Origin: Fidelibacterota bacterium
GTDB lineage: Bacteria; Fidelibacterota; Marinisomatia; SCGC-AAA003-L08; TS1B11
Direction: 5' to 3'
Length of the DNA: 64,000 nucleotides
Assembly: GCA_020354025.1 (NCBI GenBank)
Contig: CP070638.1
Coordinates: 345,897-409,896, forward strand
Position 1 is the first letter of the stretch; every line of letters starts with the position of its first letter. This document shows, one piece after another, positions 1 through 64,000 of the stretch. Position numbers and translations under genes: made by a program. The notes beneath the pieces are model-generated. The model searched no databases. It saw only the letters and a program-made list of their open reading frames with translations, and was not told where the DNA came from.

Positions 1-680
<680 letters not shown>

Positions 681-1277
681 ATGATTGACGAACAGTATAA
701 TGTTAATCGACCGGGCAGTGGTAGCAGGGGCGAGGAATTATTGAAGTCCCTGCCTGAGGGACATGTAATTCATACCCTGGTAAATGAACACGTACAGATA
801 CTGGGATTTCTGCGGGAACTTGATGCTCTAAGAAACAGGTTGATGCAGATGCAGACCTTCGATGAAAGCCAGGCGATTCTGGATAATATCAATGATTATA
901 CGGAGCTGCTGCTCGATGCTGAAAGTCATCACCTCCGTGAGGAACAGGTCGTTTGTCTGGAGCTGGAAAAGCGGGGTATCTCTGGTCAGCCGGAAATCAT
1001 GCGTCAAGAGCACAACCTCTTAAGACCACTTAAGCAGCGGCTGCAGAATCTGGCGACAGGCGGGTGCGAGAAAAAGCAGTTCGCTACCCTGCAGGCAGAG
1101 ATCGACGAAACGATGGACAGGGTTATTTCAAATCTATTATTGCATATCCAGAAAGAAGACAAAGTACTCTATCCCCTGTCCCTGGAGACTATCGACGATC
1201 CCGCTGTATGGGAAGAAATGCGTGTTCATTGTGATGAGATTGGGTATTGCTCCTTCACTGTCGACGTTGATCACTAG
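681..1277 (+). CDS. Hemerythrin-like HHE-domain protein (DUF438-like start)
   Basis: A 198-residue cytoplasmic protein. The N-terminal ELLKSLPEGH segment resembles the region that precedes the hemerythrin fold in DUF438-type proteins. It is followed by histidines and acids in hemerythrin spacing: H28, H31, H37 in the first helix, HHLREE (H83/H84, E87), RQEH (H111) and HIQKED (H155, D160). This family binds a di-iron centre and is used for O2, NO or redox sensing, or for repair of Fe-S clusters. The start is fixed by AGGAGG 7 to 8 nt before ATG. It stands alone, divergent from nifJ, an O2-sensitive Fe-S enzyme. A protective or sensing role is therefore attractive, but this is inference. No transmembrane segment or PAS domain is present. 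Confidence 0.85.
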   Translation: MIDEQYNVNRPGSGSRGEELLKSLPEGHVIHTLVNEHVQILGFLRELDALRNRLMQMQTFDESQAILDNINDYTELLLDAESHHLREEQVVCLELEKRGISGQPEIMRQEHNLLRPLKQRLQNLATGGCEKKQFATLQAEIDETMDRVISNLLLHIQKEDKVLYPLSLETIDDPAVWEEMRVHCDEIGYCSFTVDVDH

Positions 1278-1510
1278 CTAGGACAGTCACAATCCTGCCG
1301 TCTGCGGCCAGCTTTATCTTTTTTCTTATCAGGAGAAGGGGAGTAAAAAGCGTTATTGCCGATTCTATATGGTGAATCAATTCACAATAAACCACCCCGG
1401 CGCATTCAATGCAATTGTAGTCCAGATCGACTATTTTGTTTGTGGTATCTAATATCCTCAATCCATTAATTTTCTCCCGATTTTAAAAAATATAACATTA
1501 GGAGTTCACT

Positions 1511-3334
1511 ATGGCCTTCCAGACCATTACCGAGATGTTTCTTCAGACTACATCCCAACACGCTGACAAACCTCTCTACTACCATAAGCGCAGGGATCAC
1601 TGGGAAGGACTGCGTGGTAAGGATATCCGCACGACTGTAGAGGACCTAGCGTATGGCCTGGTATCCCTGGGCATTGCAAAAGGAAAGCACGCAGCCATCG
1701 TCTCCAACAACAGTCCCCGATGGGCCATGGCAGATTATGGGATTTTGTGCACGGGCGGCGCCACTGCTTCTATCTATCCCACACTCGCGGCCTCCCAGGT
1801 AGCCTATATTCTCAAGCACAGTGAATCCCGCGTGGTATTTGCCGAGGATGAAGAGCAGGCTGGGAAAATACTAGAGGTGTGGGATGACTGTCCTGATCTC
1901 AAGACCCTCATCGTTATAAACGATACCCAAGTTACCGGGAAAACCACCAAGGGAAGTGACCGCGCTATCATTTCTTTCATCGATTTTCTGGAGCTGGGTC
2001 ACGAGTATGGCAAAGAGCAGGGACTCGATTTTGAGGCCATGTGCAGGGACTGCAAACCGGAAGATGTACTCACCCTGATCTATACCTCCGGTACTACTGG
2101 TGAGCCTAAAGGAGTTATGCTAACCCACCATAACATGATATCGAACATCGAAGGTGCCCTTGAGCATATCCAGATTGATGAAACGGATTCACTTCTCTCC
2201 TCCCTGCCGTTGAGCCACTCATTCGAACGCATGGCTGGCCACTTTCTTGCTTTCAGCAGAGGCGCCGCCGTATACTATGCCGAGAGCATCGAAAAAGTGG
2301 GGGAGAACATGCAGGAGGCTAAACCTACTGTTCTGCTACATGTACCCCGGTTCTATGAAAAGGTCCACAGCCGGGTGCTTGAGAGCATCAGCCAGTCATC
2401 AGGTCTCAGGCAGAAGATCTTCTGGTGGGCCTTGGCTCAGGGCAAGGCCGTGCTCAAGCTAACAATGACCGGCGGGAAACCCGGCTGGTGGTTGAGGAAA
2501 AAACACGGCCTTGCCGGCAAGCTGGTTTTCTCAAAACTAAAGGAACGGGTTGGAGGCCGGATAAGGTTTTTCGTATCGGGAGCGGCGCCACTATCAGCCG
2601 AAATCGGTGAGTTCTTCGCTTCGCTGGGTATGATTGTGTTGGAAGGCTATGGCCTTACCGAAACTAGCCCGGCCTTGGCTGTTAACAAGCTGGAGAAGTT
2701 CAAATTCGGAAGTGTTGGGCCAGCGATTCCAAATGTGGAACTCAAGATCGCTGAAAACGGGGAAATCCTGGCTAAAGGTCCTAATATCATGAAGGGCTAT
2801 TATAAGGATCCCGAGGCAAGCGCGGAAGTCATTGATAATGATGGATGGTTCCATACTGGGGATATCGGTGAATTTGATGGGGATGGCTATCTTACAATAA
2901 CCGACCGGTTAAAGAGCATCCTGGTTACCTCCGGGGGCAAGAATGTAGCACCAGCCCCCTTGGAGAACGCCATGATTCTCAGCCCATATATCGAGCAGGT
3001 GATGATTATCGGTGACGAACGGAATTTTATTTCCGCCCTGCTAGTTCCCAACTTTGAGAATCTTAATACCTTTGCTGAAGAAAAATCAATCAAGAGCCGG
3101 GACCGGAAGACGCTCGTTCAAGACCCTCAAGTTATCGAACTCTTTGAACGGGAGGTGGAGACTGCCATGGAGCCGTTCGCCCGATTTGAGAGAGTGAAAA
3201 AGTTTCTTCTCCTTACCAGGGAATTCACTATTGATGAGGGAGAATTGACGCCCACCCTGAAGGTTAAACGAAAGGAGGTCTTCGATCATTTCGGGGAGGA
3301 GATTGAGTCCATATACGCGAACGCTTCCCAGTAG
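1511..3334 (+). CDS. Long-chain acyl-CoA synthetase (AMP-forming)
   Basis: A 607-residue member of the ANL adenylate-forming superfamily, of the FadD15-like long-chain type. It should activate free fatty acids with ATP and CoA at the inner membrane face. The AMP-binding P-loop is LIYTSGTTGEPKG near residue 190. The FACS signature region DGWFHTGDIGEFDGDGY lies near residue 450, followed by TDRLKSILVTSGGKNVAP, and the C-terminal lysine segment is LTPTLKVKRK. Length is normal for the bacterial family (about 600). The start ATG is preceded by AGGAG at good spacing. Its last codons overlap the longest possible purM frame, so it may be transcribed with purM and gpsA; gpsA would fit a lipid-precursor link. 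Confidence 0.93.
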   Translation: MAFQTITEMFLQTTSQHADKPLYYHKRRDHWEGLRGKDIRTTVEDLAYGLVSLGIAKGKHAAIVSNNSPRWAMADYGILCTGGATASIYPTLAASQVAYILKHSESRVVFAEDEEQAGKILEVWDDCPDLKTLIVINDTQVTGKTTKGSDRAIISFIDFLELGHEYGKEQGLDFEAMCRDCKPEDVLTLIYTSGTTGEPKGVMLTHHNMISNIEGALEHIQIDETDSLLSSLPLSHSFERMAGHFLAFSRGAAVYYAESIEKVGENMQEAKPTVLLHVPRFYEKVHSRVLESISQSSGLRQKIFWWALAQGKAVLKLTMTGGKPGWWLRKKHGLAGKLVFSKLKERVGGRIRFFVSGAAPLSAEIGEFFASLGMIVLEGYGLTETSPALAVNKLEKFKFGSVGPAIPNVELKIAENGEILAKGPNIMKGYYKDPEASAEVIDNDGWFHTGDIGEFDGDGYLTITDRLKSILVTSGGKNVAPAPLENAMILSPYIEQVMIIGDERNFISALLVPNFENLNTFAEEKSIKSRDRKTLVQDPQVIELFEREVETAMEPFARFERVKKFLLLTREFTIDEGELTPTLKVKRKEVFDHFGEEIESIYANASQ

Positions 3335-4358
3335 ATTGAATTCCTCATCAAAAACCGATTCCCCCCGCCTTAGCTATAAAACGGTGGGAGTCGACATCGA
3401 TGCCGGTGAAGCGGCCGTTGATCGAATCAAAAAGCTAACCGCTACCACCCACGGTCCTCAGGTGCTGACAAACCTGGGCGGCTTTGGTGGCTTATATGAG
3501 TTTCCCAGAGATGACTATCGGCAACCGGTGCTGGTCTCCAGTACTGATGGAGTGGGTACCAAGCTCAAGATCGCATTCCTGACAGGCCGCCATGACACGA
3601 TTGGACAGGACTTGGTGAATCACTGTGTCAACGACATCCTGACCACTGGGGCTCTGCCGCTCTACTTCCTCGATTACTTTGCTACCAGCTCTTTGGATGG
3701 CGATGTATTTGAAAAGGTTGTTGAGGGTATCACCAAGGCGTGTATTGAAAATGGCTGTGCCCTGATTGGTGGAGAGACAGCCGAGATGCCCGACTTTTAC
3801 CAGCCTGGGGAATACGATATTTCCGGCACTATCGTTGGTGTTGTTGAGAAAGATGAGATCCTAACAGAACGGGCTATTAAAAGGGGGGATTTACTGGTTG
3901 GCCTGCCTTCCACCGGGCTGCATACCAATGGCTATTCCCTGGCCCGCAAGGCTTTGCTGCGGGAATGGACGGTGGATACCGAGCTGCCAGAATTAGATTG
4001 CACTGTGGGTGAGGCAATGCTGACCATCCATCGCTCATATCTACCGGTGATGCGGCCGATCCTGACCCAACCGTGGCTGCATGGCGCAGCCCATATCACC
4101 GGTGGTGGTATCGAGGGAAATCTGAGCCGTCCTTTACCAGAAGACTGCCACCTGGCCGTCGACTGGTCCGCCTGGGAATGGCCGCCGGTATTCCAGGTAG
4201 TTCAGCAAGCTGGCGGTGTGGACACCGAAGACATGCGCCGAACCTTCAACCTGGGAATCGGCTGGGTGTTAATTATCGCTTCCAACAGTTCTAGCTCACT
4301 GGAACATTACTTTCAGAAGATAGGTGAGCCCTACATCCTGTTTGGTGAAGTGCGCTGA
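3303..4358 (+). CDS. purM: Phosphoribosylformylglycinamidine cyclo-ligase (AIR synthetase)
   Basis: It carries out step 5 of purine synthesis, closing FGAM to AIR with ATP. Key segments are YKTVGVDIDAG at the N-terminus, VLVSSTDGVGTKLKIAF (ATP/phosphate loop), GALPLYFLDYFA, GGETAEMPDFY and the C-terminal HITGGGIEGNL. The frame gives 351 residues, close to the usual 340 to 350. The start is uncertain. There is no ATG before the conserved domain. TTG at 3303 has a GGAGGA only 2 nt upstream, which is too close, and TTG at 3336, just after the acyl-CoA ligase stop, has no visible SD. gpsA follows 4 nt after its stop, so the two are almost certainly co-transcribed. purL lies 7 kb away rather than next door. 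Confidence 0.95.
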   Translation: MSPYTRTLPSRLNSSSKTDSPRLSYKTVGVDIDAGEAAVDRIKKLTATTHGPQVLTNLGGFGGLYEFPRDDYRQPVLVSSTDGVGTKLKIAFLTGRHDTIGQDLVNHCVNDILTTGALPLYFLDYFATSSLDGDVFEKVVEGITKACIENGCALIGGETAEMPDFYQPGEYDISGTIVGVVEKDEILTERAIKRGDLLVGLPSTGLHTNGYSLARKALLREWTVDTELPELDCTVGEAMLTIHRSYLPVMRPILTQPWLHGAAHITGGGIEGNLSRPLPEDCHLAVDWSAWEWPPVFQVVQQAGGVDTEDMRRTFNLGIGWVLIIASNSSSSLEHYFQKIGEPYILFGEVR

Positions 4359-4362
4359 TCCA

Positions 4363-5364
4363 ATGGCTGTTTCGTTTGCCGTTCTGGGAGCCGGGTCCTG
4401 GGGCGCTGCCATGGCGGCCCACCTGCACAATGCCGGTCATTCAGTCACTATCTGGCATTTCCTGGATGATGAAGCCCGGGAACTGGACAGGACCCGCAAC
4501 CACCCGTTTCTTGAAGGATTTATCCTGCCCACAGGGATTGTGGTGACATCTGATCTCGCTAGTGCTATTTCTAGTTCCGAGGTTATCATGGTGATTGTCC
4601 CGTCCCAGGTCGTCCGCAAGGTCGTGGGAGAGGCTGCGGCTCATATTGGTCAGCGAAAGGTTGTTAATCTGAGTAAAGGCATCGAAGAGGGCAGCCTCAT
4701 GCGGATGTCGGAAGTAATCATTGAAGTTGCTGGGCTGCCGCCTGATAGGATTGCTACTGTTTATGGCCCCAGCCATGCGGAAGAAGTGATGTGCGGTATT
4801 CCCACAACGCTTGTGGCCGCCAGTGAAAATATCGACTACGCTCGGGAGCTGCAGCGGCTTTTAAGCACCGACCGCCTGAGGGTATACGCCAACCGGGACA
4901 TTATCGGTGTTGAGATGGGTGGAAGTGTCAAGAATGTGATCGCTATTGCCGCCGGTATCTGCATAGGGATCGGCTTCGGGGACAATACGCTGGCTGCTCT
5001 TACAACCCGGGGCCTGGCCGAGATAACCCGGCTGGGTGTGGCCACGGGAGGGGATATCCATACCTTTGCAGGTCTCAGCGGAATCGGAGATCTGGTCGTT
5101 ACTACCTACAGCCGTCACAGCCGTAATAGGCGCCTGGGCGTTGAAATTGGCCAAGGCCGGAAAATGAAGGAGGTCATGGCCGAAATGGGTATGGTGGCTG
5201 AAGGGGTCTTCACAGCTCGGTCGGTCATGGACCTGGCTAAAAAGCATAACGTCAATATGCCTATTTGTCAGGAGGTATACCGCGTCCTTTTCGAAGATAA
5301 AGACCCCCGTCAGGCTATAGCTGATCTGATGACCAGAGACCTGCGGGATGAGACGGTACTTTAG
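4363..5364 (+). CDS. gpsA: Glycerol-3-phosphate dehydrogenase, NAD(P)+
   Basis: Reduces dihydroxyacetone phosphate to sn-glycerol-3-phosphate, the backbone of phospholipids. The Rossmann loop FAVLGAGSWGAAMAAHL is at the very N-terminus. NLSKGIE, VYGPSHAEEV and the catalytic segment EMGGSVKNVIAIAAGI, with the conserved Lys, follow, and then the C-terminal TYSRHSRNRRLG and MVAEGV. About 333 residues, normal for the family. The upstream in-frame TTG at 4324 lies inside purM. ATG at 4363 begins exactly before the Rossmann fold and 4 nt after the purM stop, so I chose it. The 3' end overlaps the next gene by 17 nt. Confidence 0.96.
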   Translation: MAVSFAVLGAGSWGAAMAAHLHNAGHSVTIWHFLDDEARELDRTRNHPFLEGFILPTGIVVTSDLASAISSSEVIMVIVPSQVVRKVVGEAAAHIGQRKVVNLSKGIEEGSLMRMSEVIIEVAGLPPDRIATVYGPSHAEEVMCGIPTTLVAASENIDYARELQRLLSTDRLRVYANRDIIGVEMGGSVKNVIAIAAGICIGIGFGDNTLAALTTRGLAEITRLGVATGGDIHTFAGLSGIGDLVVTTYSRHSRNRRLGVEIGQGRKMKEVMAEMGMVAEGVFTARSVMDLAKKHNVNMPICQEVYRVLFEDKDPRQAIADLMTRDLRDETVL

Positions 5365-7471
5365 GGCGCTGCTGGTCTTTCTGACGGCCTCCAGTACGCT
5401 CCTTCCCCAGAAACCTGCCCCGATCTGCGGTTTGCCGCATATCGCCCACATGCCTCCCGGCGAGGCAACAATACTCTACAAACCAGGTGTTCCCTCCGAA
5501 AATCCCACCTTCCTGATTCGGGAGCACTACAATAGCAGTACTCTCATTGAAGTGGATTTCTATCTCATGCACGATGAGGCCACCTTCAGCGTCTACGCCG
5601 AAGCAGCGGAGGTGGATTCCATGAGAGTAGACTCCATTGCCGTTGCCGAACTGGTAGCGGCTTTCAGGGACCACACCTTTGAGGGCTCCGTCGATTCCTC
5701 CAGTGGGATTAAGGCCATTGCTGAAGATGTCTTTGGCTCCCCCCCGAGCTGGTATCGGAACGGCAAGGTTTTCATCCTGCTTATTGATGTGAGGGACGAC
5801 TATGTCCCAGATTCTTCCGAGTTTTTTGTGGCGGGATACTTCGATCCTCTGGACCAGACACAATATGGCAATCAAGCGAATATTATTTATCTGGACACAA
5901 ATCCCGGGCAGCTCACCGGGGAATACATCAAACTTCAGATAAGAACCCTGGCACATGAATATCAGCACCTTATCCATTATGGCCATGACAACAACGAGGA
6001 AAACTGGATTAACGAAGGCCTTAGCGAACTATCTCCAGTACTCATGGGGTTGCCTCACAGGGATTTTACCCTCTATTTAACCGATACCAACGTAAGGCTC
6101 GACATTTTTCCCGGTGAGCTCGCCGACTATGCCCGTACTGGCCTGTTTTTTCTTTATACCTGGATAAGGTTTGGAACGCCGTTTATCAGAAATATGATCG
6201 CCCGCACCGAAAATGGGATCACCGCCCTTGAAAACACCCTGTCCAGCTTCGGCTATCCACCCTTCGATGACTACCTCTACGGCTGGCACTTGGCCAACTT
6301 CATCCAGGGTGATGGGTCCTATGGTAAGTATGGACCTTTTCCCCAACCAGTCATGCACGATGTTATCATCAGCTTCCCTGAGAATGATTTCCATCGCCAG
6401 GTGAAGCGTCTCGGTGCGCACTGGACAACAATAACAGGGGGATGGAACCTGTACCTGTCTGCGGTTCGCAGCGGAAGTGAGCCGCGCCTGACCTTGATCA
6501 ATGGCAATGACCGTACCTTGATTCCTGCTCCGCAATTGACTTCGATTGGCTTTCAAGATTCCACATTTGGCATAGATTATAGTGAACTGGTTGTTTTGGC
6601 AACCTCCTCAACGGCTGTTTCTGACAGCGTATCCTATGCGCTGTTTGTTGATGCCGAAGGCGGCTTTGAGGAAACAATTATCTCATACGATGGGGATAAG
6701 GGTGCTGACGAGGAAGTTCCCTGGATCAGTCTGGGTGATGAAAGAGGCGAAGGTGAAGCAGCCCTAGTCTTCGACATTCCCGATAATTCAGCAGATCTAT
6801 CAGCGGTTCACTTTTATGCCCAGACAAGTGATTCCGTCCGGGTGCGAGTGTATAGTCAAGCCCTTGTGCCGGACAGCGTGATTTACACGGCCTCGATCAA
6901 CGCTCCACTTGGCAGCAAATGGACTGTCCACCGGCTTCCCCTTGGCATACAGGAAGGAAATCAGCGGGTCTACGTGTCCGTGGCCAGCGCGAATAACGCC
7001 CTGGCATATAATGAAAACGATACTACTTCACACTTCAGCTATTATCGCTTCCCGGATAGTACCTCATTTTTCCGACTGGACAGATTAAAGGTCACACTTC
7101 CGAGTGGTCATGATAAAATCTTATCAGGCAACTGGTCCATCCGGTTGTCTTATCTGGTGCCGGATACCAGCGAGGACGAAATAGATGTACCACTCGCCGT
7201 GGGGTATTTCTATCCCAATCCTTTCATAATTGAGGGTTCGTCTCGATCAGTGGTGAAGTTGGAAATCAACCCGGGGAAATCGGCCGAAGTCCGTCTGTAC
7301 AATATATTGGGACAGGAGATCTGGAAACATACACGGCCAGCCGGTGTACCTTCCCCAGTTGAATGGCACGGATTGATGGATGACGGACGACTGGCCCCCA
7401 GCGGAGTCTACTTGGCCAGGATAGCTGTGAGCGATGCGATGGTCTATCGCAAACTGGTCCTGATCCGTTAG
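5348..7471 (+). CDS. Secreted metalloprotease-like protein with C-terminal sorting domain
   Basis: A 707-residue exported protein. The first 20 residues (RRYFRALLVFLTASSTLL) form a signal peptide. Around residue 203 there is a zinc-protease motif, HEYQH, with a downstream NEGLSEL helix giving the third ligand-like Glu. This arrangement is seen in M6/immune-inhibitor-like and related gluzincin families. The middle is beta-rich. The last about 85 residues (FYPNPF, then VRLYNILGQEIW, PSGVYLARI, KLVLIR) form an FlgD-Ig/type IX-type sorting domain, implying export across the outer membrane and surface attachment or release. It overlaps gpsA by 17 nt and is probably read from the same transcript, though its role is unrelated. 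The exact peptidase family and activity are not certain. Confidence 0.8.
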   Translation: MRRYFRALLVFLTASSTLLPQKPAPICGLPHIAHMPPGEATILYKPGVPSENPTFLIREHYNSSTLIEVDFYLMHDEATFSVYAEAAEVDSMRVDSIAVAELVAAFRDHTFEGSVDSSSGIKAIAEDVFGSPPSWYRNGKVFILLIDVRDDYVPDSSEFFVAGYFDPLDQTQYGNQANIIYLDTNPGQLTGEYIKLQIRTLAHEYQHLIHYGHDNNEENWINEGLSELSPVLMGLPHRDFTLYLTDTNVRLDIFPGELADYARTGLFFLYTWIRFGTPFIRNMIARTENGITALENTLSSFGYPPFDDYLYGWHLANFIQGDGSYGKYGPFPQPVMHDVIISFPENDFHRQVKRLGAHWTTITGGWNLYLSAVRSGSEPRLTLINGNDRTLIPAPQLTSIGFQDSTFGIDYSELVVLATSSTAVSDSVSYALFVDAEGGFEETIISYDGDKGADEEVPWISLGDERGEGEAALVFDIPDNSADLSAVHFYAQTSDSVRVRVYSQALVPDSVIYTASINAPLGSKWTVHRLPLGIQEGNQRVYVSVASANNALAYNENDTTSHFSYYRFPDSTSFFRLDRLKVTLPSGHDKILSGNWSIRLSYLVPDTSEDEIDVPLAVGYFYPNPFIIEGSSRSVVKLEINPGKSAEVRLYNILGQEIWKHTRPAGVPSPVEWHGLMDDGRLAPSGVYLARIAVSDAMVYRKLVLIR

Positions 7472-7518
7472 TGAACAGTACTTTCTTCCCGGCATCTGTG
7501 GCTATAATTTCCTGGTGC

Positions 7519-7592
7519 GCCCTTGTAGCTCAGTTGGATAGAGCATCTGCCTCCTAAGCAGAGGGTCCCCGGTTCGAGTCCGGGCAAGGGTA
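7519..7592 (+). tRNA. tRNA-Arg (anticodon CCT)
   Basis: A full cloverleaf can be drawn. The acceptor arm pairs GCCCTTG with CAAGGGT (first pair G-U). The D arm is GCTC/GAGC. The anticodon stem is TCTGC/GCAGA around loop CTCCTAA, so the anticodon is CCT. The T arm is CCCGG/CCGGG with TTCGAGT. Discriminator A; CCA is not encoded. It lies 47 nt after the metalloprotease gene and 43 nt before the tandem small-protein genes. Confidence 0.97.
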
Positions 7593-7635
7593 CGGTGCTT
7601 GTCGCATTCATTCTTGAACACTAGGAGGGATAACA

Positions 7636-8034
7636 GTGAAAATATACGCCAACCTTACCAGGACCTCTCTACTCTGTGCTGCTCTATTGATCTGGCTGGG
7701 CATGGCGTGTGCTACCTTCACAAGGGTTGCACCTGCTATAGACATCACAGGTACGTGGCAAGCAGACTTCAATACTCCTCAGGGGAAATTTGAAACATTT
7801 CTGAAGATCCAGAGGGTGAGAAATGGGATCCTGCTGGCAACCATTGATGTCCCTTCTATGAGTGCTCGTGATATACCGGTTACCTTCAGTTATGAAAATG
7901 GCATCGTGCACTGGGAAATTGAAGCTTATGAGGTTTCTTTCAATGGGAAGCCGATCGATTCCTCAACGATTGAAGGGACGATTGTTCAAGTTGGTCGTGA
8001 GCCTGGTTCGGCCATATACAAACGCGTGGAATAG
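7636..8034 (+). CDS. Small exported beta-rich protein, tandem copy 1
   Basis: A 132-residue protein starting at GTG, with AGGAGGGA 6 nt upstream. Residues 1 to 28 are an export signal ending in the shared block LLIWLGMACAT. The Cys preceded by GMA could be a loose lipobox, or the site could be a type I cleavage after ACA. The mature part opens with DITGTWQADF and ends in PIDSSTIEGTIVQ and AIYKRVE. This alternating pattern resembles the small beta-domain placed before some alpha/beta hydrolases (opening DIxGxW, ending IEGxW..). It is here as a free-standing protein and has no hydrolase partner. The two genes downstream are clear paralogues with the same layout. Function unknown. Confidence 0.8.
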   Translation: MKIYANLTRTSLLCAALLIWLGMACATFTRVAPAIDITGTWQADFNTPQGKFETFLKIQRVRNGILLATIDVPSMSARDIPVTFSYENGIVHWEIEAYEVSFNGKPIDSSTIEGTIVQVGREPGSAIYKRVE

Positions 8035-8081
8035 TCAGGCGGCAGCTTTACTATTTGTTTAATCAAAAAGGAGTAACAATC

Positions 8082-8483
8082 ATGAGAAGACATTCTAATC
8101 ATCCTGGGGCATTACTGCTCCTATTTTCTCTGTTGATCTGGCTGGGGATGGCGTGCGCCGCCTTCACAAAGGTTTCGCCTGTCGCAGATATAACGGGTAC
8201 ATGGAAAGCCGAATTCGATACTCCCGAAGGCAAGCTGGAAATATTCATGAAGATCAATAAATCGGCCACTGGCGACTTTACTGCCACTATGGATGCCCCC
8301 GCCTTCGGTGCCTATGATGTGCCGCTGGTTTTTAGCTTCGAAAATGGCGTCGTACATTACATAATCCCACAGGTCCAGGCTACCTTCGACGGCAAGCTGG
8401 TTGATCCCTCCACGATTGAAGGTGTCGCAAGCAGTCAGGAAGGGGCCGAGCCCGGGCCAGCGATATTTAAACGCGTAGAGTAA
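8082..8483 (+). CDS. Small exported beta-rich protein, tandem copy 2
   Basis: A 133-residue paralogue of its neighbours. ATG at 8082 follows AAGGAG with good spacing; an upstream in-frame start at 8055 would add residues before the signal peptide and lacks support. The signal is LLIWLGMACAAFT. The mature part runs DITGTWKAEFDTPEGKLEIF, then MDAPAFGAYDVPLVFSFENG, and ends LVDPSTIEGVAS and AIFKRVE. It is closer to copy 3 than to copy 1 in the central block (AYGAYNV/AFGAYDV). Gaps of 47 and 50 nt to its neighbours, each with its own SD, suggest one transcript with independent initiation. Function unknown. Confidence 0.82.
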   Translation: MRRHSNHPGALLLLFSLLIWLGMACAAFTKVSPVADITGTWKAEFDTPEGKLEIFMKINKSATGDFTATMDAPAFGAYDVPLVFSFENGVVHYIIPQVQATFDGKLVDPSTIEGVASSQEGAEPGPAIFKRVE

Positions 8484-8533
8484 GACGGCTGCGGCTGCCT
8501 GACCACTCATTTTCTCAGATAGAAAGGACAATC

Positions 8534-8932
8534 ATGAAAAAACACTCTGCCCGTCCTGGGGCATTGTTGCTTCCACTAACTCTGTTGATCTGGCTGGGCA
8601 TGGCTTGCGCCACTGTCACAAAGATTGCACCTGCCGCAGACATATCGGGCAGGTGGAAAGCCGTTTTCGAGACTCCTGAAGGTGATCAGGAATCATTTCT
8701 AAACATCCAGAAGTCATCCGATGGAACCCTCACCGCTACCATGGATTCCCCCGCCTATGGCGCCTATAACGTACCGCTGAACTTCAGCTTTGAAAATGGT
8801 GTCGTGAACTGGGAAATCGAACAGGTAGGGGTTTCTTTCGACGGCAAGCTGATTGATCCTTCGACGATCGAAGGTGCAATCCTTCAATCTGGCAGTGAGT
8901 TAGGAACGGCGATATATAAACGCATAGAGTAG
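8534..8932 (+). CDS. Small exported beta-rich protein, tandem copy 3
   Basis: A 132-residue third copy, ATG preceded by GAAAGGA. The signal ends LLIWLGMACATVT. The mature part opens DISGRWKAVFETPEGDQESF and ends LIDPSTIEGAILQ and AIYKRIE. Cys in the block LGMAC is kept in all three copies, which favours lipid attachment despite the non-standard lipobox. All three should face the periplasm or cell surface. The next 200 nt to the convergent protease gene contain no gene. Function unknown; ligand binding by a lipocalin-like barrel is only a guess. Confidence 0.82.
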   Translation: MKKHSARPGALLLPLTLLIWLGMACATVTKIAPAADISGRWKAVFETPEGDQESFLNIQKSSDGTLTATMDSPAYGAYNVPLNFSFENGVVNWEIEQVGVSFDGKLIDPSTIEGAILQSGSELGTAIYKRIE

Positions 8933-9140
8933 TACCCCAGTCACAACGATAAGCCGTTGCCTCCGGGACTGTTTCGTTGATCGTCCCTGGTTCGTCACGC
9001 GCGGGAAATATTATGCTGAGCTGACTTTACCCTGATGTCGGCGAAAATCAATGCGATTTTTGACTGAAAGATTTGGCGATAATGTTGGCTTATCTGATTG
9101 TGGAATCGAGGACTGGACCCCGCGCAGGGACAAGTCGGAT

Positions 9141-10937
9141 TTACTTTAATAGGATCATCTTCTGCGTTTGGCGGAGTTCCCCCGCTCTGATCTGATAGAA
9201 ATAGATACCTGAGGGCATTGGTTGCCCCTGGTCATCTTTACCGTCCCAACGGATCACTTTGAGTCCGGTCTTCACTAGACCCTGATCTATCGTCCTTATC
9301 TGTTCACCCCTGATGTCATAGATCTTCATTACTACTTCTGTCGGAGTCGGCATGAAATATTTAATAGTAGTCATCTCGTTGAAGGGATTTGGATGATTGT
9401 GCGTTGTGAAGAATCCCGGCACATTCTGACTGGTAGTACCAACTTCCTCACTGGCGCTGATCGCCAATTCGTAGGCGGCCAGGGCGTCGATTCTACCGTA
9501 GCCGTAAGTATTGTTCGGAAAATAGGTTCCTTCGGTATCACCGCATACCTGGCTCGTGGTGATGGGGACTGCGGTATGGATAATGATTTCCTCGATCAGG
9601 TCAACGTTTCCGGCTAAAGCTGGATTCGCTGAAAGGAGTAAGGCGACCAGTCCGGCTACATGCGGACCGGCGAAACTGGTCCCCCTCACTTCCAGGTAAC
9701 TGTCATCAATCGTTGAACTACGGATATCCTGGCCGGGTGCTACGACATCCGGCTTGATTCTATCACTGCCATCAATCATTACCGGGCCGCGGCTGCTCAG
9801 CCTGGCTATGGAATCATTGCTGGTAGTTGCACCCACAGAAAAGTAGTCCTTATATATCGCCGGTGGCAAATTGATGCTGCTGCAAACGGGACCGTCATTG
9901 CCGGCTCCACCCAGCACTACTATCCCGGCCGCCCGTACATTGTTAAAACTGATCTCTAATGCGTCCAGGGCTTCGCAACCTTCCTCCGCGGTACACAGAT
10001 AAGAATTGGTGATCACGTGCGGCGCTTTGGAGGGATCGGAATTATCTCCATTTAGATCCGTGGGTGCAACCATCCACTCTAAACATTCCGTTATATATGA
10101 AATGTATGTACCGTTTTCCGGCTCCCAGCAGCGGCATCCGATCCATTTTGCATCCGGTGCCATACCAATGCGATTGCCCTGTCCGTCATCGCCTACCATT
10201 ATCCCCATGGTAAGTGTCCCATGACCCACAGTGGATTCATCACAGGGTTCAGGTGAATCAGGCTGACATCGGGAGGCTTTTATATGCACAGCATCATGCC
10301 AGTTATAATTATGATCAACCTGTTCTCCATCCGATCCCCGGTATTGATGAATTAATGCTGAATGCTGCCATTCATACCCGGTATCGATTCCACCGACGAT
10401 TACACCTTGGCCGGTAATTCCCTGACCCCATACAGCCGGGGCTTGCACAAGCGTGATGTTCCATTCGATCCCTTCCGGGGAGCTTTGTGATTTGGGTAGT
10501 TGCGGATCAATAGCTGATTGATCGATCCTTAATTGGGAATTAGCATGGATGGCAGATACAGCCGGGGATCTGGCCACTTTTTCAAGGATTTGAAGACCAC
10601 TTTTAACCAATATCATATTGGCGATCCAGAATCGTTGATATTCCACGTTCTCCGAGATAAGTGTTTCAATGATGTCAGGCTGGGTTCTCTCTGCTAGCTC
10701 ACTCAACCTTTCAAAAACATATTTCCCCTTCTCGAGTTTTGTCCTCAGTTCCGTAGCTTCACTCAAATCGGCCTGTTCATTTAGAAGTACGATATAGGCG
10801 ATTTCACGTACTGATGCCGCTTCCAGTACCGTCGCGTCTACTTTCTCGCGCCAGTCGTCCGAAGTTGCGGATAGAGCCACTGTAGAAGTCAGAAAGATAA
10901 AAGTCGGAAACAGTATATTTTTATGCCTGAATGTCAT
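9141..10937 (-). CDS. Subtilisin-like serine protease (S8) with C-terminal sorting domain
   Basis: A 598-residue secreted protease. A signal peptide (residues 1 to 24) is followed by an inhibitor-like propeptide region (about 30 to 140) and an S8 catalytic domain. The triad is Asp185 (VGGIDTGYEW), His239 (VGHGTLTMG) and Ser421 (RGTSFAGPHVAG), with a probable oxyanion Asn311. Several Cys pairs in the catalytic domain (C224, C232, C269, C271, C315, C321, C352) suggest disulphides and an extracytoplasmic place of work. The final about 85 residues (HNHPNPFNEMTTIKYF, then VMKIYDIRGEQI, MPSGIYFYQIRAG, KMILLK) are a FlgD-Ig/type IX-type sorting domain. It is convergent with the tandem small-protein genes. 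Confidence 0.93.
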   Translation of the reverse strand: MTFRHKNILFPTFIFLTSTVALSATSDDWREKVDATVLEAASVREIAYIVLLNEQADLSEATELRTKLEKGKYVFERLSELAERTQPDIIETLISENVEYQRFWIANMILVKSGLQILEKVARSPAVSAIHANSQLRIDQSAIDPQLPKSQSSPEGIEWNITLVQAPAVWGQGITGQGVIVGGIDTGYEWQHSALIHQYRGSDGEQVDHNYNWHDAVHIKASRCQPDSPEPCDESTVGHGTLTMGIMVGDDGQGNRIGMAPDAKWIGCRCWEPENGTYISYITECLEWMVAPTDLNGDNSDPSKAPHVITNSYLCTAEEGCEALDALEISFNNVRAAGIVVLGGAGNDGPVCSSINLPPAIYKDYFSVGATTSNDSIARLSSRGPVMIDGSDRIKPDVVAPGQDIRSSTIDDSYLEVRGTSFAGPHVAGLVALLLSANPALAGNVDLIEEIIIHTAVPITTSQVCGDTEGTYFPNNTYGYGRIDALAAYELAISASEEVGTTSQNVPGFFTTHNHPNPFNEMTTIKYFMPTPTEVVMKIYDIRGEQIRTIDQGLVKTGLKVIRWDGKDDQGQPMPSGIYFYQIRAGELRQTQKMILLK

Positions 10938-10940
10938 GAG

Positions 10941-11213
10941 TCATATTAAACCGGCCAGGAGTTTGATAGATAGCTCCAGCTCCTCGGTGAAAACGACCGG
11001 CTCGTGCATGTTTTCCCCAAGGAGTATAACCTGGGTGATCACAGGATCGATATTAGGCAAATGAGATGGGAATGCAATAGAAATTGGCCCACTCTTTTGC
11101 CATCTGATTAGAACATCCCACAAAGCCGGATTTACCCTTAGCCAGACGAAGGGACGTGCGGTCTGGGGATATTTTATTCGAGTTCCTTTAGTGTAACTTT
11201 CGTTGCCGATCAC
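10941..11213 (-). CDS. Hypothetical 90-residue protein
   Basis: An open frame from GTG at 11213, ending 3 nt before the protease ATG, so it would be the first gene of that transcript. The product is rich in hydrophobic and aromatic residues (WLRVNPALWDVLIRW, FPSHLPNIDPV, EELELSIKLLAGLI) and has no signal peptide or recognised motif. Support is modest: close spacing to the next gene and a protein-like composition. Against it, there is no clear SD at the GTG and no family that I recognise. It may instead be leader sequence of the protease gene. Confidence 0.33.
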   Translation of the reverse strand: MIGNESYTKGTRIKYPQTARPFVWLRVNPALWDVLIRWQKSGPISIAFPSHLPNIDPVITQVILLGENMHEPVVFTEELELSIKLLAGLI

Positions 11214-11286
11214 CTGCTATTAAATTCGTCCTGGTGATCAAGCAGTAATGGCCGCTACCTCTACTCTTTAGACAAAGGAACATTCA

Positions 11287-13527
11287 TTGGCAATCGATAA
11301 CGCTATCAAGGAACCGCAGGTTGATGAAGAGCTGGCGTTGGAGCACGGCCTCTCCAGCGAAGAATACGCCCGTATCCAGGATATTCTGGGCCGCAAGCCT
11401 ACTTTTACCGAACTTGGCATCTTCTCCGTCATGTGGAGCGAGCACTGTTCCTATAAGAGCTCCATCAAGGTCTTGAAGACCCTGCCGCGCTCCGGCGGTC
11501 GGCTGCTGGTATCGGCGGGGGAGGAGAACGCCGGGCTGGTGGATGTCGGTGATGGCTGGGCAGTGGCCTTCAAGATCGAAAGTCACAACCACCCCTCGGC
11601 GGTTGAGCCCTACCAGGGGGCGGCCACCGGAGTGGGGGGGATCATGCGGGATATCTTCACCATGGGAGCCAGGCCCATCGCTTGCCTCGACCCGCTGCAC
11701 TTTGGCAGTCTGGATGATCCTCATAACCGCTTCCTGCTGGACCACGTGGTAAAAGGGATCGCGGACTATGGCAACTGCCTGGGTATACCTACTGTTGGGG
11801 GTGAGGTCTTCATCTCGGACGCCTATGCGGGTAATCCGATAGTGAATGTAATGTCAGTGGGCGTGGTGCGTCACGACCGTGTAGCCAGCGCGGTTGCCAA
11901 AGGCCCGGGTAATCCGGTCTACCTTGTGGGCAGTAAGACCGGCCGTGACGGTATCCACGGTGCCACCTTTGCCAGCGAGGAGCTCTCCGAGGAATCCGAG
12001 TCCCGCAAGAGCAACGTGCAGGTGGGTGATCCCTTCAGCGAGAAGCTGCTCCTGGAAGCCACGTTGGAACTTGCCCGGCGGCCGTTCCTGGTGGGCATTC
12101 AGGACATGGGGGCGGCGGGGATCACTTGCAGCAGCTCGGAGATGGCAGCCAAGGGTGAGGCGGGTATCCGCCTGAACTTGGACGCCGTACCTCTTCGTGA
12201 GGAAGGCATGATCCCCTATGAAATCATGCTGTCCGAGTCACAGGAGCGGATGCTGGTAGTGATCCAGAAGGGTTTCGAGAAGGAGCTGAAGGAGATATTT
12301 GATCGTTGGGATCTGGACTGCACTCCCATCGGCGAGGTAATCGACACCGGTAAAATGGAGGTCTTCTCTAACGGTAAAAGGGTGGCGGAGATACCCTGCT
12401 CTGAGCTGGTCCTGGGCGGCGGCGCACCGCAGTATACCATGCCAGCGCGTCGACCGGCCTACCTGGAGGAAGCCAACCACCTCGACCTGGATGCCCTGCC
12501 CGAACCGAAGGATTACAACGCTGCCCTTTTAAAACTGCTGGCGCGGCCCAATATCACCCACAAGGGCTTTATCTTCGAGCAGTATGACAGCACCGTCCGC
12601 ACCAACACGGTGATAGGCCCCGGAGCCGATGCCGCCGTTATTCGGGTCAAGGGCACCAGCAAAGGCCTGGCTGTATCCACCGATGGAAACGGCCGCTATA
12701 CTTGGCTGAATCCCAATGCGGGTGGCAGGATTGCCGTTGCTGAGGCGGCCCGGAACGTGGTCTGCACCGGCGCTCAGCCGGTGGCGATTACTAACTGCCT
12801 GAACTTCGGCAATCCCAAAGACCCGGAAATCTATTACCAGTTTAGTGAGGCAGTCGCTGGGATGGGCGATGCCTGCCGCTTGTTTAATACTCCCGTTACC
12901 GGCGGAAATGTCAGCTTCTACAACGAGAATCCCGACGGAGCTGTCTATCCCACCCCCGTTGTCGGTATGTTGGGACTGATAGAGGATCTGGAGCACACTA
13001 CCACCCCGGGCTTCAAGCAGGAGGGCGATTTTATCGTGGTGCTGGGCTCCATCAACGGTGAATTGGGGGGCAGCGAGTACCTGGAAATGGCTCATAAACT
13101 GGTAGCGGGCGAGCCCCCGTTGATCAATCTTGAGACCGAGATGAACGTTCAGGGGACCTGTCTGGAAGGTATCCAGCAGGGCTTTATTCACTCGGCCCAC
13201 GATATTTCCGATGGGGGGCTGGCGGTGTGCCTGGTGGAATCCCTCCTGGCTGCCCCGGATGGGCTGGGGGCTGAGATCCACCTTACCCGTCGCCTGCGCA
13301 ACGATGAAATGCTCTTCGGCGAGAGCCAGAGCACCATCATCATCACCGTAGCCGAAGACGACCTGCTGCCCCTCCAGCGCATCGCCATGGGTGATCAAGT
13401 ACCCTGCATCACCATCGGCCGGGTAACCACCAGCGGCCGTCTCCAGCTCAACGACCTGATCGATCTGGATCGGAAGCAGCTGCGCAAGGCATATATGGAG
13501 AGCTTCGGGCGAATCATGGGGGCGTAG
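11287..13527 (+). CDS. purL: Phosphoribosylformylglycinamidine synthase subunit PurL
   Basis: A 746-residue, small-type FGAM synthase that converts FGAR to FGAM with ATP and ammonia. Small PurL works with separate PurS and PurQ (glutaminase), neither of which is in this window. Visible motifs are [21 protein letters not shown] near residue 38, [20 protein letters not shown] (about 95), [17 protein letters not shown], and a second half with [10 protein letters not shown] and [14 protein letters not shown]. The start is TTG, with AAAGGAA 6 nt upstream and no better ATG. It is divergent from the minus-strand protease unit. The small CxxC protein follows 59 nt downstream. Confidence 0.96.
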
Positions 13528-13586
13528 GTATTTGCCGTCCGGTGGTGGGAGGCCAGACTTACCGGAAACATGAAGGAGGTACAACC

Positions 13587-14060
13587 ATGACCGACAATAC
13601 CGAAACCTGCTGCGCGAAATTCGATCCGCAGCCATGGGACGAAAAGGAGATAACCTGGGAGAACAAGCAGTTCTTTAAGGCCAGGGCCAGGAGTCTCTTC
13701 CACATACCGCTGAATTTCGGCTCGGTGATGCGTAAAAGCGTCGGCCGTATCGAAGCGGCGGATGCCAAACCCGAGGAGATGATCGTACTCTCCGACGAAA
13801 ATTCTCTGTGGGGCACAGACATCTACATCGATGTTACTAAGGATGTACCAGACGCTAAAATGGCTTCCCTGTCAGGCACGTTTCTTAGTAGGGTCTTCGA
13901 GGGGCCATATAGGAATATCAGGACTTGGGTGAATGAAATGCATGAGTACGTGAAGTCCCAGGGCAAAGAGCTAAAGAATCTTTATTTCTATTACACCACC
14001 TGCCCGAATTGCGCTAAGAAATACGGCAAGAATTACGTCGTCCTCCTGGCGCAGGTATAA
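13587..14060 (+). CDS. Conserved protein with C-terminal CPNCAKKYGK motif
   Basis: A 157-residue soluble protein. ATG at 13587 has GGAGGT at ideal spacing; the longer frame from 13542 lacks an SD. Near the N-terminus is TCCAKFDPQPWDEKEITWENKQFF, then FHIPLNFGSVM, then an FEGPYRNIRTW segment, and finally TTCPNCAKKYGKNYVVLLAQV. I recall similar proteins in many bacteria, labelled loosely as hydrolases without good evidence. The FEGPY segment recalls GyrI-like/SRPBCC small-molecule-binding folds. The terminal CxxC could bind metal or be redox active. It may be co-transcribed with purL. Function unknown. Confidence 0.82.
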   Translation: MTDNTETCCAKFDPQPWDEKEITWENKQFFKARARSLFHIPLNFGSVMRKSVGRIEAADAKPEEMIVLSDENSLWGTDIYIDVTKDVPDAKMASLSGTFLSRVFEGPYRNIRTWVNEMHEYVKSQGKELKNLYFYYTTCPNCAKKYGKNYVVLLAQV

Positions 14061-14518
14061 TCAGCTGAAGGACAAACATACAACGACCGGATTATTCTCT
14101 CATCAAATGTAGGCTGGACTTCCCCCAAAATTAGACTCTTGAGGTTTTAACCTGTTGACTTATTGAGGTTTAAGCAACTTACAAGAGCACAGGCTGTTTT
14201 CTAGGGAAAACTCCATCGGCTCTGCCCTGTAAAAACACTCTTCGCGCACCAGGCGAACGACAAACCGCATCAATGGGCTTATATTCCGGCACTATGATAA
14301 TGATACTCCATGTCACCTCATTACCACATCCACTTCTCCGCTGGATGAGGAGTAGAAAATTGCTTACTCCGAATTCACGTCTCCCGTCGGGAAGAAGCTT
14401 TATGATGCGGAATTTTGTAGGGATTTTGTGGAATTTTACGCCGGTCCAGTAAGTCATACCCGACTCATCTGCCGCGCAACTAAATTCACTCCCATGTTAT
14501 CTCGACCTGCCTTAATCA
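14061..14518. other. 458-nt intergenic region without a supported gene
   Basis: It contains a direct repeat of TTGAGGTTT at 14139-14147 and 14163-14171 (24 nt apart), the second close after a TTGACT that could serve as a -35. A 92-codon minus-strand frame (14179-14457) is open, but has no SD, no recognised motif and an erratic composition. I see no tRNA-like or riboswitch-like fold. It may contain the promoter of the membrane protein gene at 14519. Confidence 0.5.
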
Positions 14519-15109
14519 ATGGTTAATCCTCTGCGCCGCCTGTACGACTGGGTCCTGCACTGGGCCGAAACCCCCTACGGAGTGCCGGCCTTGCTGGTCC
14601 TCGCCTTCGCCGAGTCGTCCTTTTTTCCGGTCCCACCGGACGTGCTACTGATCGCACTGGCGGTGTCAATACCATCGAGGGCTTTTTGGTATGCCCTTGT
14701 ATGCGCCGTCGGGTCCATCTGCGGGGCCTATCTTGGCTACGCCATCGGCTATTTTACCTGGGAAGCTATCGGTCGGCCGCTGGTGGAATTCTACCACGGC
14801 CAGGAGACCATGGACTGGATCCGTCTGCAGTACGAGACCTACGGCTTCTGGGGTGTGTTTGTGGCTGCCCTGACGCCTGTACCCTACAAGTTCTTCACCA
14901 TTGCCTCAGGAGTGTTCGAATTCCACCTGGGGACCTTCACGGTGGCCTCCATACTGGGCCGGGGATTACGCTTCTTCGCCGTGGGCACGCTCATCTACTT
15001 CTTCGGACCGCCCGTTAAGGACCTGATCGACCGGCGCTTCAACCTGATGGTCGTCCTCTTCGCAATCCTGCTGGTGGGAGGATTTGTGGCCATCAAGTGG
15101 CTGCTGTGA
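14519..15109 (+). CDS. YqaA/DedA-family (VTT domain) inner-membrane protein
   Basis: A 196-residue polytopic protein of the SNARE-associated/VTT family. Segments are an N-terminal amphipathic helix, VPALLVLAFAESSFFPVPPDVLLIALAV (re-entrant, with the family FFPxPPD motif), YALVCAVGSICGAYLGYAIGYF, then WGVFVAALTPVPYKFFTIASGVFEF, LGRGLRFFAVGTLIYFFG and a final transmembrane helix. The AxTPxPxKxxTIAxG block is typical of YqaA. DedA relatives act in lipid scrambling and envelope homeostasis, and I infer the same for this one. No strong SD precedes ATG at 14519. Confidence 0.9.
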   Translation: MVNPLRRLYDWVLHWAETPYGVPALLVLAFAESSFFPVPPDVLLIALAVSIPSRAFWYALVCAVGSICGAYLGYAIGYFTWEAIGRPLVEFYHGQETMDWIRLQYETYGFWGVFVAALTPVPYKFFTIASGVFEFHLGTFTVASILGRGLRFFAVGTLIYFFGPPVKDLIDRRFNLMVVLFAILLVGGFVAIKWLL

Positions 15110-15185
15110 GCCAAGGGAGGTATACAGGTTAACGCTTTAATTCAAGCAAACTAAAGGCTATCTCACGTCCCGGGTGCTATAACAT

Positions 15186-16109
15186 ATGACGAATCAGACC
15201 GTAAAGAAGCCAATCCTCGTTCTGGGAGGCACTGGTCACTATGGCCGGCACATCGTCCGTAGTTTAGTCGGGAAAGGTGATCCAGTCCGGGTACTTAGCC
15301 GGAACGCTACGATTGCCCGCCAAGTCGTAGGGGACAGGCCGGAGATTATTGAGGGGGATATCACGTCTTTTGAATCGGTAAGGACATCGTTGAACGGCGC
15401 CACAGCGATTGTGATCAGTGTCTCCGCATTAAAATGGAAAACAATTCGTCATATAGACCTCATCGAGCGGGATTCGGTGCTTAAGGTGCTGGAAGAAGCA
15501 CCGAAGGCGGGCATTGAACGGGTAGTTTATCTTTCGGGCTATCAACTACGAGAAGATGTCATCGAGGGGCTCAAACTGCACCAGTTTGCCCGTACAATGC
15601 AGGAGCTGGAAGCAGCCTTGTCCAAGTCCAACCTGAACTGGACGGTACTCGGATGTGCTCCCTCGATGGAGCTCTTCTTTGCCATGTTGCGGAAAGGCGC
15701 CATGATGGTTCCTGGCGGAGGACCACCCGCTCTGCCAACGATTTCACCTGTGGATGTGGGTGAAATTGCGGCCCAGGCGGTCTTACGGGATGACCTCCGG
15801 GGAGAGCGCTTTCGACTGACCGGACCCGAAGCCCTGTCTTTTCCCGAGGCCGCCCGGCGTATTTCTGCCGTCACGGACAGGCCAATCAAATTCAAAAGGA
15901 TGCCCTTAACCCCAATCAAAATAGCAGCGGCGCTTATGCGGCCGTTTAATCCATTCCTTCAGCATCTTTTTTGGGCTATCAAGCTTATGAATCATTTCCC
16001 CCAGGACATTGCGGCGGAAGTTCCGGCAGCCCACCAACTTCTACTGGAAACATTCGATTATGTCCCCACTACACTGGAAATGGAAGTCCGCCATCGAAGC
16101 GAGAAGTGA
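15186..16109 (+). CDS. NmrA-like NAD(P)-binding protein (atypical SDR)
   Basis: A 307-residue protein with an N-terminal Rossmann loop, ILVLGGTGHYGRHIV (GxxGxxG type), then VRVLSRN, EIIEGDITSFESV and VVYLSGYQ. This is the pattern of atypical short-chain dehydrogenases of the NmrA/NAD(P)H-binding family, which are often redox sensors or act on quinones and isoprenoids. The classic SDR YxxxK pair is not evident. The C-terminal third carries PALPTISPVDVGEIAAQAV and RFRLTGPEALSF, as is usual for the family. ATG has a weak SD. It lies between two membrane-protein genes on the same strand. The substrate cannot be predicted. Confidence 0.85.
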   Translation: MTNQTVKKPILVLGGTGHYGRHIVRSLVGKGDPVRVLSRNATIARQVVGDRPEIIEGDITSFESVRTSLNGATAIVISVSALKWKTIRHIDLIERDSVLKVLEEAPKAGIERVVYLSGYQLREDVIEGLKLHQFARTMQELEAALSKSNLNWTVLGCAPSMELFFAMLRKGAMMVPGGGPPALPTISPVDVGEIAAQAVLRDDLRGERFRLTGPEALSFPEAARRISAVTDRPIKFKRMPLTPIKIAAALMRPFNPFLQHLFWAIKLMNHFPQDIAAEVPAAHQLLLETFDYVPTTLEMEVRHRSEK

Positions 16110-16154
16110 GGGTGCCCCCCCTCGCTAGGCTATACATTGCATTCGTGAATCCAT

Positions 16155-16748
16155 ATGACTATGTCCAGGCACACGGCCCACTTGCTATCAATTGTCTTCA
16201 ACCCGCTGTTTAACTCCATTTATGTTTTTCTACTCCTCGTTGGTGCTGACAGAGATCTGGCTCTGGAGCGCAAGCTGGCGATATTCTGCATCGCATTCCT
16301 GTTCTCCAGCGTTGTTCCCATGGCTCATGTCGCCTGGCTGAAGTGGCGCGGCATTATTGAGTCCCTGGATGTAGAGCAGCGGCAGAGACGACTGTTGCCG
16401 CTGATAGTGGGAATACTGAGTTATGCCGCTGGCTATCTCATACTTTTCTGGATGCAAGCACCGGCAGTTGTGTCAGGTCTGATGTTCTGCTATGCCGCTA
16501 ATACTTTATTGGTAGCCATCATTACCCGTTGGTGGAAAGTCAGTATACACGCCACAGGGATCGCTGGGCCGATTGTGGCGCTGATCTTCCGGTTTGGCTG
16601 GCTGGCGGTCCCGCTATACGCCCTGGTGCCCATTATAGCACAGGCACGGGTAGTTTTGGGAAAACACACCGTCTGGCAGGTAGTGGTGGGGGCTTGCATC
16701 GGTACCTTTCTCACCGCTTTCCAACTGTACTACCTGTTTCATTTATGA
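16155..16748 (+). CDS. PAP2-like integral membrane protein
   Basis: A 197-residue protein with about five or six transmembrane helices. The layout and the segments KVSIHATGIAGPIVAL (about 125-140) and ARVVLGKHTVWQVVVGACIG (about 160-180) match motifs 2 and 3 of PAP2 lipid phosphatases (PSGH and SRxxxxxHxxxD). Here SGH is reduced to SIH and the Asp three residues after the motif 3 His is absent. I therefore read it as a degenerate PAP2 relative that may bind a lipid or undecaprenyl phosphate without ordinary catalysis. It follows the NmrA-like gene by 45 nt, and tRNA-Pro lies 85 nt downstream. Confidence 0.75.
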   Translation: MTMSRHTAHLLSIVFNPLFNSIYVFLLLVGADRDLALERKLAIFCIAFLFSSVVPMAHVAWLKWRGIIESLDVEQRQRRLLPLIVGILSYAAGYLILFWMQAPAVVSGLMFCYAANTLLVAIITRWWKVSIHATGIAGPIVALIFRFGWLAVPLYALVPIIAQARVVLGKHTVWQVVVGACIGTFLTAFQLYYLFHL

Positions 16749-16833
16749 AGCGGTCCGGTCAATCCGTTGGTTGAAAGGGGCTTGTGGCGGCCTCGTGGTG
16801 CGTGTAATTTCCATCGGGAGCTGATCCCGCCTG

Positions 16834-16907
<74 letters not shown>

Positions 16908-16914
16908 CAGAGAA

Positions 16915-16941
16915 GGCCCGGTGGACATCCGCCGGGTTTTT
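16915..16941 (+). terminator. Intrinsic terminator after tRNA-Pro(CGG)
   Basis: CCCGGTGG (16917-16924) pairs with CCGCCGGG (16929-16936) over a 4-nt loop (one G-U pair), followed directly by TTTTT. This is a textbook rho-independent terminator for the tRNA transcript and possibly for the membrane-protein genes upstream. A weaker second hairpin, TCGCCG (16993-16998) with CGGCGA (17017-17022) followed by TTATTTTT, lies about 50 nt further on. Confidence 0.9.
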
Positions 16942-17135
16942 CTAGTGCCAAATAATGAGCTGCCTGCTAATCCTTCTTTTCCCTTCGTCGCATCGCCGGT
17001 TTGGTTGGTAATTTAGCGGCGATTATTTTTCTTTATGAATGACATTTTTGACTAATTACATAGATAGCAGCCAAGTATGACCCCAAAATGCCTCCTCTAA
17101 GACGTCGCGGCGGAGTAAATGAGAGGAAATAAAGA

Positions 17136-17582
17136 ATGGAATACAAAGAGATATTAGATATCCTTGCACCCTGTGGACTTAACTGCTGTAAATGTTATGC
17201 TTATTCTGTGGGTGAAATAAAAATCCACAGTACGAAGCTACAAGAGCTGCTGGGATCATTTGACAAATATGCTGAGAGGTTCTCCGCGTTTCTTCCCATT
17301 TTCAAAAGCTATCCCTCTTTTAAAGAATTACTCCAACATTTTACCAAGGCAAACTGCAATGGATGTAGGAAGGGCACTTGCATTTACCCTGATTGTGGAG
17401 TTATTACTTGTTATCAAAATAAGGGTGTTGACTTTTGTTTTCAATGCGATGAATTCCCTTGCGAGAAAACTAACTTCGATCTCGATCTCAAAGGTAGATG
17501 GATTCAAATGAATAATCGGATGAAAGAGATTGGGATTGAATCTTATTATCAAGAAACTAATAACTTGCCTCGCTACAGATAG
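17136..17582 (+). CDS. DUF3795 cysteine-rich protein
   Basis: A 148-residue protein with the DUF3795 signature. It opens LAPCGLNCCKCYAY, has NCNGCRKGTC in the middle, then CGVITCYQNKGVDFCFQCDEFPC. At least twelve Cys are spaced as CxxC/CxxxC pairs, which suggests that it binds zinc or an Fe-S cluster. The role of the family is unknown. The ATG has GAGGAAA upstream. The gene is clearly more AT-rich and richer in Lys and Asn than its neighbours and stands alone between a terminator and leuS, which may indicate recent acquisition. Confidence 0.88.
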   Translation: MEYKEILDILAPCGLNCCKCYAYSVGEIKIHSTKLQELLGSFDKYAERFSAFLPIFKSYPSFKELLQHFTKANCNGCRKGTCIYPDCGVITCYQNKGVDFCFQCDEFPCEKTNFDLDLKGRWIQMNNRMKEIGIESYYQETNNLPRYR

Positions 17583-17721
17583 CACAAGAGGTACTGGTAT
17601 ATTGTCGGTAGCTGGATCGCTGTCTTTTCTCCTCGGAGTGGGGCGCGGTTTATGTAAATTCACCGTCAGTGATATGTCGTATTAAATCCGGTAAGGCCGG
17701 TTATAGAGGTGGCGCTCAGCC

Positions 17722-20142
17722 ATGATCCCTAAATACCCCTTCAAAGACATCGAAACCAAATGGCAGGCCCGTTGGGAAGAGACCGGTGTCCATCAGCCCG
17801 ACTTGGGCCACCCCAAACGCAAGCTATATAGCCTAACTATGTACAGCTACCCGTCGGGGGACAAGCTGCACATTGGCCACTGGTACAACTACGGTCCGGC
17901 CGACACCTGGACCCGCTTCAAGAAGATGCAGGGCTACGACACCTTCCATCCCCAGGGATTTGACGCTTTCGGTCTGCCTGCCGAGAACTATGCCATCAAA
18001 CACGGGGTACATCCGGCCAAAAGCACCGCTGACAACGTCGCTACCATGTTGCGCCAGCTGTGCGAGATCGGCGCCATGTACGACTGGTCCAACTATGTGG
18101 ACACCAGCCACCCTGACTACTACAAGTGGACTCAGTGGATCTTCCTGAAGCTCTATGAGCAGGGCTTGGCGGTGCAGGAAGAGGCACCGGTGAACTGGTG
18201 CCCTGGCTGTCAGACAGTGCTGGCAAACGAGCAGGTTAAGGAAGGCGGCAACTGCGAGCGGTGCGGCACTACGGTTATTCAGAAGGAGCTCAAGCAGTGG
18301 TTCTTTAAGATCACCCGCTATGCTGAGGAATTACTTGAAGACCTGGACCGAATCGACTGGCCCGAGCGGACAAAGACCATGCAGCGCAACTGGATCGGAC
18401 GCTCTGAGGGGGCTGACATCGTCTTCAAGGTCGCCGGCGTGCCGGATAAGGAGATTAGCGTATTTACGACCCGCCCGGATACGGTATTCGGGGCTACTTA
18501 TATGGTTCTGGCACCGGAGCATCCACTGGTCAACGAAATCACCACCGATTACCGCTGCCAGGAGGTGGAGACCTACCAGGCCCGTGCCCGGGCTATGACC
18601 GAGCTGGAACGCATCGCCATGGGGCAGGAGAAAACTGGTGTGTTTACCGGTGCCTATGCCGTCAATCCTTTCACTCGGGAAGACATCCCCATCTGGATCG
18701 CCGACTACGTGCTGATCAGCTACGGCTCCGGGGCCATAATGGCTGTGCCTGGCAGTGATGAGCGGGACTTCGAATTCGCCGTCAAATATGGCCTTAAGAT
18801 CGTAGAGGTGGTTTCGCCCGATGGACAAACACATGGTATCGACCAGTGCTATGCCGGAGAGGGAATTGCCCTTAATTCCGGCAAATTCACGGGTATGCCG
18901 ACAAATCAGGTCTTTGAAGGAGTGGTACACCGACTTGAAAGGATGAGGCAGGGGGGAGGTACAATCCAGTATCGCCTACGGGATTGGCTTATCAGTCGAC
19001 AGCGCTACTGGGGCGCGCCTATACCCGTCATTCACTGTGATAATTGCGGGGTGGTACCTGTGCCCTATGAAGACCTGCCAGTACTGCTGCCGGAGGATAT
19101 TGACCTGGCGGCGGCTCAAGGCCAGGACGTATCACCGCTGGCTACGGTGGATAGTTTCGTCCAGGTCGCTTGTCCCGATTGCGGCGGTGAGGCGGCGCGG
19201 GATACCGATACCATGGACACCTTCGTGGACTCGTCCTGGTACTTCCTGCGGTATGTTGATGCGGGCTATACGGAAGGCCCCTTTAATCCTGAACGGGTGC
19301 GGGACTGGCTGCCAGTGGATATGTACATCGGCGGGGCGGAGCACGCCACTATGCATCTGCTCTACGCCCGCTTTATTGTCAAGGCCTTGCGGGACGCCGG
19401 CCTGCTCCACTTCGATGAGCCCTTCCTGAGCCTGAGGCACCAGGGAATCATCACCAATCAAGGGGCCAAGATGTCCAAACGCATGGGGAATGTAGTATCC
19501 CCGGACGATTTCATCTCGAAGTACGGCTCCGACGTTTTCCGGTCATACCTCATGTTCATGGGACCATACCACGAAGGCGGTGACTGGAACGATAGTGGTA
19601 TCACGGGCTTGGCCCGCTTCCAGGAGCGGGTATGGAAACTGATACAGCTGCCGGAAAGAGCAGAGTCCGAATCTGGCTCCGATCTACTCAGACTGCTCCA
19701 CATGACAATCCGGGAGGTTACCAACGACTTGGAGGCGCTGCGCTTCAATACCGCCATCAGCCGTCTGATGGAGTTTGCTAACGCCCTTTCCGGGAGCGAG
19801 TGTATAGATCGCCAGCTGCGCGACTGTTTTATCCAACTGGTTGCTCCATTCATGCCTCATCTGGCGGAGGAGCTGTGGGAATTATCAGGCCATGGCGAAA
19901 GCGTGTTTTCCTCTAAATGGCCGGAATACGCCCCAGAGCTTTGTCAGGCAGAGACGATTACCCTTGGCGTGACCGTCAATGGTAAGCGGCGGGGCGAGGT
20001 AACGGTTGACAAGAATGCCGACGAAGACACTGTTCTGGCGGCTTCCAGGAATGTAGAGAGCGTTCAGCGGCACTTGGCGGGAAAGGAGATCGTCCGGGAG
20101 ATTGTGGTTCCGGGTAGAGTGGTGAATTTCGTGGTGCAGTAA
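17722..20142 (+). CDS. leuS: Leucine--tRNA ligase
   Basis: An 806-residue class Ia aminoacyl-tRNA synthetase that charges tRNA-Leu in the cytoplasm. The HIGH motif is LHIGHWYNYGP near residue 49, and the catalytic KMSKS is AKMSKRMGN near residue 583 (KMSKR variant). A CP1 editing domain with FTTRPDTVFGATYMVLAPEHPL and YGSGAIMAVPGSDERDFEFA is present, as is a zinc-like CPGC...CERCG insertion and the C-terminal tRNA-binding domain (ITLGVTVNGKRRGEV). Length is normal for a bacterial LeuRS. The ATG at 17722 follows GAGGTGG at about 9 nt. I looked for a T-box in the 139-nt leader and saw none. Confidence 0.98.
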   Translation: MIPKYPFKDIETKWQARWEETGVHQPDLGHPKRKLYSLTMYSYPSGDKLHIGHWYNYGPADTWTRFKKMQGYDTFHPQGFDAFGLPAENYAIKHGVHPAKSTADNVATMLRQLCEIGAMYDWSNYVDTSHPDYYKWTQWIFLKLYEQGLAVQEEAPVNWCPGCQTVLANEQVKEGGNCERCGTTVIQKELKQWFFKITRYAEELLEDLDRIDWPERTKTMQRNWIGRSEGADIVFKVAGVPDKEISVFTTRPDTVFGATYMVLAPEHPLVNEITTDYRCQEVETYQARARAMTELERIAMGQEKTGVFTGAYAVNPFTREDIPIWIADYVLISYGSGAIMAVPGSDERDFEFAVKYGLKIVEVVSPDGQTHGIDQCYAGEGIALNSGKFTGMPTNQVFEGVVHRLERMRQGGGTIQYRLRDWLISRQRYWGAPIPVIHCDNCGVVPVPYEDLPVLLPEDIDLAAAQGQDVSPLATVDSFVQVACPDCGGEAARDTDTMDTFVDSSWYFLRYVDAGYTEGPFNPERVRDWLPVDMYIGGAEHATMHLLYARFIVKALRDAGLLHFDEPFLSLRHQGIITNQGAKMSKRMGNVVSPDDFISKYGSDVFRSYLMFMGPYHEGGDWNDSGITGLARFQERVWKLIQLPERAESESGSDLLRLLHMTIREVTNDLEALRFNTAISRLMEFANALSGSECIDRQLRDCFIQLVAPFMPHLAEELWELSGHGESVFSSKWPEYAPELCQAETITLGVTVNGKRRGEVTVDKNADEDTVLAASRNVESVQRHLAGKEIVREIVVPGRVVNFVVQ

Positions 20143-20269
20143 TCGCTGGTATTACTTTTTTTACTGCTAGTTCCGAGTTTCTATTTTCAAGTTAATGAAA
20201 CGCCTCCATGCTAACAGCAGGGCGGAGGATGTTGGTGAGATGTGAAATTGTATCACGTTGATAATTATA

Positions 20270-20285
20270 CATAATATATATTATG
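20270..20285. promoter_or_regulatory. 16-bp perfect AT palindrome
   Basis: CATAATATATATTATG is its own reverse complement. It lies in the 188-nt gap between convergent leuS and the aldo/keto reductase gene, downstream of both, and is followed by a run of AT-rich sequence. It could be part of a bidirectional termination region or a binding site; nothing in the sequence decides. Palindromes of this kind also arise by chance in AT-rich DNA. Confidence 0.3.
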
Positions 20286-20330
20286 CGCAATTATGCTTAT
20301 TCCATGTTTTTGTCTTCTCCCCATAATATC

Positions 20331-21266
20331 TTAAGAAATTGCCTGCAGATCTTCACTTAACTCACTCAGGTTCCCCATGGCAACAGCCATAGTATTGATA
20401 TAGCTATGGTTCAGTATCCATTTAAGGGCTGACCTGTATGATGGCTGATCCTCACCCTTAAAAGCATATGGGCCGCCCGAGCAGGTTTTCATTGCTACTA
20501 TTCCAATATTATTCTGTTCCGCCTTTTCCAATTCCTTTTCTAACGCTGGTTGATCCCATTCACGATAATTGTCACTTAGCATATGCATATACGAACCCTT
20601 GTGATTATATGGGACCATAACAACGTCATATGATTTACTTTTATTGGCTGCTTTGAGAAGTTCTACCTGATTCGAATGAGTCGAAAAGCCACAAGCTCTT
20701 ATCTGTCCCTTTTCCTTGGCATCGCGGAAAAAGTCTACTACGGCATCATGGTTAATCATGTCAACTGAGTCCGCTTCATGAAACAGTAGCACGTCAATGT
20801 AGTCGGTCTGAAGGGCTTTAAGGCTTTCAGCGAGCAAGGATTGGGTCAGGTTTGTTATTCTATCATAAACCTCGGTTGAATCGAGGTTTTTGCCTATTCC
20901 CTGGAGTTTAATCTTTATTTTAGATTGAACGATTACCTCTTCACGTATTCCCTTAATCACCTTCCCAACCATCACTTCATTCTGGCCGTTAAAATAGGAT
21001 CGACCGGTATCGATGAAGTTTATCCCGGCTTTGAGTGCATTACGAAGCAGCATCGGCTCCATTGTCCGGGAGGCGCCGAACCCAACAGGTGTTACTCTGA
21101 TTCCAGTCCTACCGAGCTGGCGGTATTCAGGGACAGCCTGCTTGTCTTGAGCAGGTTCAGATAGTCTGAACCGTTCCCCTCGGAAAAGACCGAACGTAAG
21201 TAGTCCCGCCGAGGCCTTGCTTAGAAAGCCTCTCCGGGAAATCTGTTTATCTTTATGCTCATCCAT
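20331..21266 (-). CDS. Aldo/keto reductase with Tat signal
   Basis: A 311-residue protein. The N-terminus, KQISRRGFLSKASAGLLTFGLF, is a twin-arginine signal, so the enzyme should be exported folded, presumably with NADPH or a cofactor already bound, unless the signal is vestigial. The body is an aldo/keto reductase: LGRTGIRVTPVGFGAS, INFIDTGRSYFNGQNE (catalytic Asp and Tyr), VIVQSKIKIKL (Lys) and DYIDVLLFHEAD (His). The usual C-terminal ferredoxin-like Cys motif of some Tat AKRs is absent. Stop to cutA is upstream by 18 nt, so cutA and this gene probably form one minus-strand unit. Substrate unknown. Confidence 0.88.
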   Translation of the reverse strand: MDEHKDKQISRRGFLSKASAGLLTFGLFRGERFRLSEPAQDKQAVPEYRQLGRTGIRVTPVGFGASRTMEPMLLRNALKAGINFIDTGRSYFNGQNEVMVGKVIKGIREEVIVQSKIKIKLQGIGKNLDSTEVYDRITNLTQSLLAESLKALQTDYIDVLLFHEADSVDMINHDAVVDFFRDAKEKGQIRACGFSTHSNQVELLKAANKSKSYDVVMVPYNHKGSYMHMLSDNYREWDQPALEKELEKAEQNNIGIVAMKTCSGGPYAFKGEDQPSYRSALKWILNHSYINTMAVAMGNLSELSEDLQAIS

Positions 21267-21284
21267 ATTATGCTTTCATGTTGA

Positions 21285-21617
21285 TTATCCTAGAAGAGAT
21301 TCCCGAATCCACTCCATGTACGGCTCGTGTAGCACCTCTCCGTCAAGCTCCACAATCTCCGGCACTTCGTAGCTGTGATGCTCTTCAAGTAATGCTTGAA
21401 CTTCCGGTCCTTTTTCCTGAATTGTCTTAATAATTAGCAGGATTTCACTGTCCAGCTGTACTGCTTTGTCCCAATGGAATACCGAGGTGATGTTTGGGAT
21501 CAGGTTCACACAGGCGGCGGCTCGGCTTTCAACCAGGAGCCGGGCTAGATCCTGGGCTTGGAGCAGATCGTCGTGGGTAGATAGGATGATTCTGATGATG
21601 CTGTTGTTCGGTTTCAT
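21285..21617 (-). CDS. cutA: CutA1-family protein
   Basis: A 110-residue protein, normal for the trimeric, PII-like CutA1 fold. Characteristic blocks are IILSTHDDLLQAQDLARLLVESRAAACVNLIP, ITSVFHWDKAVQLDSEILLIIKT, HSYEVPEIVELDG and the final YMEWIRESL. CutA is linked to divalent-metal (copper) tolerance in Escherichia coli, although its molecular role is unsettled. Start is ATG at 21617; no strong SD is visible. It leads the two-gene unit with the aldo/keto reductase and is divergent from the TRAP binding-protein gene. Confidence 0.93.
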   Translation of the reverse strand: MKPNNSIIRIILSTHDDLLQAQDLARLLVESRAAACVNLIPNITSVFHWDKAVQLDSEILLIIKTIQEKGPEVQALLEEHHSYEVPEIVELDGEVLHEPYMEWIRESLLG

Positions 21618-21766
21618 GGGCTCAATGTAGCCGCAACTGGGCGTTAAGGCAAAAAAAATCGAAACGGGAGTGCAAATTTACTCGTATGCTTTAATTATTG
21701 AGTGTACCTTCTCCCCCACTTTGCAATTAATAATAAGAATACAACCAATATGCCCATAGTATCAAT

Positions 21767-22795
21767 ATGAATACTTCGTCATACAGCTATTTCCGCTTTT
21801 TCCTGCTCGTAGCAGCACTTTTAACATTATCACTCGCACCGCCCCCCAAGCCCATTATTATAAAGCTGGCGACACTGGCACCTGTTGGATCACCCTGGTA
21901 TGATGTGCTCATGGATGTTGTTCAGGATTGGCAGGAAGTCACCGATAATCGGGTGCAGGTAAAAATGTACCCTGGCGGTGTTGCTGGTGATGAAAGTGAT
22001 CTTATTACAAAAATGAGACTTGATCACATCCAGGCAGCTGCTATGACAGCCACGGGAATTAGTGATGTGGACAAGGGTATCTGGGGACTTTCCCTGCCCC
22101 TTATGTTGCAGGATTATAATCAGCTGGACTGGCTCCGAGCCCAGATTGAAAAAGAGCTCACTGGACGGCTAGAGAAGGCCGGATTTATGGTACTTGCCTG
22201 GGCAGATGTGGGTTGGGTTTACTGGTTCAGTCGACAGCCCATTTATGCCCCTGAGGACTTGCAGAAGCAGCGCATATTCACTTGGTCCAGCGGTCCCAAC
22301 GTCGAGGGATTGTGGAAGTCGGGTGGATTCCATTCGGTGAGCATCGCCGCTACTGACGTACTGCCGGCTCTGCAAACCGGCCTGATCGATGCGTTGGGCA
22401 CTACTCCATTGGTAGCCGCTACCTCTCAATGGTTTGGGATTGCCAAGTATATGAATCCTGTTAAATGGTCCGTCATGACGGGGGGAATAATCATCACCAA
22501 GCAGGCCTGGGAGCGGATACCTGCTGAATTGCGTCCTAAACTAAGGGCTACTTTCCAGCGTCACCAGGACCGGATTAAAAACGAAATCCGGTACATGGAC
22601 GATGAGGCCATTCGGGTAATGAAAGAATATGGTCTCCAGGTGGTGGATCTTTCACCCGAAGAACGGGAAAACTGGCGCAATTGGCTGGAACCCCACTTGC
22701 CCAAGCTGCGGGGTCTGCTTACCGATACCACCATGTTTGACTGGGTGATGGAACTTCGTAACGAATTACCACCACCGACGGAGTCAACTCCATGA
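21767..22795 (+). CDS. TRAP transporter solute-binding protein, DctP family
   Basis: A 342-residue exported protein. Residues 1 to 25 (FRFFLLVAALLTLSLAPP) form a signal peptide. The mature start IIIKLATLAPVGSPWYDVLMDV, then VKMYPGGVAGDESDLITKMRLDHIQAAAMTATGI, and LQTGLIDALGTTPLVAATSQWFGIAKYMN are DctP/TAXI-like TRAP binding-protein segments. Such proteins deliver organic acids (or other ligands) to a DctQM permease. No DctQ or DctM gene is near: the next gene is convergent. It may serve a distant permease or act as a sensor subunit. The proline-rich tail (ELPPPTESTP) is a minor oddity. Confidence 0.9.
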   Translation: MNTSSYSYFRFFLLVAALLTLSLAPPPKPIIIKLATLAPVGSPWYDVLMDVVQDWQEVTDNRVQVKMYPGGVAGDESDLITKMRLDHIQAAAMTATGISDVDKGIWGLSLPLMLQDYNQLDWLRAQIEKELTGRLEKAGFMVLAWADVGWVYWFSRQPIYAPEDLQKQRIFTWSSGPNVEGLWKSGGFHSVSIAATDVLPALQTGLIDALGTTPLVAATSQWFGIAKYMNPVKWSVMTGGIIITKQAWERIPAELRPKLRATFQRHQDRIKNEIRYMDDEAIRVMKEYGLQVVDLSPEERENWRNWLEPHLPKLRGLLTDTTMFDWVMELRNELPPPTESTP

Positions 22796-22843
22796 GCCTT
22801 TAGAGTACTGACAGGTAAAATAATCTCCGCAGTATAGTCAACA

Positions 22844-24436
22844 TTACTCTTCCAGGATTTCCTCTGCCTTCTCGCGATAGGCATCCATCACATATGGAAT
22901 ACCTGTAACCATTTCAGCATCTTTGGTCAGCGCCATAAGGTCATTACGGGTGAGTGTTGAAAGCCTGAAATTCCTACTGCCGGCCATCAATTGCTGTAGA
23001 CCCACTTTGATCTTCTGCGCGAAGGAATAGATGCCCATTGCACCAAGGGGTATGTTTTCTATCTCCTCACCGTATCTCTCCTTTAGTTCCTCATAGCAGA
23101 TGAAGATCTCTTGTAAGTGGGATCCATATCTTGAAACTGAGTTGGGTAAGTTGTCCTCATCCAGCCACGTACCGATGTTTTTCCCCACCATGCCTGGGAT
23201 CATCAAGACCCTACCCATGCATACTGCCTTGAAATATGGGCTGCCTATAGCCATGGCCTTAAATATACCATCCTCAGCGGAGAAGCCGCCGGCCATAGCA
23301 AGGTCTGGAACCCTTATGCCCCTTTGCGTGAGCTTTTCACAAAACTGGTGGGCAAGGGACTGAAGGTAGAGAGTTGGAATTCCCCACTCGTTCATCATTG
23401 GCCAGGGGCTCATTCCGGTACCTCCGGGAGCGCCATCTATAGTGATAAGGTCAAGGTTCGCTTCGGCACCATAACGTAGTGCCATGGCCAGTTCTACCGC
23501 GGAATATGCCCCGGTCTTAAGAGTGATTCTCTTAAATCCAAGGCTGCGAAGGCGGTCTATCTCCTTAAAGAACGAATCCCTGTCCACAAAACCCAACCGG
23601 GAATGACGCTCAAACGATTGAATTTCCCACTCCTGATATGCCCGCTGGACTTCAGGGATTGCTGGGTCGGGTAGAACAACATAGCCCCTATTCTTAAGCT
23701 CAAGCGCTCTATCTATCTGCTTTACTTTTATTTCACCACCGATACATTTGGCGCCCTGCCCCCATTTGAGCTCTATTGTGTCCAGATGATGCTTATCCAG
23801 CACGTACTCCGCTACGCCGAATCTCGTATCCTCAACGTTTAACTGAACAAGTATCTCACCATAATTGTCATAGAATCGCCTATAAACCTCTATTCGGCGA
23901 TCCATTTCCGCAGATTTCTTAACCTTGCCATTTTTATTCAGTTCAAGGTCGGGATCAATACCGCAAACATTTTCGCCGCAAACGAGCGTTATTCCTGAAA
24001 TAGCTGCTCCGATTGCGAAATGCTCCCAATTTTTCCGGGCTATCTCGGTTGAACCAAGGGCACCTGTAAAAATAGGCAGGTGCATTTTAACCTTCCTATT
24101 CCATCCATATTCCGTTTCAGTATCGACTATCGGGAAAATTGCAGTATCTGGATTAGGCTCAATCCCTTCCGGCAGACCTTTGGCTCCAACGGCATAGCCT
24201 TGAATATTCAGATGGGAATAATCAACGGGGTAATTTTTATCAGCACCGGATGTTATGTTCCCATAGCGTCGGGGATAAAGCACCTCACGGCCTCGGAATG
24301 CTGCCAACCATGCTTCACAACTACCTCTACAGCCATCAACGCATACCGAACATATCCCGGACATCGGGACAACATTCCTGGAACGGTTGGCTGATGCTGT
24401 TGCTTCGTTGGCATTTGGACGTCTAAGATTAGCCAT
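22844..24436 (-). CDS. FMN-binding glutamate-synthase-family protein
   Basis: A 530-residue stand-alone version of the GltB FMN/2-oxoglutarate domain, lacking the glutamine amidotransferase domain. The barrel core is seen in LPIFTGALGSTEIARKNW, IELKWGQGAKCIGGEIK, LKTGAYSAVELAMALRYGAEANLDLITIDGAPGGTGMSPWPMMNEWG and DLAMAGGFSAEDGIFKAMAIGSPYFKAVCMGR. An N-terminal cysteine cluster, ICSVCVDGCRGSCEAW (Cys29, 32, 36, 40), precedes it and may bind a cluster. Such proteins are found beside ferredoxin or GltA-like subunits in archaea and anaerobes, but no partner is next to it here. The reaction is probably ammonia- or partner-dependent glutamate formation, unproved. Convergent with the TRAP gene. Confidence 0.87.
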   Translation of the reverse strand: MANLRRPNANEATASANRSRNVVPMSGICSVCVDGCRGSCEAWLAAFRGREVLYPRRYGNITSGADKNYPVDYSHLNIQGYAVGAKGLPEGIEPNPDTAIFPIVDTETEYGWNRKVKMHLPIFTGALGSTEIARKNWEHFAIGAAISGITLVCGENVCGIDPDLELNKNGKVKKSAEMDRRIEVYRRFYDNYGEILVQLNVEDTRFGVAEYVLDKHHLDTIELKWGQGAKCIGGEIKVKQIDRALELKNRGYVVLPDPAIPEVQRAYQEWEIQSFERHSRLGFVDRDSFFKEIDRLRSLGFKRITLKTGAYSAVELAMALRYGAEANLDLITIDGAPGGTGMSPWPMMNEWGIPTLYLQSLAHQFCEKLTQRGIRVPDLAMAGGFSAEDGIFKAMAIGSPYFKAVCMGRVLMIPGMVGKNIGTWLDEDNLPNSVSRYGSHLQEIFICYEELKERYGEEIENIPLGAMGIYSFAQKIKVGLQQLMAGSRNFRLSTLTRNDLMALTKDAEMVTGIPYVMDAYREKAEEILEE

Positions 24437-24706
24437 CTCTTACTCCTCTCATTATGTTATCGTTTCAAACAGATAAATATTAATCTTCACTGGTATCAGC
24501 CAAATTGGACATTATTCAAACCTGCAGCACATGGTTCCCATGCGCAGCTGCATTATGGTATGACGAGGAAAGGATGACGCCCACCTTCCCTTGTCGGGAC
24601 AACAATATTCCCCTTATGGATTTCTCCGGGAGAACCCGAAGATTCACTCTATACTAGAGCATAGGGTAGAAGATATTGATAAGTGGCTTTTCGAGCCCTT
24701 TGGACG
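24437..24706. other. Intergenic region holding an open frame interrupted by TGA
   Basis: On the plus strand an ATG at 24531 opens MVPMRSCIMV, meets TGA at 24561, and continues open for 53 codons to TGA at 24723-24725, inside the tRNA-Pro locus. The part after TGA looks protein-like (SPYGFLRENPKIHSILE, EDIDKWLFEPFG). It has no SD. It may be a decayed remnant, chance, or (since tRNA-Sec is encoded in this window) a selenocysteine frame; I rate the last as unlikely. The left end carries the promoter of the minus-strand glutamate-synthase-like gene. Confidence 0.3.
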
Positions 24707-24780
<74 letters not shown>

Positions 24781-24828
24781 TGTCTCTATTAATTTACATT
24801 AGCAGAAGCAGCCGCACAACTGCCGTGA

Positions 24829-25206
24829 TCACTTCTGCCTGTTAATAAGCTCGATCAGGTCGTTAAGCGATTCCTGAACGTCCCTCAACGCCTTGCGGGC
24901 TAGCTCCTTTTCCCTGATTAAGCTGGCGGGAGATACAGACCTGCCGATGTACTGGCTGTTGGACTGGTCATTTCTGAAATATTGTCGGGCTCCTTCGATA
25001 GTAAATCGTTCATTGTAAAGAAGCCGCTTTATTTCCAGGATAGTGTTGATATTATCCTCGGTGTACACCCGGTTACCGGCGCGATTTTTACCCGGCGACA
25101 GGTTGGGAAATTCCGTTTCCCAATAGCGCAAGACATACGGCTTCAGGCCAGTGATTTCACTTACCTCGCCGATGGAGTAGTACAGTTTTTTTACGTCTGG
25201 TGCCAG
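24829..25206 (-). CDS. MerR-family transcriptional regulator (CTG start)
   Basis: A winged-helix regulator of about 126 residues. The conserved N-terminus KKLYYSIGEVSEITGLKPYVLRYW is fully encoded upstream of the first ATG/GTG/TTG-type start (TTG at 25131), which would remove the DNA-recognition helix. Between the upstream in-frame stop and this helix there is no ATG, GTG or TTG. CTG at 25204-25206 has GAGGGA 5 nt upstream and gives a start just before the fold, so I take it. The wing (FPNLSPGKNRAGNRVY) and an effector-side coiled coil (REKELARKALRDVQESLNDLIELI) follow. It lacks obvious metal-binding cysteines. No adjacent target gene is evident apart from its own promoter. Confidence 0.85.
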   Translation of the reverse strand: MAPDVKKLYYSIGEVSEITGLKPYVLRYWETEFPNLSPGKNRAGNRVYTEDNINTILEIKRLLYNERFTIEGARQYFRNDQSNSQYIGRSVSPASLIREKELARKALRDVQESLNDLIELINRQK

Positions 25207-25230
25207 GAGTTCCCTCGATAGCTTATAATT

Positions 25231-25253
25231 TAAAGTACTACTTTAGTCTAAAG
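25231..25253. promoter_or_regulatory. Two overlapping palindromes upstream of the MerR gene
   Basis: TAAAGTA-C-TACTTTA (25231-25245) and CTTTAG-T-CTAAAG (25241-25253) are each perfect dyads with a one-base centre, overlapping by 5 nt. They lie 25 to 47 nt upstream of the MerR start. MerR proteins bind a dyad placed between -35 and -10 and often control themselves, so this is a good candidate operator. Which dyad is used, if either, cannot be told from sequence. Confidence 0.55.
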
Positions 25254-25400
25254 AGAGATTCGCCTTGATGCAAGGAGTTTTTATGTCCTTTAGATATTTC
25301 TTATTTTTACGGTGTTTGAAGTGGTGTGGAGGCTCCTGGAGTCCCCCGCTCCCGTCTTATGGGGATAGATCAGGTCATACCTGGCTGGTGTTTGTGACGG

Positions 25401-26516
25401 CTATTTCAACAGCGTCAAGGGATTCACGTATTCAAGATCAAAGGCCTCGGCAACGCCCGTATGTGTAATCTGGCGCTTATAGATATTCAGTCCTTGGAGG
25501 AGCGCCGGGTCGTCTTGCATGGCTTTTTCAGCTCCCCACCGGGCAATCTTCTCAACATATGGATAGGTGGAATTAGTGAGGGCGCGAGTGGAAGTGTTCG
25601 GAACCGCCCCCGGCATATTGGAGACGCAGTAATGGACTACTCCGTCAACTACGAAGGTTGGATCTTCGTGAGTGGTAGGCCGGCAGGTCTCCACACAGCC
25701 ACCTTGGTCTACTGCCACGTCAACGATTACCGAGCCCGGCTGCATCAACTTGATCACGCTCCGGGGAACCAGCTTAGGTGCTTTGGCCCCGACTACCAGT
25801 ACGGCACCGATCAGCAGATCGGTCCGCTGGGCTAGCTCCCGTAAGGTAACCGGATCGGAATATAGCGTGGTTACGTTCATGGGCATGATGTCGTCCAGGT
25901 AGCGCAGTCGGTTCACATCAATATCAAGTAGATAGACATTAGCTCCCATACCGGCGGCGATTTTGGCTGCATTGTATCCCACTACCCCGCCACCAAGTAT
26001 CGTCACAGTTGCTGGCTCCACTCCGGGAACGCCCCCAAGTAGCACACCCCGACCACCACGGCTCATCTCCAAAATCTTGGCTCCATCCTGGATGGCCATC
26101 CGGCCCGCTACCTCGGACATGGGTATAAGCAGGGGTAACTCGCCAGTGCTCGTCTGGACCGTCTCATAGGCAATGGCAGTGGCACCTGTATCACGGAACC
26201 GCTCGGTAAGCTCTCTGTCGGCGGCAAAGTGGAAATAGGTGAACATCACCTGGTCTTCATGCACCATGTCCAGTTCTTGCGCATATGGCTCTTTAACCTT
26301 TACTATTAATTCCGACCGACTGAATATTTCTTTAGAAGAGGCAGCGATTTTCGCTCCTACCTTCTCATAGTCTCTGTCAAAAAAGCCACATCCCACCCCG
26401 CCGTTATGTTCTAGCAGAACCGTGTGTCCCAGGTTGGCCAAGTTCTCGACGCCAAAGGGAGTTATGGCAATTCGATTCTCCTGGGCTTTGATCTCCTTAG
26501 GTACTCCAATGATCAT
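25401..26516 (-). CDS. ald: Alanine dehydrogenase
   Basis: A 371-residue NAD-dependent enzyme interconverting L-alanine and pyruvate plus ammonia. It begins MIIGVPKEIKAQENRIAITP, the family signature with pyruvate-binding Arg and Lys. The NAD loop is VTILGGGVVGYNAAKIAAGMGANV, and the C-terminal signature is VDVAVDQGGCVETCRPTTHEDPTFV followed by HYCVSNMPGAVPNTSTRALTN. Length is typical. ATG is preceded by GGGAGG. It lies 43 nt after pnp on the same strand and may be at the end of the long translation operon, or have its own promoter in the gap. Confidence 0.97.
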   Translation of the reverse strand: MIIGVPKEIKAQENRIAITPFGVENLANLGHTVLLEHNGGVGCGFFDRDYEKVGAKIAASSKEIFSRSELIVKVKEPYAQELDMVHEDQVMFTYFHFAADRELTERFRDTGATAIAYETVQTSTGELPLLIPMSEVAGRMAIQDGAKILEMSRGGRGVLLGGVPGVEPATVTILGGGVVGYNAAKIAAGMGANVYLLDIDVNRLRYLDDIMPMNVTTLYSDPVTLRELAQRTDLLIGAVLVVGAKAPKLVPRSVIKLMQPGSVIVDVAVDQGGCVETCRPTTHEDPTFVVDGVVHYCVSNMPGAVPNTSTRALTNSTYPYVEKIARWGAEKAMQDDPALLQGLNIYKRQITHTGVAEAFDLEYVNPLTLLK

Positions 26517-26559
26517 AAGTGCCTCCCTTCAGTCAGATGAAAGTCTCTGAAAAATGGGG

Positions 26560-28767
26560 CTATGAGCGGGTTCGGTCAGGCCTGCGGTTCGGACGGCCTC
26601 CGCCGCGATTTGAATTACCGGGGCGACGCGGTTTCCTTCGAGGACCGCCATTTCCTGTGTGGCGGTCTTTACGAGGCGGCTCAGTCCAACCATCGGGCTT
26701 TTCCCGCAGGGCTTTCCGACTGAAGTCCAGACGTCCCAGATCGTCAATCTTTATCAGCTTCACATCAACCTCGTCACCGATATTCAGAACGTCTTCTACC
26801 CTACGGACCCGGTTCCAGTCAAGCTCGGAGATGTGAACCAGACCCTCCTTGCCGGGTGCAATTTCCACAAAAGCTCCAAAATCCATAATCCGACGAACTG
26901 TACCTCGGTATGTCGATCCTACATCGGGCTCCTTGATGATCAACTCCACCATCCGGATAGCATCGTCAAGATTATCTTCACTCGTACCGCTGATGACAAC
27001 AGTGCCGTCGTCATCTACATCGACGTTGCAGCCAGTTTCTCTGGTAATGGATTTGACCACCCGGCCCCCGGGGCCGATCAGCTCGCCGATCTTCTCGGGG
27101 TCCATGGAGAGGAAGTGGATCCGGGGAGCATAATCGCTGATATTGGGACGTGGCGCAGCCAGGACGTTAACCATACAATCCAGTATATGCTGCCGGCCTA
27201 TGCTGGCCTGGTCAAGTGCCTCCCGGATGACTTCAACCGAAATCCCTTCACTCTTCAGGTCCATTTGTATGGAGTTGATCCCCTCGCGCGTACCGGCCAC
27301 CTTAAAGTCCATGTCACCAAGGTGATCTTCGGTTCCAAGAATATCTGACAGGATTATGGAGCGGTCGGACTCCATGATAAGTCCCATTGCAATGCCCGCG
27401 ACGGGTGCCTTGATGGGAACTCCGGCGTCCATTAGTGCCATGCACGAGGCACAGACCGTAGCCATTGAGGAGCTGCCGTTGGACTCCAGGATTTCTGATA
27501 CTATGCGGACCGTATAGGGGAATTTCTCAAATTCGGGCATGACTTTTTGTAGCGCTCGCTCGGCCAGATTGCCATGGCCGATTTCCCGCCGCGAAGTGCC
27601 CCGCATTGGCTTTACTTCGCCTACGGAAAATGGCGGGAAATTATAATGGAGCATGTGGTTCTTGTAGTACGTCCCTTCGATATCATCAATAAGCTGTTCA
27701 TCCTTCTTGGAACCCAAGGTGGTAATGGCCAGTGCTTGGGTTTCACCCCGGGTGAACAGGGCGGAGCCATGAGTGCGTGGCAGTACTTGGGTCTCGACTG
27801 TAATAGGACGGATTTCATCGGGCTTGCGGCCGTCGGCACGGACTCCTTCGAGGGTCTTCAGACGCAGGTCTTCACGAATCAGCTCCGAGATACGCTTGGC
27901 AATGATCTGCTCCTGCTCCGGGAACTGCTCCGCCAGCTTTTCCTGCACCTCGGCTATGAAGGTATCGATATCTCTATATCGGTTCTCTTTGTTCTTCGGG
28001 CTGTTGAGGTCGTCCAAACGGGGCTGTACGAGGGTATCCACCACCCGGTGGAGTTCTTCATCGACTTCTGGGAGTGTGAAGGACCGTTTGGACCTCCCCA
28101 CCTCGGCAATCAATTCCGCCTGCAGCTCGATGATATCTCTGATAGCTTCTTGGGCATACTGCAGCGCGGTTACTAGCTCTGACTCACTGATCTGGTCCGA
28201 TTCCCCCTCAACCATTACGATAGTATCCTTCTTCCCCACCACCACGATGTCCATGGCACTGGACTCGAGCTCAGCATTTGTCGGATTCAGGCAGATCTTG
28301 CCGTCAATCCAACCGACACGCACGGCTGCTACCGGGCCGTTCCAGGGGATATCAGAGATACTCAAGGCCGCCGAGGCGCCGATGGTTCCCAGGATATCCG
28401 GGGTGTTATCAGCATCAGCGGAGAGAACGTTGATGATCACTTGGGTCTCGCTCAGGAAGCCATCAGGGAAAAGGGGACGTATGGGTCGGTCTGTCAGTCG
28501 TGCTCCCAGAACCTCTTTCTCGGAAGGACGCCCTTCACGTTTGAAAAATCCGCCGGGAATCCGGCCCGCTGCGTAGGTCTTTTCGCGGTATTCAACGGAG
28601 AGCGGAAAGAATCCCCGGTCAGGTGCCGTTTCCCTGGCCGCAACTGCTGTTACTAGGGCTACTGTATCGGCGTACCGTACAACTACCGCACCATCGGCCT
28701 GTTTTGCCATACGACCGGTCTCTAAACTGAGGATCCTTCCGGCTAACTCTAATTCCTTCTTAATCAT
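26560..28767 (-). CDS. pnp: Polyribonucleotide nucleotidyltransferase (PNPase)
   Basis: A 735-residue 3'-to-5' phosphorolytic exoribonuclease, a trimer that is a core member of RNA decay. Two RNase PH domains are visible (VVVRYADTVALVTAV, FPLSVEYREKTYAAGRIPGGFFKREGRPSEKE; then the second with FTRGETQALAITTLGSKKDEQ and GTSRREIGHGNLAERAL). They are followed by a KH domain (PEKIGELIGPGGRVVKSITRETG), an S1 domain (GTVRRIMDFGAFVEIAPGKEGLVHISELD) and an Arg/Gly/Pro-rich basic tail. The tail is longer than in many PNPases and is probably RNA-binding. It follows rpsO, as in many bacteria. Confidence 0.98.
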   Translation of the reverse strand: MIKKELELAGRILSLETGRMAKQADGAVVVRYADTVALVTAVAARETAPDRGFFPLSVEYREKTYAAGRIPGGFFKREGRPSEKEVLGARLTDRPIRPLFPDGFLSETQVIINVLSADADNTPDILGTIGASAALSISDIPWNGPVAAVRVGWIDGKICLNPTNAELESSAMDIVVVGKKDTIVMVEGESDQISESELVTALQYAQEAIRDIIELQAELIAEVGRSKRSFTLPEVDEELHRVVDTLVQPRLDDLNSPKNKENRYRDIDTFIAEVQEKLAEQFPEQEQIIAKRISELIREDLRLKTLEGVRADGRKPDEIRPITVETQVLPRTHGSALFTRGETQALAITTLGSKKDEQLIDDIEGTYYKNHMLHYNFPPFSVGEVKPMRGTSRREIGHGNLAERALQKVMPEFEKFPYTVRIVSEILESNGSSSMATVCASCMALMDAGVPIKAPVAGIAMGLIMESDRSIILSDILGTEDHLGDMDFKVAGTREGINSIQMDLKSEGISVEVIREALDQASIGRQHILDCMVNVLAAPRPNISDYAPRIHFLSMDPEKIGELIGPGGRVVKSITRETGCNVDVDDDGTVVISGTSEDNLDDAIRMVELIIKEPDVGSTYRGTVRRIMDFGAFVEIAPGKEGLVHISELDWNRVRRVEDVLNIGDEVDVKLIKIDDLGRLDFSRKALREKPDGWTEPPRKDRHTGNGGPRRKPRRPGNSNRGGGRPNRRPDRTRS

Positions 28768-28824
28768 GACTATAGGTCTTCTCTTTTCTTTCTAATTTAT
28801 CATTTAGTAATTATCCAGCTGTAA

Positions 28825-29094
28825 TTAGCGGCGCAAACCGAGTCCTTTTATCAGCTTTGAATAGCTCTCCAAATCGGTTCGCCTGAGGTATTTCAATAGC
28901 CGCCTCCGGGCACTGACCATCCTGATAAGTCCCCGACGGCTATGGTGGTCTTTCTTGTGGTTTTGCGAATGCTCCGTCAGGTCCCGAATCTGCTCGCTTA
29001 GCAGTGCTATCTGTACTTCGGGTGAACCGGTATCGGACGCATCCTTTCCAAATTTCTTGATAATCTCTTCCTTCTTTTCACGAGACAGCGGCAT
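28825..29094 (-). CDS. rpsO: Small ribosomal subunit protein uS15
   Basis: An 89-residue protein, the standard length. Contains [54 protein letters not shown] and a C-terminal LIKGLGLRR, all universal S15 segments that bind 16S rRNA helices 20 to 22. AGGAGG stands 8 to 9 nt before the ATG. The start lies within the last 17 nt of ribF, so the two are translationally linked. S15 often represses its own mRNA; I did not identify the pseudoknot here. Confidence 0.98.
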
Positions 29095-30049
29095 GAACAG
29101 GTTTTCCTCCTTGATGTTGATTTATCCATTCCATTGAATTATGTCTATCGCGGTCTAGCTGGTTTCGGAGCTCTGCCGCATTGCTGAACTTCTGCTCATC
29201 GCGAAGGCGATGGTGAAATCGGAATGCCAGGGTCTGGTTATATAGGTTATTTTCCGGCAGATCGAAGAAATGCGCTTCGACGCTCAAAGCCTTTCCATTA
29301 AACGTCGGCCTGTAACCAACGTTACACATACCAAAGATTGTCTGCCCATGAACATCGGCGGAAACGATATACACGCCAGCTTTCGGAATGAGCTGAGTGG
29401 ATTCTTCCGGTGTGAGGTTGGCCGTGGGATAGTCCAGCATCCGGCCCCGCCCGGTTCCCGGCATAATCTTGCCGGGGATTTCGTAAGGCCAGCCTAATAG
29501 CTGTTCCGCTTCAGTGCAATGCCCCTCACGCAGCAACTGCCTGATGTTCGCGCTGCTGACGATTGTGTCGGAATCATCCACGGCCTGTACTATATCAGCT
29601 TCATAACCATAAACTCGGGCATGCTCCCTCAAGAACTGGGCGTTGCCCTGGCGCTGGTTTCCGAAATGGTGATCATATCCAACGATGATATGGGATGGAT
29701 GGAAGTGGTCCACAATGATCTTTTCTAGGAATTCAACAGCGGTGATGCGACTGAATTCAGTATCAAACCGCAACACCAGGGTCAGATCTACGCCTGCCTT
29801 TTCCAAGAGGATGAGCTTCCTATTAAGGGTGGCGATCAATTCCAACTTGGGAGTACCGGGCGAGGCCAGAATGTGTTGAGGATGTGGATCAAAGGTAATG
29901 ACCACGGTTGGTACAGCCTTGCTCCGGGATTTTTCTACCAGTCTGCTGATCACCGCCAGGTGCCCTCGGTGCAGGCCGTCAAAGGTCCCGACAGTCAGAA
30001 CGGAATCAGCGATCGGTGGGAGGTCGTCTAGGCGACGATAGGTGTCCAT
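29078..30049 (-). CDS. ribF: Bifunctional riboflavin kinase / FAD synthetase
   Basis: A 323-residue enzyme that phosphorylates riboflavin to FMN and adenylates FMN to FAD. The N-terminal nucleotidyltransferase domain has [23 protein letters not shown] and [15 protein letters not shown]. The C-terminal kinase domain has [15 protein letters not shown] and the catalytic-like EAHFFDL. Length is normal. It overlaps truB by 22 nt and rpsO by 17 nt, so all are in one operon. The final residues ([10 protein letters not shown]) are read through the rpsO start. Its product FMN/FAD links it to the rib genes at 52.6-56.2 kb. Confidence 0.97.
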
Positions 30050-30690
30050 GAAGTCAACTGTTCCATCCTGATGGCATCTGCCTGCCCATAAGAACCCACT
30101 CGCGTGCGTGTTAATGCAGTCAGATAGCCTACCGTGTTAAGTGCCAGCGCAAGATCAGCCGCTAGAGTGCGGATATAGGTACCTTTACCGCAGGTTACCC
30201 TCAGCTCCAATTCGTCGGGAGGGCACCATGACACCAGGTCTATGTCGTAAATCCGTACCTTGCGTGAATCTCTGGGTACCGTCTTCCCAGCCCGTGCCAG
30301 TTGGTAGAGTCGGGTGCCGTTAACCTTCAAGGCCGAATACATAGGCGGCACTTGCTCTATAGTCCCCACAAACCGGTCAAGGATCTCCAAAATAATACTT
30401 CGCGATAAGGCCGGCACTGGAGCCGTATCGGTTACAGCGCCAGACGGATCGAGGGTGTCGGTCGTCGTACCCAGTTTTATTCTTGACAGATACTCCTTAT
30501 CAAGATCCATCAGTTGGGAGACGCGCTTGGTGGCCTTGCCAAGGCAAAGCACCAGCACTCCTTCAGCAAAAGGGTCCAGAGTGCCGGCATGCCCCACCTT
30601 GCGGACCTTGGTCACCGACCGCACTTTCCTGACAACGTCGAAAGAGGTCCACTTCACGGGTTTCCAGAAGGGCTGAACGAGATCAGTCAC
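30028..30690 (-). CDS. truB: tRNA pseudouridine(55) synthase TruB, short form
   Basis: A 220-residue enzyme making pseudouridine 55 in the T loop of tRNA. The catalytic Asp is in HAGTLDPFAEGVLVLCLGKATK, and the RNA-binding segments QVPPMYSALKVNGTRLYQLARAG and GKGTYIRTLAADLA are present. It is shorter than E. coli TruB (about 314) because the C-terminal PUA-like domain is absent, as in some other bacteria. The GTG start shares GTGA with the rbfA stop (4-nt overlap), a sign of translational coupling. Confidence 0.96.
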   Translation of the reverse strand: MTDLVQPFWKPVKWTSFDVVRKVRSVTKVRKVGHAGTLDPFAEGVLVLCLGKATKRVSQLMDLDKEYLSRIKLGTTTDTLDPSGAVTDTAPVPALSRSIILEILDRFVGTIEQVPPMYSALKVNGTRLYQLARAGKTVPRDSRKVRIYDIDLVSWCPPDELELRVTCGKGTYIRTLAADLALALNTVGYLTALTRTRVGSYGQADAIRMEQLTSWTPIVA

Positions 30691-31067
30691 TGCTTTATAT
30701 CAGTTTCGTCGCGGTGAAGATTTTCGATAATGGCCTGGACTCTGGAGGAGCGTTCGGCCGATTCGTCAAGATAAAAACGCAGATCGGGCACATATTTAGC
30801 TCGAAGTTCATTCCCCAGGTGATACCGGATTTCTTTTCTACGGCGAAGCAGCTCTCCCAGGACCTCCTCCTTGGGGGCGCTGGGATTTAAAAAACTAAGG
30901 TAAACCTTCGCAATGCGCAGGTCCCTGGTTATGTCCACGTGGGTGACAGTGAGCATGCCGGCCGAGAGTACCCGGACTTTGGTGAGAAATACCTCGCCTA
31001 GGATGCGTTGAACTTCTTCGGCAACTCTGAGAGACCGTGGAATTGTAGTACGATGAGAATCAGGCAA
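30687..31067 (-). CDS. rbfA: Ribosome-binding factor A
   Basis: A 126-residue KH-fold maturation factor for the 30S subunit. It opens RSLRVAEEVQRILGEVFLTKV, then LTVTHVDITRDLRIAKVYLSFL, and ends KYVPDLRFYLDESAERSSRVQAII, which are the family's conserved blocks. It begins at TTG at 31067, 8 nt inside the end of infB; no ATG is close by. The SD is weak (GAAGTGAA), which fits coupling to infB translation. Confidence 0.95.
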   Translation of the reverse strand: MPDSHRTTIPRSLRVAEEVQRILGEVFLTKVRVLSAGMLTVTHVDITRDLRIAKVYLSFLNPSAPKEEVLGELLRRRKEIRYHLGNELRAKYVPDLRFYLDESAERSSRVQAIIENLHRDETDIKQ

Positions 31068-33609
31068 GGGTTCGTTTCACTTCCTTCACTTCAAAGACTT
31101 CCAGGATATCACCTTCGGTGAAATCCGAGAATCCTTCAATGCCAATACCACACTCATAGCCTTCTTGTACTTCCTTCACATCGTCCTTGAAACGCTTAAG
31201 AGAAGTTAATTTGCCCTCATGCAGGAGCTCCCCGTCACGTTTAACCCTGAGCATTGTATTCCGTATGGCCTTGCCATCTTTCATATAGCAACCGGCGATA
31301 GTGCCTATCCCGGGTATCCTGAAGGTCGCACGGACTTCCGCTATGCCCAGAGGGGACTCCACTTTCTCGGGCTCAAGGAGACCCTCAAGGGCAAGTTTCA
31401 CCTCATCCACCGCATTGTAGATAACATCGTAATTACGGATTTCCACACCATCCTTCTTGGCCAGTATTTTCGCGCCGGAGGAGGTACTCACCCTGAAGGC
31501 GATAATCACGGCATTTGAGGCCAGGGCCAGGAGTACATCGTTCTCGCTGACCATTCCCACACCTCGGTGGATGACATCAACGGCAACTTCCTCAGCTGAG
31601 AGTTCATCGAGCGCATCCGAGAGAGCTTCCAGTGAGCCGTCAACGTCGGCCTTGATAAGTATAGAGAGCTGCTTGACTTCACCCTCACGAATCTGCCGTG
31701 ATATCTCATCAAGTGTCCGGACACTTTTCCGGCGGTATTCTATTTCACGCCGCACCCGGGATCTTTCAGAACCAATGCGCTTTGCCTCACGTTCGTCCTC
31801 GAAAATGATGAATCGGTCACCAGCTTGGGGAACATTCTCAAAACCCTGTATCTGTACCGGATCGGAGGGATAAGCCGCTTTCGCCTTGATTCCGCGTTCA
31901 TTCTGCATAGCCCGCACACGACCGATCTGGCTGCCGCACAGAAATGTGTCGCCCGGTATCAGTGTACCTTTCTGCACCAGTACCGTGGCCACCGGACCAA
32001 GGCCCTTATCGAGTCGGGACTCAATAATGGTGCCAACCGCAGGGGCTTCTTTCACTGCTTGAAGATCCAGGATTTCCGCTTCCACCAGGATTTTATCCAG
32101 GAGATCCTGAACGCCATCCCCACGCTTGGCGGAAATCTCGGCGCTCTGGACTTTGCCGCCCCAGTCCTCGACTAGAACCTCATTCTCGGACAATTCACGC
32201 TTAACTCGCTCCGAATCAGCGTTTGGCTTATCTATCTTGTTAATTGCCACGACAATATGAACTCCGGCGGCCTTGGCGTGGTTGATTGCTTCAACTGTCT
32301 GGGGCATTACGGCATCATCAGCAGCCACTACCAGGACCACAATATCGGTAATCTGCGCTCCCCGCGATCGCATGGCAGTAAAAGCCTCGTGACCGGGAGT
32401 ATCGAGGAAAGTGATCCTCTGGCCTTTGGGCAAGGTCACTTCATAGGCCCCAATGTGCTGGGTGATGCCACCTGACTCGCCCCCAACCACGTTGGTGGAG
32501 CGGATGTAGTCCAGGAGGGAGGTTTTACCGTGATCTACATGACCCATCACCGTTACTATCGGTGGCCGGGAGACCAATTCCTCGGTGTCGTCGGTGTCTG
32601 CGGCCATGTCCTGGAGAACGGTCTCATCGTCGAGAACATCCTCTTCCTCAATACTGAAGCCGAATTCTTCGGCCAGCACTGAGAGAGTTTCTAGATCAAG
32701 GCGTTGATTGATGGTAGCCATGATGCCCAGCTGCATGCAGCTGCTGATAACATCCATGGAGCTTACATCCATGGCTGCTGCCAGCTCGCTGATAGACATG
32801 AATTTGTGGATCTTAATTGAAGGTCGTTGCTCGATGGATGCTTCCGTCGCTATCTCATCAACCTTCTCCCGGCGCTGGATTTTACGTCTCCGCTCCCTGG
32901 TAGACATACTTGCCAGTGTCTGCCGAAGGGTCTGTTCGATTGATTTAACCCTGGCGTCAGCTACTTCCCGTTTATCTTTAGTTGTAGCTGGTTTCTTCCG
33001 TCCCTGGGCGATCTTGCCTTCGATCTCCCTAATATCAATACGCTTCAGCTTGGGCTTGACGGTTGCCGGCGCTTTTTTGCCGGCTTTCCGCTTTTTCTTC
33101 TCATCATCAATCGGAGGGGCCGTAGCTGCAGCAGCTGCCTCTCTGAGTTCCTCTTCGGCAGCTTTGGCGGCCTCTTTCTGGCGTTTCAGTTCTTCAAGGG
33201 CTAGCTGCTTGTTTAGCTCCTCGTCCTTTTTACGCTGGGCCTCTTCATCACGCCGCTGCTTTTCGGTCTCTTCTCGGGCTAGTTTTGCGCGTTTCGCCTC
33301 GTCGGCTTCAATTTGCCGCTGCTCGTCAATAGACAGAATTCGTTCAAAACGACCTTTTGCGCTGGTGGACTTGCGTCGGGTGAGCGCCGCGTCACGGCGG
33401 GCCATCTCCTTGCGGTGACGGTCAACGATAACTTTTTCCTTGGCGAATTCGCCGAGTATACGCTCATAAACATCCGGCTCTATTTGTGACATGTGACTGG
33501 CAACTTTAATTCCGTCCCGCTCAAGGAATTCCATTATCTCGGTGTGAGAGATATTCAGCTCCTTGGCGATCTGGAAAATACGGGGCTTCTTAACGGCCGG
33601 TTCAGTCAT
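31060..33609 (-). CDS. infB: Translation initiation factor IF-2
   Basis: An 849-residue GTPase that positions initiator tRNA. The N-terminal domain starts [21 protein letters not shown] and is followed by a long, charged, Lys/Glu/Ala-rich coiled region (about residues 80 to 240), typical and variable in IF-2. The G domain has [19 protein letters not shown] (G1), [10 protein letters not shown] (G2), [16 protein letters not shown] (G3) and NKIDKPNAD (G4). Domains II to IV, including the C2 fMet-tRNA domain ([21 protein letters not shown]), close it. It follows nusA by 35 nt in the standard order. Confidence 0.98.
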
Positions 33610-33644
33610 AACTTGGAAATGAACCTTGTCCTCGTTGGCTCTCC

Positions 33645-34964
33645 CTATCCAGCAAGTTCTTCATCGCCATCGGTCACGGGGACTTGCGCGTCTTCCTCCA
33701 CCGCCTCACGGTTGTTGCTATCTGGCTGTGTCGACACCGCCTGTGAAATAATCGTATGGACTTTTTCATAGGTCTTGGGTCCAAATCCCTTCAGCGCAAG
33801 AATATCATCTGTGGTACTCTCAAGAAATTCGCTGGCGGTATGAATGTCGGCTTGGGCCAGTAGCTCCACTTGATTTTTACTTAGCTCTTCCAGTTCATCC
33901 AGATAGATGGTGCGAACCTTCGGCCCTTCGTACTCGGACTGCTTGACCGCGTCGATAGTATAACCGGTTACTCGGGAAGCCAGGAGGATATTCTGGCCGT
34001 TCTTGCCAATGGCTGTGGGTAATTCCTCGTCACTGAAAACGGCCATGATATAAGGACGGTCTTCCATGATTAGTAGGTTTACCGGTTTGGCAGGTGATAA
34101 CGACCTGGAGACTAGGATCTCCGGCTGATTGCTCCAGTTGATAATGTCGATTTTTTCCCCGCTCAGTTCCCGTACGATTGACTGGATGCGACTCCCGCGC
34201 ATGCCTACACAAGCCCCGACAGCGTCAACGCGTCTATCGTGAGAAAAGACTATAATCTTGCTACGATCCCCCGGGGCACGTGCTACGTTCTTGATCTCGA
34301 TGATCCCGTCCTCGATCTCGGGTACCTCCATCTCGAACAGGCGGATTAGGAAATCGTTGTCCGCCCGCGATACAATGATGTCAGGACCCTTGGGTGTCAA
34401 ATCAACCGATTTTATCAGGGCTCTAATTGTGCTGCCCCGGCGGTAGCGTTCACTGGGTATCTGCTCCAACTTGGGTAAACGGAGCTCTACTCGATCAATA
34501 TTGATGTAGACGTTGTCGCGTCGGACTTGGTGAATGTCGCCGGTGGCAATGGTTCCTACTAGCTGGATATATTCATCATAAACCGATTGCTTCTCAATTT
34601 CTCGAATCTTCTGGCTGAGAAACTGTTTGGCGGTTGAAATTAATCGGCGACCGAAGTTGGTTGGATCAATGATCTCAATAAAGGGATCACCCTCATCAAG
34701 GTCGGGCTCAACTTTGCGGGCATCATCAAGGCTGATTTCAACCACCGGATTGTTCACTGCCTGCACCACCGTTTTTTCCTGATAGATCTCTATCGTTCCC
34801 TTATCCATGTTAACAATAACGCTGAAATTGGTATACTCTTCACCATATTTCTTCTGGATGAGGACCATGAAAAGCTCTTCCATGATGGCGCCTAGATGGG
34901 CCCGGTCGATATTCTTCTCCCGGGCAATAGCAGAAAAAGATTCAATGATTTCCCGATGGATCAA
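33645..34964 (-). CDS. nusA: Transcription termination/antitermination protein NusA
   Basis: A 439-residue RNA-polymerase factor. An N-terminal NTD ([27 protein letters not shown]) is followed by S1 ([20 protein letters not shown]), KH1 ([29 protein letters not shown]) and KH2 ([23 protein letters not shown]), with a C-terminal helix-hairpin-helix ([20 protein letters not shown]). The final acidic tail is short. It follows rimP by 16 nt and precedes infB. Length fits forms that have a single HhH repeat rather than the two acidic repeats seen in E. coli. Confidence 0.98.
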
Positions 34965-34980
34965 AAACAGTTCTCCCTAG

Positions 34981-35436
34981 TTACCAGTTTAATTGAACAA
35001 CAGCCTGATGAATACGCTCCCAGGCAATCTCTTCTTCGGCTTCAGCTAGCTTCAGGACAATCCCATGTTGACTGGTACGGAGCAGCTCTCCTTCAATACT
35101 CATTCTACCTTCGTCTGATCCCACTGGATCATTGAGTTGGACAGCTAACCGACGTCCCATGTGCCGGGGATACTGCCAGGGCTCCTTCAATCCTGACATG
35201 ATCCCGGGCGAGGTTACCTCCAATCGAAAGTCAGTAGTACCAATCTTGCCGGCAATGCCGGCATCCTTGCGCAGCAACCGTGATATGCTGGCGATCTCAT
35301 CAATAGTGATACCCGTCGGTGTATCTGCCACAACCTTTACATGTGGCTGCCGGCCACTATCACTCACCGATGCTGCCAGAATATGAACATCGGGGCCTAG
35401 GGATCGCTCTGACAGATAATTATAAAGATCAGTCAT
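34981..35436 (-). CDS. rimP: Ribosome maturation factor RimP
   Basis: A 151-residue 30S assembly factor. Blocks include VADTPTGITIDEIASISRLL, FRLEVTSPGIMSGLKEPWQYPRHMGRRLAVQL (the family's LEVSSPGxxRPL-like region, here modified) and a C-terminal SH3-like part. It is first in the rimP-nusA-infB-rbfA-truB-ribF-rpsO-pnp operon. A 10-bp hairpin lies 23 nt upstream of its ATG, between it and the TPR membrane-protein gene. Confidence 0.93.
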   Translation of the reverse strand: MTDLYNYLSERSLGPDVHILAASVSDSGRQPHVKVVADTPTGITIDEIASISRLLRKDAGIAGKIGTTDFRLEVTSPGIMSGLKEPWQYPRHMGRRLAVQLNDPVGSDEGRMSIEGELLRTSQHGIVLKLAEAEEEIAWERIHQAVVQLNW

Positions 35437-35458
35437 TTACTGATGCCATAATACGAAG

Positions 35459-35482
35459 AAAGTGGGTCACCCGACCCACTTT
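35459..35482 (-). terminator. Hairpin between the TPR membrane-protein gene and rimP
   Basis: AAAGTGGGTC (35459-35468) and GACCCACTTT (35473-35482) pair perfectly over a 4-nt loop. On the minus strand it is followed by CTTCGTATT, so the U-tract is weak. It is either the terminator of the upstream gene or a control hairpin in the rimP leader. I call it a terminator with moderate confidence because it falls just after a gene on the same strand. Confidence 0.5.
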
Positions 35483-35540
35483 CCAATGAGAAAGTTACAT
35501 GCTCGATACTCAGTCAGCAAGGAGTTATACGGCCTCCCCC

Positions 35541-36227
35541 CTATCCCGAGAGGGCTTTGGCAGATGCCACCAATGCCTGAATTTCGCTGCGTTTCTGGAA
35601 GTCGAGTTCATCGCTGTCAAGGATTGGCTGGAGAATGTCCAGTGCTTCTACAGGTTGCTCCGAGAGGATATAGTTGCGCCCGGCATAGATGGCATACTGC
35701 TGTCTTAGCGACTCAGTGGGTGCGAACCGGTTTGCCTTTTTAAAGAGTTCCGCCGCATCCCTATGCTGTCCCCTGCCCTCCGCTATGATCCCTAGTCCTG
35801 TCAAGGCACCAGATTTGATAAGTGCGTCATCCCCGTAATCATCAAGATAGCGGCGATAGTGTTCTTCAGCTCTGGTAGAATCACCAACGAACAGTTCCGA
35901 GCGTGCCAGCAGGTACAGACCATTGCCGAAGGACTTGAAACCGCTGTATTCATCCACGTGGGCGTTCAGGAGGGTAATAACAGTGTTGTAGTTACCCTGG
36001 CCGTATTCAACAAAGGCCATACCTACAACCGCAGCGGCTTTTTCGTTCTGGGAAGCCCGCCAACGGAACACTAAGAATGCCAGGACCACAATTACCAGGC
36101 CGACGATACCAAAGCGGGAGACACGGGTCCGATGTTCTAGCCACCAGTGGCGCAGGCGGTAAAGCGATTCCATAAGGGGATCGCGTTTGAGTTCCTTGCG
36201 AGTCAATTTTTTTCGCGGCTTTAGCAT
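35541..36227 (-). CDS. Membrane-anchored TPR protein (YfgM-like)
   Basis: A 228-residue protein. A basic cytoplasmic N-terminus (KPRKKLTRKELKRDPLMESLYRLRHWWLEHR) leads to one transmembrane helix (FGIVGLVIVVLAFLVFRW, about residues 38-55), then about four tetratricopeptide repeats facing the periplasm (YGQGNYNTVITLLNAHV, ALTGLGIIAEGRGQHRDAAELFKKA, QPVEALDILQPIL). This is the layout of YfgM, an ancillary subunit of the SecYEG translocon. No BamB neighbour is visible here, so the YfgM parallel rests on architecture. It is transcribed before rimP. Confidence 0.8.
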   Translation of the reverse strand: MLKPRKKLTRKELKRDPLMESLYRLRHWWLEHRTRVSRFGIVGLVIVVLAFLVFRWRASQNEKAAAVVGMAFVEYGQGNYNTVITLLNAHVDEYSGFKSFGNGLYLLARSELFVGDSTRAEEHYRRYLDDYGDDALIKSGALTGLGIIAEGRGQHRDAAELFKKANRFAPTESLRQQYAIYAGRNYILSEQPVEALDILQPILDSDELDFQKRSEIQALVASAKALSG

Positions 36228-36371
36228 TTTCCTTCCAGTACTACCTATTTAATACGTGCGAAATTAGGATTCCATCTGCCTGTTTACCAGAGGTTTACTC
36301 GTTTCCCCACACCAGCAGGCACCTTCCCGGATCTTCTTCGTCGTAGCATGACATTTTTGCGGGCAGTTATT

Positions 36372-39266
36372 CTATGTGCCGGGCATCGATCTCTGCACTT
36401 CCAGGATCACCTCATCATGAAACCGTCTTCGTACCTCACGGATTCGTTCCGCATTCTCACCGCTGGGATATACCCGGTTCGTGAGCAATACGACTATGAC
36501 CTCCGTCATCGGATCGATCCAGATAGATGTGCCGGTGAAGCCGGTATGGCCGAAAGCCGAGGGTGAGAATAAGCTCCCGGCTTCGGTCGTGGCTGAGGCC
36601 AGCTGCCAGGTCATAGCCCAGCCTGATTCCGAACCATCGTTGAGGATCTGGGGCGTGATAAAGGCATCCACGGTCTCCTCCTGTGCCAGGCGTCGCCCGT
36701 AGATCACTCCGCCGTTAAGGTATAGCATACCTAGAATGGCCAGCTGATTGGCGGGAGCGAACGCACCGGAATGGAGTGAAACGCCACCCATAAAGTTGGC
36801 GTTTGCGTCGTGTACATCGCCATGGATCAGTCCCTTCCGGCCCTGGGCGTCCACTTCAGTGGGGATGATACGCTCCAACCACTCCTCAGGAGGATTATAT
36901 CCGGTGCTCTCCATCATGAGGGGCTCGAGCACCCAAGACCAGGCTAGATTCTCCAACCGTTGCGCTGCCACCAGCTCGACAAGATTCGAGAATAAGATCA
37001 TCCCCACCCCGCTGTACAGAACTTGCGTGCCAGGCTCGAATTCAAGGTCTGTTTTGCAGATTGTATCGATCACCCTGTCCGGCTTTATCCCCATCCTCCA
37101 GAATTCAATATATTGAGGCAGGCCCGAAGTGTGGGTCAACAGGTGGCGGATAGTGACCCGATCTTTCCACCGGCCGCGGAAGGAGGGGATGTAGTGCCAC
37201 ACGGGCTCATCAAGCACCAGGTAGCGGCCATCAACTAGCCTCATCGCCAGCGTTCCGCCTACTAGCACCTTAGTTAGGCTGGCCAGGTCATAGATAGAGG
37301 CGGTGGTGACTGGCAATGCTTCCTCACCTTCTAATGGGATCTCATTGGGATAAGTAAAATGCCCGAAAGCGGTGTCAGCTAGGATTAGCCCTCCTTTTGC
37401 CACGAACACTTGGGCACCAGGCGTGATTTTTTCCCGTATAGCACTATCCAGCACGGCAAATGCCCGAGATAAGTCCCCTCTCAGTGGTGGGCTATTCCTC
37501 AGCATCTCTCCAAAAACCTTTGTGAGGGCTTCTTTGTTGATGCCGCTGCCCCTGGGATGTTTGGCGTCCAGGTTGACGGGTAGCCGACCGCTGATGGGTG
37601 CTCGCCCGAATATGGCATCACTCATGGCTCTCATGCTAACGCCGCCATAGCCGTACGCACACAGATAGGCAGGGATGTGGTCAAGTGCTGGCATATAAGG
37701 ACTACCGAAACTCACCACAACGAAACTGACATTCTCGTCACTCAGGATTTCCAGGAGCTGTTTGTGTGTTGAATCTATTGTGCTGATACCCTTGTCCATG
37801 TGGATGCGCACCAAGGCTGTTACCAGGGTCCGGCTGGAGGTCTTTGCTTCATTGACCAACTCCCTGATACGGGTCGGGGAGAGCTGATCATTCACGAAGA
37901 ATGTCTTAACCCGCTTACTGCCGAAGGTAAACTCAACGTTGCGCGAGAAGGTGATTGTGCGTTGCATCAGGTCATCGTCCATTGAGATAAGGATGTGAGT
38001 GAGGGTCTTTCCCCGGCCGGGTCGGAGAGGGATCAGGTTCTGCTTATCCTTTATCAGCGTAATCGACTCTAGGGCCGCTGCTCGGGCGGCGGTTCTGAAC
38101 TCGGCGAGACCCACCGAATGCTGAACATCAGCACGGTTGAGATTTAGGCGTTCTTCGTAAAGGCCTAGATCTTCCTTCAACTTCAGGATCCGATTGACGG
38201 AAGCTGCAATTCGCTCCTGACTGACACGTCCCGTTTCCACTGCCTGTACTACAGCATCTATTGTCTGATCCACGTACAAGGGCAGTAAGATTATGTCGTT
38301 CCCCGCTTCAATAGACCTGACGGCGGCTTCACCGGTCCAGTTACCACCGCTGATGGCTCCCATTTCCATCCCGTCAGTAACGATAAGGCCACCAAAACCG
38401 TATTCGCCGCGCAACAGGTCTTCCGTTATGGTGTTGGACTGGGTTGCAGGACTATTGGAATCATCCAGCCCGGGCACCGCGATATGCCCCACCATCACCA
38501 TTCCGACACCCGCATCAATGGCTGCCTTGAATGGCAGGAGCTCCATTTGCTCCAGACTCTCCCGGCTGCCTGGAATGAGTGGCAGGCTGGTATGACTGTC
38601 GGTTGAGGTGTTGCCGTGGCCGGGATAGTGTTTGGCACAGGCCATTAGTCCATGCTCTTGCGCCCCCCGGATGAAAGCCGATCCCATTCGCGCGACCAGC
38701 TCTGGATCATCGCTATATGAACGGAAGTTGATGATGGGATTGTTGGGATTATTGTTTACATCCAGCACGGGGGCGAAAGCGACGTGAATGCCCATCCCCC
38801 GTGCTTCCAGTGCCGTAACACGACCCTGCGCGTAAACGTTTTCCTCGTTGAAAGTAGCGGCCATGGCCATGTTTGAGGGAAACCTGGTGGCCCCCTCGAT
38901 CTGCTGTCCCACTCCCTGTTCAAAGTCCGCCGCCACCAGCAGGGGAAGTGGCGCCAGGCGTTGGAACCGCTGAAGGTTGGTGAAGGTGCCGTCTACACTG
39001 CCTCGGAAGGTGATCAGGCCGCCGATCTGGTCATCGGCGACCCACCTTTCCACTTTTTTTCGGTAGCCATTGTCGGAGCTGTAGTAATACCCCTCAACCC
39101 GCACAATGATCATTTGGGCCACTTGTTGGCGCAGTGTCAGGTCGGATGCCCGCACCGGCTTCCTGTGCCATACTTCAGGTATCCTCACATCACGGGGCAA
39201 ATGGATACACGATCCCAATAGCAGGACAGTTATAGTAAATAAACCGAATCGCTTAATCATCCACAT
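36372..39266 (-). CDS. GH3 glycosidase (NagZ-type) fused to a serine hydrolase, lipoprotein
   Basis: A 964-residue fusion. It starts with a lipoprotein signal (LFTITVLLLGSC, lipobox LGSC), followed by a GH3 domain of about 370 residues. This has the beta-N-acetylglucosaminidase loop KHYPGHGNTSTDSHTSLP and nucleophile region GLIVTDGMEMGAI. A GH3 C-like region follows. The last about 370 residues are a beta-lactamase-fold serine hydrolase with YDLASLTKVLVG (SxxK), VLYSGVGM (in place of YxN) and GHTGF (HxG). It should act in the periplasm on muropeptides, removing GlcNAc and perhaps hydrolysing peptide or ester bonds. Its ATG overlaps the alr stop by 14 nt (an in-frame ATG at 39260 is also possible). 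Similar fusions are known in Bacteroidetes. Confidence 0.92.
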   Translation of the reverse strand: MWMIKRFGLFTITVLLLGSCIHLPRDVRIPEVWHRKPVRASDLTLRQQVAQMIIVRVEGYYYSSDNGYRKKVERWVADDQIGGLITFRGSVDGTFTNLQRFQRLAPLPLLVAADFEQGVGQQIEGATRFPSNMAMAATFNEENVYAQGRVTALEARGMGIHVAFAPVLDVNNNPNNPIINFRSYSDDPELVARMGSAFIRGAQEHGLMACAKHYPGHGNTSTDSHTSLPLIPGSRESLEQMELLPFKAAIDAGVGMVMVGHIAVPGLDDSNSPATQSNTITEDLLRGEYGFGGLIVTDGMEMGAISGGNWTGEAAVRSIEAGNDIILLPLYVDQTIDAVVQAVETGRVSQERIAASVNRILKLKEDLGLYEERLNLNRADVQHSVGLAEFRTAARAAALESITLIKDKQNLIPLRPGRGKTLTHILISMDDDLMQRTITFSRNVEFTFGSKRVKTFFVNDQLSPTRIRELVNEAKTSSRTLVTALVRIHMDKGISTIDSTHKQLLEILSDENVSFVVVSFGSPYMPALDHIPAYLCAYGYGGVSMRAMSDAIFGRAPISGRLPVNLDAKHPRGSGINKEALTKVFGEMLRNSPPLRGDLSRAFAVLDSAIREKITPGAQVFVAKGGLILADTAFGHFTYPNEIPLEGEEALPVTTASIYDLASLTKVLVGGTLAMRLVDGRYLVLDEPVWHYIPSFRGRWKDRVTIRHLLTHTSGLPQYIEFWRMGIKPDRVIDTICKTDLEFEPGTQVLYSGVGMILFSNLVELVAAQRLENLAWSWVLEPLMMESTGYNPPEEWLERIIPTEVDAQGRKGLIHGDVHDANANFMGGVSLHSGAFAPANQLAILGMLYLNGGVIYGRRLAQEETVDAFITPQILNDGSESGWAMTWQLASATTEAGSLFSPSAFGHTGFTGTSIWIDPMTEVIVVLLTNRVYPSGENAERIREVRRRFHDEVILEVQRSMPGT

Positions 39267-40362
39267 AACGACGCTCTACTCTCCTTCCGATACAGACTAA
39301 AAGTTCGTAGGGAATCGTACCGGCTCTGCTCGCCCGATACTCAACACGCAAGCGGGGATCATCGCTCAGTCCCCAGACTAAGGCCTCCTCCCCGATTTTT
39401 GGCTCGCTTTCCCCAAGATCAATATTACACAAGTCCATTGAGACCCGGCCGACAACAGGATGGACTTCACCTCCCAGCTGGACAAATCCCTCGTTTGAAC
39501 ACGCCACCGGTAGGCCATCAGCGTAGCCTATTTGCAGGGCACCCGTTTTCATGTCTTGCGAGGCATGATAGGTTCGGCCATAACCAATTGGCGTGCCGCG
39601 CGATACATCCTTTACCATTATCAGTGGTGCCTTTAAGTCCATTACCGGCAGGAGCTCAAATGGTATTTTCACACTCTCCGATGGTCTAGCCCCATAAAGG
39701 ACCAGACCGGGGCGGACCATATTAAAGTGGCTTTCGGAATCTTGGAAGATCGCGCTGCTGTTGGCAGTATGAAAGAACTCCACGTCGATTTTCAGCTTGC
39801 GGGCCATATGGATGAACTGGGTGAACCGCACCAGCTGGTACCGCAGGTAGCTCTGATCGGCCTCATCAGCATTGGCGAAATGGGTCCAGATCCCTTCCAG
39901 TCGTATAAAGGGGTGCTGTTTCACCTCCTCCAGGGCTTCAACGGCCGATTCGTATGGAACGCCCAGGCGGGTCATGCCCGTGTCCACTTTCAAATGTACC
40001 ACGTAATCGCTCCCTGTGGCTTCGTGGTGAGCCGCCAGCGCCCTGATATCTTCCAAGCTGTGCAGACTCAGTCGGACGTCCTCATTTATATAGGTATCCA
40101 GCCGTTGGGGATCGAATCGCCCCAAATGGAGGATCATCTGACCTAGCCCCGCCTTGCGGAGCTCCAGAGCCTCTTGGAGGACGGCCACACCAAGACCGTA
40201 TACTCCGGCCTCTATCAGCGCCTTCGACACGGGCACGATGCCGTGGCCATAGCCGTCCGCCTTTACAACCGCCAGCACCTTCGCGTTCCCCACCTGCTCA
40301 CTCACGTGGTGGAAGTTTGCCTTCAGCCTGCCCAGATGTATGTCAGCTCGGGGACAGAACAA
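39253..40362 (-). CDS. alr: Alanine racemase
   Basis: A 369-residue PLP enzyme making D-alanine for peptidoglycan. The PLP lysine is in AVVKADGYGHGIVPV near residue 34. The catalytic Tyr region is IGYGRTYHASQDMKTGALQIGYADGLP, with GRVSMDLCNIDLG and GEEALVWG toward the C-terminus. Starts at TTG with GGAG 9 nt upstream, and overlaps the 3' end of the sugar-kinase gene by 20 nt. The kinase, alr and NagZ fusion genes overlap one another, which strongly suggests a common wall-recycling/synthesis operon. Confidence 0.96.
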   Translation of the reverse strand: MFCPRADIHLGRLKANFHHVSEQVGNAKVLAVVKADGYGHGIVPVSKALIEAGVYGLGVAVLQEALELRKAGLGQMILHLGRFDPQRLDTYINEDVRLSLHSLEDIRALAAHHEATGSDYVVHLKVDTGMTRLGVPYESAVEALEEVKQHPFIRLEGIWTHFANADEADQSYLRYQLVRFTQFIHMARKLKIDVEFFHTANSSAIFQDSESHFNMVRPGLVLYGARPSESVKIPFELLPVMDLKAPLIMVKDVSRGTPIGYGRTYHASQDMKTGALQIGYADGLPVACSNEGFVQLGGEVHPVVGRVSMDLCNIDLGESEPKIGEEALVWGLSDDPRLRVEYRASRAGTIPYELLVCIGRRVERRYVDD

Positions 40363-41326
40363 GATGTCTACTCCAGGTCTTGATCAAGGTATCCCTGTCA
40401 ATGGTAATTTCATTCAAACGGGCAGCAATGAGACCAGCGCCGAAAACTGGATCAATCTCCGGGGATCGCCAGACGATCTCAGGCAAGTCGTAGCTGAGGG
40501 CGTTCGCCAATATCTGCCGATAGCTGGCGCTATTGATAACGATACTCCCGTTGATGCCGACGGTCATCTTCTTCCTGCGCAGGCCCGCCCTGTCAATCAT
40601 CTGGAGCAGCTCGTCGGCCAGCCCCTGAGTCCCTTCTTGGAGAATAGCCAGTGCTACGTCATTGCCTTCCTCCGACAGCTCGCAGATGACCGTACCCAGA
40701 CGGGCGGTCATGGTAACCATGTCCTTGGCTTCACCGGCAATGCGGGCGGCTTCCTCCACGGATCTGGCGCCATAGGTTTCCATGACCCGGCGTCGAAGAA
40801 CACCCAGGTCATCTCCCTCGGCCCCTTCGTTCATAATAAGGTGTACCATGGCCGTTTTGCCCATCCAGTAGCCGCTGCCCGGGTCACCGCCCATTTGAGG
40901 CCCTCTGCCGCTGGCGCGATAGGTTTTGCCCTGATCATCCCTGGCCCAGCCTATGGCCCCCGTGCCCACGCATACCAGCGTACCCGGCGCATCCCCCCAG
41001 ACCGCCTCGTAGGCCGCTTCTGCGTCCGACGTGACGATAGCCCGATCGGAAAGCTGATGCCGGTCCAGCTCCCTGAATAGGCGCTCACGGGCATCCAGGT
41101 TTGATACCCCTGCCACACCCACGTTCACCATATCCACATCTCTCAATCCAAGTCCGGCCTGTGTCGCGAGCTCCTCGATGAAACCACCCAATATTTTGGG
41201 TGCATCAATGTCGGGCCGGCTCAGTGAGGTGCCTTCAGTTTCCTGGTAGAGACATACCTCGCCTGCCTCGGTAAACAAAACCCCCCGCGTGCGGGAGGCG
41301 CCACCGTCAATGCTGAGGATGATCAT
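40343..41326 (-). CDS. BadF/BcrA-type ATPase, probable N-acetylglucosamine kinase
   Basis: A 327-residue member of the ASKHA fold. The phosphate 1 loop is LSIDGGASRTRGVLF, then MVNVGVAGVSNLDAR, the adenosine/phosphate 2 segment GTLVCVGTGAIGWARD and GPQMGGDPGSGYWMG. This combination is seen in BadF/BadG-type proteins and in eukaryotic-type N-acetylglucosamine kinase. Its neighbours are alr and the NagZ fusion, so phosphorylating GlcNAc or an anhydro-amino sugar released from muropeptides is the likely job. No CxxCG-type Fe-S motif of the activator ATPases is seen. Start is ATG at 41326. Confidence 0.82.
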   Translation of the reverse strand: MIILSIDGGASRTRGVLFTEAGEVCLYQETEGTSLSRPDIDAPKILGGFIEELATQAGLGLRDVDMVNVGVAGVSNLDARERLFRELDRHQLSDRAIVTSDAEAAYEAVWGDAPGTLVCVGTGAIGWARDDQGKTYRASGRGPQMGGDPGSGYWMGKTAMVHLIMNEGAEGDDLGVLRRRVMETYGARSVEEAARIAGEAKDMVTMTARLGTVICELSEEGNDVALAILQEGTQGLADELLQMIDRAGLRRKKMTVGINGSIVINSASYRQILANALSYDLPEIVWRSPEIDPVFGAGLIAARLNEITIDRDTLIKTWSRHLVLSPS

Positions 41327-41476
41327 ACGCTATCGAAACGCTGGTAAGGTTAAGTCCAGAGGGTGTATTCCTCTGCAATCTCGCTTTCCCCCCATTACTG
41401 CCATCTATTCTTCAATTTGCATTTTTCCATTTGCGTTTAGTGATCCCTGCTACCGCTACTGCCAACTGCCACTGCT

Positions 41477-44185
41477 TCAATGCGCCTCAAACCAGCTCGG
41501 CCCAAAACCCCAGTCCACCTTCAGGGGCACATCCAGCTCCATTGCTGACTCCATCTCTGCCACCACCAGCTCCCGCAGGCGGTCCACTTCCTCCTCGGGA
41601 GTCTCGAAGAGTAGCTCGTCGTGGATCTGGAGAATCATTTTCGATTTGAAGTCTTCCTTAATCAGTCGCCGTTGTATATTGATCATGGCGATCTTGATCA
41701 GCTCGGCGGCGGTCCCCTGGATCGGCATGTTCACCGCGATACGCTCATCTGCGCTCCGTAGCCGCTGGTTGCTCGACCGTAAATGGGGCATCTTCCGCCT
41801 TCGTCCCAGGATGGTACTGACGTAACCTTCATCCCGGGCCCTCGCCAGTAGATCGTCAATGAATTTACGGATACCGGGGTAGGTGTTGAAGTATCGGTTG
41901 ATCAGCTCCTGGCCTTCCTGTATGGAGATATCCAACTCCCGGGACATACGAAAGGGTCCCGCACCGTACATGATGCCGAAGTTCACCACTTTGGCCGTGC
42001 GGCGCATGTCCGGCGTTACATCCTCAGATGACACGCCAAAGACGGTGGCCGCTGTCTGGGTGTGAATGTCTCGCCCCTGGTTGAAAGCCTCGATAAGGGC
42101 CTCTTCACGAGCCAGGTGGGCCATGATACGCAGCTCGATCTGGGAGTAGTCCGCCGAGAATATACCCCACCCCTCATGCTGGGCACGGAAAGCCCGCCTT
42201 ATCTCCCGCCCCAGGTCAGTGCGGATGGGGATATTCTGGAAGTTGGGATTGCTGCTGGCAAGCCGGCCGGTAGAGGTGCCCGTCTGGCTGAAGGAGGTAT
42301 GCACCCGCCCTGTATCTGAATTCACTAGCGACGGGAAAGCGTCAACATAGGTTGACTGGAGCTTTTTAACCTGGCGATAGTCCAGCACCAGTCCCGGCAA
42401 GGGATGCTGGTTCTTGAGCATCTCAAGGACCGTTACGTCGGTGCTGCGCTTTCGTATCTGTTGCAGTCCCAACTGGTCAAAGAGCACCACGCCTAGCTGC
42501 TGGGGGGAGTTGATGTTGAATTCTGTCCCGGCTGCGGCATAAATCTCTTGCTCCAGCTCGGCCAGCCGAATCTCCATCTCACCGGACATCCGCTCCAGCA
42601 GCGGTAGGTCCAGAAAGACTCCGTTTAGTTCCATGGCAGCCAGCACTGGGATCAGGGGAACCTCGAGCTGGCGGTTGGTTTCGATGAGCTCATTGTCCTT
42701 AAGTAATCCATTAAGTAATGGGTATAATAGTCCGGCTATATCAGCATCTTCGGTAGCATACCAGGCAATCTTCTCTAGCGGCACTTCCGCCATGGAGCGC
42801 TGCCCCTTCCCCCGCTTGCCGATTAACTCCTCGATAGGCACCATGCGGTAGTTCAGATATTTCTGGCTCAGGGTGTCCAGCTTGTAGCTCGGGGCTTCGG
42901 ATTCCAGCAGGTGGGCGGCTATCATGGTATCAAAGGCGATCCCATTCACTTCGATTCCATATCTTGTCATTACCAGTGCATCATATTTGATATTCTGACC
43001 GATGATGGGACGCTCAGGATCTTCCAGGACCGCTCTCAGGCGTTCCAGAATGACTGGTAGTTCCAACGCTGTCTTTTCGTCCCTTTCAGGATACGTGACA
43101 GGCACATACCAGCCTTCATGCGGCTCTACGGAAAATGAAAAGCCCACGATATCCGCCTCCAGCGGGTTGGTGGAGGTGGTTTCTAGGTCGAACGATACCC
43201 ACTCTGCCTTGGTTAATTCGGTGAGCAGACTGTCTAATTCTTTTTCGGTTATGACCAGCTCGTATGTCTTTTCCGGCTGTTCATCCGCCAGACCGGGCTT
43301 CTCCTCTGCTAGGAGTAGCAGGTCAGGCACAATAGCCTTGATCTCCAGCTCCTTTAATTGCTCGGAAGCAGCGGGTGGATCCAGTCGATCCAGTGAGAGG
43401 TGATCTAGCTCGACGTCCAGGGGAACGTGACAGTCGAGAGTGACCAGTTCCTTTGAGAGCAGGGCTAGTTCCCTCCCGCTCTGCAGTCCCTCACGAACCC
43501 GCTTATTGGCCACTTCGTCGGCGTGGTTGAGGGTCTCTTCCAGGCTGCCATACTCAGAGATCAGCTTCTTCGCGGTTTTCTCGCCTACCCCCTGCACTCC
43601 GGGTACATTATCTGAGCTGTCACCCATGAGGCCCAGCAGCTCGACCATCTTACCCGGTGGCACCCCCCAGCGCTCTTCCACCTTCACAGCATCATAGAGC
43701 ACCGCCGGATTACGGCCCCTGCCAGGGGTATAAACGAAGGTATGCTCCGATACCAGCTGCATCATGTCCTTGTCGCCGGTAACCAGGTAGGTGTCCCATC
43801 CTTTGGCTTCTGCCTGGGTAGCAAGGGTACCCATCACATCGTCGGCCTCATAACCCGGAATTCGCAGTACCGGCACCTTTAGCGCCTCCAGCACTCGATC
43901 CAGCGGCTCGATTTGCGAGACCAGCTCGTCAGGCATCTTCTCCCGGGTAGCCTTGTATTCGGTGTATATCTGGTGGCGGAAGGTTTTCTCGCGGTCGTCA
44001 AAGACGATTACCAGATGGTCCGGCAACTCCTCGCGCATCAGACGGATCAGGGCATTGAGGAAACCGAAGATCCCCGACGTGACCTGCCCGGTGGAGGTCA
44101 TCAGGGGGTTGTTGATCATGGCAAAATGAGCCCGATAGAGTAAGGCCGTGCCGTCAAGTACGAACAGTCGTTTCGTGTCAGTCAT
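41477..44185 (-). CDS. polA: DNA polymerase I
   Basis: A 902-residue enzyme for primer removal and repair. The 5' nuclease domain (1 to about 290) has FVLDGTALLYRAHFA, YKATREKMPDEL, DKDMMQLV and LMGDSSDNVPGVQGVGEKTA. The 3'-5' exonuclease domain keeps its metal ligands (FDLETTSTNPLEA, GQNIKYDALV), so proofreading is likely active. The polymerase has motif A (DYSQIELRIMAH), motif B (RRTAKVVNFGIMYG) and motif C (QIHDELLFE). Length is close to E. coli Pol I (928). The wall-recycling genes start 150 nt downstream and may use a separate promoter. Confidence 0.98.
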   Translation of the reverse strand: MTDTKRLFVLDGTALLYRAHFAMINNPLMTSTGQVTSGIFGFLNALIRLMREELPDHLVIVFDDREKTFRHQIYTEYKATREKMPDELVSQIEPLDRVLEALKVPVLRIPGYEADDVMGTLATQAEAKGWDTYLVTGDKDMMQLVSEHTFVYTPGRGRNPAVLYDAVKVEERWGVPPGKMVELLGLMGDSSDNVPGVQGVGEKTAKKLISEYGSLEETLNHADEVANKRVREGLQSGRELALLSKELVTLDCHVPLDVELDHLSLDRLDPPAASEQLKELEIKAIVPDLLLLAEEKPGLADEQPEKTYELVITEKELDSLLTELTKAEWVSFDLETTSTNPLEADIVGFSFSVEPHEGWYVPVTYPERDEKTALELPVILERLRAVLEDPERPIIGQNIKYDALVMTRYGIEVNGIAFDTMIAAHLLESEAPSYKLDTLSQKYLNYRMVPIEELIGKRGKGQRSMAEVPLEKIAWYATEDADIAGLLYPLLNGLLKDNELIETNRQLEVPLIPVLAAMELNGVFLDLPLLERMSGEMEIRLAELEQEIYAAAGTEFNINSPQQLGVVLFDQLGLQQIRKRSTDVTVLEMLKNQHPLPGLVLDYRQVKKLQSTYVDAFPSLVNSDTGRVHTSFSQTGTSTGRLASSNPNFQNIPIRTDLGREIRRAFRAQHEGWGIFSADYSQIELRIMAHLAREEALIEAFNQGRDIHTQTAATVFGVSSEDVTPDMRRTAKVVNFGIMYGAGPFRMSRELDISIQEGQELINRYFNTYPGIRKFIDDLLARARDEGYVSTILGRRRKMPHLRSSNQRLRSADERIAVNMPIQGTAAELIKIAMINIQRRLIKEDFKSKMILQIHDELLFETPEEEVDRLRELVVAEMESAMELDVPLKVDWGFGPSWFEAH

Positions 44186-44273
44186 AAGTCGGGAGGATGT
44201 TAGCGATTTTGGGAGGGATCAACAAGGCTGGATTGCCGCCCCGTTATATGACTGATTCGGAGCGAATACGACA

Positions 44274-44295
44274 AGGCCCCTGCTGTCAGGGGCCT
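44274..44295 (-). terminator. Terminator-like hairpin after the TonB-receptor gene
   Basis: AGGCCCCTG (44274-44282) and CAGGGGCCT (44287-44295) pair over a CTGT loop. It begins 24 nt after the receptor stop on the minus strand. The following bases (TGTCGTATT) are only moderately U-rich, so termination may be partial or rho-assisted. It also lies 88 nt before the polA start on the same strand. Confidence 0.7.
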
Positions 44296-44318
44296 CGACA
44301 TGCTCTATCAGGAATGAA

Positions 44319-46877
44319 TTACAGCCGTACCTGCAGCTCCACGAAGTAGCTCCGTGTCGCGCCGGGCCAGTAGCCGTCCACGCGATAGGGCGGCCAGCCG
44401 TAGGAATCATCATAGTAGGTGTAGCCGAAAGTCTCGTACAGGACATCGAAAACATTCTCTACTCGCAAACTTAAGACGGGATGAATAAATCCTATTGACG
44501 GCAGCTTGAATCTTGTTCCCAGGTGAATCAATGTGTAAGGATCAATTGCCAGGGAGTCTATATTATCAACATGAATAAATTGCTTCCCTGCATGATTGAC
44601 CTGAATCCATATTTCTATTGAGTTCAGCGGTATTACAGCAGTTCCTTTGGTCTGGATCATAGGAAAAGCTGGCATTATCTTGCCGCTGTAATCCGTAAAT
44701 CCACCCTCTCCCTTATGACCAAAAGCAGCCTGTTGTAGCTCGACAAAGTGATTGTCAGCATAAGCCAGGTTTCCACCCAGCCGTAGCCAGGAAGCGGGAG
44801 CAGCTTCCAGAGATATTTCCAAACCCTGGTGCACCGTTTTCGGCGCATTTCCCTGCAATACTTCATCAGCGTCGTAGTACCTGTAGGCAAAGGGAATAAG
44901 CTCATCCCTGAAGTCCATGCGGTATAGATTCAACTTCCCGCTGACGACAGGCAGTCTGAACCGCACACCGGCCTCATAGTCTATCAGGAATTCTTCCATG
45001 ACCAGGGGATTGGCGTAATCGGCCTCCATATCTGTGACTGCGGGGACCATGTCAGGATCATCGTGGTCATAGATATCCCCATCCGCCGGTTCCCGGTGTC
45101 CGGTAGACAGGTTGGCAAAGATGGATACAGCATCGTTCACCCGGTAATTGAGACCCAGGTGGGGATCGATGAAGTCGTACTTCAGCTTGAAGTCATAACC
45201 TTCGGTGAATGCCCCCATCACGTCCTGATCGAATGTATACCGATGTCCGAGATAACGCAGGTCAGCCATGACGCTCAACCGATCAGTGAGATTCAGGATT
45301 GAATGTAGATAGAAAGAAAAGGTGCTCTTTCTGCTACGGTCCGTATAATAGCGGTGGTCCTTTTCAATGCCCAGCCCTCCGAGCAGCTCAGGGACTTTCC
45401 CGAAGTGCTCTGATGTGTAGAACCGAGCGTCACCGCCTAAAGTCACCCTTCCTAATCGAAAGGGATAGCTGTATTGATAAACCAGGCCGGAGTATCCGTT
45501 CTTTAACCACTTTCGTCGAATGAGTCCCACTTCATGAACAGAATTTGTATCTATAAATGCAAACAAGTCATAAAGTGATAGGAATTCAAAGAACTCCCCT
45601 TTCTCCTCAGCGAGCTCTTCCGGCTCCGTCTCTTCCGGATCGTAATCTTTGCCCTTGAACTGCTCATAATAGCCATCACCTTTTACGGTATAGAGGGTCA
45701 GGTTCAGCAGTCCGCCGCCAACCTTCCTGCTGTGCTGTAGCGAAATGATGGATTGAGTGAAAATATCCTTGTTGGCGTCACCTAAACCGCCGTTCCAGGT
45801 GGGATCGGCGTAGTAGTTATAACGGCGATCCTCACGGTCATCCAAATCATAGCCATATAGGGGAATAATCCCCTCCCACGAGAACGCAGTCTCCTCATAA
45901 CCGCGGATTGCCTCGAGGCGGGTCAGCGTGGTGGCCGTGCTCTTCTCCAATCCGGCGTGAAAGGATTGTTGAGCGGTGCCGCTGCCGATGCGGTAACCTT
46001 CACTGGCCAGGTCGCTGATTCGACCATAAAGCGTCCAGCCCTGCTCCTGCCAGGGACCGCCGGCATAGCTGAGAGACAGCTTACGATTGGGCAGGTCCAG
46101 ACCCTTTTCGGTAAAGTTGCCATACCCGGCGCTGAAGGCAAACCCGGCCGGGAGGGCTCTGAAATCGGTAGCCAGATTCACTGTGCCACCAAATACCCCG
46201 CTGCCGTAGAGTGAGTTACCCACCCCCCGCTGCAGCTGGATATCGCTGGTGGCGGCTAGTATATCGCCGTGATCTACCCAGTAGACGGCATGAGCTTCGG
46301 GATCATTGAGGGGAATACCATTTAGGTAGACACCAATGCGATCCTGTGAGAAACCCCGGATTTTAAGATAGGTATAGCCCACTCCGTTCCCCGCGTCCGA
46401 GTAGGCATAGACTCCCGGCTCACCGGCCAGTACCATGGGCACGTCTTGGTGGCTGTAGGTCCTATCGATCTTGTCCCGGTCCAATGTGGAAAATGCTATC
46501 GGTGTCTGCCCTTCAATAGCCCTGGTGGCCGTCACCAGCACTTCTTCCCCGCTCAACACAGTGGGCTCAAGATAAACTGCGCCTAGCTCCTCATCTGCTG
46601 CGGTGATCATCTTATCGGCGAAACCGATACGTGTGATCCATAGCGTAACAGGTAGTATGCTTACGTTCAGACGGAAATTCCCCGCCCCTGAGGCGAACGT
46701 GCCCTCCCCCGTTCCCTCAACCAGTACGTTGGCGTAAGGCACCGGGCCCTGGGTCACACTGGAAAGGACCTGGCCGGTGAGAGTGAATTGCTGTGCTTCC
46801 AGGTATAGGGGTAGTAGGAACCATAAAGGATGTAAAAACCCCTTACAGATAAGGGGAAAACGGTAAGCGTATCTCAT
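44319..46877 (-). CDS. TonB-dependent outer-membrane receptor, probable thiamin/TPP uptake
   Basis: An 852-residue outer-membrane receptor. A signal peptide is followed by a carboxypeptidase-regulatory-like domain (FTLTGQVLSSVTQGPVPYANVLVEGTGEGTFA, residues 30-110). The plug domain has IKVRGF-type KIRGFSQDRIGVYLNGIPLNDPEAH and GVGNSLYGSGVFGGTVNLAT. The large beta-barrel ends in the aromatic YFVELQVRL. The TPP riboswitch whose 3' end supplies its SD (46883-46962) makes thiamin, TPP or a precursor the most likely ligand. Bacteroides has a known thiamin receptor of this kind. The TonB/ExbB partners are not in the window. A terminator-like hairpin follows the stop. Confidence 0.93.
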   Translation of the reverse strand: MRYAYRFPLICKGFLHPLWFLLPLYLEAQQFTLTGQVLSSVTQGPVPYANVLVEGTGEGTFASGAGNFRLNVSILPVTLWITRIGFADKMITAADEELGAVYLEPTVLSGEEVLVTATRAIEGQTPIAFSTLDRDKIDRTYSHQDVPMVLAGEPGVYAYSDAGNGVGYTYLKIRGFSQDRIGVYLNGIPLNDPEAHAVYWVDHGDILAATSDIQLQRGVGNSLYGSGVFGGTVNLATDFRALPAGFAFSAGYGNFTEKGLDLPNRKLSLSYAGGPWQEQGWTLYGRISDLASEGYRIGSGTAQQSFHAGLEKSTATTLTRLEAIRGYEETAFSWEGIIPLYGYDLDDREDRRYNYYADPTWNGGLGDANKDIFTQSIISLQHSRKVGGGLLNLTLYTVKGDGYYEQFKGKDYDPEETEPEELAEEKGEFFEFLSLYDLFAFIDTNSVHEVGLIRRKWLKNGYSGLVYQYSYPFRLGRVTLGGDARFYTSEHFGKVPELLGGLGIEKDHRYYTDRSRKSTFSFYLHSILNLTDRLSVMADLRYLGHRYTFDQDVMGAFTEGYDFKLKYDFIDPHLGLNYRVNDAVSIFANLSTGHREPADGDIYDHDDPDMVPAVTDMEADYANPLVMEEFLIDYEAGVRFRLPVVSGKLNLYRMDFRDELIPFAYRYYDADEVLQGNAPKTVHQGLEISLEAAPASWLRLGGNLAYADNHFVELQQAAFGHKGEGGFTDYSGKIMPAFPMIQTKGTAVIPLNSIEIWIQVNHAGKQFIHVDNIDSLAIDPYTLIHLGTRFKLPSIGFIHPVLSLRVENVFDVLYETFGYTYYDDSYGWPPYRVDGYWPGATRSYFVELQVRL

Positions 46878-46882
46878 ATTTA

Positions 46883-46962
46883 TTTCCCTCCGCTGGTATT
46901 ATCCAGTTCAGGTTCAAAGGGTTTGATCTCAGCCATCCGGCCATTGACGGACAGCACCCCAT
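46883..46962 (-). promoter_or_regulatory. TPP (thiamin pyrophosphate) riboswitch
   Basis: Minus-strand reading gives GGGGTGCT (46960), then GGCTGAGATC (46934-46925), and then the long near-invariant 3' block AACCTGAACTGGATAATACC...GCGGAGGGAA (46914-46884). These match the thi-box order: P3 side, CUGAGA loop, P4/P5 with the pyrophosphate-binding sequence. GGAGGG (46891-46886) in the last block is 8 nt from the receptor ATG, so ligand binding can directly hide the SD; control is thus likely at translation. P1 pairing just outside this block is weak to my eye. Confidence 0.95.
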
Positions 46963-47069
46963 TTACGTTTTGAAGTTATTACTAATTTGACACTATTCTC
47001 AAGGAAATCGGGGCACGAATCGGACACGGAACTCTCGGAGGGAAGACTTTCTTGACCGTTCTGCAACTA

Positions 47070-47120
47070 GCGGCTTAAAGGGATTGAACCCCTAATGGCC
47101 GCGTAGTTACCTTTACGGCC
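47070..47120 (+). promoter_or_regulatory. Alternative hairpins in the leader of the OPT transporter gene
   Basis: GCGGC (47070-47074) plus TTA and GGG segments can pair with CCC, TAA and GCCGC (47089-47102). The same GGCC at 47097-47100 can instead pair with GGCC at 47117-47120, with GTA/TAC inside. The two folds exclude each other and end 11 nt before the SD. TTGACC (47053) with TTAAAG 17 nt later is a possible promoter. If transcription starts there, only the second fold would be complete. The function is unknown; it may be chance. Confidence 0.3.
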
Positions 47121-47142
47121 AACTTATCTACGAGGTATGCTC

Positions 47143-49185
47143 ATGAAATCGCTCCCCGAAATCACTGTAAAAGCTGTCATTCTAGGCGTGATTTTGGCCG
47201 TCCTCCTCGGAGCGGCCAACGCCTATCTGGGACTATTCGCCGGCATGACCGTCTCCGCCTCCATCCCTGCGGCAGTGATCTCCATGGGCATCCTGCGTCT
47301 TTTTCGCGAGTCAAATATTCTGGAAAACAACATTGTTCAGACGGCCGCTTCGGCGGGAGAGTCGCTCGCTGCCGGAGCCATATTCACCCTACCCGCCCTG
47401 GTGATGATGGGCTATTGGACCAATTTTGACTATTTCTGGGTGACTATCATCATGGGCCTGGGCGGACTCGTCGGTGTACTGTTTACTATTCCGCTGCGCC
47501 GCTCCCTTATCGTAGAAAGCAAGCTCGCCTTCCCCGAAGGCGTTGCCACCGCTGAAGTACTGAAGGCCGGTGAAGCCGGAGGCAGGGGCATCGTCTATAT
47601 CGCCATCGCAGCGGTGGCCGGTGCATTATTCAAGTTCGGTGAACTCGGCCTCCGCATCTGGACCGCCACCATTGAATACGCCCATCGTATCGGCGGATCG
47701 CTCGGCTATATCGGCTCGAATCTCTCCCCCGCCCTGATCTCAGTGGGGTATATCGTCCGTATCAATATTGCCACCCTCATCTTCCTGGGCGGTGCCATCA
47801 ACTGGTTCATCGCCATTCCCATCGTTGCCGACAGAATGGATTGGCCCGCCTATGAGCTTCAGGAATCCCCTGACCAGGAGGGCGAATGGAACACCTTTTT
47901 CGTGGAGATGCAGGAATCCGAAGCTGGCATGACTACCGAAGGGCTTGCAGAGCTGGAGGCAGCCAATCAGACCGCTCTCGAGCGAGTCGGTCAACCAGTG
48001 GGGGCCAGCGACTGGGCGGCACAGATCTGGTCGAGTCGCACTCGCTACTTAGGTGTTGGGGCGATGGTGGTGGGTGGGCTCTGGGCTTTGATCAGCCTTG
48101 GTGCCTCTATCCTGGTTGGCATTCGTAAAAGCCTCCGGCAATTCAAAGACCGGGGCGCCGCAGCCATCGAACGGACCGAAATGGATACACCCATGCAGTA
48201 TGTCCTGATGGCCTTGGTCGTCTCCGTGATTCCAATCTTCCTGATTTACCAGGCGATTGTCCATCAATTATACGTAAGCCTGCCCATGGCCCTCATAATG
48301 CTCGTGGCGGGCTTCTTCTTCTCTTCGGTGGCGGCGTACATGGCCGGTCTGGTAGGCTCCTCTAACAATCCCATCTCCGGTGTTACCATCGCAACGATCC
48401 TCTTCTCCAGCCTTCTGCTGCTGGCCTTGCTGGGGAGTGGTTCAGCCGTGGGACCTCCGGCAGCCATCATGATCGGTGCAGTAGTCTGCGCCGCTGCGGC
48501 TATCGCCGGGGATAACATGCAGGACCTGAAGGCGGGCTTTATTGTCAAGGCCACGCCCTGGAAACAGCAGGTTATGCAGGGTATCGGCACCCTCTCAGCA
48601 GCCTTGGTTATGGCACCTATCTTGATGCTATTACTCAATGCCTACGGCTTCGGACCAGCCACCGCTGAGCACCCCAATTCCCTCCAAGCACCCCAGGCTA
48701 CCCTCATGCGCTCCGTAGCCGAGGGCGTCTTCGGCGGAAATCTCCCCTGGGATTTTATCGCCATAGGCGGACTCATCGGTATCGCTATCATTTCGCTTGA
48801 TCAATTTCTAAAGTCTCGTGCTACTAGCTGGCGGGCACCTGTGTTAGCCGTTGCGGTGGGGATTTACTTGCCATTGACACTGAGCGTGCCCATCTTCATC
48901 GGCGGTATTCTCTCCATGGTCGCAGAGTGGTATTACCGCAGGAAGAGAGTGGAGGAAGGACACGCCAATGTTCTTCGTCAGCACGGCCTGCTGTTCGCTT
49001 CTGGGCTTATCACCGGTGAGGCCCTGGTAGGCATCTTTATGGCCATTCCCATAGTGATTACTGGCGATGCGAATGTTCTCGCGGTGATATCCGAGCCTTT
49101 AGGCGGTTGGCCTGGGCTGATCCTCCTGGGTGCCGTTGTTATTTGGCTCTATCGGATAGTTACGCATACACGGCATGCCTCATAA
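47143..49185 (+). CDS. OPT-family oligopeptide transporter
   Basis: A 680-residue polytopic inner-membrane protein of the OPT family, which carries oligopeptides or metal chelates by proton symport. It opens KSLPEITVKAVILGVILAVLLGAANAYLGLFAGMTVSASIPAAVISMGIL. The signature NIVQTAASAGESLAAGAIFTLPAL is present, as are AYMAGLVGSSNNPISGVTIATIL and AAIAGDNMQDLKAGFIVKATPWKQQ. About 14 to 16 helices are expected. I chose ATG at 47143: the SD GAGG is 7 nt upstream of it and only 1 nt from the ATG at 47137. Divergent from the TonB receptor. The cargo is not predictable. Confidence 0.94.
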   Translation: MKSLPEITVKAVILGVILAVLLGAANAYLGLFAGMTVSASIPAAVISMGILRLFRESNILENNIVQTAASAGESLAAGAIFTLPALVMMGYWTNFDYFWVTIIMGLGGLVGVLFTIPLRRSLIVESKLAFPEGVATAEVLKAGEAGGRGIVYIAIAAVAGALFKFGELGLRIWTATIEYAHRIGGSLGYIGSNLSPALISVGYIVRINIATLIFLGGAINWFIAIPIVADRMDWPAYELQESPDQEGEWNTFFVEMQESEAGMTTEGLAELEAANQTALERVGQPVGASDWAAQIWSSRTRYLGVGAMVVGGLWALISLGASILVGIRKSLRQFKDRGAAAIERTEMDTPMQYVLMALVVSVIPIFLIYQAIVHQLYVSLPMALIMLVAGFFFSSVAAYMAGLVGSSNNPISGVTIATILFSSLLLLALLGSGSAVGPPAAIMIGAVVCAAAAIAGDNMQDLKAGFIVKATPWKQQVMQGIGTLSAALVMAPILMLLLNAYGFGPATAEHPNSLQAPQATLMRSVAEGVFGGNLPWDFIAIGGLIGIAIISLDQFLKSRATSWRAPVLAVAVGIYLPLTLSVPIFIGGILSMVAEWYYRRKRVEEGHANVLRQHGLLFASGLITGEALVGIFMAIPIVITGDANVLAVISEPLGGWPGLILLGAVVIWLYRIVTHTRHAS

Positions 49186-49253
49186 AGGCAACTGTTTGCC
49201 TTTATCATGCGCCTCAGATCGAAGCCGGGATTAGCTAGGATAATACAAGATTA

Positions 49254-50309
49254 ATGGAAATGGATCTGGACTTTTTCCGGCGGCTCCCCAAAGCGGAACT
49301 GCACTGCCACCTGGACGGATCGCTGCGTCCTCAAACAATCCTCGATCTGGCTGCACGGCAGAAGGTGGATCTGCCCACCAGAGACGCCGGCGAACTACAG
49401 GCTATGATAACGATTGGCGATCGCATCGGCTCGCTGGAGGACTACATCAACCACTTTCAACTTCCTCTACAAGTGCTCCAGACCCCGGAGGCTCTGGAGC
49501 TGGCGGCCTACGAACTGGCGGAGGACGCCTGGGATGACGGGGTACGCTATATGGAGGTACGCTACTCCCCAATCCTCCACACCCGCCAGGGGATGACAAG
49601 CGCCGAGTCCATTGAGGCGGTAAAGCGCGGATTGGGCAGGGCCGAAGACGACCTGGGTATCCGCACGGGGATCATCATCTGCGGTATCCGCAACATCTCA
49701 CCGGAGGTATCGCTGCGTTTGGCGGACCTGGCGGTCCAGTTCAAACACAAGGGGGTCGTGGGTTTTGATCTGGCGGGGGCTGAAGAAAATTTCCCCGCCA
49801 AGCACCACCAGGAAGCCTTCTTCCTGATCCTGAAGAATAATATCAACACTACCCTCCACGCTGGTGAAGCTTTTGGGCCTGAAAGTATTCACCAGGCCGT
49901 TCACTATTGCGGCGCTCACCGCATCGGACACGGCACCCGGCTACTGGAAGACCAGGACCTGATGCACTACGTCAACGACCACCGCATTGCCCTGGAGGTC
50001 TGCCTTACCAGCAACGTGCATACTAAGAGCGTACGTAGTCTTAAAGAGCATCCCTTTAAGTTCTATTTCGACCAGGGTATTAGAGTAACGCTCAATACCG
50101 ACAACCGCTTGGTATCTAATACCACTCTCTCACAGGAATACTTGACCGCTATGGAGACCTTCGGATTGACCCTTGATGACTACCGTGATATCATTATTAA
50201 CGGATTTAAGTCCAGTTTCATGAGCCATCAGGATCGGCGGACAGTTATTAAATCGGTAGTGGATGAGCTTGAGGCTGAGTTCGAGGTCACACCCCTGATT
50301 ATCGCCTGA
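49254..50309 (+). CDS. add: Adenosine deaminase (or adenine deaminase-like)
   Basis: A 351-residue metal-dependent deaminase of purine salvage. The metal/catalytic segments are LPKAELHCHLDGSLRP (HxH), HAGEAFGPESIHQAV (His, Glu), HRIGHGTRLL and the LNTDNRLVSNTTL segment, where LNTDDP is usual (Asp is kept, the next residue is Asn). Length matches bacterial Add. Adenosine or 6-aminodeoxyfutalosine could be substrates: similar sequences in FCB bacteria serve either pathway, and I see no menaquinone genes nearby. The start has no clear SD. Its stop overlaps the end of the convergent PorZ-like gene by 11 nt. Confidence 0.9.
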   Translation: MEMDLDFFRRLPKAELHCHLDGSLRPQTILDLAARQKVDLPTRDAGELQAMITIGDRIGSLEDYINHFQLPLQVLQTPEALELAAYELAEDAWDDGVRYMEVRYSPILHTRQGMTSAESIEAVKRGLGRAEDDLGIRTGIIICGIRNISPEVSLRLADLAVQFKHKGVVGFDLAGAEENFPAKHHQEAFFLILKNNINTTLHAGEAFGPESIHQAVHYCGAHRIGHGTRLLEDQDLMHYVNDHRIALEVCLTSNVHTKSVRSLKEHPFKFYFDQGIRVTLNTDNRLVSNTTLSQEYLTAMETFGLTLDDYRDIIINGFKSSFMSHQDRRTVIKSVVDELEAEFEVTPLIIA

Positions 50310-52662
50310 TCACTGCCACCTTGCCAACACCGGACTTACCGTCGGGAAGGTAGCCCGTAACCAGATAGACTCCCGATCCCACCCATTCGCCGGCGCTGTT
50401 CCTGCCATCCCAGGCTGCCTGGTATCCCTGGACACTGTTATCAGTAGCGCTCAGCTCTCTGACGAGACGGCCGGTTGCTGTAAAGACCTTTACCGAAGAT
50501 CCCTGACGCAGACCGTCGATGATCAGAGCCTTTTCGGAGGGAATGCGGTAGGGACTGGGAAAAATCACCATCCCGCTATAGTCCTTCAGCTCTTCCCGGA
50601 AAGGGATCTTGAGCGCCGAGATGCCCTTCGTAGTGGCAAGGTAAGCCACTCCTTCATCATTATCCAAGTATACATCCAGAATTTCATCCGTTGGAAGTGT
50701 ACTGTTGCTGGAATTGAGTCCCTCTACGCTGGGCCAGAATGTGGTATTGTCCAGCAAGACCCAGAGCCCGTGCTGGGGAGTTGTGATCCATTTATTGTTC
50801 TGGGCATCCACACGTATCTTTGACCCCTCGATGAAGGGTACGTCACTCAAGTAGGGACCAAAATCGGTAAATGGACTGAGAGTCAGCTCCGGACCCACCA
50901 GATAACCCATCACACCATCAGGTGAAACCGTCCATAGAACCTGATTATGATCAAATATGAGCGACCAGACGGTGTTTGAATGGTCTGCCTCGAGCCGGAT
51001 AGATTTCAATATCCACTGATCATCCGACTTGTCACCTAGCGTACCACCATGGTCCAGAACGGCAATCCCCCCCGTGCCCCAGCCTTCACGTACCTCGCTG
51101 CCAATCCATACCCGACCTTCCCTGTCAAAAGCAATCTCGGTAGGCGCCTGATTGAGTTTATCGTAGCTGTCAGAGGTGGAAAAGTGGGTCCAGCTTGTTT
51201 CGGTCGTGTAAACCGCTAGTACATCCTGCCGCAGCTCACAGAAAGGATTAGCAATCCAGACGTTGCCTTCCGCGTCAAGCGCCATATGCCGGATGGTGAT
51301 ATACCCGTCATCAGCCAGGCCGTCTAGTCTGCCATCGGTTGTATCATACGTAAAATAATCGGCCACATCGTTGACGTTCACCTGAAGGATACCACCCCCC
51401 ATTGGGTAATTGCCTTTAAAACCTACCAGGAGTTCCCCGTTCGGTAGCTGGAGCAGGTTCCAGGACTGCTTGCCACGGTAGAAAATCGTGTCGGCCAGGA
51501 AGTAGCGGCTTTCAGCCAACAGGGCGTTTCCATGGATACGATCATCATCCGGACCGGATAAGATACTATAGCCGGGAATCAGATTGTACCATGATTGACC
51601 ATTGTAGCGAGCAACACCGGACTTCCCGGCCGCGACCAGTTCACCTGTAGCGAGCTTCAGAACGGCAGTGTAATCATTGCCGGCTAGAGTGTTAGGGGCC
51701 AGCGAGGTCCAGGATCTGGTGCGATGATGATAGCGTGCTAGACCCTGATCCCGAATTATGGCGTATCCTTCCATTGCATTGTCGCCATCTATGTATGCCG
51801 ATACTCGCCCTCCGGCTTGTTGAGAGCCGAACAGACCGCCAGACTTGGTTAGGAATCGTAGATACCTGGAATAGGATATTACAAAATCTCCATTTTGGCG
51901 TCTTGTCAGGTGGTATAGATCGCCGCCCCCGAACGTTCGGTGCACCTGCCAACCATATTCAGCACGGTGATGAAGCTCGTAGGGAACCATGAAGTAATGG
52001 CCCGTCGAATCCACCAGGTACTGTATAATGTCAGTCCGCTCCGGTGTCATCATTTGCCAGGTAGCAGGGTCTTTCAGGTTGGCCTGGACGTGATCATTCC
52101 CGATGACACCGAAGTTGGTGGTCACAAAAAGGGAATCGCCCCAAAGGTCTAGGTCTACGATCTTAGTAACAGCGGAGGGAAAATTGCGATAAGTGTCAGC
52201 GAAGCGGTATCCTTGTCCATTCCACTTTAGCTCCATGATACCAAGGTCCTGCCCCTGGCGGAAGGCGGCGAAGCCCCGATCTGCTCCCGCTGCGATGCGA
52301 AGTATCTCATCTAAGCCGAGGTCGATCACATCCACTTTGCCGGTGTTCAGGTTCACCGCCTGTATTATGCCTTGGGGTGGGGCGCCCCCCAGTAACATCC
52401 AGTCGCCGGCAATGGTCAAATAGGTCAGATCAGTATAGATCAGACCATCGGCAATTGCCAGGGTTGAAAAAGTATCTTCATGTGGATCATATACCAGTAC
52501 ACCACCCCCGGTAGCGGCAAAAACCCGGCCCTCATAGTAGTCAAGGGCCTGGGGGCTGATGGTTGAGGTATAGTGCCGCCACTCCCCTACGCTGCTCTGT
52601 CCCTCAGCAGAGCTTAACGGTATGCAGAGTAGAACAGCAGAGACAAGGAGCCGTAGGATCAA
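50299..52662 (-). CDS. PorZ-like secreted beta-propeller protein with sorting domain
   Basis: A 787-residue protein with a signal peptide (LRLLVSAVLLCIPLSSAEG), then VGEWRHYTSTISPQALDYYEGRVFAATGGGVLVYDPHEDTFSTL, the start of two-component-regulator-type propeller repeats (RVWIGSE, VWIANPF, NKWITTPQHGLWVL, GVAYLATTKGISAL). The last about 85 residues (FPSPYRIPSEKALIIDGL, then VKVFTATGRLVREL, GSGVYLVTGYL, KVAVIRR) are a FlgD-Ig/type IX-type sorting domain. The layout matches PorZ of the type IX system (propellers plus CTD). Its start overlaps ribH by 4 nt, so it is translationally coupled to riboflavin genes, which is unexpected. Confidence 0.85.
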   Translation of the reverse strand: MILRLLVSAVLLCIPLSSAEGQSSVGEWRHYTSTISPQALDYYEGRVFAATGGGVLVYDPHEDTFSTLAIADGLIYTDLTYLTIAGDWMLLGGAPPQGIIQAVNLNTGKVDVIDLGLDEILRIAAGADRGFAAFRQGQDLGIMELKWNGQGYRFADTYRNFPSAVTKIVDLDLWGDSLFVTTNFGVIGNDHVQANLKDPATWQMMTPERTDIIQYLVDSTGHYFMVPYELHHRAEYGWQVHRTFGGGDLYHLTRRQNGDFVISYSRYLRFLTKSGGLFGSQQAGGRVSAYIDGDNAMEGYAIIRDQGLARYHHRTRSWTSLAPNTLAGNDYTAVLKLATGELVAAGKSGVARYNGQSWYNLIPGYSILSGPDDDRIHGNALLAESRYFLADTIFYRGKQSWNLLQLPNGELLVGFKGNYPMGGGILQVNVNDVADYFTYDTTDGRLDGLADDGYITIRHMALDAEGNVWIANPFCELRQDVLAVYTTETSWTHFSTSDSYDKLNQAPTEIAFDREGRVWIGSEVREGWGTGGIAVLDHGGTLGDKSDDQWILKSIRLEADHSNTVWSLIFDHNQVLWTVSPDGVMGYLVGPELTLSPFTDFGPYLSDVPFIEGSKIRVDAQNNKWITTPQHGLWVLLDNTTFWPSVEGLNSSNSTLPTDEILDVYLDNDEGVAYLATTKGISALKIPFREELKDYSGMVIFPSPYRIPSEKALIIDGLRQGSSVKVFTATGRLVRELSATDNSVQGYQAAWDGRNSAGEWVGSGVYLVTGYLPDGKSGVGKVAVIRR

Positions 52663-53126
52663 GAGAGCTTCGACGCCAGACTGATCATCTCAATGAGGCA
52701 CTGCATTGCCTCAGCTCCCCTGTTACCAGCCTTGGTGCCGGCACGTTCCAGAGCCTGGTCAAGGGATAGGGTGGTTAATACGCCGAAAGAAATAGGCACG
52801 GAAAGCTGCAAGGAGAGATCTGTCAGGGCGCGCGTGACTTGCTGTGCCAGAACATCGAAATGGAGGGTGCTCCCCTTCACCAGAGCTCCCAAAGCCAGAA
52901 CACCATCATACTTCCCGCTGTCGGCCAGGCGCTTGACGGTGTTTGGAATTTCGAACGACCCCGGCACCCAGACAACAGTCAGTTTGCCAGGATCACCACC
53001 ATGCCGAATAAACATGTCTTCGGCTCCCGCCAGCAGCTGCTGGGTAATCATGCTATTGAACCGGCTTGCCACCACAGCGATAGTCCGGGCTTTGACGGTC
53101 AGTTCACCAATGATAGTAGACGCCAT
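52659..53126 (-). CDS. ribH: 6,7-dimethyl-8-ribityllumazine synthase
   Basis: A 155-residue enzyme, normal length, joining 5-amino-6-ribitylaminouracil with dihydroxybutanone phosphate. It has IAVVASRFNSMITQQLL, VWVPGSFEIPNTVKRL, GALVKGSTLHFDVLAQQVTRAL and PISFGVLTTLSLDQALERAG, with the usual conserved His in the LHFD segment. An SD (GGAG) is near the ATG. It is the last rib gene of the cluster and overlaps the PorZ-like gene. Confidence 0.97.
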   Translation of the reverse strand: MASTIIGELTVKARTIAVVASRFNSMITQQLLAGAEDMFIRHGGDPGKLTVVWVPGSFEIPNTVKRLADSGKYDGVLALGALVKGSTLHFDVLAQQVTRALTDLSLQLSVPISFGVLTTLSLDQALERAGTKAGNRGAEAMQCLIEMISLASKLS

Positions 53127-53135
53127 GATAAACTC

Positions 53136-54347
53136 CTATTGTAAAATGAGATGTCCTAGCTTATCTCGTTTGGTTTCCAGATAAAGCTTGTTTTCGGCAT
53201 GGGCTGGGATCTCGACTGGTTCCCGATCCACCACCTCCAGACCGTATCCATCCAGACCGACGATCTTCCTGGGATTGTTCGTCAGCAGCCGCAGCTTCCG
53301 CACGCCCAGGTCTCTCAGTATCTGAGCGCCTATGCCATACTCCCGCAAATCAGACTTGAAACCGAGGCTCTGGTTGGCTTCTACCGTATCCAGACCCTTT
53401 TCCTGCAGGCTATATGCCAACAGCTTGTTTTTCAGGCCGATCCCCCGCCCTTCCTGACGTAAATATACCAGCACCCCCCGTCCCTCATCGTTGATCCTCT
53501 GAAGGGCTCTCTCGAGCTGTGGCCCGCAGTCGCATCGGAAGGAACCGAAAATATCTCCGGTGAGGCACTGGCTGTGAACCCGCACTAGAACTGGGTCATC
53601 ATCTGAAAATTCGCCTTTGACCAGGGCAAGGTGCGTATCATGATGGATATTGTCCTGATAGACAGCCAGATTGAACTCGCCGTACCTGGTAGGGAATCGC
53701 AACGTCGTCAGCAATTCCACCAGCTTCTCCCTGGTGCGTCGGTAGGCGATGATCTCGGCCACGCTGATGATTTTTAGCCCGTACTTCTTGGCGATTGCTT
53801 CCAGCTTCTCACCTCGGGCCATGCTGCCATCCTCATCCACGATCTCTACCAGCAGGGCCATCGGCTGGGCGTCGGTCTCCTCGGCTATAGCCAGCCGCGC
53901 CAAGTCCACGCTGGCCTCAGTATGCCCCGCCCGCTGGAGCACCCCTCCCGGCTTGGCCACTAGCGGGAACATATGACCCGGTCGCGCCAGATCCTGTGAC
54001 TGAGCATTCGGATCAAGAAGAACCTGGAGCGTCTGCCAGCGGTCTTGGGCGGAAATACCGGTGGCAGTTTTCTCCACAGCGTCCACGCTCACGGTAAAGG
54101 CTGTCTCGTGTAGGGCAGTGTTCCGGGGCACCATGGGAGGAAGCCTCAGCTGCTGGGCTCGCTCTTTGGTAAGCGGTACACAGATAAGACCCCGTCCAGT
54201 GCGCATCATGAAGTTGATGTCTTCCGGCCGGGCTTTCTCCGCCAGCATGATAAAATCCCCCTCATCCTCACGCTCCTTGTCGTCCGTGACGATGACCATC
54301 TTGCCGGCCCTCAGATCGTTCAGTACATCTTCTACTAATTCAAACAT
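53136..54347 (-). CDS. ribBA: 3,4-DHBP synthase / GTP cyclohydrolase II fusion
   Basis: A 403-residue fusion supplying both riboflavin precursors. The N-terminal DHBP synthase has MVIVTDDKEREDEGDFIMLAEKA, TGRGLICVPLT and GHTEASVDLARLAIAEETDAQPMALLVEIVDEDGSMAR. The C-terminal cyclohydrolase has the zinc cysteines in VRVHSQCLTGDIFGSFRCDCGPQL, then GRGVLVYLRQEGRGIGL, and the RLLTNNPRKIVGLDGYGLEV block. Length is normal. It follows ribE by 2 nt, so it is co-translated. No FMN riboswitch is seen in front of the operon. Confidence 0.98.
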   Translation of the reverse strand: MFELVEDVLNDLRAGKMVIVTDDKEREDEGDFIMLAEKARPEDINFMMRTGRGLICVPLTKERAQQLRLPPMVPRNTALHETAFTVSVDAVEKTATGISAQDRWQTLQVLLDPNAQSQDLARPGHMFPLVAKPGGVLQRAGHTEASVDLARLAIAEETDAQPMALLVEIVDEDGSMARGEKLEAIAKKYGLKIISVAEIIAYRRTREKLVELLTTLRFPTRYGEFNLAVYQDNIHHDTHLALVKGEFSDDDPVLVRVHSQCLTGDIFGSFRCDCGPQLERALQRINDEGRGVLVYLRQEGRGIGLKNKLLAYSLQEKGLDTVEANQSLGFKSDLREYGIGAQILRDLGVRKLRLLTNNPRKIVGLDGYGLEVVDREPVEIPAHAENKLYLETKRDKLGHLILQ

Positions 54348-54349
54348 GC

Positions 54350-55003
54350 TCAGCTTTCGCCAAATCCCCAGCTGCGCAGGATCCCTAGGTCAATATCTCC
54401 ATACTCTTCATCAGGTTCCGTCTCCAGGAAACGCTCAAGGTAGCGAGCAACGATGTCGGTCTCAACATTCACCGGCTCACCTGCCTGCTTTTTACCGAGG
54501 ATTGTCTGTGACAGGGTAAAGGGAATGAGCGCAACTGTAAGACCGGCATGCGAGACATCTACTATGGAAAGCGATACCCCGTCAAGCGCGATGGAGCCCT
54601 TGGGAATACAGTAGCGCAGCCAGTAGGTGTCAACGGTAACAGTCATGCGCACGTCTCCGTGATCCACAGTGACATTGTTGATGTACCCCACCGTCTCTAC
54701 GTGCCCCTGCACAACGTGCCCGTGGAACCGGTCCATCGGTCCCATTGCTCGCTCCAGATTTACCTGGCTGCCCGGTGCGATTTCGCTGAGATTGCTCTTT
54801 TCCAACGTCTCGGAAACCACCTGAACCGTAAAATCCTCTTCAGATTGGTCAACCACAGTCAGGCATACACCATTGACACTGATACTGTGTCCCGTTTCCA
54901 GGTCCTCCATTATCTTCTCACCGGTAATTATCAGCGAGTCATATCCATTTCCATGAGTCCGGCTGACTACACGACCGATCTCTTCAACTATACCTGTAAA
55001 CAT
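54350..55003 (-). CDS. ribE: Riboflavin synthase, alpha subunit
   Basis: A 217-residue enzyme that dismutates lumazine to riboflavin. It has two lumazine-binding repeats: MFTGIVEEIGRV, GHSISVNGVCLTVV, then FHGHVVQGHVETVG and GSIALDGVSLSIV. The C-terminus carries DIVARYLERFLETEPDEEYG. Length and repeat order are normal. The start overlaps the ribD stop by 1 nt (coupled). Confidence 0.97.
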   Translation of the reverse strand: MFTGIVEEIGRVVSRTHGNGYDSLIITGEKIMEDLETGHSISVNGVCLTVVDQSEEDFTVQVVSETLEKSNLSEIAPGSQVNLERAMGPMDRFHGHVVQGHVETVGYINNVTVDHGDVRMTVTVDTYWLRYCIPKGSIALDGVSLSIVDVSHAGLTVALIPFTLSQTILGKKQAGEPVNVETDIVARYLERFLETEPDEEYGDIDLGILRSWGFGES

Positions 55004-56175
55004 TAAGCGTTGTTCCTCGCTATAGAACTTTGATTTAGCATTCCCAATAATGAATGGCCGGGCTGCGCCACAACCAGTTGGTCCCCGCCAATCTCCTCAT
55101 CTTTGACCACACTCCAACCCTCAGGAATGACTAACGCGTTGCGCAAACCTGCCTCCCGCTTTACTTCTGGGTCCGCTTCAAGGGGCGCAGTGAACAGGAC
55201 CACCTCATCCATCAAATCGGCTCGAAGAAATTCTCGGTGCAGGGTTGGTCCGCCTTCAACCAGGAGTGATGTGATGCCCCGCTCCCCCAGCGCATCCAGT
55301 ACCTCCGCCAGGTCAACCCCGGCAGCTGAAGGAGTTACTTTTATCCGCTCGCCCCAAGGGGTTACCCCGCACTCACCCTTGGTGGTAATAACCATAGTCG
55401 GGGCGGCACCGTCATGAAAGAGCCGCAAATCACCGGGCAGCCGCAAGCGGGTGTCCAGCACTATACGCCGGGGATTGTGACCAGCCACATCCCGGACGGT
55501 TAGCTGCGGGTCGTCTATCTCCGCTGTTATCCGGCCAACTAGTATCCCATCCGCTTCGGCACGCAGACCATGGACCCAGCGTCGGGACTCAGGAGACGTA
55601 AACCATTTGCGCTCCGGACTGGCCGCCACAAAATCATCTCTGGTGCGGGCCACTTGAAGGATTACATACGGCCTGCCGGTTAGGATCCACTTGGAGAAAT
55701 CCCTGATCAAGCGGATCCCCTCTTCAGCCAGGATGCCTTCGGCTATTTCAATACCAGACGACTTCAGCTGCGCTATCCCGCAGCCGTTCACCCTGGGATT
55801 GGGATCGCGGACAGCTACAACCACCCGCTTTATACCGGCACCCACCAAAGCATCAGTGCAAGGCGGAGTCTTCTTGCCGGCAAAGCTGGTTGCGCAGGGT
55901 TCAAGAGTAACGTAGGCGGTGGCACCCCGGGCCTTCGTACCTGCATCCAGAATAGCATGGGTCTCAGCGTGGGGACCGCCGAAACGCTCGTGATACCCCT
56001 CCCCTACTACTTGACCGTCACGAACGAGCACACAGCCGACCATCGGGTTTGGGCTGGTGAGCCCCATACCGCGTTTGGCCAGTGTAAATGCCCGGGACAT
56101 ATAGTGCTCATCTTCAGCCAGTCCATGATGGTGGATGCCTGATTTCCCGGGCTTGACGGTTGTTTCGGTCCCCAT
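55003..56175 (-). CDS. ribD: Riboflavin biosynthesis deaminase/reductase
   Basis: About 390 residues. The N-terminal deaminase has NPMVGCVLVRDGQVVGEGYHERFGGPHAETHAI, then VTLEPCATSFAGKKTPPC (zinc His, Cys, Cys). The C-terminal reductase has RPYVILQVARTRDDFVA, DGILVGRITAEIDDPQLTVRD and SLLVEGGPTLHREFL. The long frame starts at 56238, inside the site-2 protease gene. ATG at 56175 has AAGG 6 nt upstream and falls just after that gene's stop, so I chose it. The ATG at 56181 is adjacent to the SD and less likely. First rib gene of the operon. Confidence 0.95.
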   Translation of the reverse strand: MGTETTVKPGKSGIHHHGLAEDEHYMSRAFTLAKRGMGLTSPNPMVGCVLVRDGQVVGEGYHERFGGPHAETHAILDAGTKARGATAYVTLEPCATSFAGKKTPPCTDALVGAGIKRVVVAVRDPNPRVNGCGIAQLKSSGIEIAEGILAEEGIRLIRDFSKWILTGRPYVILQVARTRDDFVAASPERKWFTSPESRRWVHGLRAEADGILVGRITAEIDDPQLTVRDVAGHNPRRIVLDTRLRLPGDLRLFHDGAAPTMVITTKGECGVTPWGERIKVTPSAAGVDLAEVLDALGERGITSLLVEGGPTLHREFLRADLMDEVVLFTAPLEADPEVKREAGLRNALVIPEGWSVVKDEEIGGDQLVVAQPGHSLLGMLNQSSIARNNA

Positions 56176-56183
56176 ATTCATCC

Positions 56184-57254
56184 TTATGACATCTTTAAAG
56201 GTACAGGAATAAAACACAAGATGAAAACAAACAGACATACGAGACCGATGATCAATTCGTACGCTGTAAGTGGTCGGTTAACGTCCGGGACCGGCGGATG
56301 TTTCACCGTACGCATTAGTATCAGGATCAGAAAGCCCCAGAAGAGCCAATTGGGCGATAGAAATATGCCCATGGGTATGAGAGCTACCAGTATGGCTCGC
56401 CCCAACCATTCCTGCCGGTCACCGAGAAGGGCGTAGGCAATATGGCCGCCGTCTAACTGAGCCATCGGCAGGAGATTCAACATTGTCACCAGTAAGCCAA
56501 TCCAGCCCGCAAAGCCCACTGAGTGTAAAAGAATATCTTCTCCGGCCTCCAGACCGGGAAACATTAATGCCGTTGCAGCCTTCATCAGCAGGCTGTCCCC
56601 CAAAAAGAATCCCCCCGCTTCGATCTCGACAACGGTGGATAGATGCAGACCGTAGATCAGTGCGGGCACGGCTACCAGAAAACCGGCAATGGGACCCGCG
56701 GCACCGATCTCCAATAATGCCAGGCGACTGGGAATAGGTCCCCGCATCTTGATAAAGGCTCCAAAGGTGCCAATGATAATGGGTGGTGGTGCCGGAATGA
56801 AATAGGGCAGTGAGACATCGACCCGGTGGCGACGGGCAAAAATGTAGTGACCGGACTCGTGAATCCCAAGAATCGCCATGAGAGTAAGGCTGAAAGGCCA
56901 TCCCTGGATGATGGTCCAGGGTTCCTTGAAGATGTTGTGTCCATTCAGGATAGCCCCCGCTGCCAGAGTGGTCAGAACCGTTGCCAGGAAAAGGAGAACG
57001 TGCGCTCGCGACAGTCGGGGGTAGGTTCGGCGAATACGCTCCCGCAGTATCACATACGACCGGCCATTCCCATGATGGTAGTTTATATCCAGATCCAATC
57101 CCTCCAAGGCTGCCCGATCGGCACCTTTCTCAGTCCCATCTATTAGGTGGTAGAAAACAACCTCACCGTCGCCCAGCTTTCCCCGCCTGTCAATGATCGC
57201 TACCCGGGACAGGGATTGGATCCCGTCTTCAATCTTTGCAGATGCAGTCATCAC
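56184..57254 (-). CDS. Site-2 protease family (M50) membrane metalloprotease
   Basis: A 356-residue intramembrane zinc protease. The zinc motif is LGIHESGHYIFARRH (HExxH), the third ligand is in LNLLPMAQLDGGHIAYALLG (NxxPxxxLDGG), with a GPIAGFLVAVPALIYGL helix and a conserved PLAFI-like FIKMRGPIP segment. About six or seven helices. The N-terminal soluble part (KIEDGIQSLSRVAIIDRRGK) is not a PDZ domain that I can recognise, resembling EGY1/YwhC-like proteins. It precedes ribD by 8 nt and likely shares its transcript. Substrates unknown. Confidence 0.92.
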   Translation of the reverse strand: MMTASAKIEDGIQSLSRVAIIDRRGKLGDGEVVFYHLIDGTEKGADRAALEGLDLDINYHHGNGRSYVILRERIRRTYPRLSRAHVLLFLATVLTTLAAGAILNGHNIFKEPWTIIQGWPFSLTLMAILGIHESGHYIFARRHRVDVSLPYFIPAPPPIIIGTFGAFIKMRGPIPSRLALLEIGAAGPIAGFLVAVPALIYGLHLSTVVEIEAGGFFLGDSLLMKAATALMFPGLEAGEDILLHSVGFAGWIGLLVTMLNLLPMAQLDGGHIAYALLGDRQEWLGRAILVALIPMGIFLSPNWLFWGFLILILMRTVKHPPVPDVNRPLTAYELIIGLVCLFVFILCFIPVPLKMS

Positions 57255-57292
57255 TCAGTACTAAAGTAAAATAGAAGGTAGGGTTCCAGTGT

Positions 57293-57859
57293 TCACGGGA
57301 GAATTAGTGAATCGGGCTTATACCACTTCTTCAGCTCCCTGACAGAAGATGGCAGGTAGACTTCCGATGGTGGCTTGGGAAACATAGGTTTGGTTATTCC
57401 CTCAATGGAGATGGGGACTTCTTCAGTGTTCAGCGTAGTCAGGTAGTTAATCCAATCACGGCAAGCCTGTGTGTAGTCAGCTACAACGCTGTCCGGAAAG
57501 CCCATGGCTCCCAACGAAGTAATCACCACGGCTGAGACTATCGGCAGGTATCGATTGCTCGGATTCTTGTAGAACTCGTCGGTGCCCCGAACGAGGTCAT
57601 CTAGGGCAAAGCGATTCAAGTAGTCGCTGTAGAGGGAATCAGCTAGGGTGGGATCTGCGGCATAAGTCTGCAGGTGATTATACATTCGGCTATTCAATAG
57701 GCCTCGGATATAAGCCCGTTTCATCGGCAGCCTGAACTCGGGGTACTCCTGGGTCAGGCGGTCTATCTCTAACCAATTATAGCCGTCCCAGAACAGTTTG
57801 GACGACTGGGCCGAGAGCACCGTCATCAGTGCAATAGCAAAAATGAGACTTCTAATCAT
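57293..57859 (-). CDS. Exported protein of unknown function just downstream of tRNA-Sec
   Basis: A 188-residue protein. ATG at 57859 gives a clean signal peptide (MIRSLIFAIALMTVLSAQSS). The longer frame to 57910 runs through the tRNA-Sec gene and is rejected. The mature part has SKLFWDGYNWLEIDRL, RAYIRGLLNSRMYN, SLYSDYLNRFALDDLV, FYKNPSNRYLPIVSAVVIT and a C-terminal PSSVRELKKWYKPDSLILP. No motif recognised. The ATG is 3 nt after the tRNA end and lacks an SD, so translation would be leaderless if the tRNA is cut out. It lies upstream of nothing on this strand but the M50 gene, 39 nt before it starts. Confidence 0.8.
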   Translation of the reverse strand: MIRSLIFAIALMTVLSAQSSKLFWDGYNWLEIDRLTQEYPEFRLPMKRAYIRGLLNSRMYNHLQTYAADPTLADSLYSDYLNRFALDDLVRGTDEFYKNPSNRYLPIVSAVVITSLGAMGFPDSVVADYTQACRDWINYLTTLNTEEVPISIEGITKPMFPKPPSEVYLPSSVRELKKWYKPDSLILP

Positions 57860-57862
57860 TTG

Positions 57863-57953
57863 CGGAAACGTGTCGGAGTCGAACCGACCATCCGTCAACC
57901 GACGGATCAACAGTTTTGAAGACTGCGGCGCCCACCGGGACGCATACGCTTCC
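57863..57953 (-). tRNA. selC: tRNA-Sec (selenocysteine, anticodon TCA)
   Basis: A 91-nt tRNA on the minus strand. It has the unusual 8-bp acceptor (GGAAGCGT with ACGTTTCC, one G-U) seen in selenocysteine tRNAs and a 5-bp T stem (GTCGG/CCGAC with TTCGACT). The anticodon loop CTTCAAA gives TCA. There is a long variable arm (TCCGTCGGTTGACGGA), a long D arm, and discriminator G. It serves SelA/SelB-dependent reading of UGA. None of selA, selB or selD is in the window. It sits tightly between two coding genes. Confidence 0.95.
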
Positions 57954-57957
57954 AGAC

Positions 57958-58815
57958 CTAATCTTCAGAAAGTACAAGGTAGCTTATTCCGTAATTCTCC
58001 TTCAGGAGTCTTCCGGCCATTTCGGCATCTTCACGAGATCTGAATCCTATTACCATGACGATGTGAAGGATTCGGTCCCCCGATCGAGTACGGATGATTT
58101 CAACCCGGTAATTTAGCGATTCCAGCAGAGCCTTCTGTCGTTCAGCATTCTCCTGCACGCTGAAAGCCCCTACCTGTAATTTGAATCGTTGCATGGTCCC
58201 GGGATCTTTGGGTGGTGTACTATCGGTTCTCCTTGGCGCTCCGGGACCGGGAACTGCACTCTTGCTGTCGATCTGAGAATGGCTCTCCGGCCCGCCAAAA
58301 GCCTTCCCGGCTTCCAGATCGAATTCTATCTCGGAGTATTTGCGGGAGAACACCTGGGCGTAAAAAAGAGCCGTATCGCGATTGCCCGATACTAACATCG
58401 CATTCAGGAACAGTCGGACTCCTGGGTAGACCAGGTCCGATCGAGGGTAATGCACCGGAATACGCTTTAGGTATTGAGCTGCCTGGACGTATAATCCTCG
58501 GGAATACAGGTACTCACCGATTTTTAAAATTGCGTCATCGGCGTATGGGCTGGAAGGGTAAAGACGGGCCACCCGCTTGTATATATCGATGGCATCATCT
58601 CCATCACGAGTGATGAGCCCCTCAAGGTACAGGACAGTCCCATCGTCCGGATGCTGATCATAGAGTTGAGGCAGAGCCTCGGCGACCTCTTCTACCTTCC
58701 CTTGATATGCCAGGCTAAAGTAATAATCAAGGTCCTGGCCCCACATGGGAACAAAAGTCAGTAGGACAAGGAAAACCGGGCAGCGGGAATTACTCCAGTT
58801 TCTCCAGGGGATCAC
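57958..58815 (-). CDS. Exported TPR/SPOR-domain protein
   Basis: A 285-residue protein. A signal peptide (CPVFLVLLTFVPMWG) is followed by TPR-like repeats (GTVLYLEGLITRDGDDAIDIYKRV, ADDAILKIGEYLYSRGLYVQAAQYLKRI), a Pro/Ser-rich linker (PGPGAPRRTDSTPPKDPG) and a C-terminal SPOR domain (RFKLQVGAFSVQENAERQKALLESLNYRVEI...). SPOR domains bind denuded glycan at division sites, so this protein may localise to the septum. The start overlaps the LapB-like gene by 26 nt. Its stop is 4 nt before the tRNA-Sec 5' end. Confidence 0.87.
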   Translation of the reverse strand: MIPWRNWSNSRCPVFLVLLTFVPMWGQDLDYYFSLAYQGKVEEVAEALPQLYDQHPDDGTVLYLEGLITRDGDDAIDIYKRVARLYPSSPYADDAILKIGEYLYSRGLYVQAAQYLKRIPVHYPRSDLVYPGVRLFLNAMLVSGNRDTALFYAQVFSRKYSEIEFDLEAGKAFGGPESHSQIDSKSAVPGPGAPRRTDSTPPKDPGTMQRFKLQVGAFSVQENAERQKALLESLNYRVEIIRTRSGDRILHIVMVIGFRSREDAEMAGRLLKENYGISYLVLSED

Positions 58816-60013
58816 TGCTTGGGTCCAGCCAGCTCATCAGAGATGTGGGGGCTTCCCGATAGCTGGCCTGCGCTTGTGCTTGTAGACGAATGGAATCCAC
58901 GAGATGGTCCAGTTCTGGCTTTAGGTTGCGCTGGTCGTCCTGCCGATAGCTGAGCTTCAGCTGGATGGCCTGTATCAAGGGATTGCTGGTGGCTGCCTCA
59001 GGGATGGTACTCAGCAGCACCTCCGCCCGATCCAGGTCACCCTTACGCACATAGAAATTGGCCAGACCGGCTACTACATCCAGATTATCGGGGTCTTTCC
59101 CTAATATCTGCTTGAGAAATGGTTCCATATCGTCGAATCGCTGGAGATAGAACAGGGCATCTTCGACCTTTGGGAGTACCATAGATGTGTCAGAGGGTGA
59201 AATATCTAGAAAGGCAGACCAGTGAGCCACCGCCTGTGAATAAAGCTTGGCGACTTTTTCTTCCAGATTCTGCTGCTTTAGGGGATCATCCGCTTCGTCA
59301 GATGTATTCAAGGTAGAGAGTTCCCTTCGGTAGGAATCAGCTTCCTCCACATAGGATTCCGCCAGGAAGTATTGAGCCGGTGCAAAATTCCCATCAATTT
59401 TCAGTGCCTGCTGGTAATGGCCGCGAATTGTCTCCGGCGATTCCTCATGGCGCTGGTCGTATCCCTGTCGGAAGCGGCAAAGGGCCAGGAGTCGGGTGTC
59501 CTCTTTGTCAGTAGCTTTCTGCCATTGGGCCAGGTACTTTCCCGCTGCTTCCCAGTTTCCCAGTCCCCGGTAGAACTTTACCAGATGGCGCAAAGCCCAG
59601 GCATTACGTTTCTCGAGCTTGAGGATGGCCAGAACCCGCTCTACTGCCTGATCATACTGCCTGAGCTCGCCGTGGTCCAGGGCCAGGTTCTTGAGCAGCT
59701 CCACCCGCTCATATACGGTGAGTTCAGACCGGACTAACAGGCTTTCGTGAAGCTTAAGGGCGCTCTCGGATGCGCCGCCCCGTCGCATTACTTGCCCTAA
59801 CTTCAGGTAGGCGGAGGTATGCTCGGTGTCACGGTCGATAACTCCCTTAAAGCATTGGTAAGCCTGCTTCAGGTTGCCACGCAACAGGTGATCGAGCCCC
59901 TCGGTATACAAGCTCTTGACATCGCGTCGGCCTCGGGGACGCGTCATTATTACCAGTGCAATACCCACTATCAGGATAGCTGCGACAACCAGGATGATAT
60001 AGAGTGTGGACAT
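58790..60013 (-). CDS. lapB: LapB/YciM-like TPR membrane protein without rubredoxin domain
   Basis: A 407-residue protein with one N-terminal membrane helix (LYIILVVAAILIVGIALVIM) and a long TPR array (YTEGLDHLLRGNLKQAYQCFKGVI, TSAYLKLGQVMRRGGASESALKLHESLL, NAWALRHLVKFYRGLGNWEAAGKYL). This is the architecture of LapB, which in E. coli controls LPS synthesis by steering LpxC breakdown. The rubredoxin-like Cys module at the C-terminus of E. coli LapB is missing: the tail here is SLMSWLDPSSDPLEKLE. The LapA-like gene lies just upstream, as in E. coli, which supports the name. Confidence 0.83.
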   Translation of the reverse strand: MSTLYIILVVAAILIVGIALVIMTRPRGRRDVKSLYTEGLDHLLRGNLKQAYQCFKGVIDRDTEHTSAYLKLGQVMRRGGASESALKLHESLLVRSELTVYERVELLKNLALDHGELRQYDQAVERVLAILKLEKRNAWALRHLVKFYRGLGNWEAAGKYLAQWQKATDKEDTRLLALCRFRQGYDQRHEESPETIRGHYQQALKIDGNFAPAQYFLAESYVEEADSYRRELSTLNTSDEADDPLKQQNLEEKVAKLYSQAVAHWSAFLDISPSDTSMVLPKVEDALFYLQRFDDMEPFLKQILGKDPDNLDVVAGLANFYVRKGDLDRAEVLLSTIPEAATSNPLIQAIQLKLSYRQDDQRNLKPELDHLVDSIRLQAQAQASYREAPTSLMSWLDPSSDPLEKLE

Positions 60014-60022
60014 GTCCGCTTG

Positions 60023-60400
60023 TTATTCTAGCTGGGACGGCGACTCTTCAGGAGAGGCGGTCGCCGGTTCCGTATCAGGTAATACTTCATGTTCGCTTTC
60101 GAAAAACTCTTCACTCAAAGCCGAATGCCGCAGGTTGTTAAGCTCGGTGCGCAGTTTCTTTAACTGCCGGTTCTGTTGCCGTACTTCTGCATGTTGAGTG
60201 ATGATCTGTACTAGCCCAATGGCAAATCCCAACAGGATCCCCGCCGCCAGGGTGATGACCAGCACATGGGCCAGATTTATGTCAGGCAGTTCCATTCCCG
60301 GTAAAAGCCAGATTGTTACATATTGGCCGGAGTTCTTGCTCAGAAAAAAAGCGAGGGCTAGCACAATCAATAGACCTAGCAGAATCTTAACCAACCGCAT
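60023..60400 (-). CDS. lapA: LapA-domain membrane protein
   Basis: A 125-residue protein with two transmembrane helices (ILLGLLIVLALAFFLSKN and VLVITLAAGILLGFAIGLVQII) joined by a short loop with GMELPDINLAHV, the LapA (YciS-like) layout. A coiled segment (AEVRQQNRQLKKLRTELNNLRH) and an acidic, Pro/Glu-rich tail follow. The start overlaps the miaB stop by 14 nt. With the next gene it forms a lapA-lapB pair of the LPS-control kind. The tail is longer than in E. coli LapA (102 residues). Confidence 0.85.
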   Translation of the reverse strand: MRLVKILLGLLIVLALAFFLSKNSGQYVTIWLLPGMELPDINLAHVLVITLAAGILLGFAIGLVQIITQHAEVRQQNRQLKKLRTELNNLRHSALSEEFFESEHEVLPDTEPATASPEESPSQLE

Positions 60401-61730
60401 GATACGCCTCCTGACAGGATAAATCTACCGCGTTTATGATATGTCCTTGCAGGGCCACACCATGTGAAGTATCGATATGTACTTTCACGAAATCTTTGAT
60501 CCGGGCACTTTCCTTATCAAATACCACCCACTTGTTGCCATCGGTTCGCCCGGCCCACTGCAAGGATGACTTTTTGCTCTCCTTCTCAACCAGCACTTCC
60601 ACCTCCCGCCCTACGTAGGTCCGGTTCCGCACTAGCGTAATGGCCTTTTGAACCGCGATTAGCTGCTCCAGGCGCTCCTGTTTTACCTCATCTGGCACTT
60701 GGTCTTCATACTCAGCAGCCTTCGTTCCCGGTCTGATAGAGTATTTGAAGGTAAAAGCCGAATCAAATCCCAATTGCTCGACTACCTGCAGGGTTTCCTG
60801 AAATTCCACATCCTGCTCCCCGGGGAATCCCACGATGATGTCCGTGCTGATTGTGCACTCAGGCATGACCGCCCGAATACGCTCCACAAGCCTGATATAT
60901 TCCGATCGGGTATATGAGCGATTCATCCGCCGGAGGATGCGGTCAGAGCCGGCTTGTAGCGGTAAGTGAATGGATTCGCAGATGTTGTCGTGGGCGACCA
61001 TTACATCCAGCAGTCGGTCATCCATGTCCGAGGGATGCGGAGACGTATAGCGGATGCGCCTCACTCCCGGCACCGCCGCCACAGATTCCAGCAAATCAGG
61101 AAAGCGGGTACCTTCATATTGGTAGGAATTCACGTTCTGGCCCAGAAGGGTCACTTCGACAAATCCCTGTCGCACCGCTTCTTCCACTTCGGCCACGATA
61201 CCAGCTACCGAACGACTCCGCTCACGACCACGGGTAAAAGGTACTACACAGAAGGTGCAGAACTTATCACAGCCGCGCATAATGGAGGTCCAGGCATTAA
61301 CACCCTCACGCCGGGATGGGAACATGTCGTCATAAACCTCAAAGCGGGATAGCCGAGTGTCTACAATATGCTCCTGCTCGGCTTTACGGTCCTGGACGAG
61401 CTGGGGTAGGCGTCGGTAGCTGTCAGGGCCCAGAACCATATCTACGTAGGGTTTTGACTCCAGTAGGTCGTCCGACAGGTGTTTTGCCATACAACCAAGC
61501 ACTCCGATGAGAATGGAGGGATCATTCTCTTTCAATCGCGCCAGTTGACTCAGACGGTTGTGGATGGTTTTCTCGGCCTTTTCCCTGATGGCACAGGTGT
61601 TGAACAGAATAATCTGCGCGTCTTCCAACCGCGTAGCTCGCCGATGGCCAGATCCATCTAACAGGCCGGCCACCAACTCCGAATCGGCCACATTCATCTG
61701 ACAGCCGTAGGTCTCAATAAAATATCGCAT
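60387..61730 (-). CDS. miaB: tRNA-2-methylthio-N6-dimethylallyladenosine synthase
   Basis: A 447-residue radical-SAM methylthiotransferase acting on A37 of tRNAs. The N-terminal cluster region is YGCQMNVADSE with GCMAKHL, and the radical-SAM motif is RGCDKFCTFCVVPFTRGRERSR. The central part has TLLGQNVNSYQYEG, HLPLQAGSDRILRRMNRSYT and STDIIVGFPGE. The C-terminal TRAM domain is YVGREVEVLVEKESKKSS. Length is normal. It uses Fe-S clusters. It starts at ATG 61730. Confidence 0.97.
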   Translation of the reverse strand: MRYFIETYGCQMNVADSELVAGLLDGSGHRRATRLEDAQIILFNTCAIREKAEKTIHNRLSQLARLKENDPSILIGVLGCMAKHLSDDLLESKPYVDMVLGPDSYRRLPQLVQDRKAEQEHIVDTRLSRFEVYDDMFPSRREGVNAWTSIMRGCDKFCTFCVVPFTRGRERSRSVAGIVAEVEEAVRQGFVEVTLLGQNVNSYQYEGTRFPDLLESVAAVPGVRRIRYTSPHPSDMDDRLLDVMVAHDNICESIHLPLQAGSDRILRRMNRSYTRSEYIRLVERIRAVMPECTISTDIIVGFPGEQDVEFQETLQVVEQLGFDSAFTFKYSIRPGTKAAEYEDQVPDEVKQERLEQLIAVQKAITLVRNRTYVGREVEVLVEKESKKSSLQWAGRTDGNKWVVFDKESARIKDFVKVHIDTSHGVALQGHIINAVDLSCQEAYHAVG

Positions 61731-61826
61731 ATCCTGATGATAATTTCACCTTATAAGTTACAAAGCTGGCCCATGGGGACGTAGTACTTTCCCCATTATG
61801 CTTGTCCTTCCAAACGAGACTATATC

Positions 61827-62792
61827 TTAATAGAAATTGATGGGATTTTGGGATTGTCGGTAGAGACGCACTTCGTAGTGCAGGTGCGGATTTGTAGAAC
61901 GGCCAGTGTTTCCGGACTCCCCGATACGATCACCTCGCTCGATCAGCTGGCCCTCTAGGACACCAATGCGCCGGAGGTGCCCATAAAGAGTACGAAAACC
62001 GTTGCCGTGGTCAATCTTCACGTAGAGCCCCATATTGCTGTCCCATCTGGCGGCTACCACTTTCCCATTGGCAGTGGCGAAAACAGGTGTGCCGGTCCTG
62101 ACTTTGATATCCTGTCCCCGGTGAAAGTCGTACTTCTGCGTATAGGGATCCCGCCGCAGACCGAATCCACTGGTAAGTTTCCCATTTTGTACCGGCAGGA
62201 GGGATGGTGTCGACCTCAGCCTCGCTAGGTCATTTTTCAGTGAGTCACGGATTCCTTCATAGCTCAGCTGTTCCAGCTTCACGCTGCGATAAAGAGCATC
62301 CAATCGCTCTGTTATGCTTGCCAGGGATACATCACTCGACGGCAGGAGGTAATCCATGTCCGTCCGGACCTCGACCATAGTGCCCCCGATGCCAACCTGA
62401 CGGATTCCTGGATTAATATCCGGCATCTGGGCATGGACACGGAGGTCCTGGTCTGTCTCAGACAATGCCTCCACTTCCCGTTGCAGGACCGTTATCCGGT
62501 CTTCAAATCGCTCCACTAATCGATGGAGGGTTGCGTTGTCCTTGCGGAGCTTCGCTACCCGATGGGCATATGCGGTCTCAAGGAGCAGCTGTGAACCAAA
62601 ATAAAATACAATTGGAGTTAGAATAAGCAGGGCAATCAAGCCCCAGAATGCTGCCTTGCCGGAGAGATCAAATTGCCGCAGACCTGAATGCCCTTCTCGG
62701 AGGATCAGGAATTTTAGATTCTTCAGCTTTATTTGGGGGAATAGCCTTTGCCGCTTAGTAATTGATTCCCGCATACTGGACATAATCCGCAT
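61827..62792 (-). CDS. M23-family peptidoglycan endopeptidase, membrane anchored
   Basis: About 321 residues. A basic cytoplasmic stretch (KRQRLFPQIKLKNLKFLILREGHSGLRQFDL) leads to one membrane helix (AAFWGLIALLILTPIVFYFGSQLLL), then a coiled coil (LRKDNATLHRLVERFEDRITVLQREVEALSE) and a C-terminal LytM domain. The zinc sites are in GFGLRRDPYTQKYDFHRGQDIKV (HxxxD) and NTGRSTNPHLHYEVRL (HxH). All metal ligands are kept, so it should cleave peptidoglycan cross-links rather than act only as an activator. The start is uncertain: an in-frame GTG at 62858 and ATGs at 62828 and 62774 also exist. Confidence 0.92.
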   Translation of the reverse strand: MRIMSSMRESITKRQRLFPQIKLKNLKFLILREGHSGLRQFDLSGKAAFWGLIALLILTPIVFYFGSQLLLETAYAHRVAKLRKDNATLHRLVERFEDRITVLQREVEALSETDQDLRVHAQMPDINPGIRQVGIGGTMVEVRTDMDYLLPSSDVSLASITERLDALYRSVKLEQLSYEGIRDSLKNDLARLRSTPSLLPVQNGKLTSGFGLRRDPYTQKYDFHRGQDIKVRTGTPVFATANGKVVAARWDSNMGLYVKIDHGNGFRTLYGHLRRIGVLEGQLIERGDRIGESGNTGRSTNPHLHYEVRLYRQSQNPINFY

Positions 62793-63026
62793 ACTAGTAA
62801 TGATTTTAGCCTTAAATAGCCATCTCATGCAACAGAAACCTACTATATTCGCCCTCACCGAAAATATGATTCAGAAAGGGGCTATACCTAATATTGTGTT
62901 TAATATGTAAGCGGCCATGACGCATTGTATAGTTGATATTATTGTCAGGCCGGGCTATCATGATCTCTATTGTTATTTTTTCAAAGTGCCGGCTACTTCG
63001 CCTACGGCTACGGAACACATTGGTCC

Positions 63027-63623
63027 TCAGCTGGTACCAGTATCCTTTGTGGTCTTCTTAGGTCCAGCCTTTTTTGCGGCAGGCGTCGCTTTTTTCCTGC
63101 CGTTGCTCTTTTTAGTCCCACCCGGCTTGGCGGCAGTGGCTCCACTTTTAATGCCAGCCTTTGCCTTGCTGGGCTTGGTGGTGGGAGTCCCTTTTTTAGG
63201 AGTTGTTTTTTCTTTACTGGGGGCCGCAGCGGGAGCCTCTCTTTCAGGAGCAGCCTTTTCTTTTGGGGGTGCTGAATCATGAACCGGTTCCTCAAATTGG
63301 GAAGCTTGTTCCAGCTCATCTTCTTTTTCCTTGATTTTTCCGGCAAGGCCAGCGATTCGGCGACGTAAGTCATCCACGCCGGATTGACTCTCAAGCGTTC
63401 CTTTGCTTTTTCCCTCCAGACTTTGGTAGGCAATCTGTCCCAGATCAGCATAGAGGTTGCCCCGCTCCCGCCGTAGCTGATAAATATCCATTTTCAACTT
63501 GCCGATCTTGCTGAGCTCTTCAGCCTTGCTGGCAGCCGCTCGCGTGATAACCACCGCCTTCTCGGCGGCGGAGTCAGACCATACTCTGATCTGCTCACTC
63601 AGGTTTTCCCATATGTTCTTCAT
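63027..63623 (-). CDS. Coiled-coil protein with Lys/Ala/Pro-rich, histone-H1-like tail
   Basis: A 198-residue protein. The N-terminal half is helical and coiled (WENLSEQIRVWSDSAAEKAVVITRAAASKAEELSKIG, LKMDIYQLRRERGNLYADLGQIAYQ, DDLRRRIAGLAGKIKEKEDELEQ). From about residue 115 it is a low-complexity basic tail built from K, A, P, T and G (for example KKGTPTTKPSKAKAG, GRKKATPAAKKAGPKKTTKDT). Tails like this occur in bacterial H1-like proteins and some envelope or ribosomal proteins, so DNA or RNA binding is a guess. Start is ATG at 63623. Confidence 0.8.
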   Translation of the reverse strand: MKNIWENLSEQIRVWSDSAAEKAVVITRAAASKAEELSKIGKLKMDIYQLRRERGNLYADLGQIAYQSLEGKSKGTLESQSGVDDLRRRIAGLAGKIKEKEDELEQASQFEEPVHDSAPPKEKAAPEREAPAAAPSKEKTTPKKGTPTTKPSKAKAGIKSGATAAKPGGTKKSNGRKKATPAAKKAGPKKTTKDTGTS

Positions 63624-63811
63624 CTTCCCGATCCTTCCTGATTTGGGTAAAGAATATTATAGCTAAATGGTTGAATATTGGCAACGAGAATCACGTCGGT
63701 ACCTGCCACGGAATAATCAAGTTTATAAACGCTGAGGTGGTTATGTCGAGGCGCGTTCATCTTCCTTCAGCCAGCGAGTGCCAAGATAATCAAAGTCCGT
63801 TTCAACGGCTT

Positions 63812-64000
63812 CTATGCTTCATCAAGGACCCGTTGCAGAATGCCCCGCACCACCTGGGGATCGCCTTTTCCTTTGGTAGCCTGCATCACCTGGCCCATAA
63901 AGAAGCCCAACAGCCTGGTCTCGCCCTTCCGGTACCGCTCCAGCTCGGCAGGCAAGCCGGATACGACCTGCAGTACCGTATCCTCCAGGGTGGCTGAATC
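63812..64000 (-). CDS. gatB: Asp-tRNA(Asn)/Glu-tRNA(Gln) amidotransferase subunit B, C-terminal part
   Basis: Only the last 62 codons and the stop are in the window; the gene runs off the right edge. The product contains LPAELERYRKGETRLLGFFMGQVMQATKGKGDPQVVRGILQRVLDEA, the YqeY-like tRNA-binding tail of GatB. GatB, with GatA and GatC, converts mischarged Glu-tRNA-Gln and Asp-tRNA-Asn into the correct forms. The adjoining 188 nt (63624-63811) contain no gene on this strand. Confidence 0.93.
   Translation of the reverse strand, partial: DSATLEDTVLQVVSGLPAELERYRKGETRLLGFFMGQVMQATKGKGDPQVVRGILQRVLDEA

Follow-up and report, generated by a model that had tools for sequence, protein, structure and literature searches.

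Direct translation attenuation is a named category of TPP riboswitches (Barrick and Breaker 2007, PMC2258182). In the excerpt of that paper drawn on here, such riboswitches have the ribosome binding site in the purine-rich conserved 3' region of the aptamer, the start codon within 15 nt and no extra expression platform, and the locus analysed in this work has the same arrangement. On the receptor side, OMthi (BT2390) of Bacteroides thetaiotaomicron is described in an excerpt of PMC5613172 as a TonB-dependent thiamine receptor controlled by a TPP riboswitch; when both it and biosynthesis are lost, more thiamine is required. For Caldithrix abyssi, a locus of a TPP riboswitch, a TonB receptor, a sodium symporter and a thiamin pyrophosphokinase was proposed for thiamine uptake (PMC5317091, in the part available), and predicted thiamin receptors had been listed earlier (PMC2771747, likewise in part). 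Concerning events close to a start codon, published accounts report a hairpin-assisted pause and Rho termination for the E. coli thiC riboswitch (PMC5234074), and that ribosomes can prevent intragenic terminator hairpins (PMC5021804). Both the pairing of riboswitch with receptor and the TPP riboswitch with the Shine-Dalgarno sequence (SD) in the aptamer are known already as published kinds. Work by Rodionov in 2002 is cited by the thiamin-receptor papers. The present case is not described in the partial records of the literature on Marinimicrobia and riboswitches. For riboswitch terminators in coding regions or coupled to translation, the titles and abstract openings of the matches listed mention no TPP riboswitch whose intrinsic terminator lies within the ORF.

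The window, i.e. the whole stretch of 64,000 nt that was analysed, carries a gene for a TonB-dependent receptor of 852 aa at 44319..46877 on the minus strand (ATG 46877-46875), which is a probable thiamin receptor from its domains and from homologues behind TPP riboswitches. The original prediction had placed a thi-box in front of this gene, and the covariance check agreed with it. In a cmscan of the whole window, RF00059 matches at 46868-46971 on the minus strand (model 1-105) with 61.5 bits, about 7 bits higher than the gathering cut-off of 54.3 bits, and the same match was obtained on 46700-47140. The aptamer (46868..46971, minus strand) extends beyond the start codon. The genome is a single contig of 3,404,291 bases (3.40 Mb) and is 95% complete; when all of it was searched for other thi-boxes, the copy on the receptor was the sole RF00059 match.

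In the Rfam structure, helix P3 occupies 46932..46955 of the minus strand (arms 46955-46948 and 46939-46932). The 5' strand of P4 is the CCU at 46910..46912 (minus strand; 46912-46910 in reading order) of the conserved ACCUGA, and it pairs with the AGG at 46889-46887. This AGG belongs to the GGAGGG at 46886..46891, which is the SD according to the sequence and the Rfam structure. Reading along the minus strand, GGAGGG (46891-46886) is followed by AAATAAAT and the ATG at 46877, i.e. a spacing of 8 nt. The 3' strand of P4 is thus supplied by the AGG of the SD, and the conserved 3' element of the aptamer serves also as the SD. The SD is only partly inside this strand, and no separate expression platform lies between the aptamer and the ATG. 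The claim that the thi-box holds the receptor's SD therefore stood, but the 5 nt that had been given as the distance did not, as 8 nt separate GGAGGG from the ATG and the Rfam match passes the ATG; similarly, the SD is in a 3' strand of the aptamer as had been proposed, this being the strand of P4 and not of P1. With the SD inside the aptamer and the start codon 8 nt after GGAGGG, within the 15 nt from the core that define direct translation attenuation, the riboswitch of the window belongs to that category. In the same genome, SD-like 4-mers were found before 27 of 91 genes, whereas a control window placed further upstream had them in 8 of 91 cases.

We then considered how widely the direct design is spread. 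A TPP riboswitch match was found in 116 of the 171 genomes of the class, 103 of them over the cut-off. From the 129 riboswitch places listed, the 12 in genome G090 were set aside, leaving 117, and the start was taken as the first ATG, GTG or TTG that opens a frame of at least 60 aa or one running off the contig. By this definition, a start codon lies no more than 15 nt after the AGG of the aptamer in 113 of the 117 places. The four other places are one at a contig end (G053), one with a cut aptamer where the start is 11 nt away by eye (G151), a degenerate one of 42.2 bits (G085) and one without such a start near (G160). The ORFs led by these riboswitches are mostly receptors: 105 of the 114 longer than 60 aa, two of them from G090, match the receptor profile (E<1e-3) and 6 more are receptor-like by eye, the remaining three (L057, L069, L160) being something other than a receptor. 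Scanning with an alignment of 19 receptors gave at least 547 hits; among the best 80, most top hits are from Candidatus Neomarinimicrobiota/Marinimicrobia, which identifies the clade as Neomarinimicrobiota, and further ones come from Bacteroidota, Calditrichota, Latescibacterota, Fermentibacteria, Zixibacteria, Eisenbacteria and others. Of these 80 loci, 34 from outside the class were given to Rfam, and a TPP riboswitch was found at 22 of them (23 matches, the first copy in L243 being left out as it does not lead the receptor). The start codon is within 15 nt at only one of the 22 (L292) and at 27 nt or more in the others, where 20 distances were taken by script and two by eye (L275, about 27 nt; L293, about 47 nt with the frame unchecked), and where L265/L270 and L281/L285 are near duplicates. 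The direct design thus comes close to being a rule in the class (113 of 117 places), whereas in this sample it is uncommon for the same receptor in other groups (1 of 22).

The helices of the aptamer are not equally conserved. Among 25 aligned relatives, 89-93% of the cells of P2, P3 and P4/P5 are paired. P3 alone has 93% of its cells paired, and in 6 of its 8 pairs both sides have changed; three pairs of P4 are invariant in all 25 relatives. The covariation score of this alignment is 0.220, which none of 500 shuffles reaches, compared with 0.075-0.115 for slid versions. A fourth pair of P4 is formed in 6 of the 25, and many members, the window included, carry at that position a purine that extends the SD. 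On the other hand, P1 has only 2 of its 5 standard pairs in the window and 36% of its cells paired in the 25 relatives. Over 113 loci it averages 2.17 of 5 pairs, compared with 1.98 (sd 0.08) when the partners are swapped, and the pairing energy of its flanks, -1.47 kcal/mol, is no better than the -1.44 kcal/mol of swapped flanks. As far as sequences can tell, P1, the usual closing and switching helix, is not maintained in the class. We also considered whether P1 was lost in this one lineage alone and rejected it, because P1 has at most 2 pairs in 12 of the 21 riboswitches measured from other phyla; its loss is thus not peculiar to the class, and P1 was not counted as a requirement for membership among TPP riboswitches.

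Probably, then, a direct-type TPP-sensing OFF switch controls an outer-membrane thiamin receptor, a confidence that does not extend to the hairpin in the ORF discussed below. Without TPP, the short P4 (CCU:AGG) would open, or the 30S subunit would invade it, allowing the receptor to be made. With TPP, the ligand would bridge the two sensor arms and lock P4, so that the SD would be hidden and translation turned off. Since P1 is not maintained, it is the ligand-bound core itself that would have to mask the SD, and with neither P1 nor a platform present the simplest mechanism that we can infer is one in which the TPP-bound core does the masking. The loop would be closed by the receptor taking up thiamin, the symporter adjacent to thiamin pyrophosphokinase (TPK) moving it inward and the kinase making TPP. 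Being short, P4 could be closed or open whatever the TPP level, and binding of TPP by an aptamer without P1 might be weak. Folding the aptamer alone by free energy did not return the canonical fold, and when the full leader is folded its SD pairs with the ORF.

The ORF itself contains a hairpin, CCCCTTA/TAAGGGG followed by TTTTT, at 46834..46856 on the minus strand, which was found by a terminator-like scan and starts 21 nt after the A of the ATG. With a stem of 7 pairs, 4 of them G-C, before the T-run, it has the shape of an intrinsic terminator, and it may act as a terminator or a pause site that is coupled to translation. We give an even chance to the reading that it has no regulatory role and that the riboswitch is purely translational. 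By the scan used, 90 of the 102 class members are without a hairpin in this place, which speaks for this reading, and so does the scarcity of such terminators at the ends of genes, where terminator-like sites were counted at 6 of 114 in the same genome and 15 of 316 in six genomes, little above the level at mid-ORF sites; a scan with a shorter window gave 0 of 102 at gene ends. Taken alone, the window's hairpin offers moderate evidence of a role, as its p value under synonymous recoding is 0.040 and the scan of the region found 1 site with 0.6 expected from shuffles. Against the absence of a role stand the conservation of the hairpin at the nucleotide level in some lineages and its retention in copies of the cassette without a receptor, which are taken up next.

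These two observations favour dual control, in which hiding of the SD would be combined with an ORF hairpin acting as a terminator or pause solely in the absence of a following ribosome. TPP would keep ribosomes from loading, so that the hairpin would form and transcription would end shortly past the start codon; in the absence of TPP, the ribosome would melt the hairpin. We hold this reading tentatively, as possible but on balance not expected. Its first support is the position of the hairpin. Within the first 130 nt, 16 of the 102 distinct riboswitch-led ORFs have a terminator-like hairpin, and in 12 of the 102, the window included, it starts 18-23 nt after the A of the ATG. Control ORFs from eight of the hairpin-bearing genomes have a hairpin in 21 of 355 cases, with a start at 15-26 nt in 2 of 355, the 355 being unfiltered for overlaps and some not real genes; for signal-peptide-like controls, the corresponding counts are 7 of 79 and 1 of 79. 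Secondly, synonymous recoding gives p values of 0.002 (three loci), 0.005 and 0.007 for the ORF hairpin, and p is at most 0.05 in 18 of 98 loci. This test covers 98 of the 102 loci, and the pairing test mentioned below 97, because short or N-containing ORFs were dropped. Thirdly, the G046 and G049 receptors share 68% identity, with only 19% at fourfold third positions (n 159), and despite this divergence nine consecutive codons at the hairpin and T-run are identical, the longest such run of the alignment. In the other six of the seven receptor pairs, however, the identical codons at the hairpin do not form a run longer than all others. The pair closing the loop is A-U in the window and G-C in the second copy of G002.

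Genome G090 provides the fourth support with its 12 TPP riboswitch matches. Seven of these copies are without a receptor and some of their aptamers are damaged, and in these seven the SD, the ATG and the hairpin are kept; in most cases their homology ends at the T-run, the exception being two nearly identical copies in which it continues to the contig ends. Precedents for the two halves of dual control are found in the excerpts of PMC5021804, where the ribosome prevents the hairpin, and PMC5234074, where E. coli thiC pauses. The same reading is weakened by several facts besides the rarity of terminator-like sites at gene ends and the moderate values of the window alone: the hairpin is in this place in only 12 of 102 class members, these 12 loci are not independent, several being from one ancestral sequence, and a T-run is also expected from signal-peptide codons. 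A still more specific claim, of a P1-less riboswitch holding two checkpoints in about 150 nt, where the core would hide the SD and the ORF hairpin, about 20 nt inside, would stop transcription unless the ribosome melts it, the cassette having been copied at least 7 times without receptor in one relative, is in our judgement rather unlikely.

The ligand imported by the receptor can be considered from its domains and from the gene content of the genome. Both the plug (PF07715, 49.3 bits) and the barrel (PF00593, 105.5 bits) are over their cut-offs, and a carboxypeptidase-regulatory-like domain is also present. The gene has polA downstream and an OPT transporter, considered as a possible partner of the receptor, and adenosine deaminase on the divergent side, with a PorZ-like protein and riboflavin genes also nearby; among the genes identified near the receptor there is no thi gene, as had been stated. 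Profile searches of 60 genomes, the present one included, found ThiC (PF01964) in none, with the controls positive in 13 of 14. PF02581 has no match in the window's genome and matches 9 of the 60 genomes, 1 of them over the cut-off. TPK was found in 53 of the 60, the present genome included (TIGR01378, 125.9 bits, cut-off 76.4). As TPK is present and PF02581 and ThiC have no match, HMP or thiazole alone would be insufficient by the known route. The ThiG model matches 58 of the 60 genomes, and the window's genome has one match of 51 positions that passes the cut-off (27.2 bits) and another that does not; the matches are short and may be other TIM-barrel enzymes. The ThiL model matches 54 of the 60, none over the cut-off. 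Neither model entered the argument for import. Since the genome is 95% complete, these absences are not proof.

A gene for a sodium/solute symporter begins 14 nt after TPK, and its score of 120.5 bits is below the cut-off of 184 for the TIGR00813 superfamily. A symporter adjoins TPK in 14 of 30 TPK loci (the loci being from 27 genomes), representing 11 genomes. The receptor and the TPK-symporter pair are in separate places of the genome, and the riboswitch is only on the receptor. The PnuT-type transporter that the original prediction had in view was not borne out, as PF04973 has no match in the window's genome (6 of the 60 genomes have partial matches, 5 over the cut-off), and PnuT was rejected as the inner-membrane carrier for this reason. 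The sodium symporter beside TPK is a candidate for that carrier, and receptor, symporter and kinase are likely to form the uptake system. Import of thiamin, which the original prediction had put forward, is well supported as a prediction by the lack of ThiC and PF02581 matches, by the presence of TPK and by the riboswitch pairing that recurs before homologues in the class and in other phyla. It is improbable that the cargo is instead a precursor, thiamin phosphate or another compound. That view can point to the riboswitch, which senses TPP and not the transported compound, and to the nearest solved structures by profile, which are YncD/PQQ and siderophore receptors with no thiamin receptor among them, but a genome with TPK and without a PF02581 or ThiC match argues against it. 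The least probable reading, to which we give very little credence, is a classical antiterminator in which the 3' strand of the aptamer would pair with the 5' arm of the ORF hairpin (GGGAAA/TTTCCC) without TPP and the terminator would form with TPP: such pairing is present in the minimum-energy fold of the full leader (-40.9 kcal/mol), where the SD is paired with the ORF instead, and the hairpin forms once the aptamer helices are forced (-35.2), yet this candidate was rejected for want of support across 97 loci, the pairing being stronger than in synonymous recodings at 1 of 97 (p 0.050) and 1 of 13 hairpin-bearing loci, with p 0.684 in the window itself, and it would cover the SD in the supposed ON state.

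Taken with the preferred reading of a direct-type OFF switch on a thiamin receptor, the results predict a dependence on imported thiamin in members of Neomarinimicrobiota; they name the receptor and propose the symporter beside the kinase as carrier. For RNA biology, the locus offers a very small switch without P1 or expression platform, a clean object for the masking of an SD by ligand only. Should the hairpin in the ORF act as a terminator or pause, there would also be a transcription checkpoint inside a gene that is read by the ribosome.

When compared with the described systems, as far as the excerpts of the respective papers go, the locus has features in common with each of them and others that differ. 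The receptor resembles OMthi, the proteins being likened by description, but B. thetaiotaomicron has biosynthesis and PnuT, and the window's genome is without a ThiC or PnuT match (PMC5613172). Caldithrix abyssi and the window's genome have the same three proteins. In Caldithrix abyssi the riboswitch is 163 nt upstream of the receptor, whereas the SD of the window is inside the aptamer, 8 nt from the ATG; in the window's genome, furthermore, the receptor is separate from the TPK-symporter pair and only the receptor is riboswitch-led (PMC5317091). With E. coli thiC, the window has in common TPP control of translation and a hairpin near the start codon, which is a checkpoint there and a putative one here. 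The E. coli system is Rho-dependent and has a separate sequestering stem, while the window has the SD in the aptamer and, in the ORF, a hairpin with T-run of putative function (PMC5234074). From the direct riboswitches of PMC2258182 the present ones differ in that one receptor has the design almost throughout a class (113 of 117 places), that P1 is not maintained and that a hairpin lies just inside 12 of 102 ORFs. On the sequences compared, the locus is of a known kind whose form here is nearly fixed within the class; it does without a conserved P1, and its ORF may contain a second checkpoint.

Twelve TPP riboswitch matches (RF00059; loci L152-L160) were found within the single 2.6 Mb genome of G090, a relative in the same class, and one of the 12 leads the receptor. 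Seven other copies constitute a repeat family, in which the Shine-Dalgarno sequence, the ATG and the ORF hairpin (the hairpin and T-run about 20 nt inside the riboswitch-led ORF) are present without the receptor. About 100 bp upstream is also common to 4 of these receptor-less copies, and the homology of the family mostly stops at the T-run. In G000, G042, G046, G049, G002 and G052, few gene ends (15 of 316) carry a terminator-like hairpin with a T-run, so another mode of transcription ending may predominate in the clade.

The profile used for scoring the led ORFs, aligned from 19 riboswitch-led receptors, misses the divergent riboswitch-led receptors of some relatives, at L040, L043, L060, L065, L164 and L167; this divergence suggests that another receptor subtype was swapped in under the same switch. 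At L069:5163-6110, G016 has another TPP riboswitch match, its second, immediately before a protein-coding ORF; the match scores 45.0 bits, below the gathering score of 54.3 bits, and this genome is 8% contaminated. By eye, we take the protein to resemble the HMP-binding protein ThiY.

The window itself contains a selenocysteine tRNA (57864-57953, minus strand; RF01852, 75.4 bits), and because of it the genome may make selenoproteins. On the same strand, the ORFs at 52659-56238 are presumably ribD, ribE, ribBA and ribH, judged by similarity, and an Rfam scan of the whole window found no FMN riboswitch at these riboflavin genes at the gathering threshold. The product of 50302-52662, also on the minus strand, resembles PorZ of type IX secretion; it reaches 153.4 bits with the model NF052228, which has a cut-off of 260 and is thus not passed.

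Elsewhere in this genome, a sodium/solute symporter gene follows 14 nt after the gene for thiamin pyrophosphokinase (L204:7998-10096), and the same adjacency exists in 11 of the 27 genomes examined. The linked symporter is a candidate for the inner-membrane thiamin carrier.

Follow-up and report, generated by a model that had tools for sequence, protein, structure and literature searches.

Punctuation of transcripts by tRNAs was reportedly described for mitochondria by Ojala, Montoya and Attardi in 1981 (cited in PMC5203842), and in mammalian mitochondria the enzymes involved are RNase P and ELAC2, an RNase Z. Bacteria have mixed operons that carry both tRNA and mRNA, such as the tRNA-tufB operon of Escherichia coli, whereas selC of E. 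coli stands alone under a promoter of its own. Leaderless mRNAs can be translated by bacteria (PMC4633059), and in actinobacteria such messages have their transcription start at or near the start codon (PMC4633059, PMC4681348). Each of these three phenomena, the mixed operon, the leaderless message and punctuation in mitochondria, is known by itself; the open-access literature, of which our coverage was incomplete, yielded no description of a bacterial leaderless mRNA made by tRNA excision, nor of a conserved 3-nt junction between a tRNA-Sec and an ATG.

The locus that we describe here lies in a window of 64,000 nucleotides, the whole stretch of DNA analysed, from the 3.40-Mb, single-contig genome of a Fidelibacterota bacterium (G000). 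Among named genomes, its nearest relatives are metagenome-assembled genomes (MAGs) of Candidatus Neomarinimicrobiota. On its minus strand the window carries a tRNA-Sec gene (selC, 57863..57953), for which the initial annotation had asked for an ARAGORN run. The identification holds: ARAGORN reports a tRNA-SeC with anticodon TCA, and the Rfam model RF01852 matches over its full length (model 1-91, 57953-57864(-)) at 75.4 bits (E 1.1e-13; gathering score, 47), so that the score, the UCA anticodon and the 8-bp acceptor stem all place the gene in this family. From the Rfam alignment, the discriminator G is positioned at 57863. On the 5' side, the stop codon (TAG) of an ORF encoding a SPOR-domain protein has its last base at 57958, leaving a spacer of 4 nt (GTCT, 57954..57957(-)) and a predicted RNase P cut at 57954/57953. 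On the 3' side, the ATG of an exported protein, here called SIG, begins at 57859, 3 nt past the discriminator. The intervening spacer reads CAA (57860..57862(-)) and its first base, C74 (57862(-)), is the sole templated base of CCA and the point at which the templated part of the tRNA is predicted to end. The positions first annotated for the tRNA, the SPOR stop and the ATG are thus all found in the sequence.

Both ORFs and the tRNA lie on one strand, and gaps of 4 and 3 nt leave no room for a separate promoter or terminator. A sequence scan of 57700-58300 returned no promoter-like or terminator-like site, the promoter scan covering sigma-70 sites and other promoter types being outside its reach. 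Given these gaps and the outcome of the scan, a single transcript running through the tRNA is the simplest reading. At minimum free energy, the predicted precursor folds into the cloverleaf of tRNA-Sec, and the region of the start codon lies directly 3' of the acceptor stem and is mostly paired; since the uncut ATG adjoins the acceptor stem in this way, a ribosome could hardly bind SIG before processing. Among the 34 distinct tRNAs of G000, tRNA-Sec is the only one with an ORF of at least 80 aa starting 10 nt or less away.

The genome also encodes what is needed for this tRNA to function. A tRNA-Sec search of G000 gave one strong match, the window locus, and a second match over the cut-off (49.8 bits) was rejected as a tRNA-Ser. 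The selA (529.8 bits) and selB (328.3 bits) genes are adjacent at C1:2.770 Mb, and selD (401.9 bits; L151, G000:C1:1667777-1668703) contains one in-frame TGA in the context SHGAG-TGA-ACKLGPEDL, at the position of the catalytic Cys/Sec known for SelD. SelD is therefore likely to be a selenoprotein itself and, with selA and selB present and an active-site TGA in SelD, the window tRNA-Sec is very probably in use.

The genes around tRNA-Sec, all on the minus strand, begin with an M23 peptidase (61827..62858; Pfam and synteny), the first gene of a conserved upstream block. This is followed by a miaB-like radical SAM methylthiotransferase (60387..61730; Pfam UPF0004, Radical_SAM and TRAM), a LapA-domain protein (60023..60400; Pfam) and a LapB-like TPR protein (58790..60013; best match the NCBIfam LapB model, below its cut-off, together with synteny), all assigned to the same putative operon as tRNA-Sec, and by the protein with TPR and SPOR domains (57958..58815; Pfam SPOR, 40.2 bits). 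Downstream of tRNA-Sec come SIG (57293..57859), a protein of 188 aa that has a signal peptide and no Pfam, NCBIfam or PDB relative, an M50 peptidase (56184..57251; Pfam) that starts 41 nt after SIG, and genes named from their sequence as ribD-ribE-ribBA (53136..56238; ORFs and synteny), with which the fused operon ends. An AlphaFold2 model of SIG built from five sequences was all-helical, with a mean pLDDT of 52 that is too poor for a fold search. Elsewhere in the window, an 852-aa ORF (44319-46877), possibly a thiamin-related gene, has a TPP riboswitch (46868-46971(-)) at its 5' end.

The reading that we favour, tentatively and at a little below an even chance, is that tRNA-Sec punctuates this bacterial operon and that its excision yields a near-leaderless mRNA. 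One long transcript would run from the M23 peptidase gene through miaB, lapA, lapB and the SPOR gene into tRNA-Sec, as an internal cistron, and on through SIG and the M50 gene to the riboflavin genes. RNase P would cut at the 5' end of the tRNA, so that the SPOR message keeps 4 nt past its stop codon, and a second cut on the 3' side, most likely right after C74 (57862), would free the tRNA, to which CA would then be added. The SIG message would be left with a leader of 2-3 nt (AA-AUG if the cut falls after C74), on which ribosomes would initiate as they do on leaderless mRNAs.

Survival of such a message depends on the maturation of the tRNA 3' end. Bacteria usually employ RNase Z for tRNAs whose genes do not template CCA. 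In four genomes, a C directly follows the discriminator in all 73 distinct tRNAs (34 from G000 and 39 from G009, G018 and G043), the full CCA is templated in only three of them, and a count made on Rfam coordinates, independent of ARAGORN, gives C74 in 52/52. Within the window, the tRNA loci with this pattern are 7519-7593, 16834-16908, 24706-24780 and 57862-57953. Since C74 is always templated and CA nearly always absent, the gene sequences suggest that C74 is retained from the transcript and that the tRNA 3' end falls after it, giving a SIG leader of about 2 nt. In Streptomyces coelicolor, a mapped tRNA cut falls between the two Cs of CCA (PMC4681348).

Searching six-frame translations with one family model, we found no RNase Z over the curated cut-off in G000 and 59 Neomarinimicrobiota relatives, MAGs that are partly incomplete, compared with positive results in 9 of 14 control genomes; this counts against punctuation. 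The RNase Z-like candidate that scores best in G000, an MBL-fold protein, reaches 99.8 bits where 293 are required; a ribonuclease near C1:3168000, of the MBL fold and far short of the RNase Z cut-offs, was not accepted as RNase Z. G000 does encode an RNase E/G (469 bits). The combination of tRNA genes that template C74 in the four genomes, nearly all without CA, with the lack of a canonical RNase Z over the cut-off in 60 genomes suggests that the phylum has an unusual route of tRNA 3' maturation. The initial annotation had proposed that excision would leave the downstream mRNA essentially leaderless: the 3-nt geometry supports this, but the proposal stands only given a precise 3' cut, in genomes where the enzyme most expected to make one was not found over its cut-off. 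Were the 3' end instead matured by RNase E/G and exonucleases, the 5' end of the downstream mRNA need not survive.

The main rival explanation builds on exactly this route and is, in our view, possible if doubtful. It holds that an RNase E/G-type cut falls within the start of SIG, AAAUGAUUAGAAGUCUCAUUUUU, which is AU-rich, and is followed by 3'-5' trimming back to C74, for which the templating of C74 alone would provide a suitable stop. Whereas a precise cut would leave the SIG message near-leaderless, such trimming would degrade it. Each transcript would then give either tRNA-Sec or protein, never both, and SIG would come from transcripts that escape cutting or be expressed from a minor promoter. 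The identified RNase E/G and the lack of an RNase Z over the cut-off both fit this account; an uncut precursor with no Shine-Dalgarno (SD) sequence and its ATG set against a stably folded tRNA should, however, be translated poorly.

Conservation bears both on punctuation and on a second rival. The initial annotation had named a lack of conservation in relatives as grounds for abandoning its proposal. Within family f1, to which the window belongs, the layout of tRNA-Sec and SIG is kept in all ten further alleles in which the tRNA-Sec and the ORF start were both found (two from G001 and one each from G002, G003 and G005-G010). The tRNA-ATG gap is 3 nt in every allele except that of G005, where it is 6 nt, a further point against punctuation, and the spacer letters vary (CAA, CAT, CGA, CAC, CTA, CAG). 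Recurrence in ten further alleles with differing spacer letters indicates that the layout is not mere chance, and an ORF start 3 nt after the discriminator, conserved across a family, is the geometry expected of tRNA punctuation. The SPOR-tRNA gap is 4 nt in 9/10 f1 genomes and 19 nt in G009. Other gaps of the same operon in f1 are wider or less constant (M23-miaB, 93-100 nt; LapA-TPR, variable; SIG-M50, 33-41 nt in most), and that between ribE and ribBA is 2 nt in all genomes in which both genes were read. Because this last gap is equally invariant, the constant 3-nt spacing provides only weak evidence for selection on length; we discarded it as proof of selection and count its weakness against punctuation. 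In G001 (CP070787.1; L072, L073), two alleles of the locus occur in one single-contig MAG, each interrupted by a run of Ns, and the scaffold probably mixes two strains. The second ORF copy of this genome was considered as a tRNA-free natural control and set aside, since that tRNA is present there too, by its 3' end, next to the N run.

Beyond f1, we compared 36 tRNA-Sec loci from 12 families, the window included, in a non-random sample in which the relatives all belong to one class. A SPOR homologue lies upstream of tRNA-Sec in 34 of these loci, usually as the end of the block M23-miaB-lapA-lapB/TPR-SPOR-tRNA-Sec, and the family-specific part of the locus is the downstream partner only. In many f3 and f4 genomes, a terminator-like hairpin directly follows tRNA-Sec and the operon ends there; in f8 genomes the SIG homologue lies at least 1.4 kb beyond the tRNA, and in f18 (G086) about 21 nt past its ARAGORN end. 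Some f2 and f3 genomes have another ORF 8-15 nt past tRNA-Sec, encoding a short membrane protein, an exported protein or a product that looks like IleS. At L108 (G011), a 1107-aa ORF resembling isoleucyl-tRNA synthetase starts 15 nt after tRNA-Sec with no obvious SD. At L103 (G032), an ORF with a signal-peptide-like sequence directly follows tRNA-Sec (3996-4088(-)) without a preceding ATG, GTG or TTG, its nearest in-frame start codon being a GTG within the tRNA; this could reflect a start overlapping the tRNA, a rare start codon or a sequencing error. L178 (G018), from another family, repeats the 3-nt geometry with a different tRNA: a tRNA-Leu(TAA), then C-GC-ATG and a plausible ORF of 92 aa. 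With the upstream block found class-wide and the downstream neighbours differing among families, the f1 layout looks as if a deletion had joined two old operons, one ending in the tRNA and one of the exported protein and M50. The coupling of tRNA-Sec to envelope genes, initially singled out as unusual, is mostly upstream and part of an old, class-wide gene order, and is not peculiar to the SIG mRNA.

The second rival is gene packing of little functional meaning. A deletion in the f1 ancestor would have placed the downstream genes next to the tRNA, their transcription would start from a promoter that the scan missed, within the tRNA or the SPOR gene, and the tight spacing would simply have persisted. 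We consider this doubtful. The terminator-like hairpins of f3 and f4, the distant f8 homologue and the equally invariant ribE-ribBA gap all speak for it, and a promoter outside the sigma-70 class would have passed through our scan; against it, the scan returned no promoter-like site, and any message begun within the tRNA would have a piece of that tRNA for its leader.

The start codon itself was examined by homology. In an alignment of 27 SIG homologues, 19 of them from outside f1 and most of these not adjoining tRNA-Sec, the column of M1 is invariant and is followed by the signal peptide and a KLFWDG-like motif. The ATG at 57859, first argued from the signal peptide, is thereby supported as the true start. 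The initial annotation had also noted the lack of an SD, and would have been contradicted by a promoter and SD within the tRNA that serve this ATG; the scan and the duplex energy with the anti-SD give neither. The energy upstream of ATG 57859 is +0.1 kcal/mol, the anti-SD being assumed because the 16S search gave only a 410-base match that did not recover the 3' end. While the absence is real, its distinctiveness is not: an SD-like site of -6 kcal/mol or better precedes only about half of the 42 long window ORFs, compared with 24% of internal controls, and as the M50 gene, about half of the window genes and most SIG homologues not behind a tRNA likewise lack one, we no longer treat it as a hallmark of the junction. 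Translation from a TTG at 57910 inside the tRNA, to which the frame is open (a 205-aa ORF), or from a point further down in the gene is highly improbable, given that M1 aligns with the start of the 19 outside homologues, that every f1 member having that gene part has an ATG at the same place, and that initiation in the tRNA would add 17 residues ahead of the signal peptide.

Taken together, our results point to tentative punctuation by tRNA-Sec. Given a precise cut, this would be a bacterial example, conserved in evolution, of the mitochondrial style with a near-leaderless message, and would link tRNA-Sec production to expression of an exported protein. A broader view, which we consider unlikely, is that in a phylum with C74-only tRNA genes and a tRNA 3'-maturation route that does without canonical RNase Z one family built tRNA-Sec excision into an envelope/riboflavin operon, either as a near-leaderless arrangement or as an either-or switch; in the latter case, selenocysteine tRNA supply and a secreted protein would be tied to one processing event. 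The phylum-level pattern of C74-only tRNA genes, with no canonical RNase Z found over the cut-off, points to an unexplained 3'-maturation route and may prove the more interesting lead.

Compared with mitochondrial punctuation, the locus shares a tRNA set between protein genes with spacers of zero to a few nucleotides, whose excision would free the tRNA and set an mRNA 5' end with little or no leader; it differs in that one tRNA is involved, in a bacterial operon of otherwise ordinary genes, and mammalian mitochondria possess ELAC2 whereas here no canonical RNase Z exceeds the cut-off. Like mixed tRNA-mRNA operons, it is predicted to place tRNA and protein genes in one transcript, but those have a normal leader between tRNA and ORF in place of 3 nt and no SD. 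The relatives G009 and G043 show such a pair, a tRNA-Thr with an ORF of 396 aa, the length of EF-Tu, about 50 nt downstream. As in actinobacterial leaderless mRNAs, translation is predicted to start at or within a few nucleotides of the 5' end, although that end would here come from tRNA processing. Finally, like E. coli selC it is a tRNA-Sec gene, but one embedded between protein genes.
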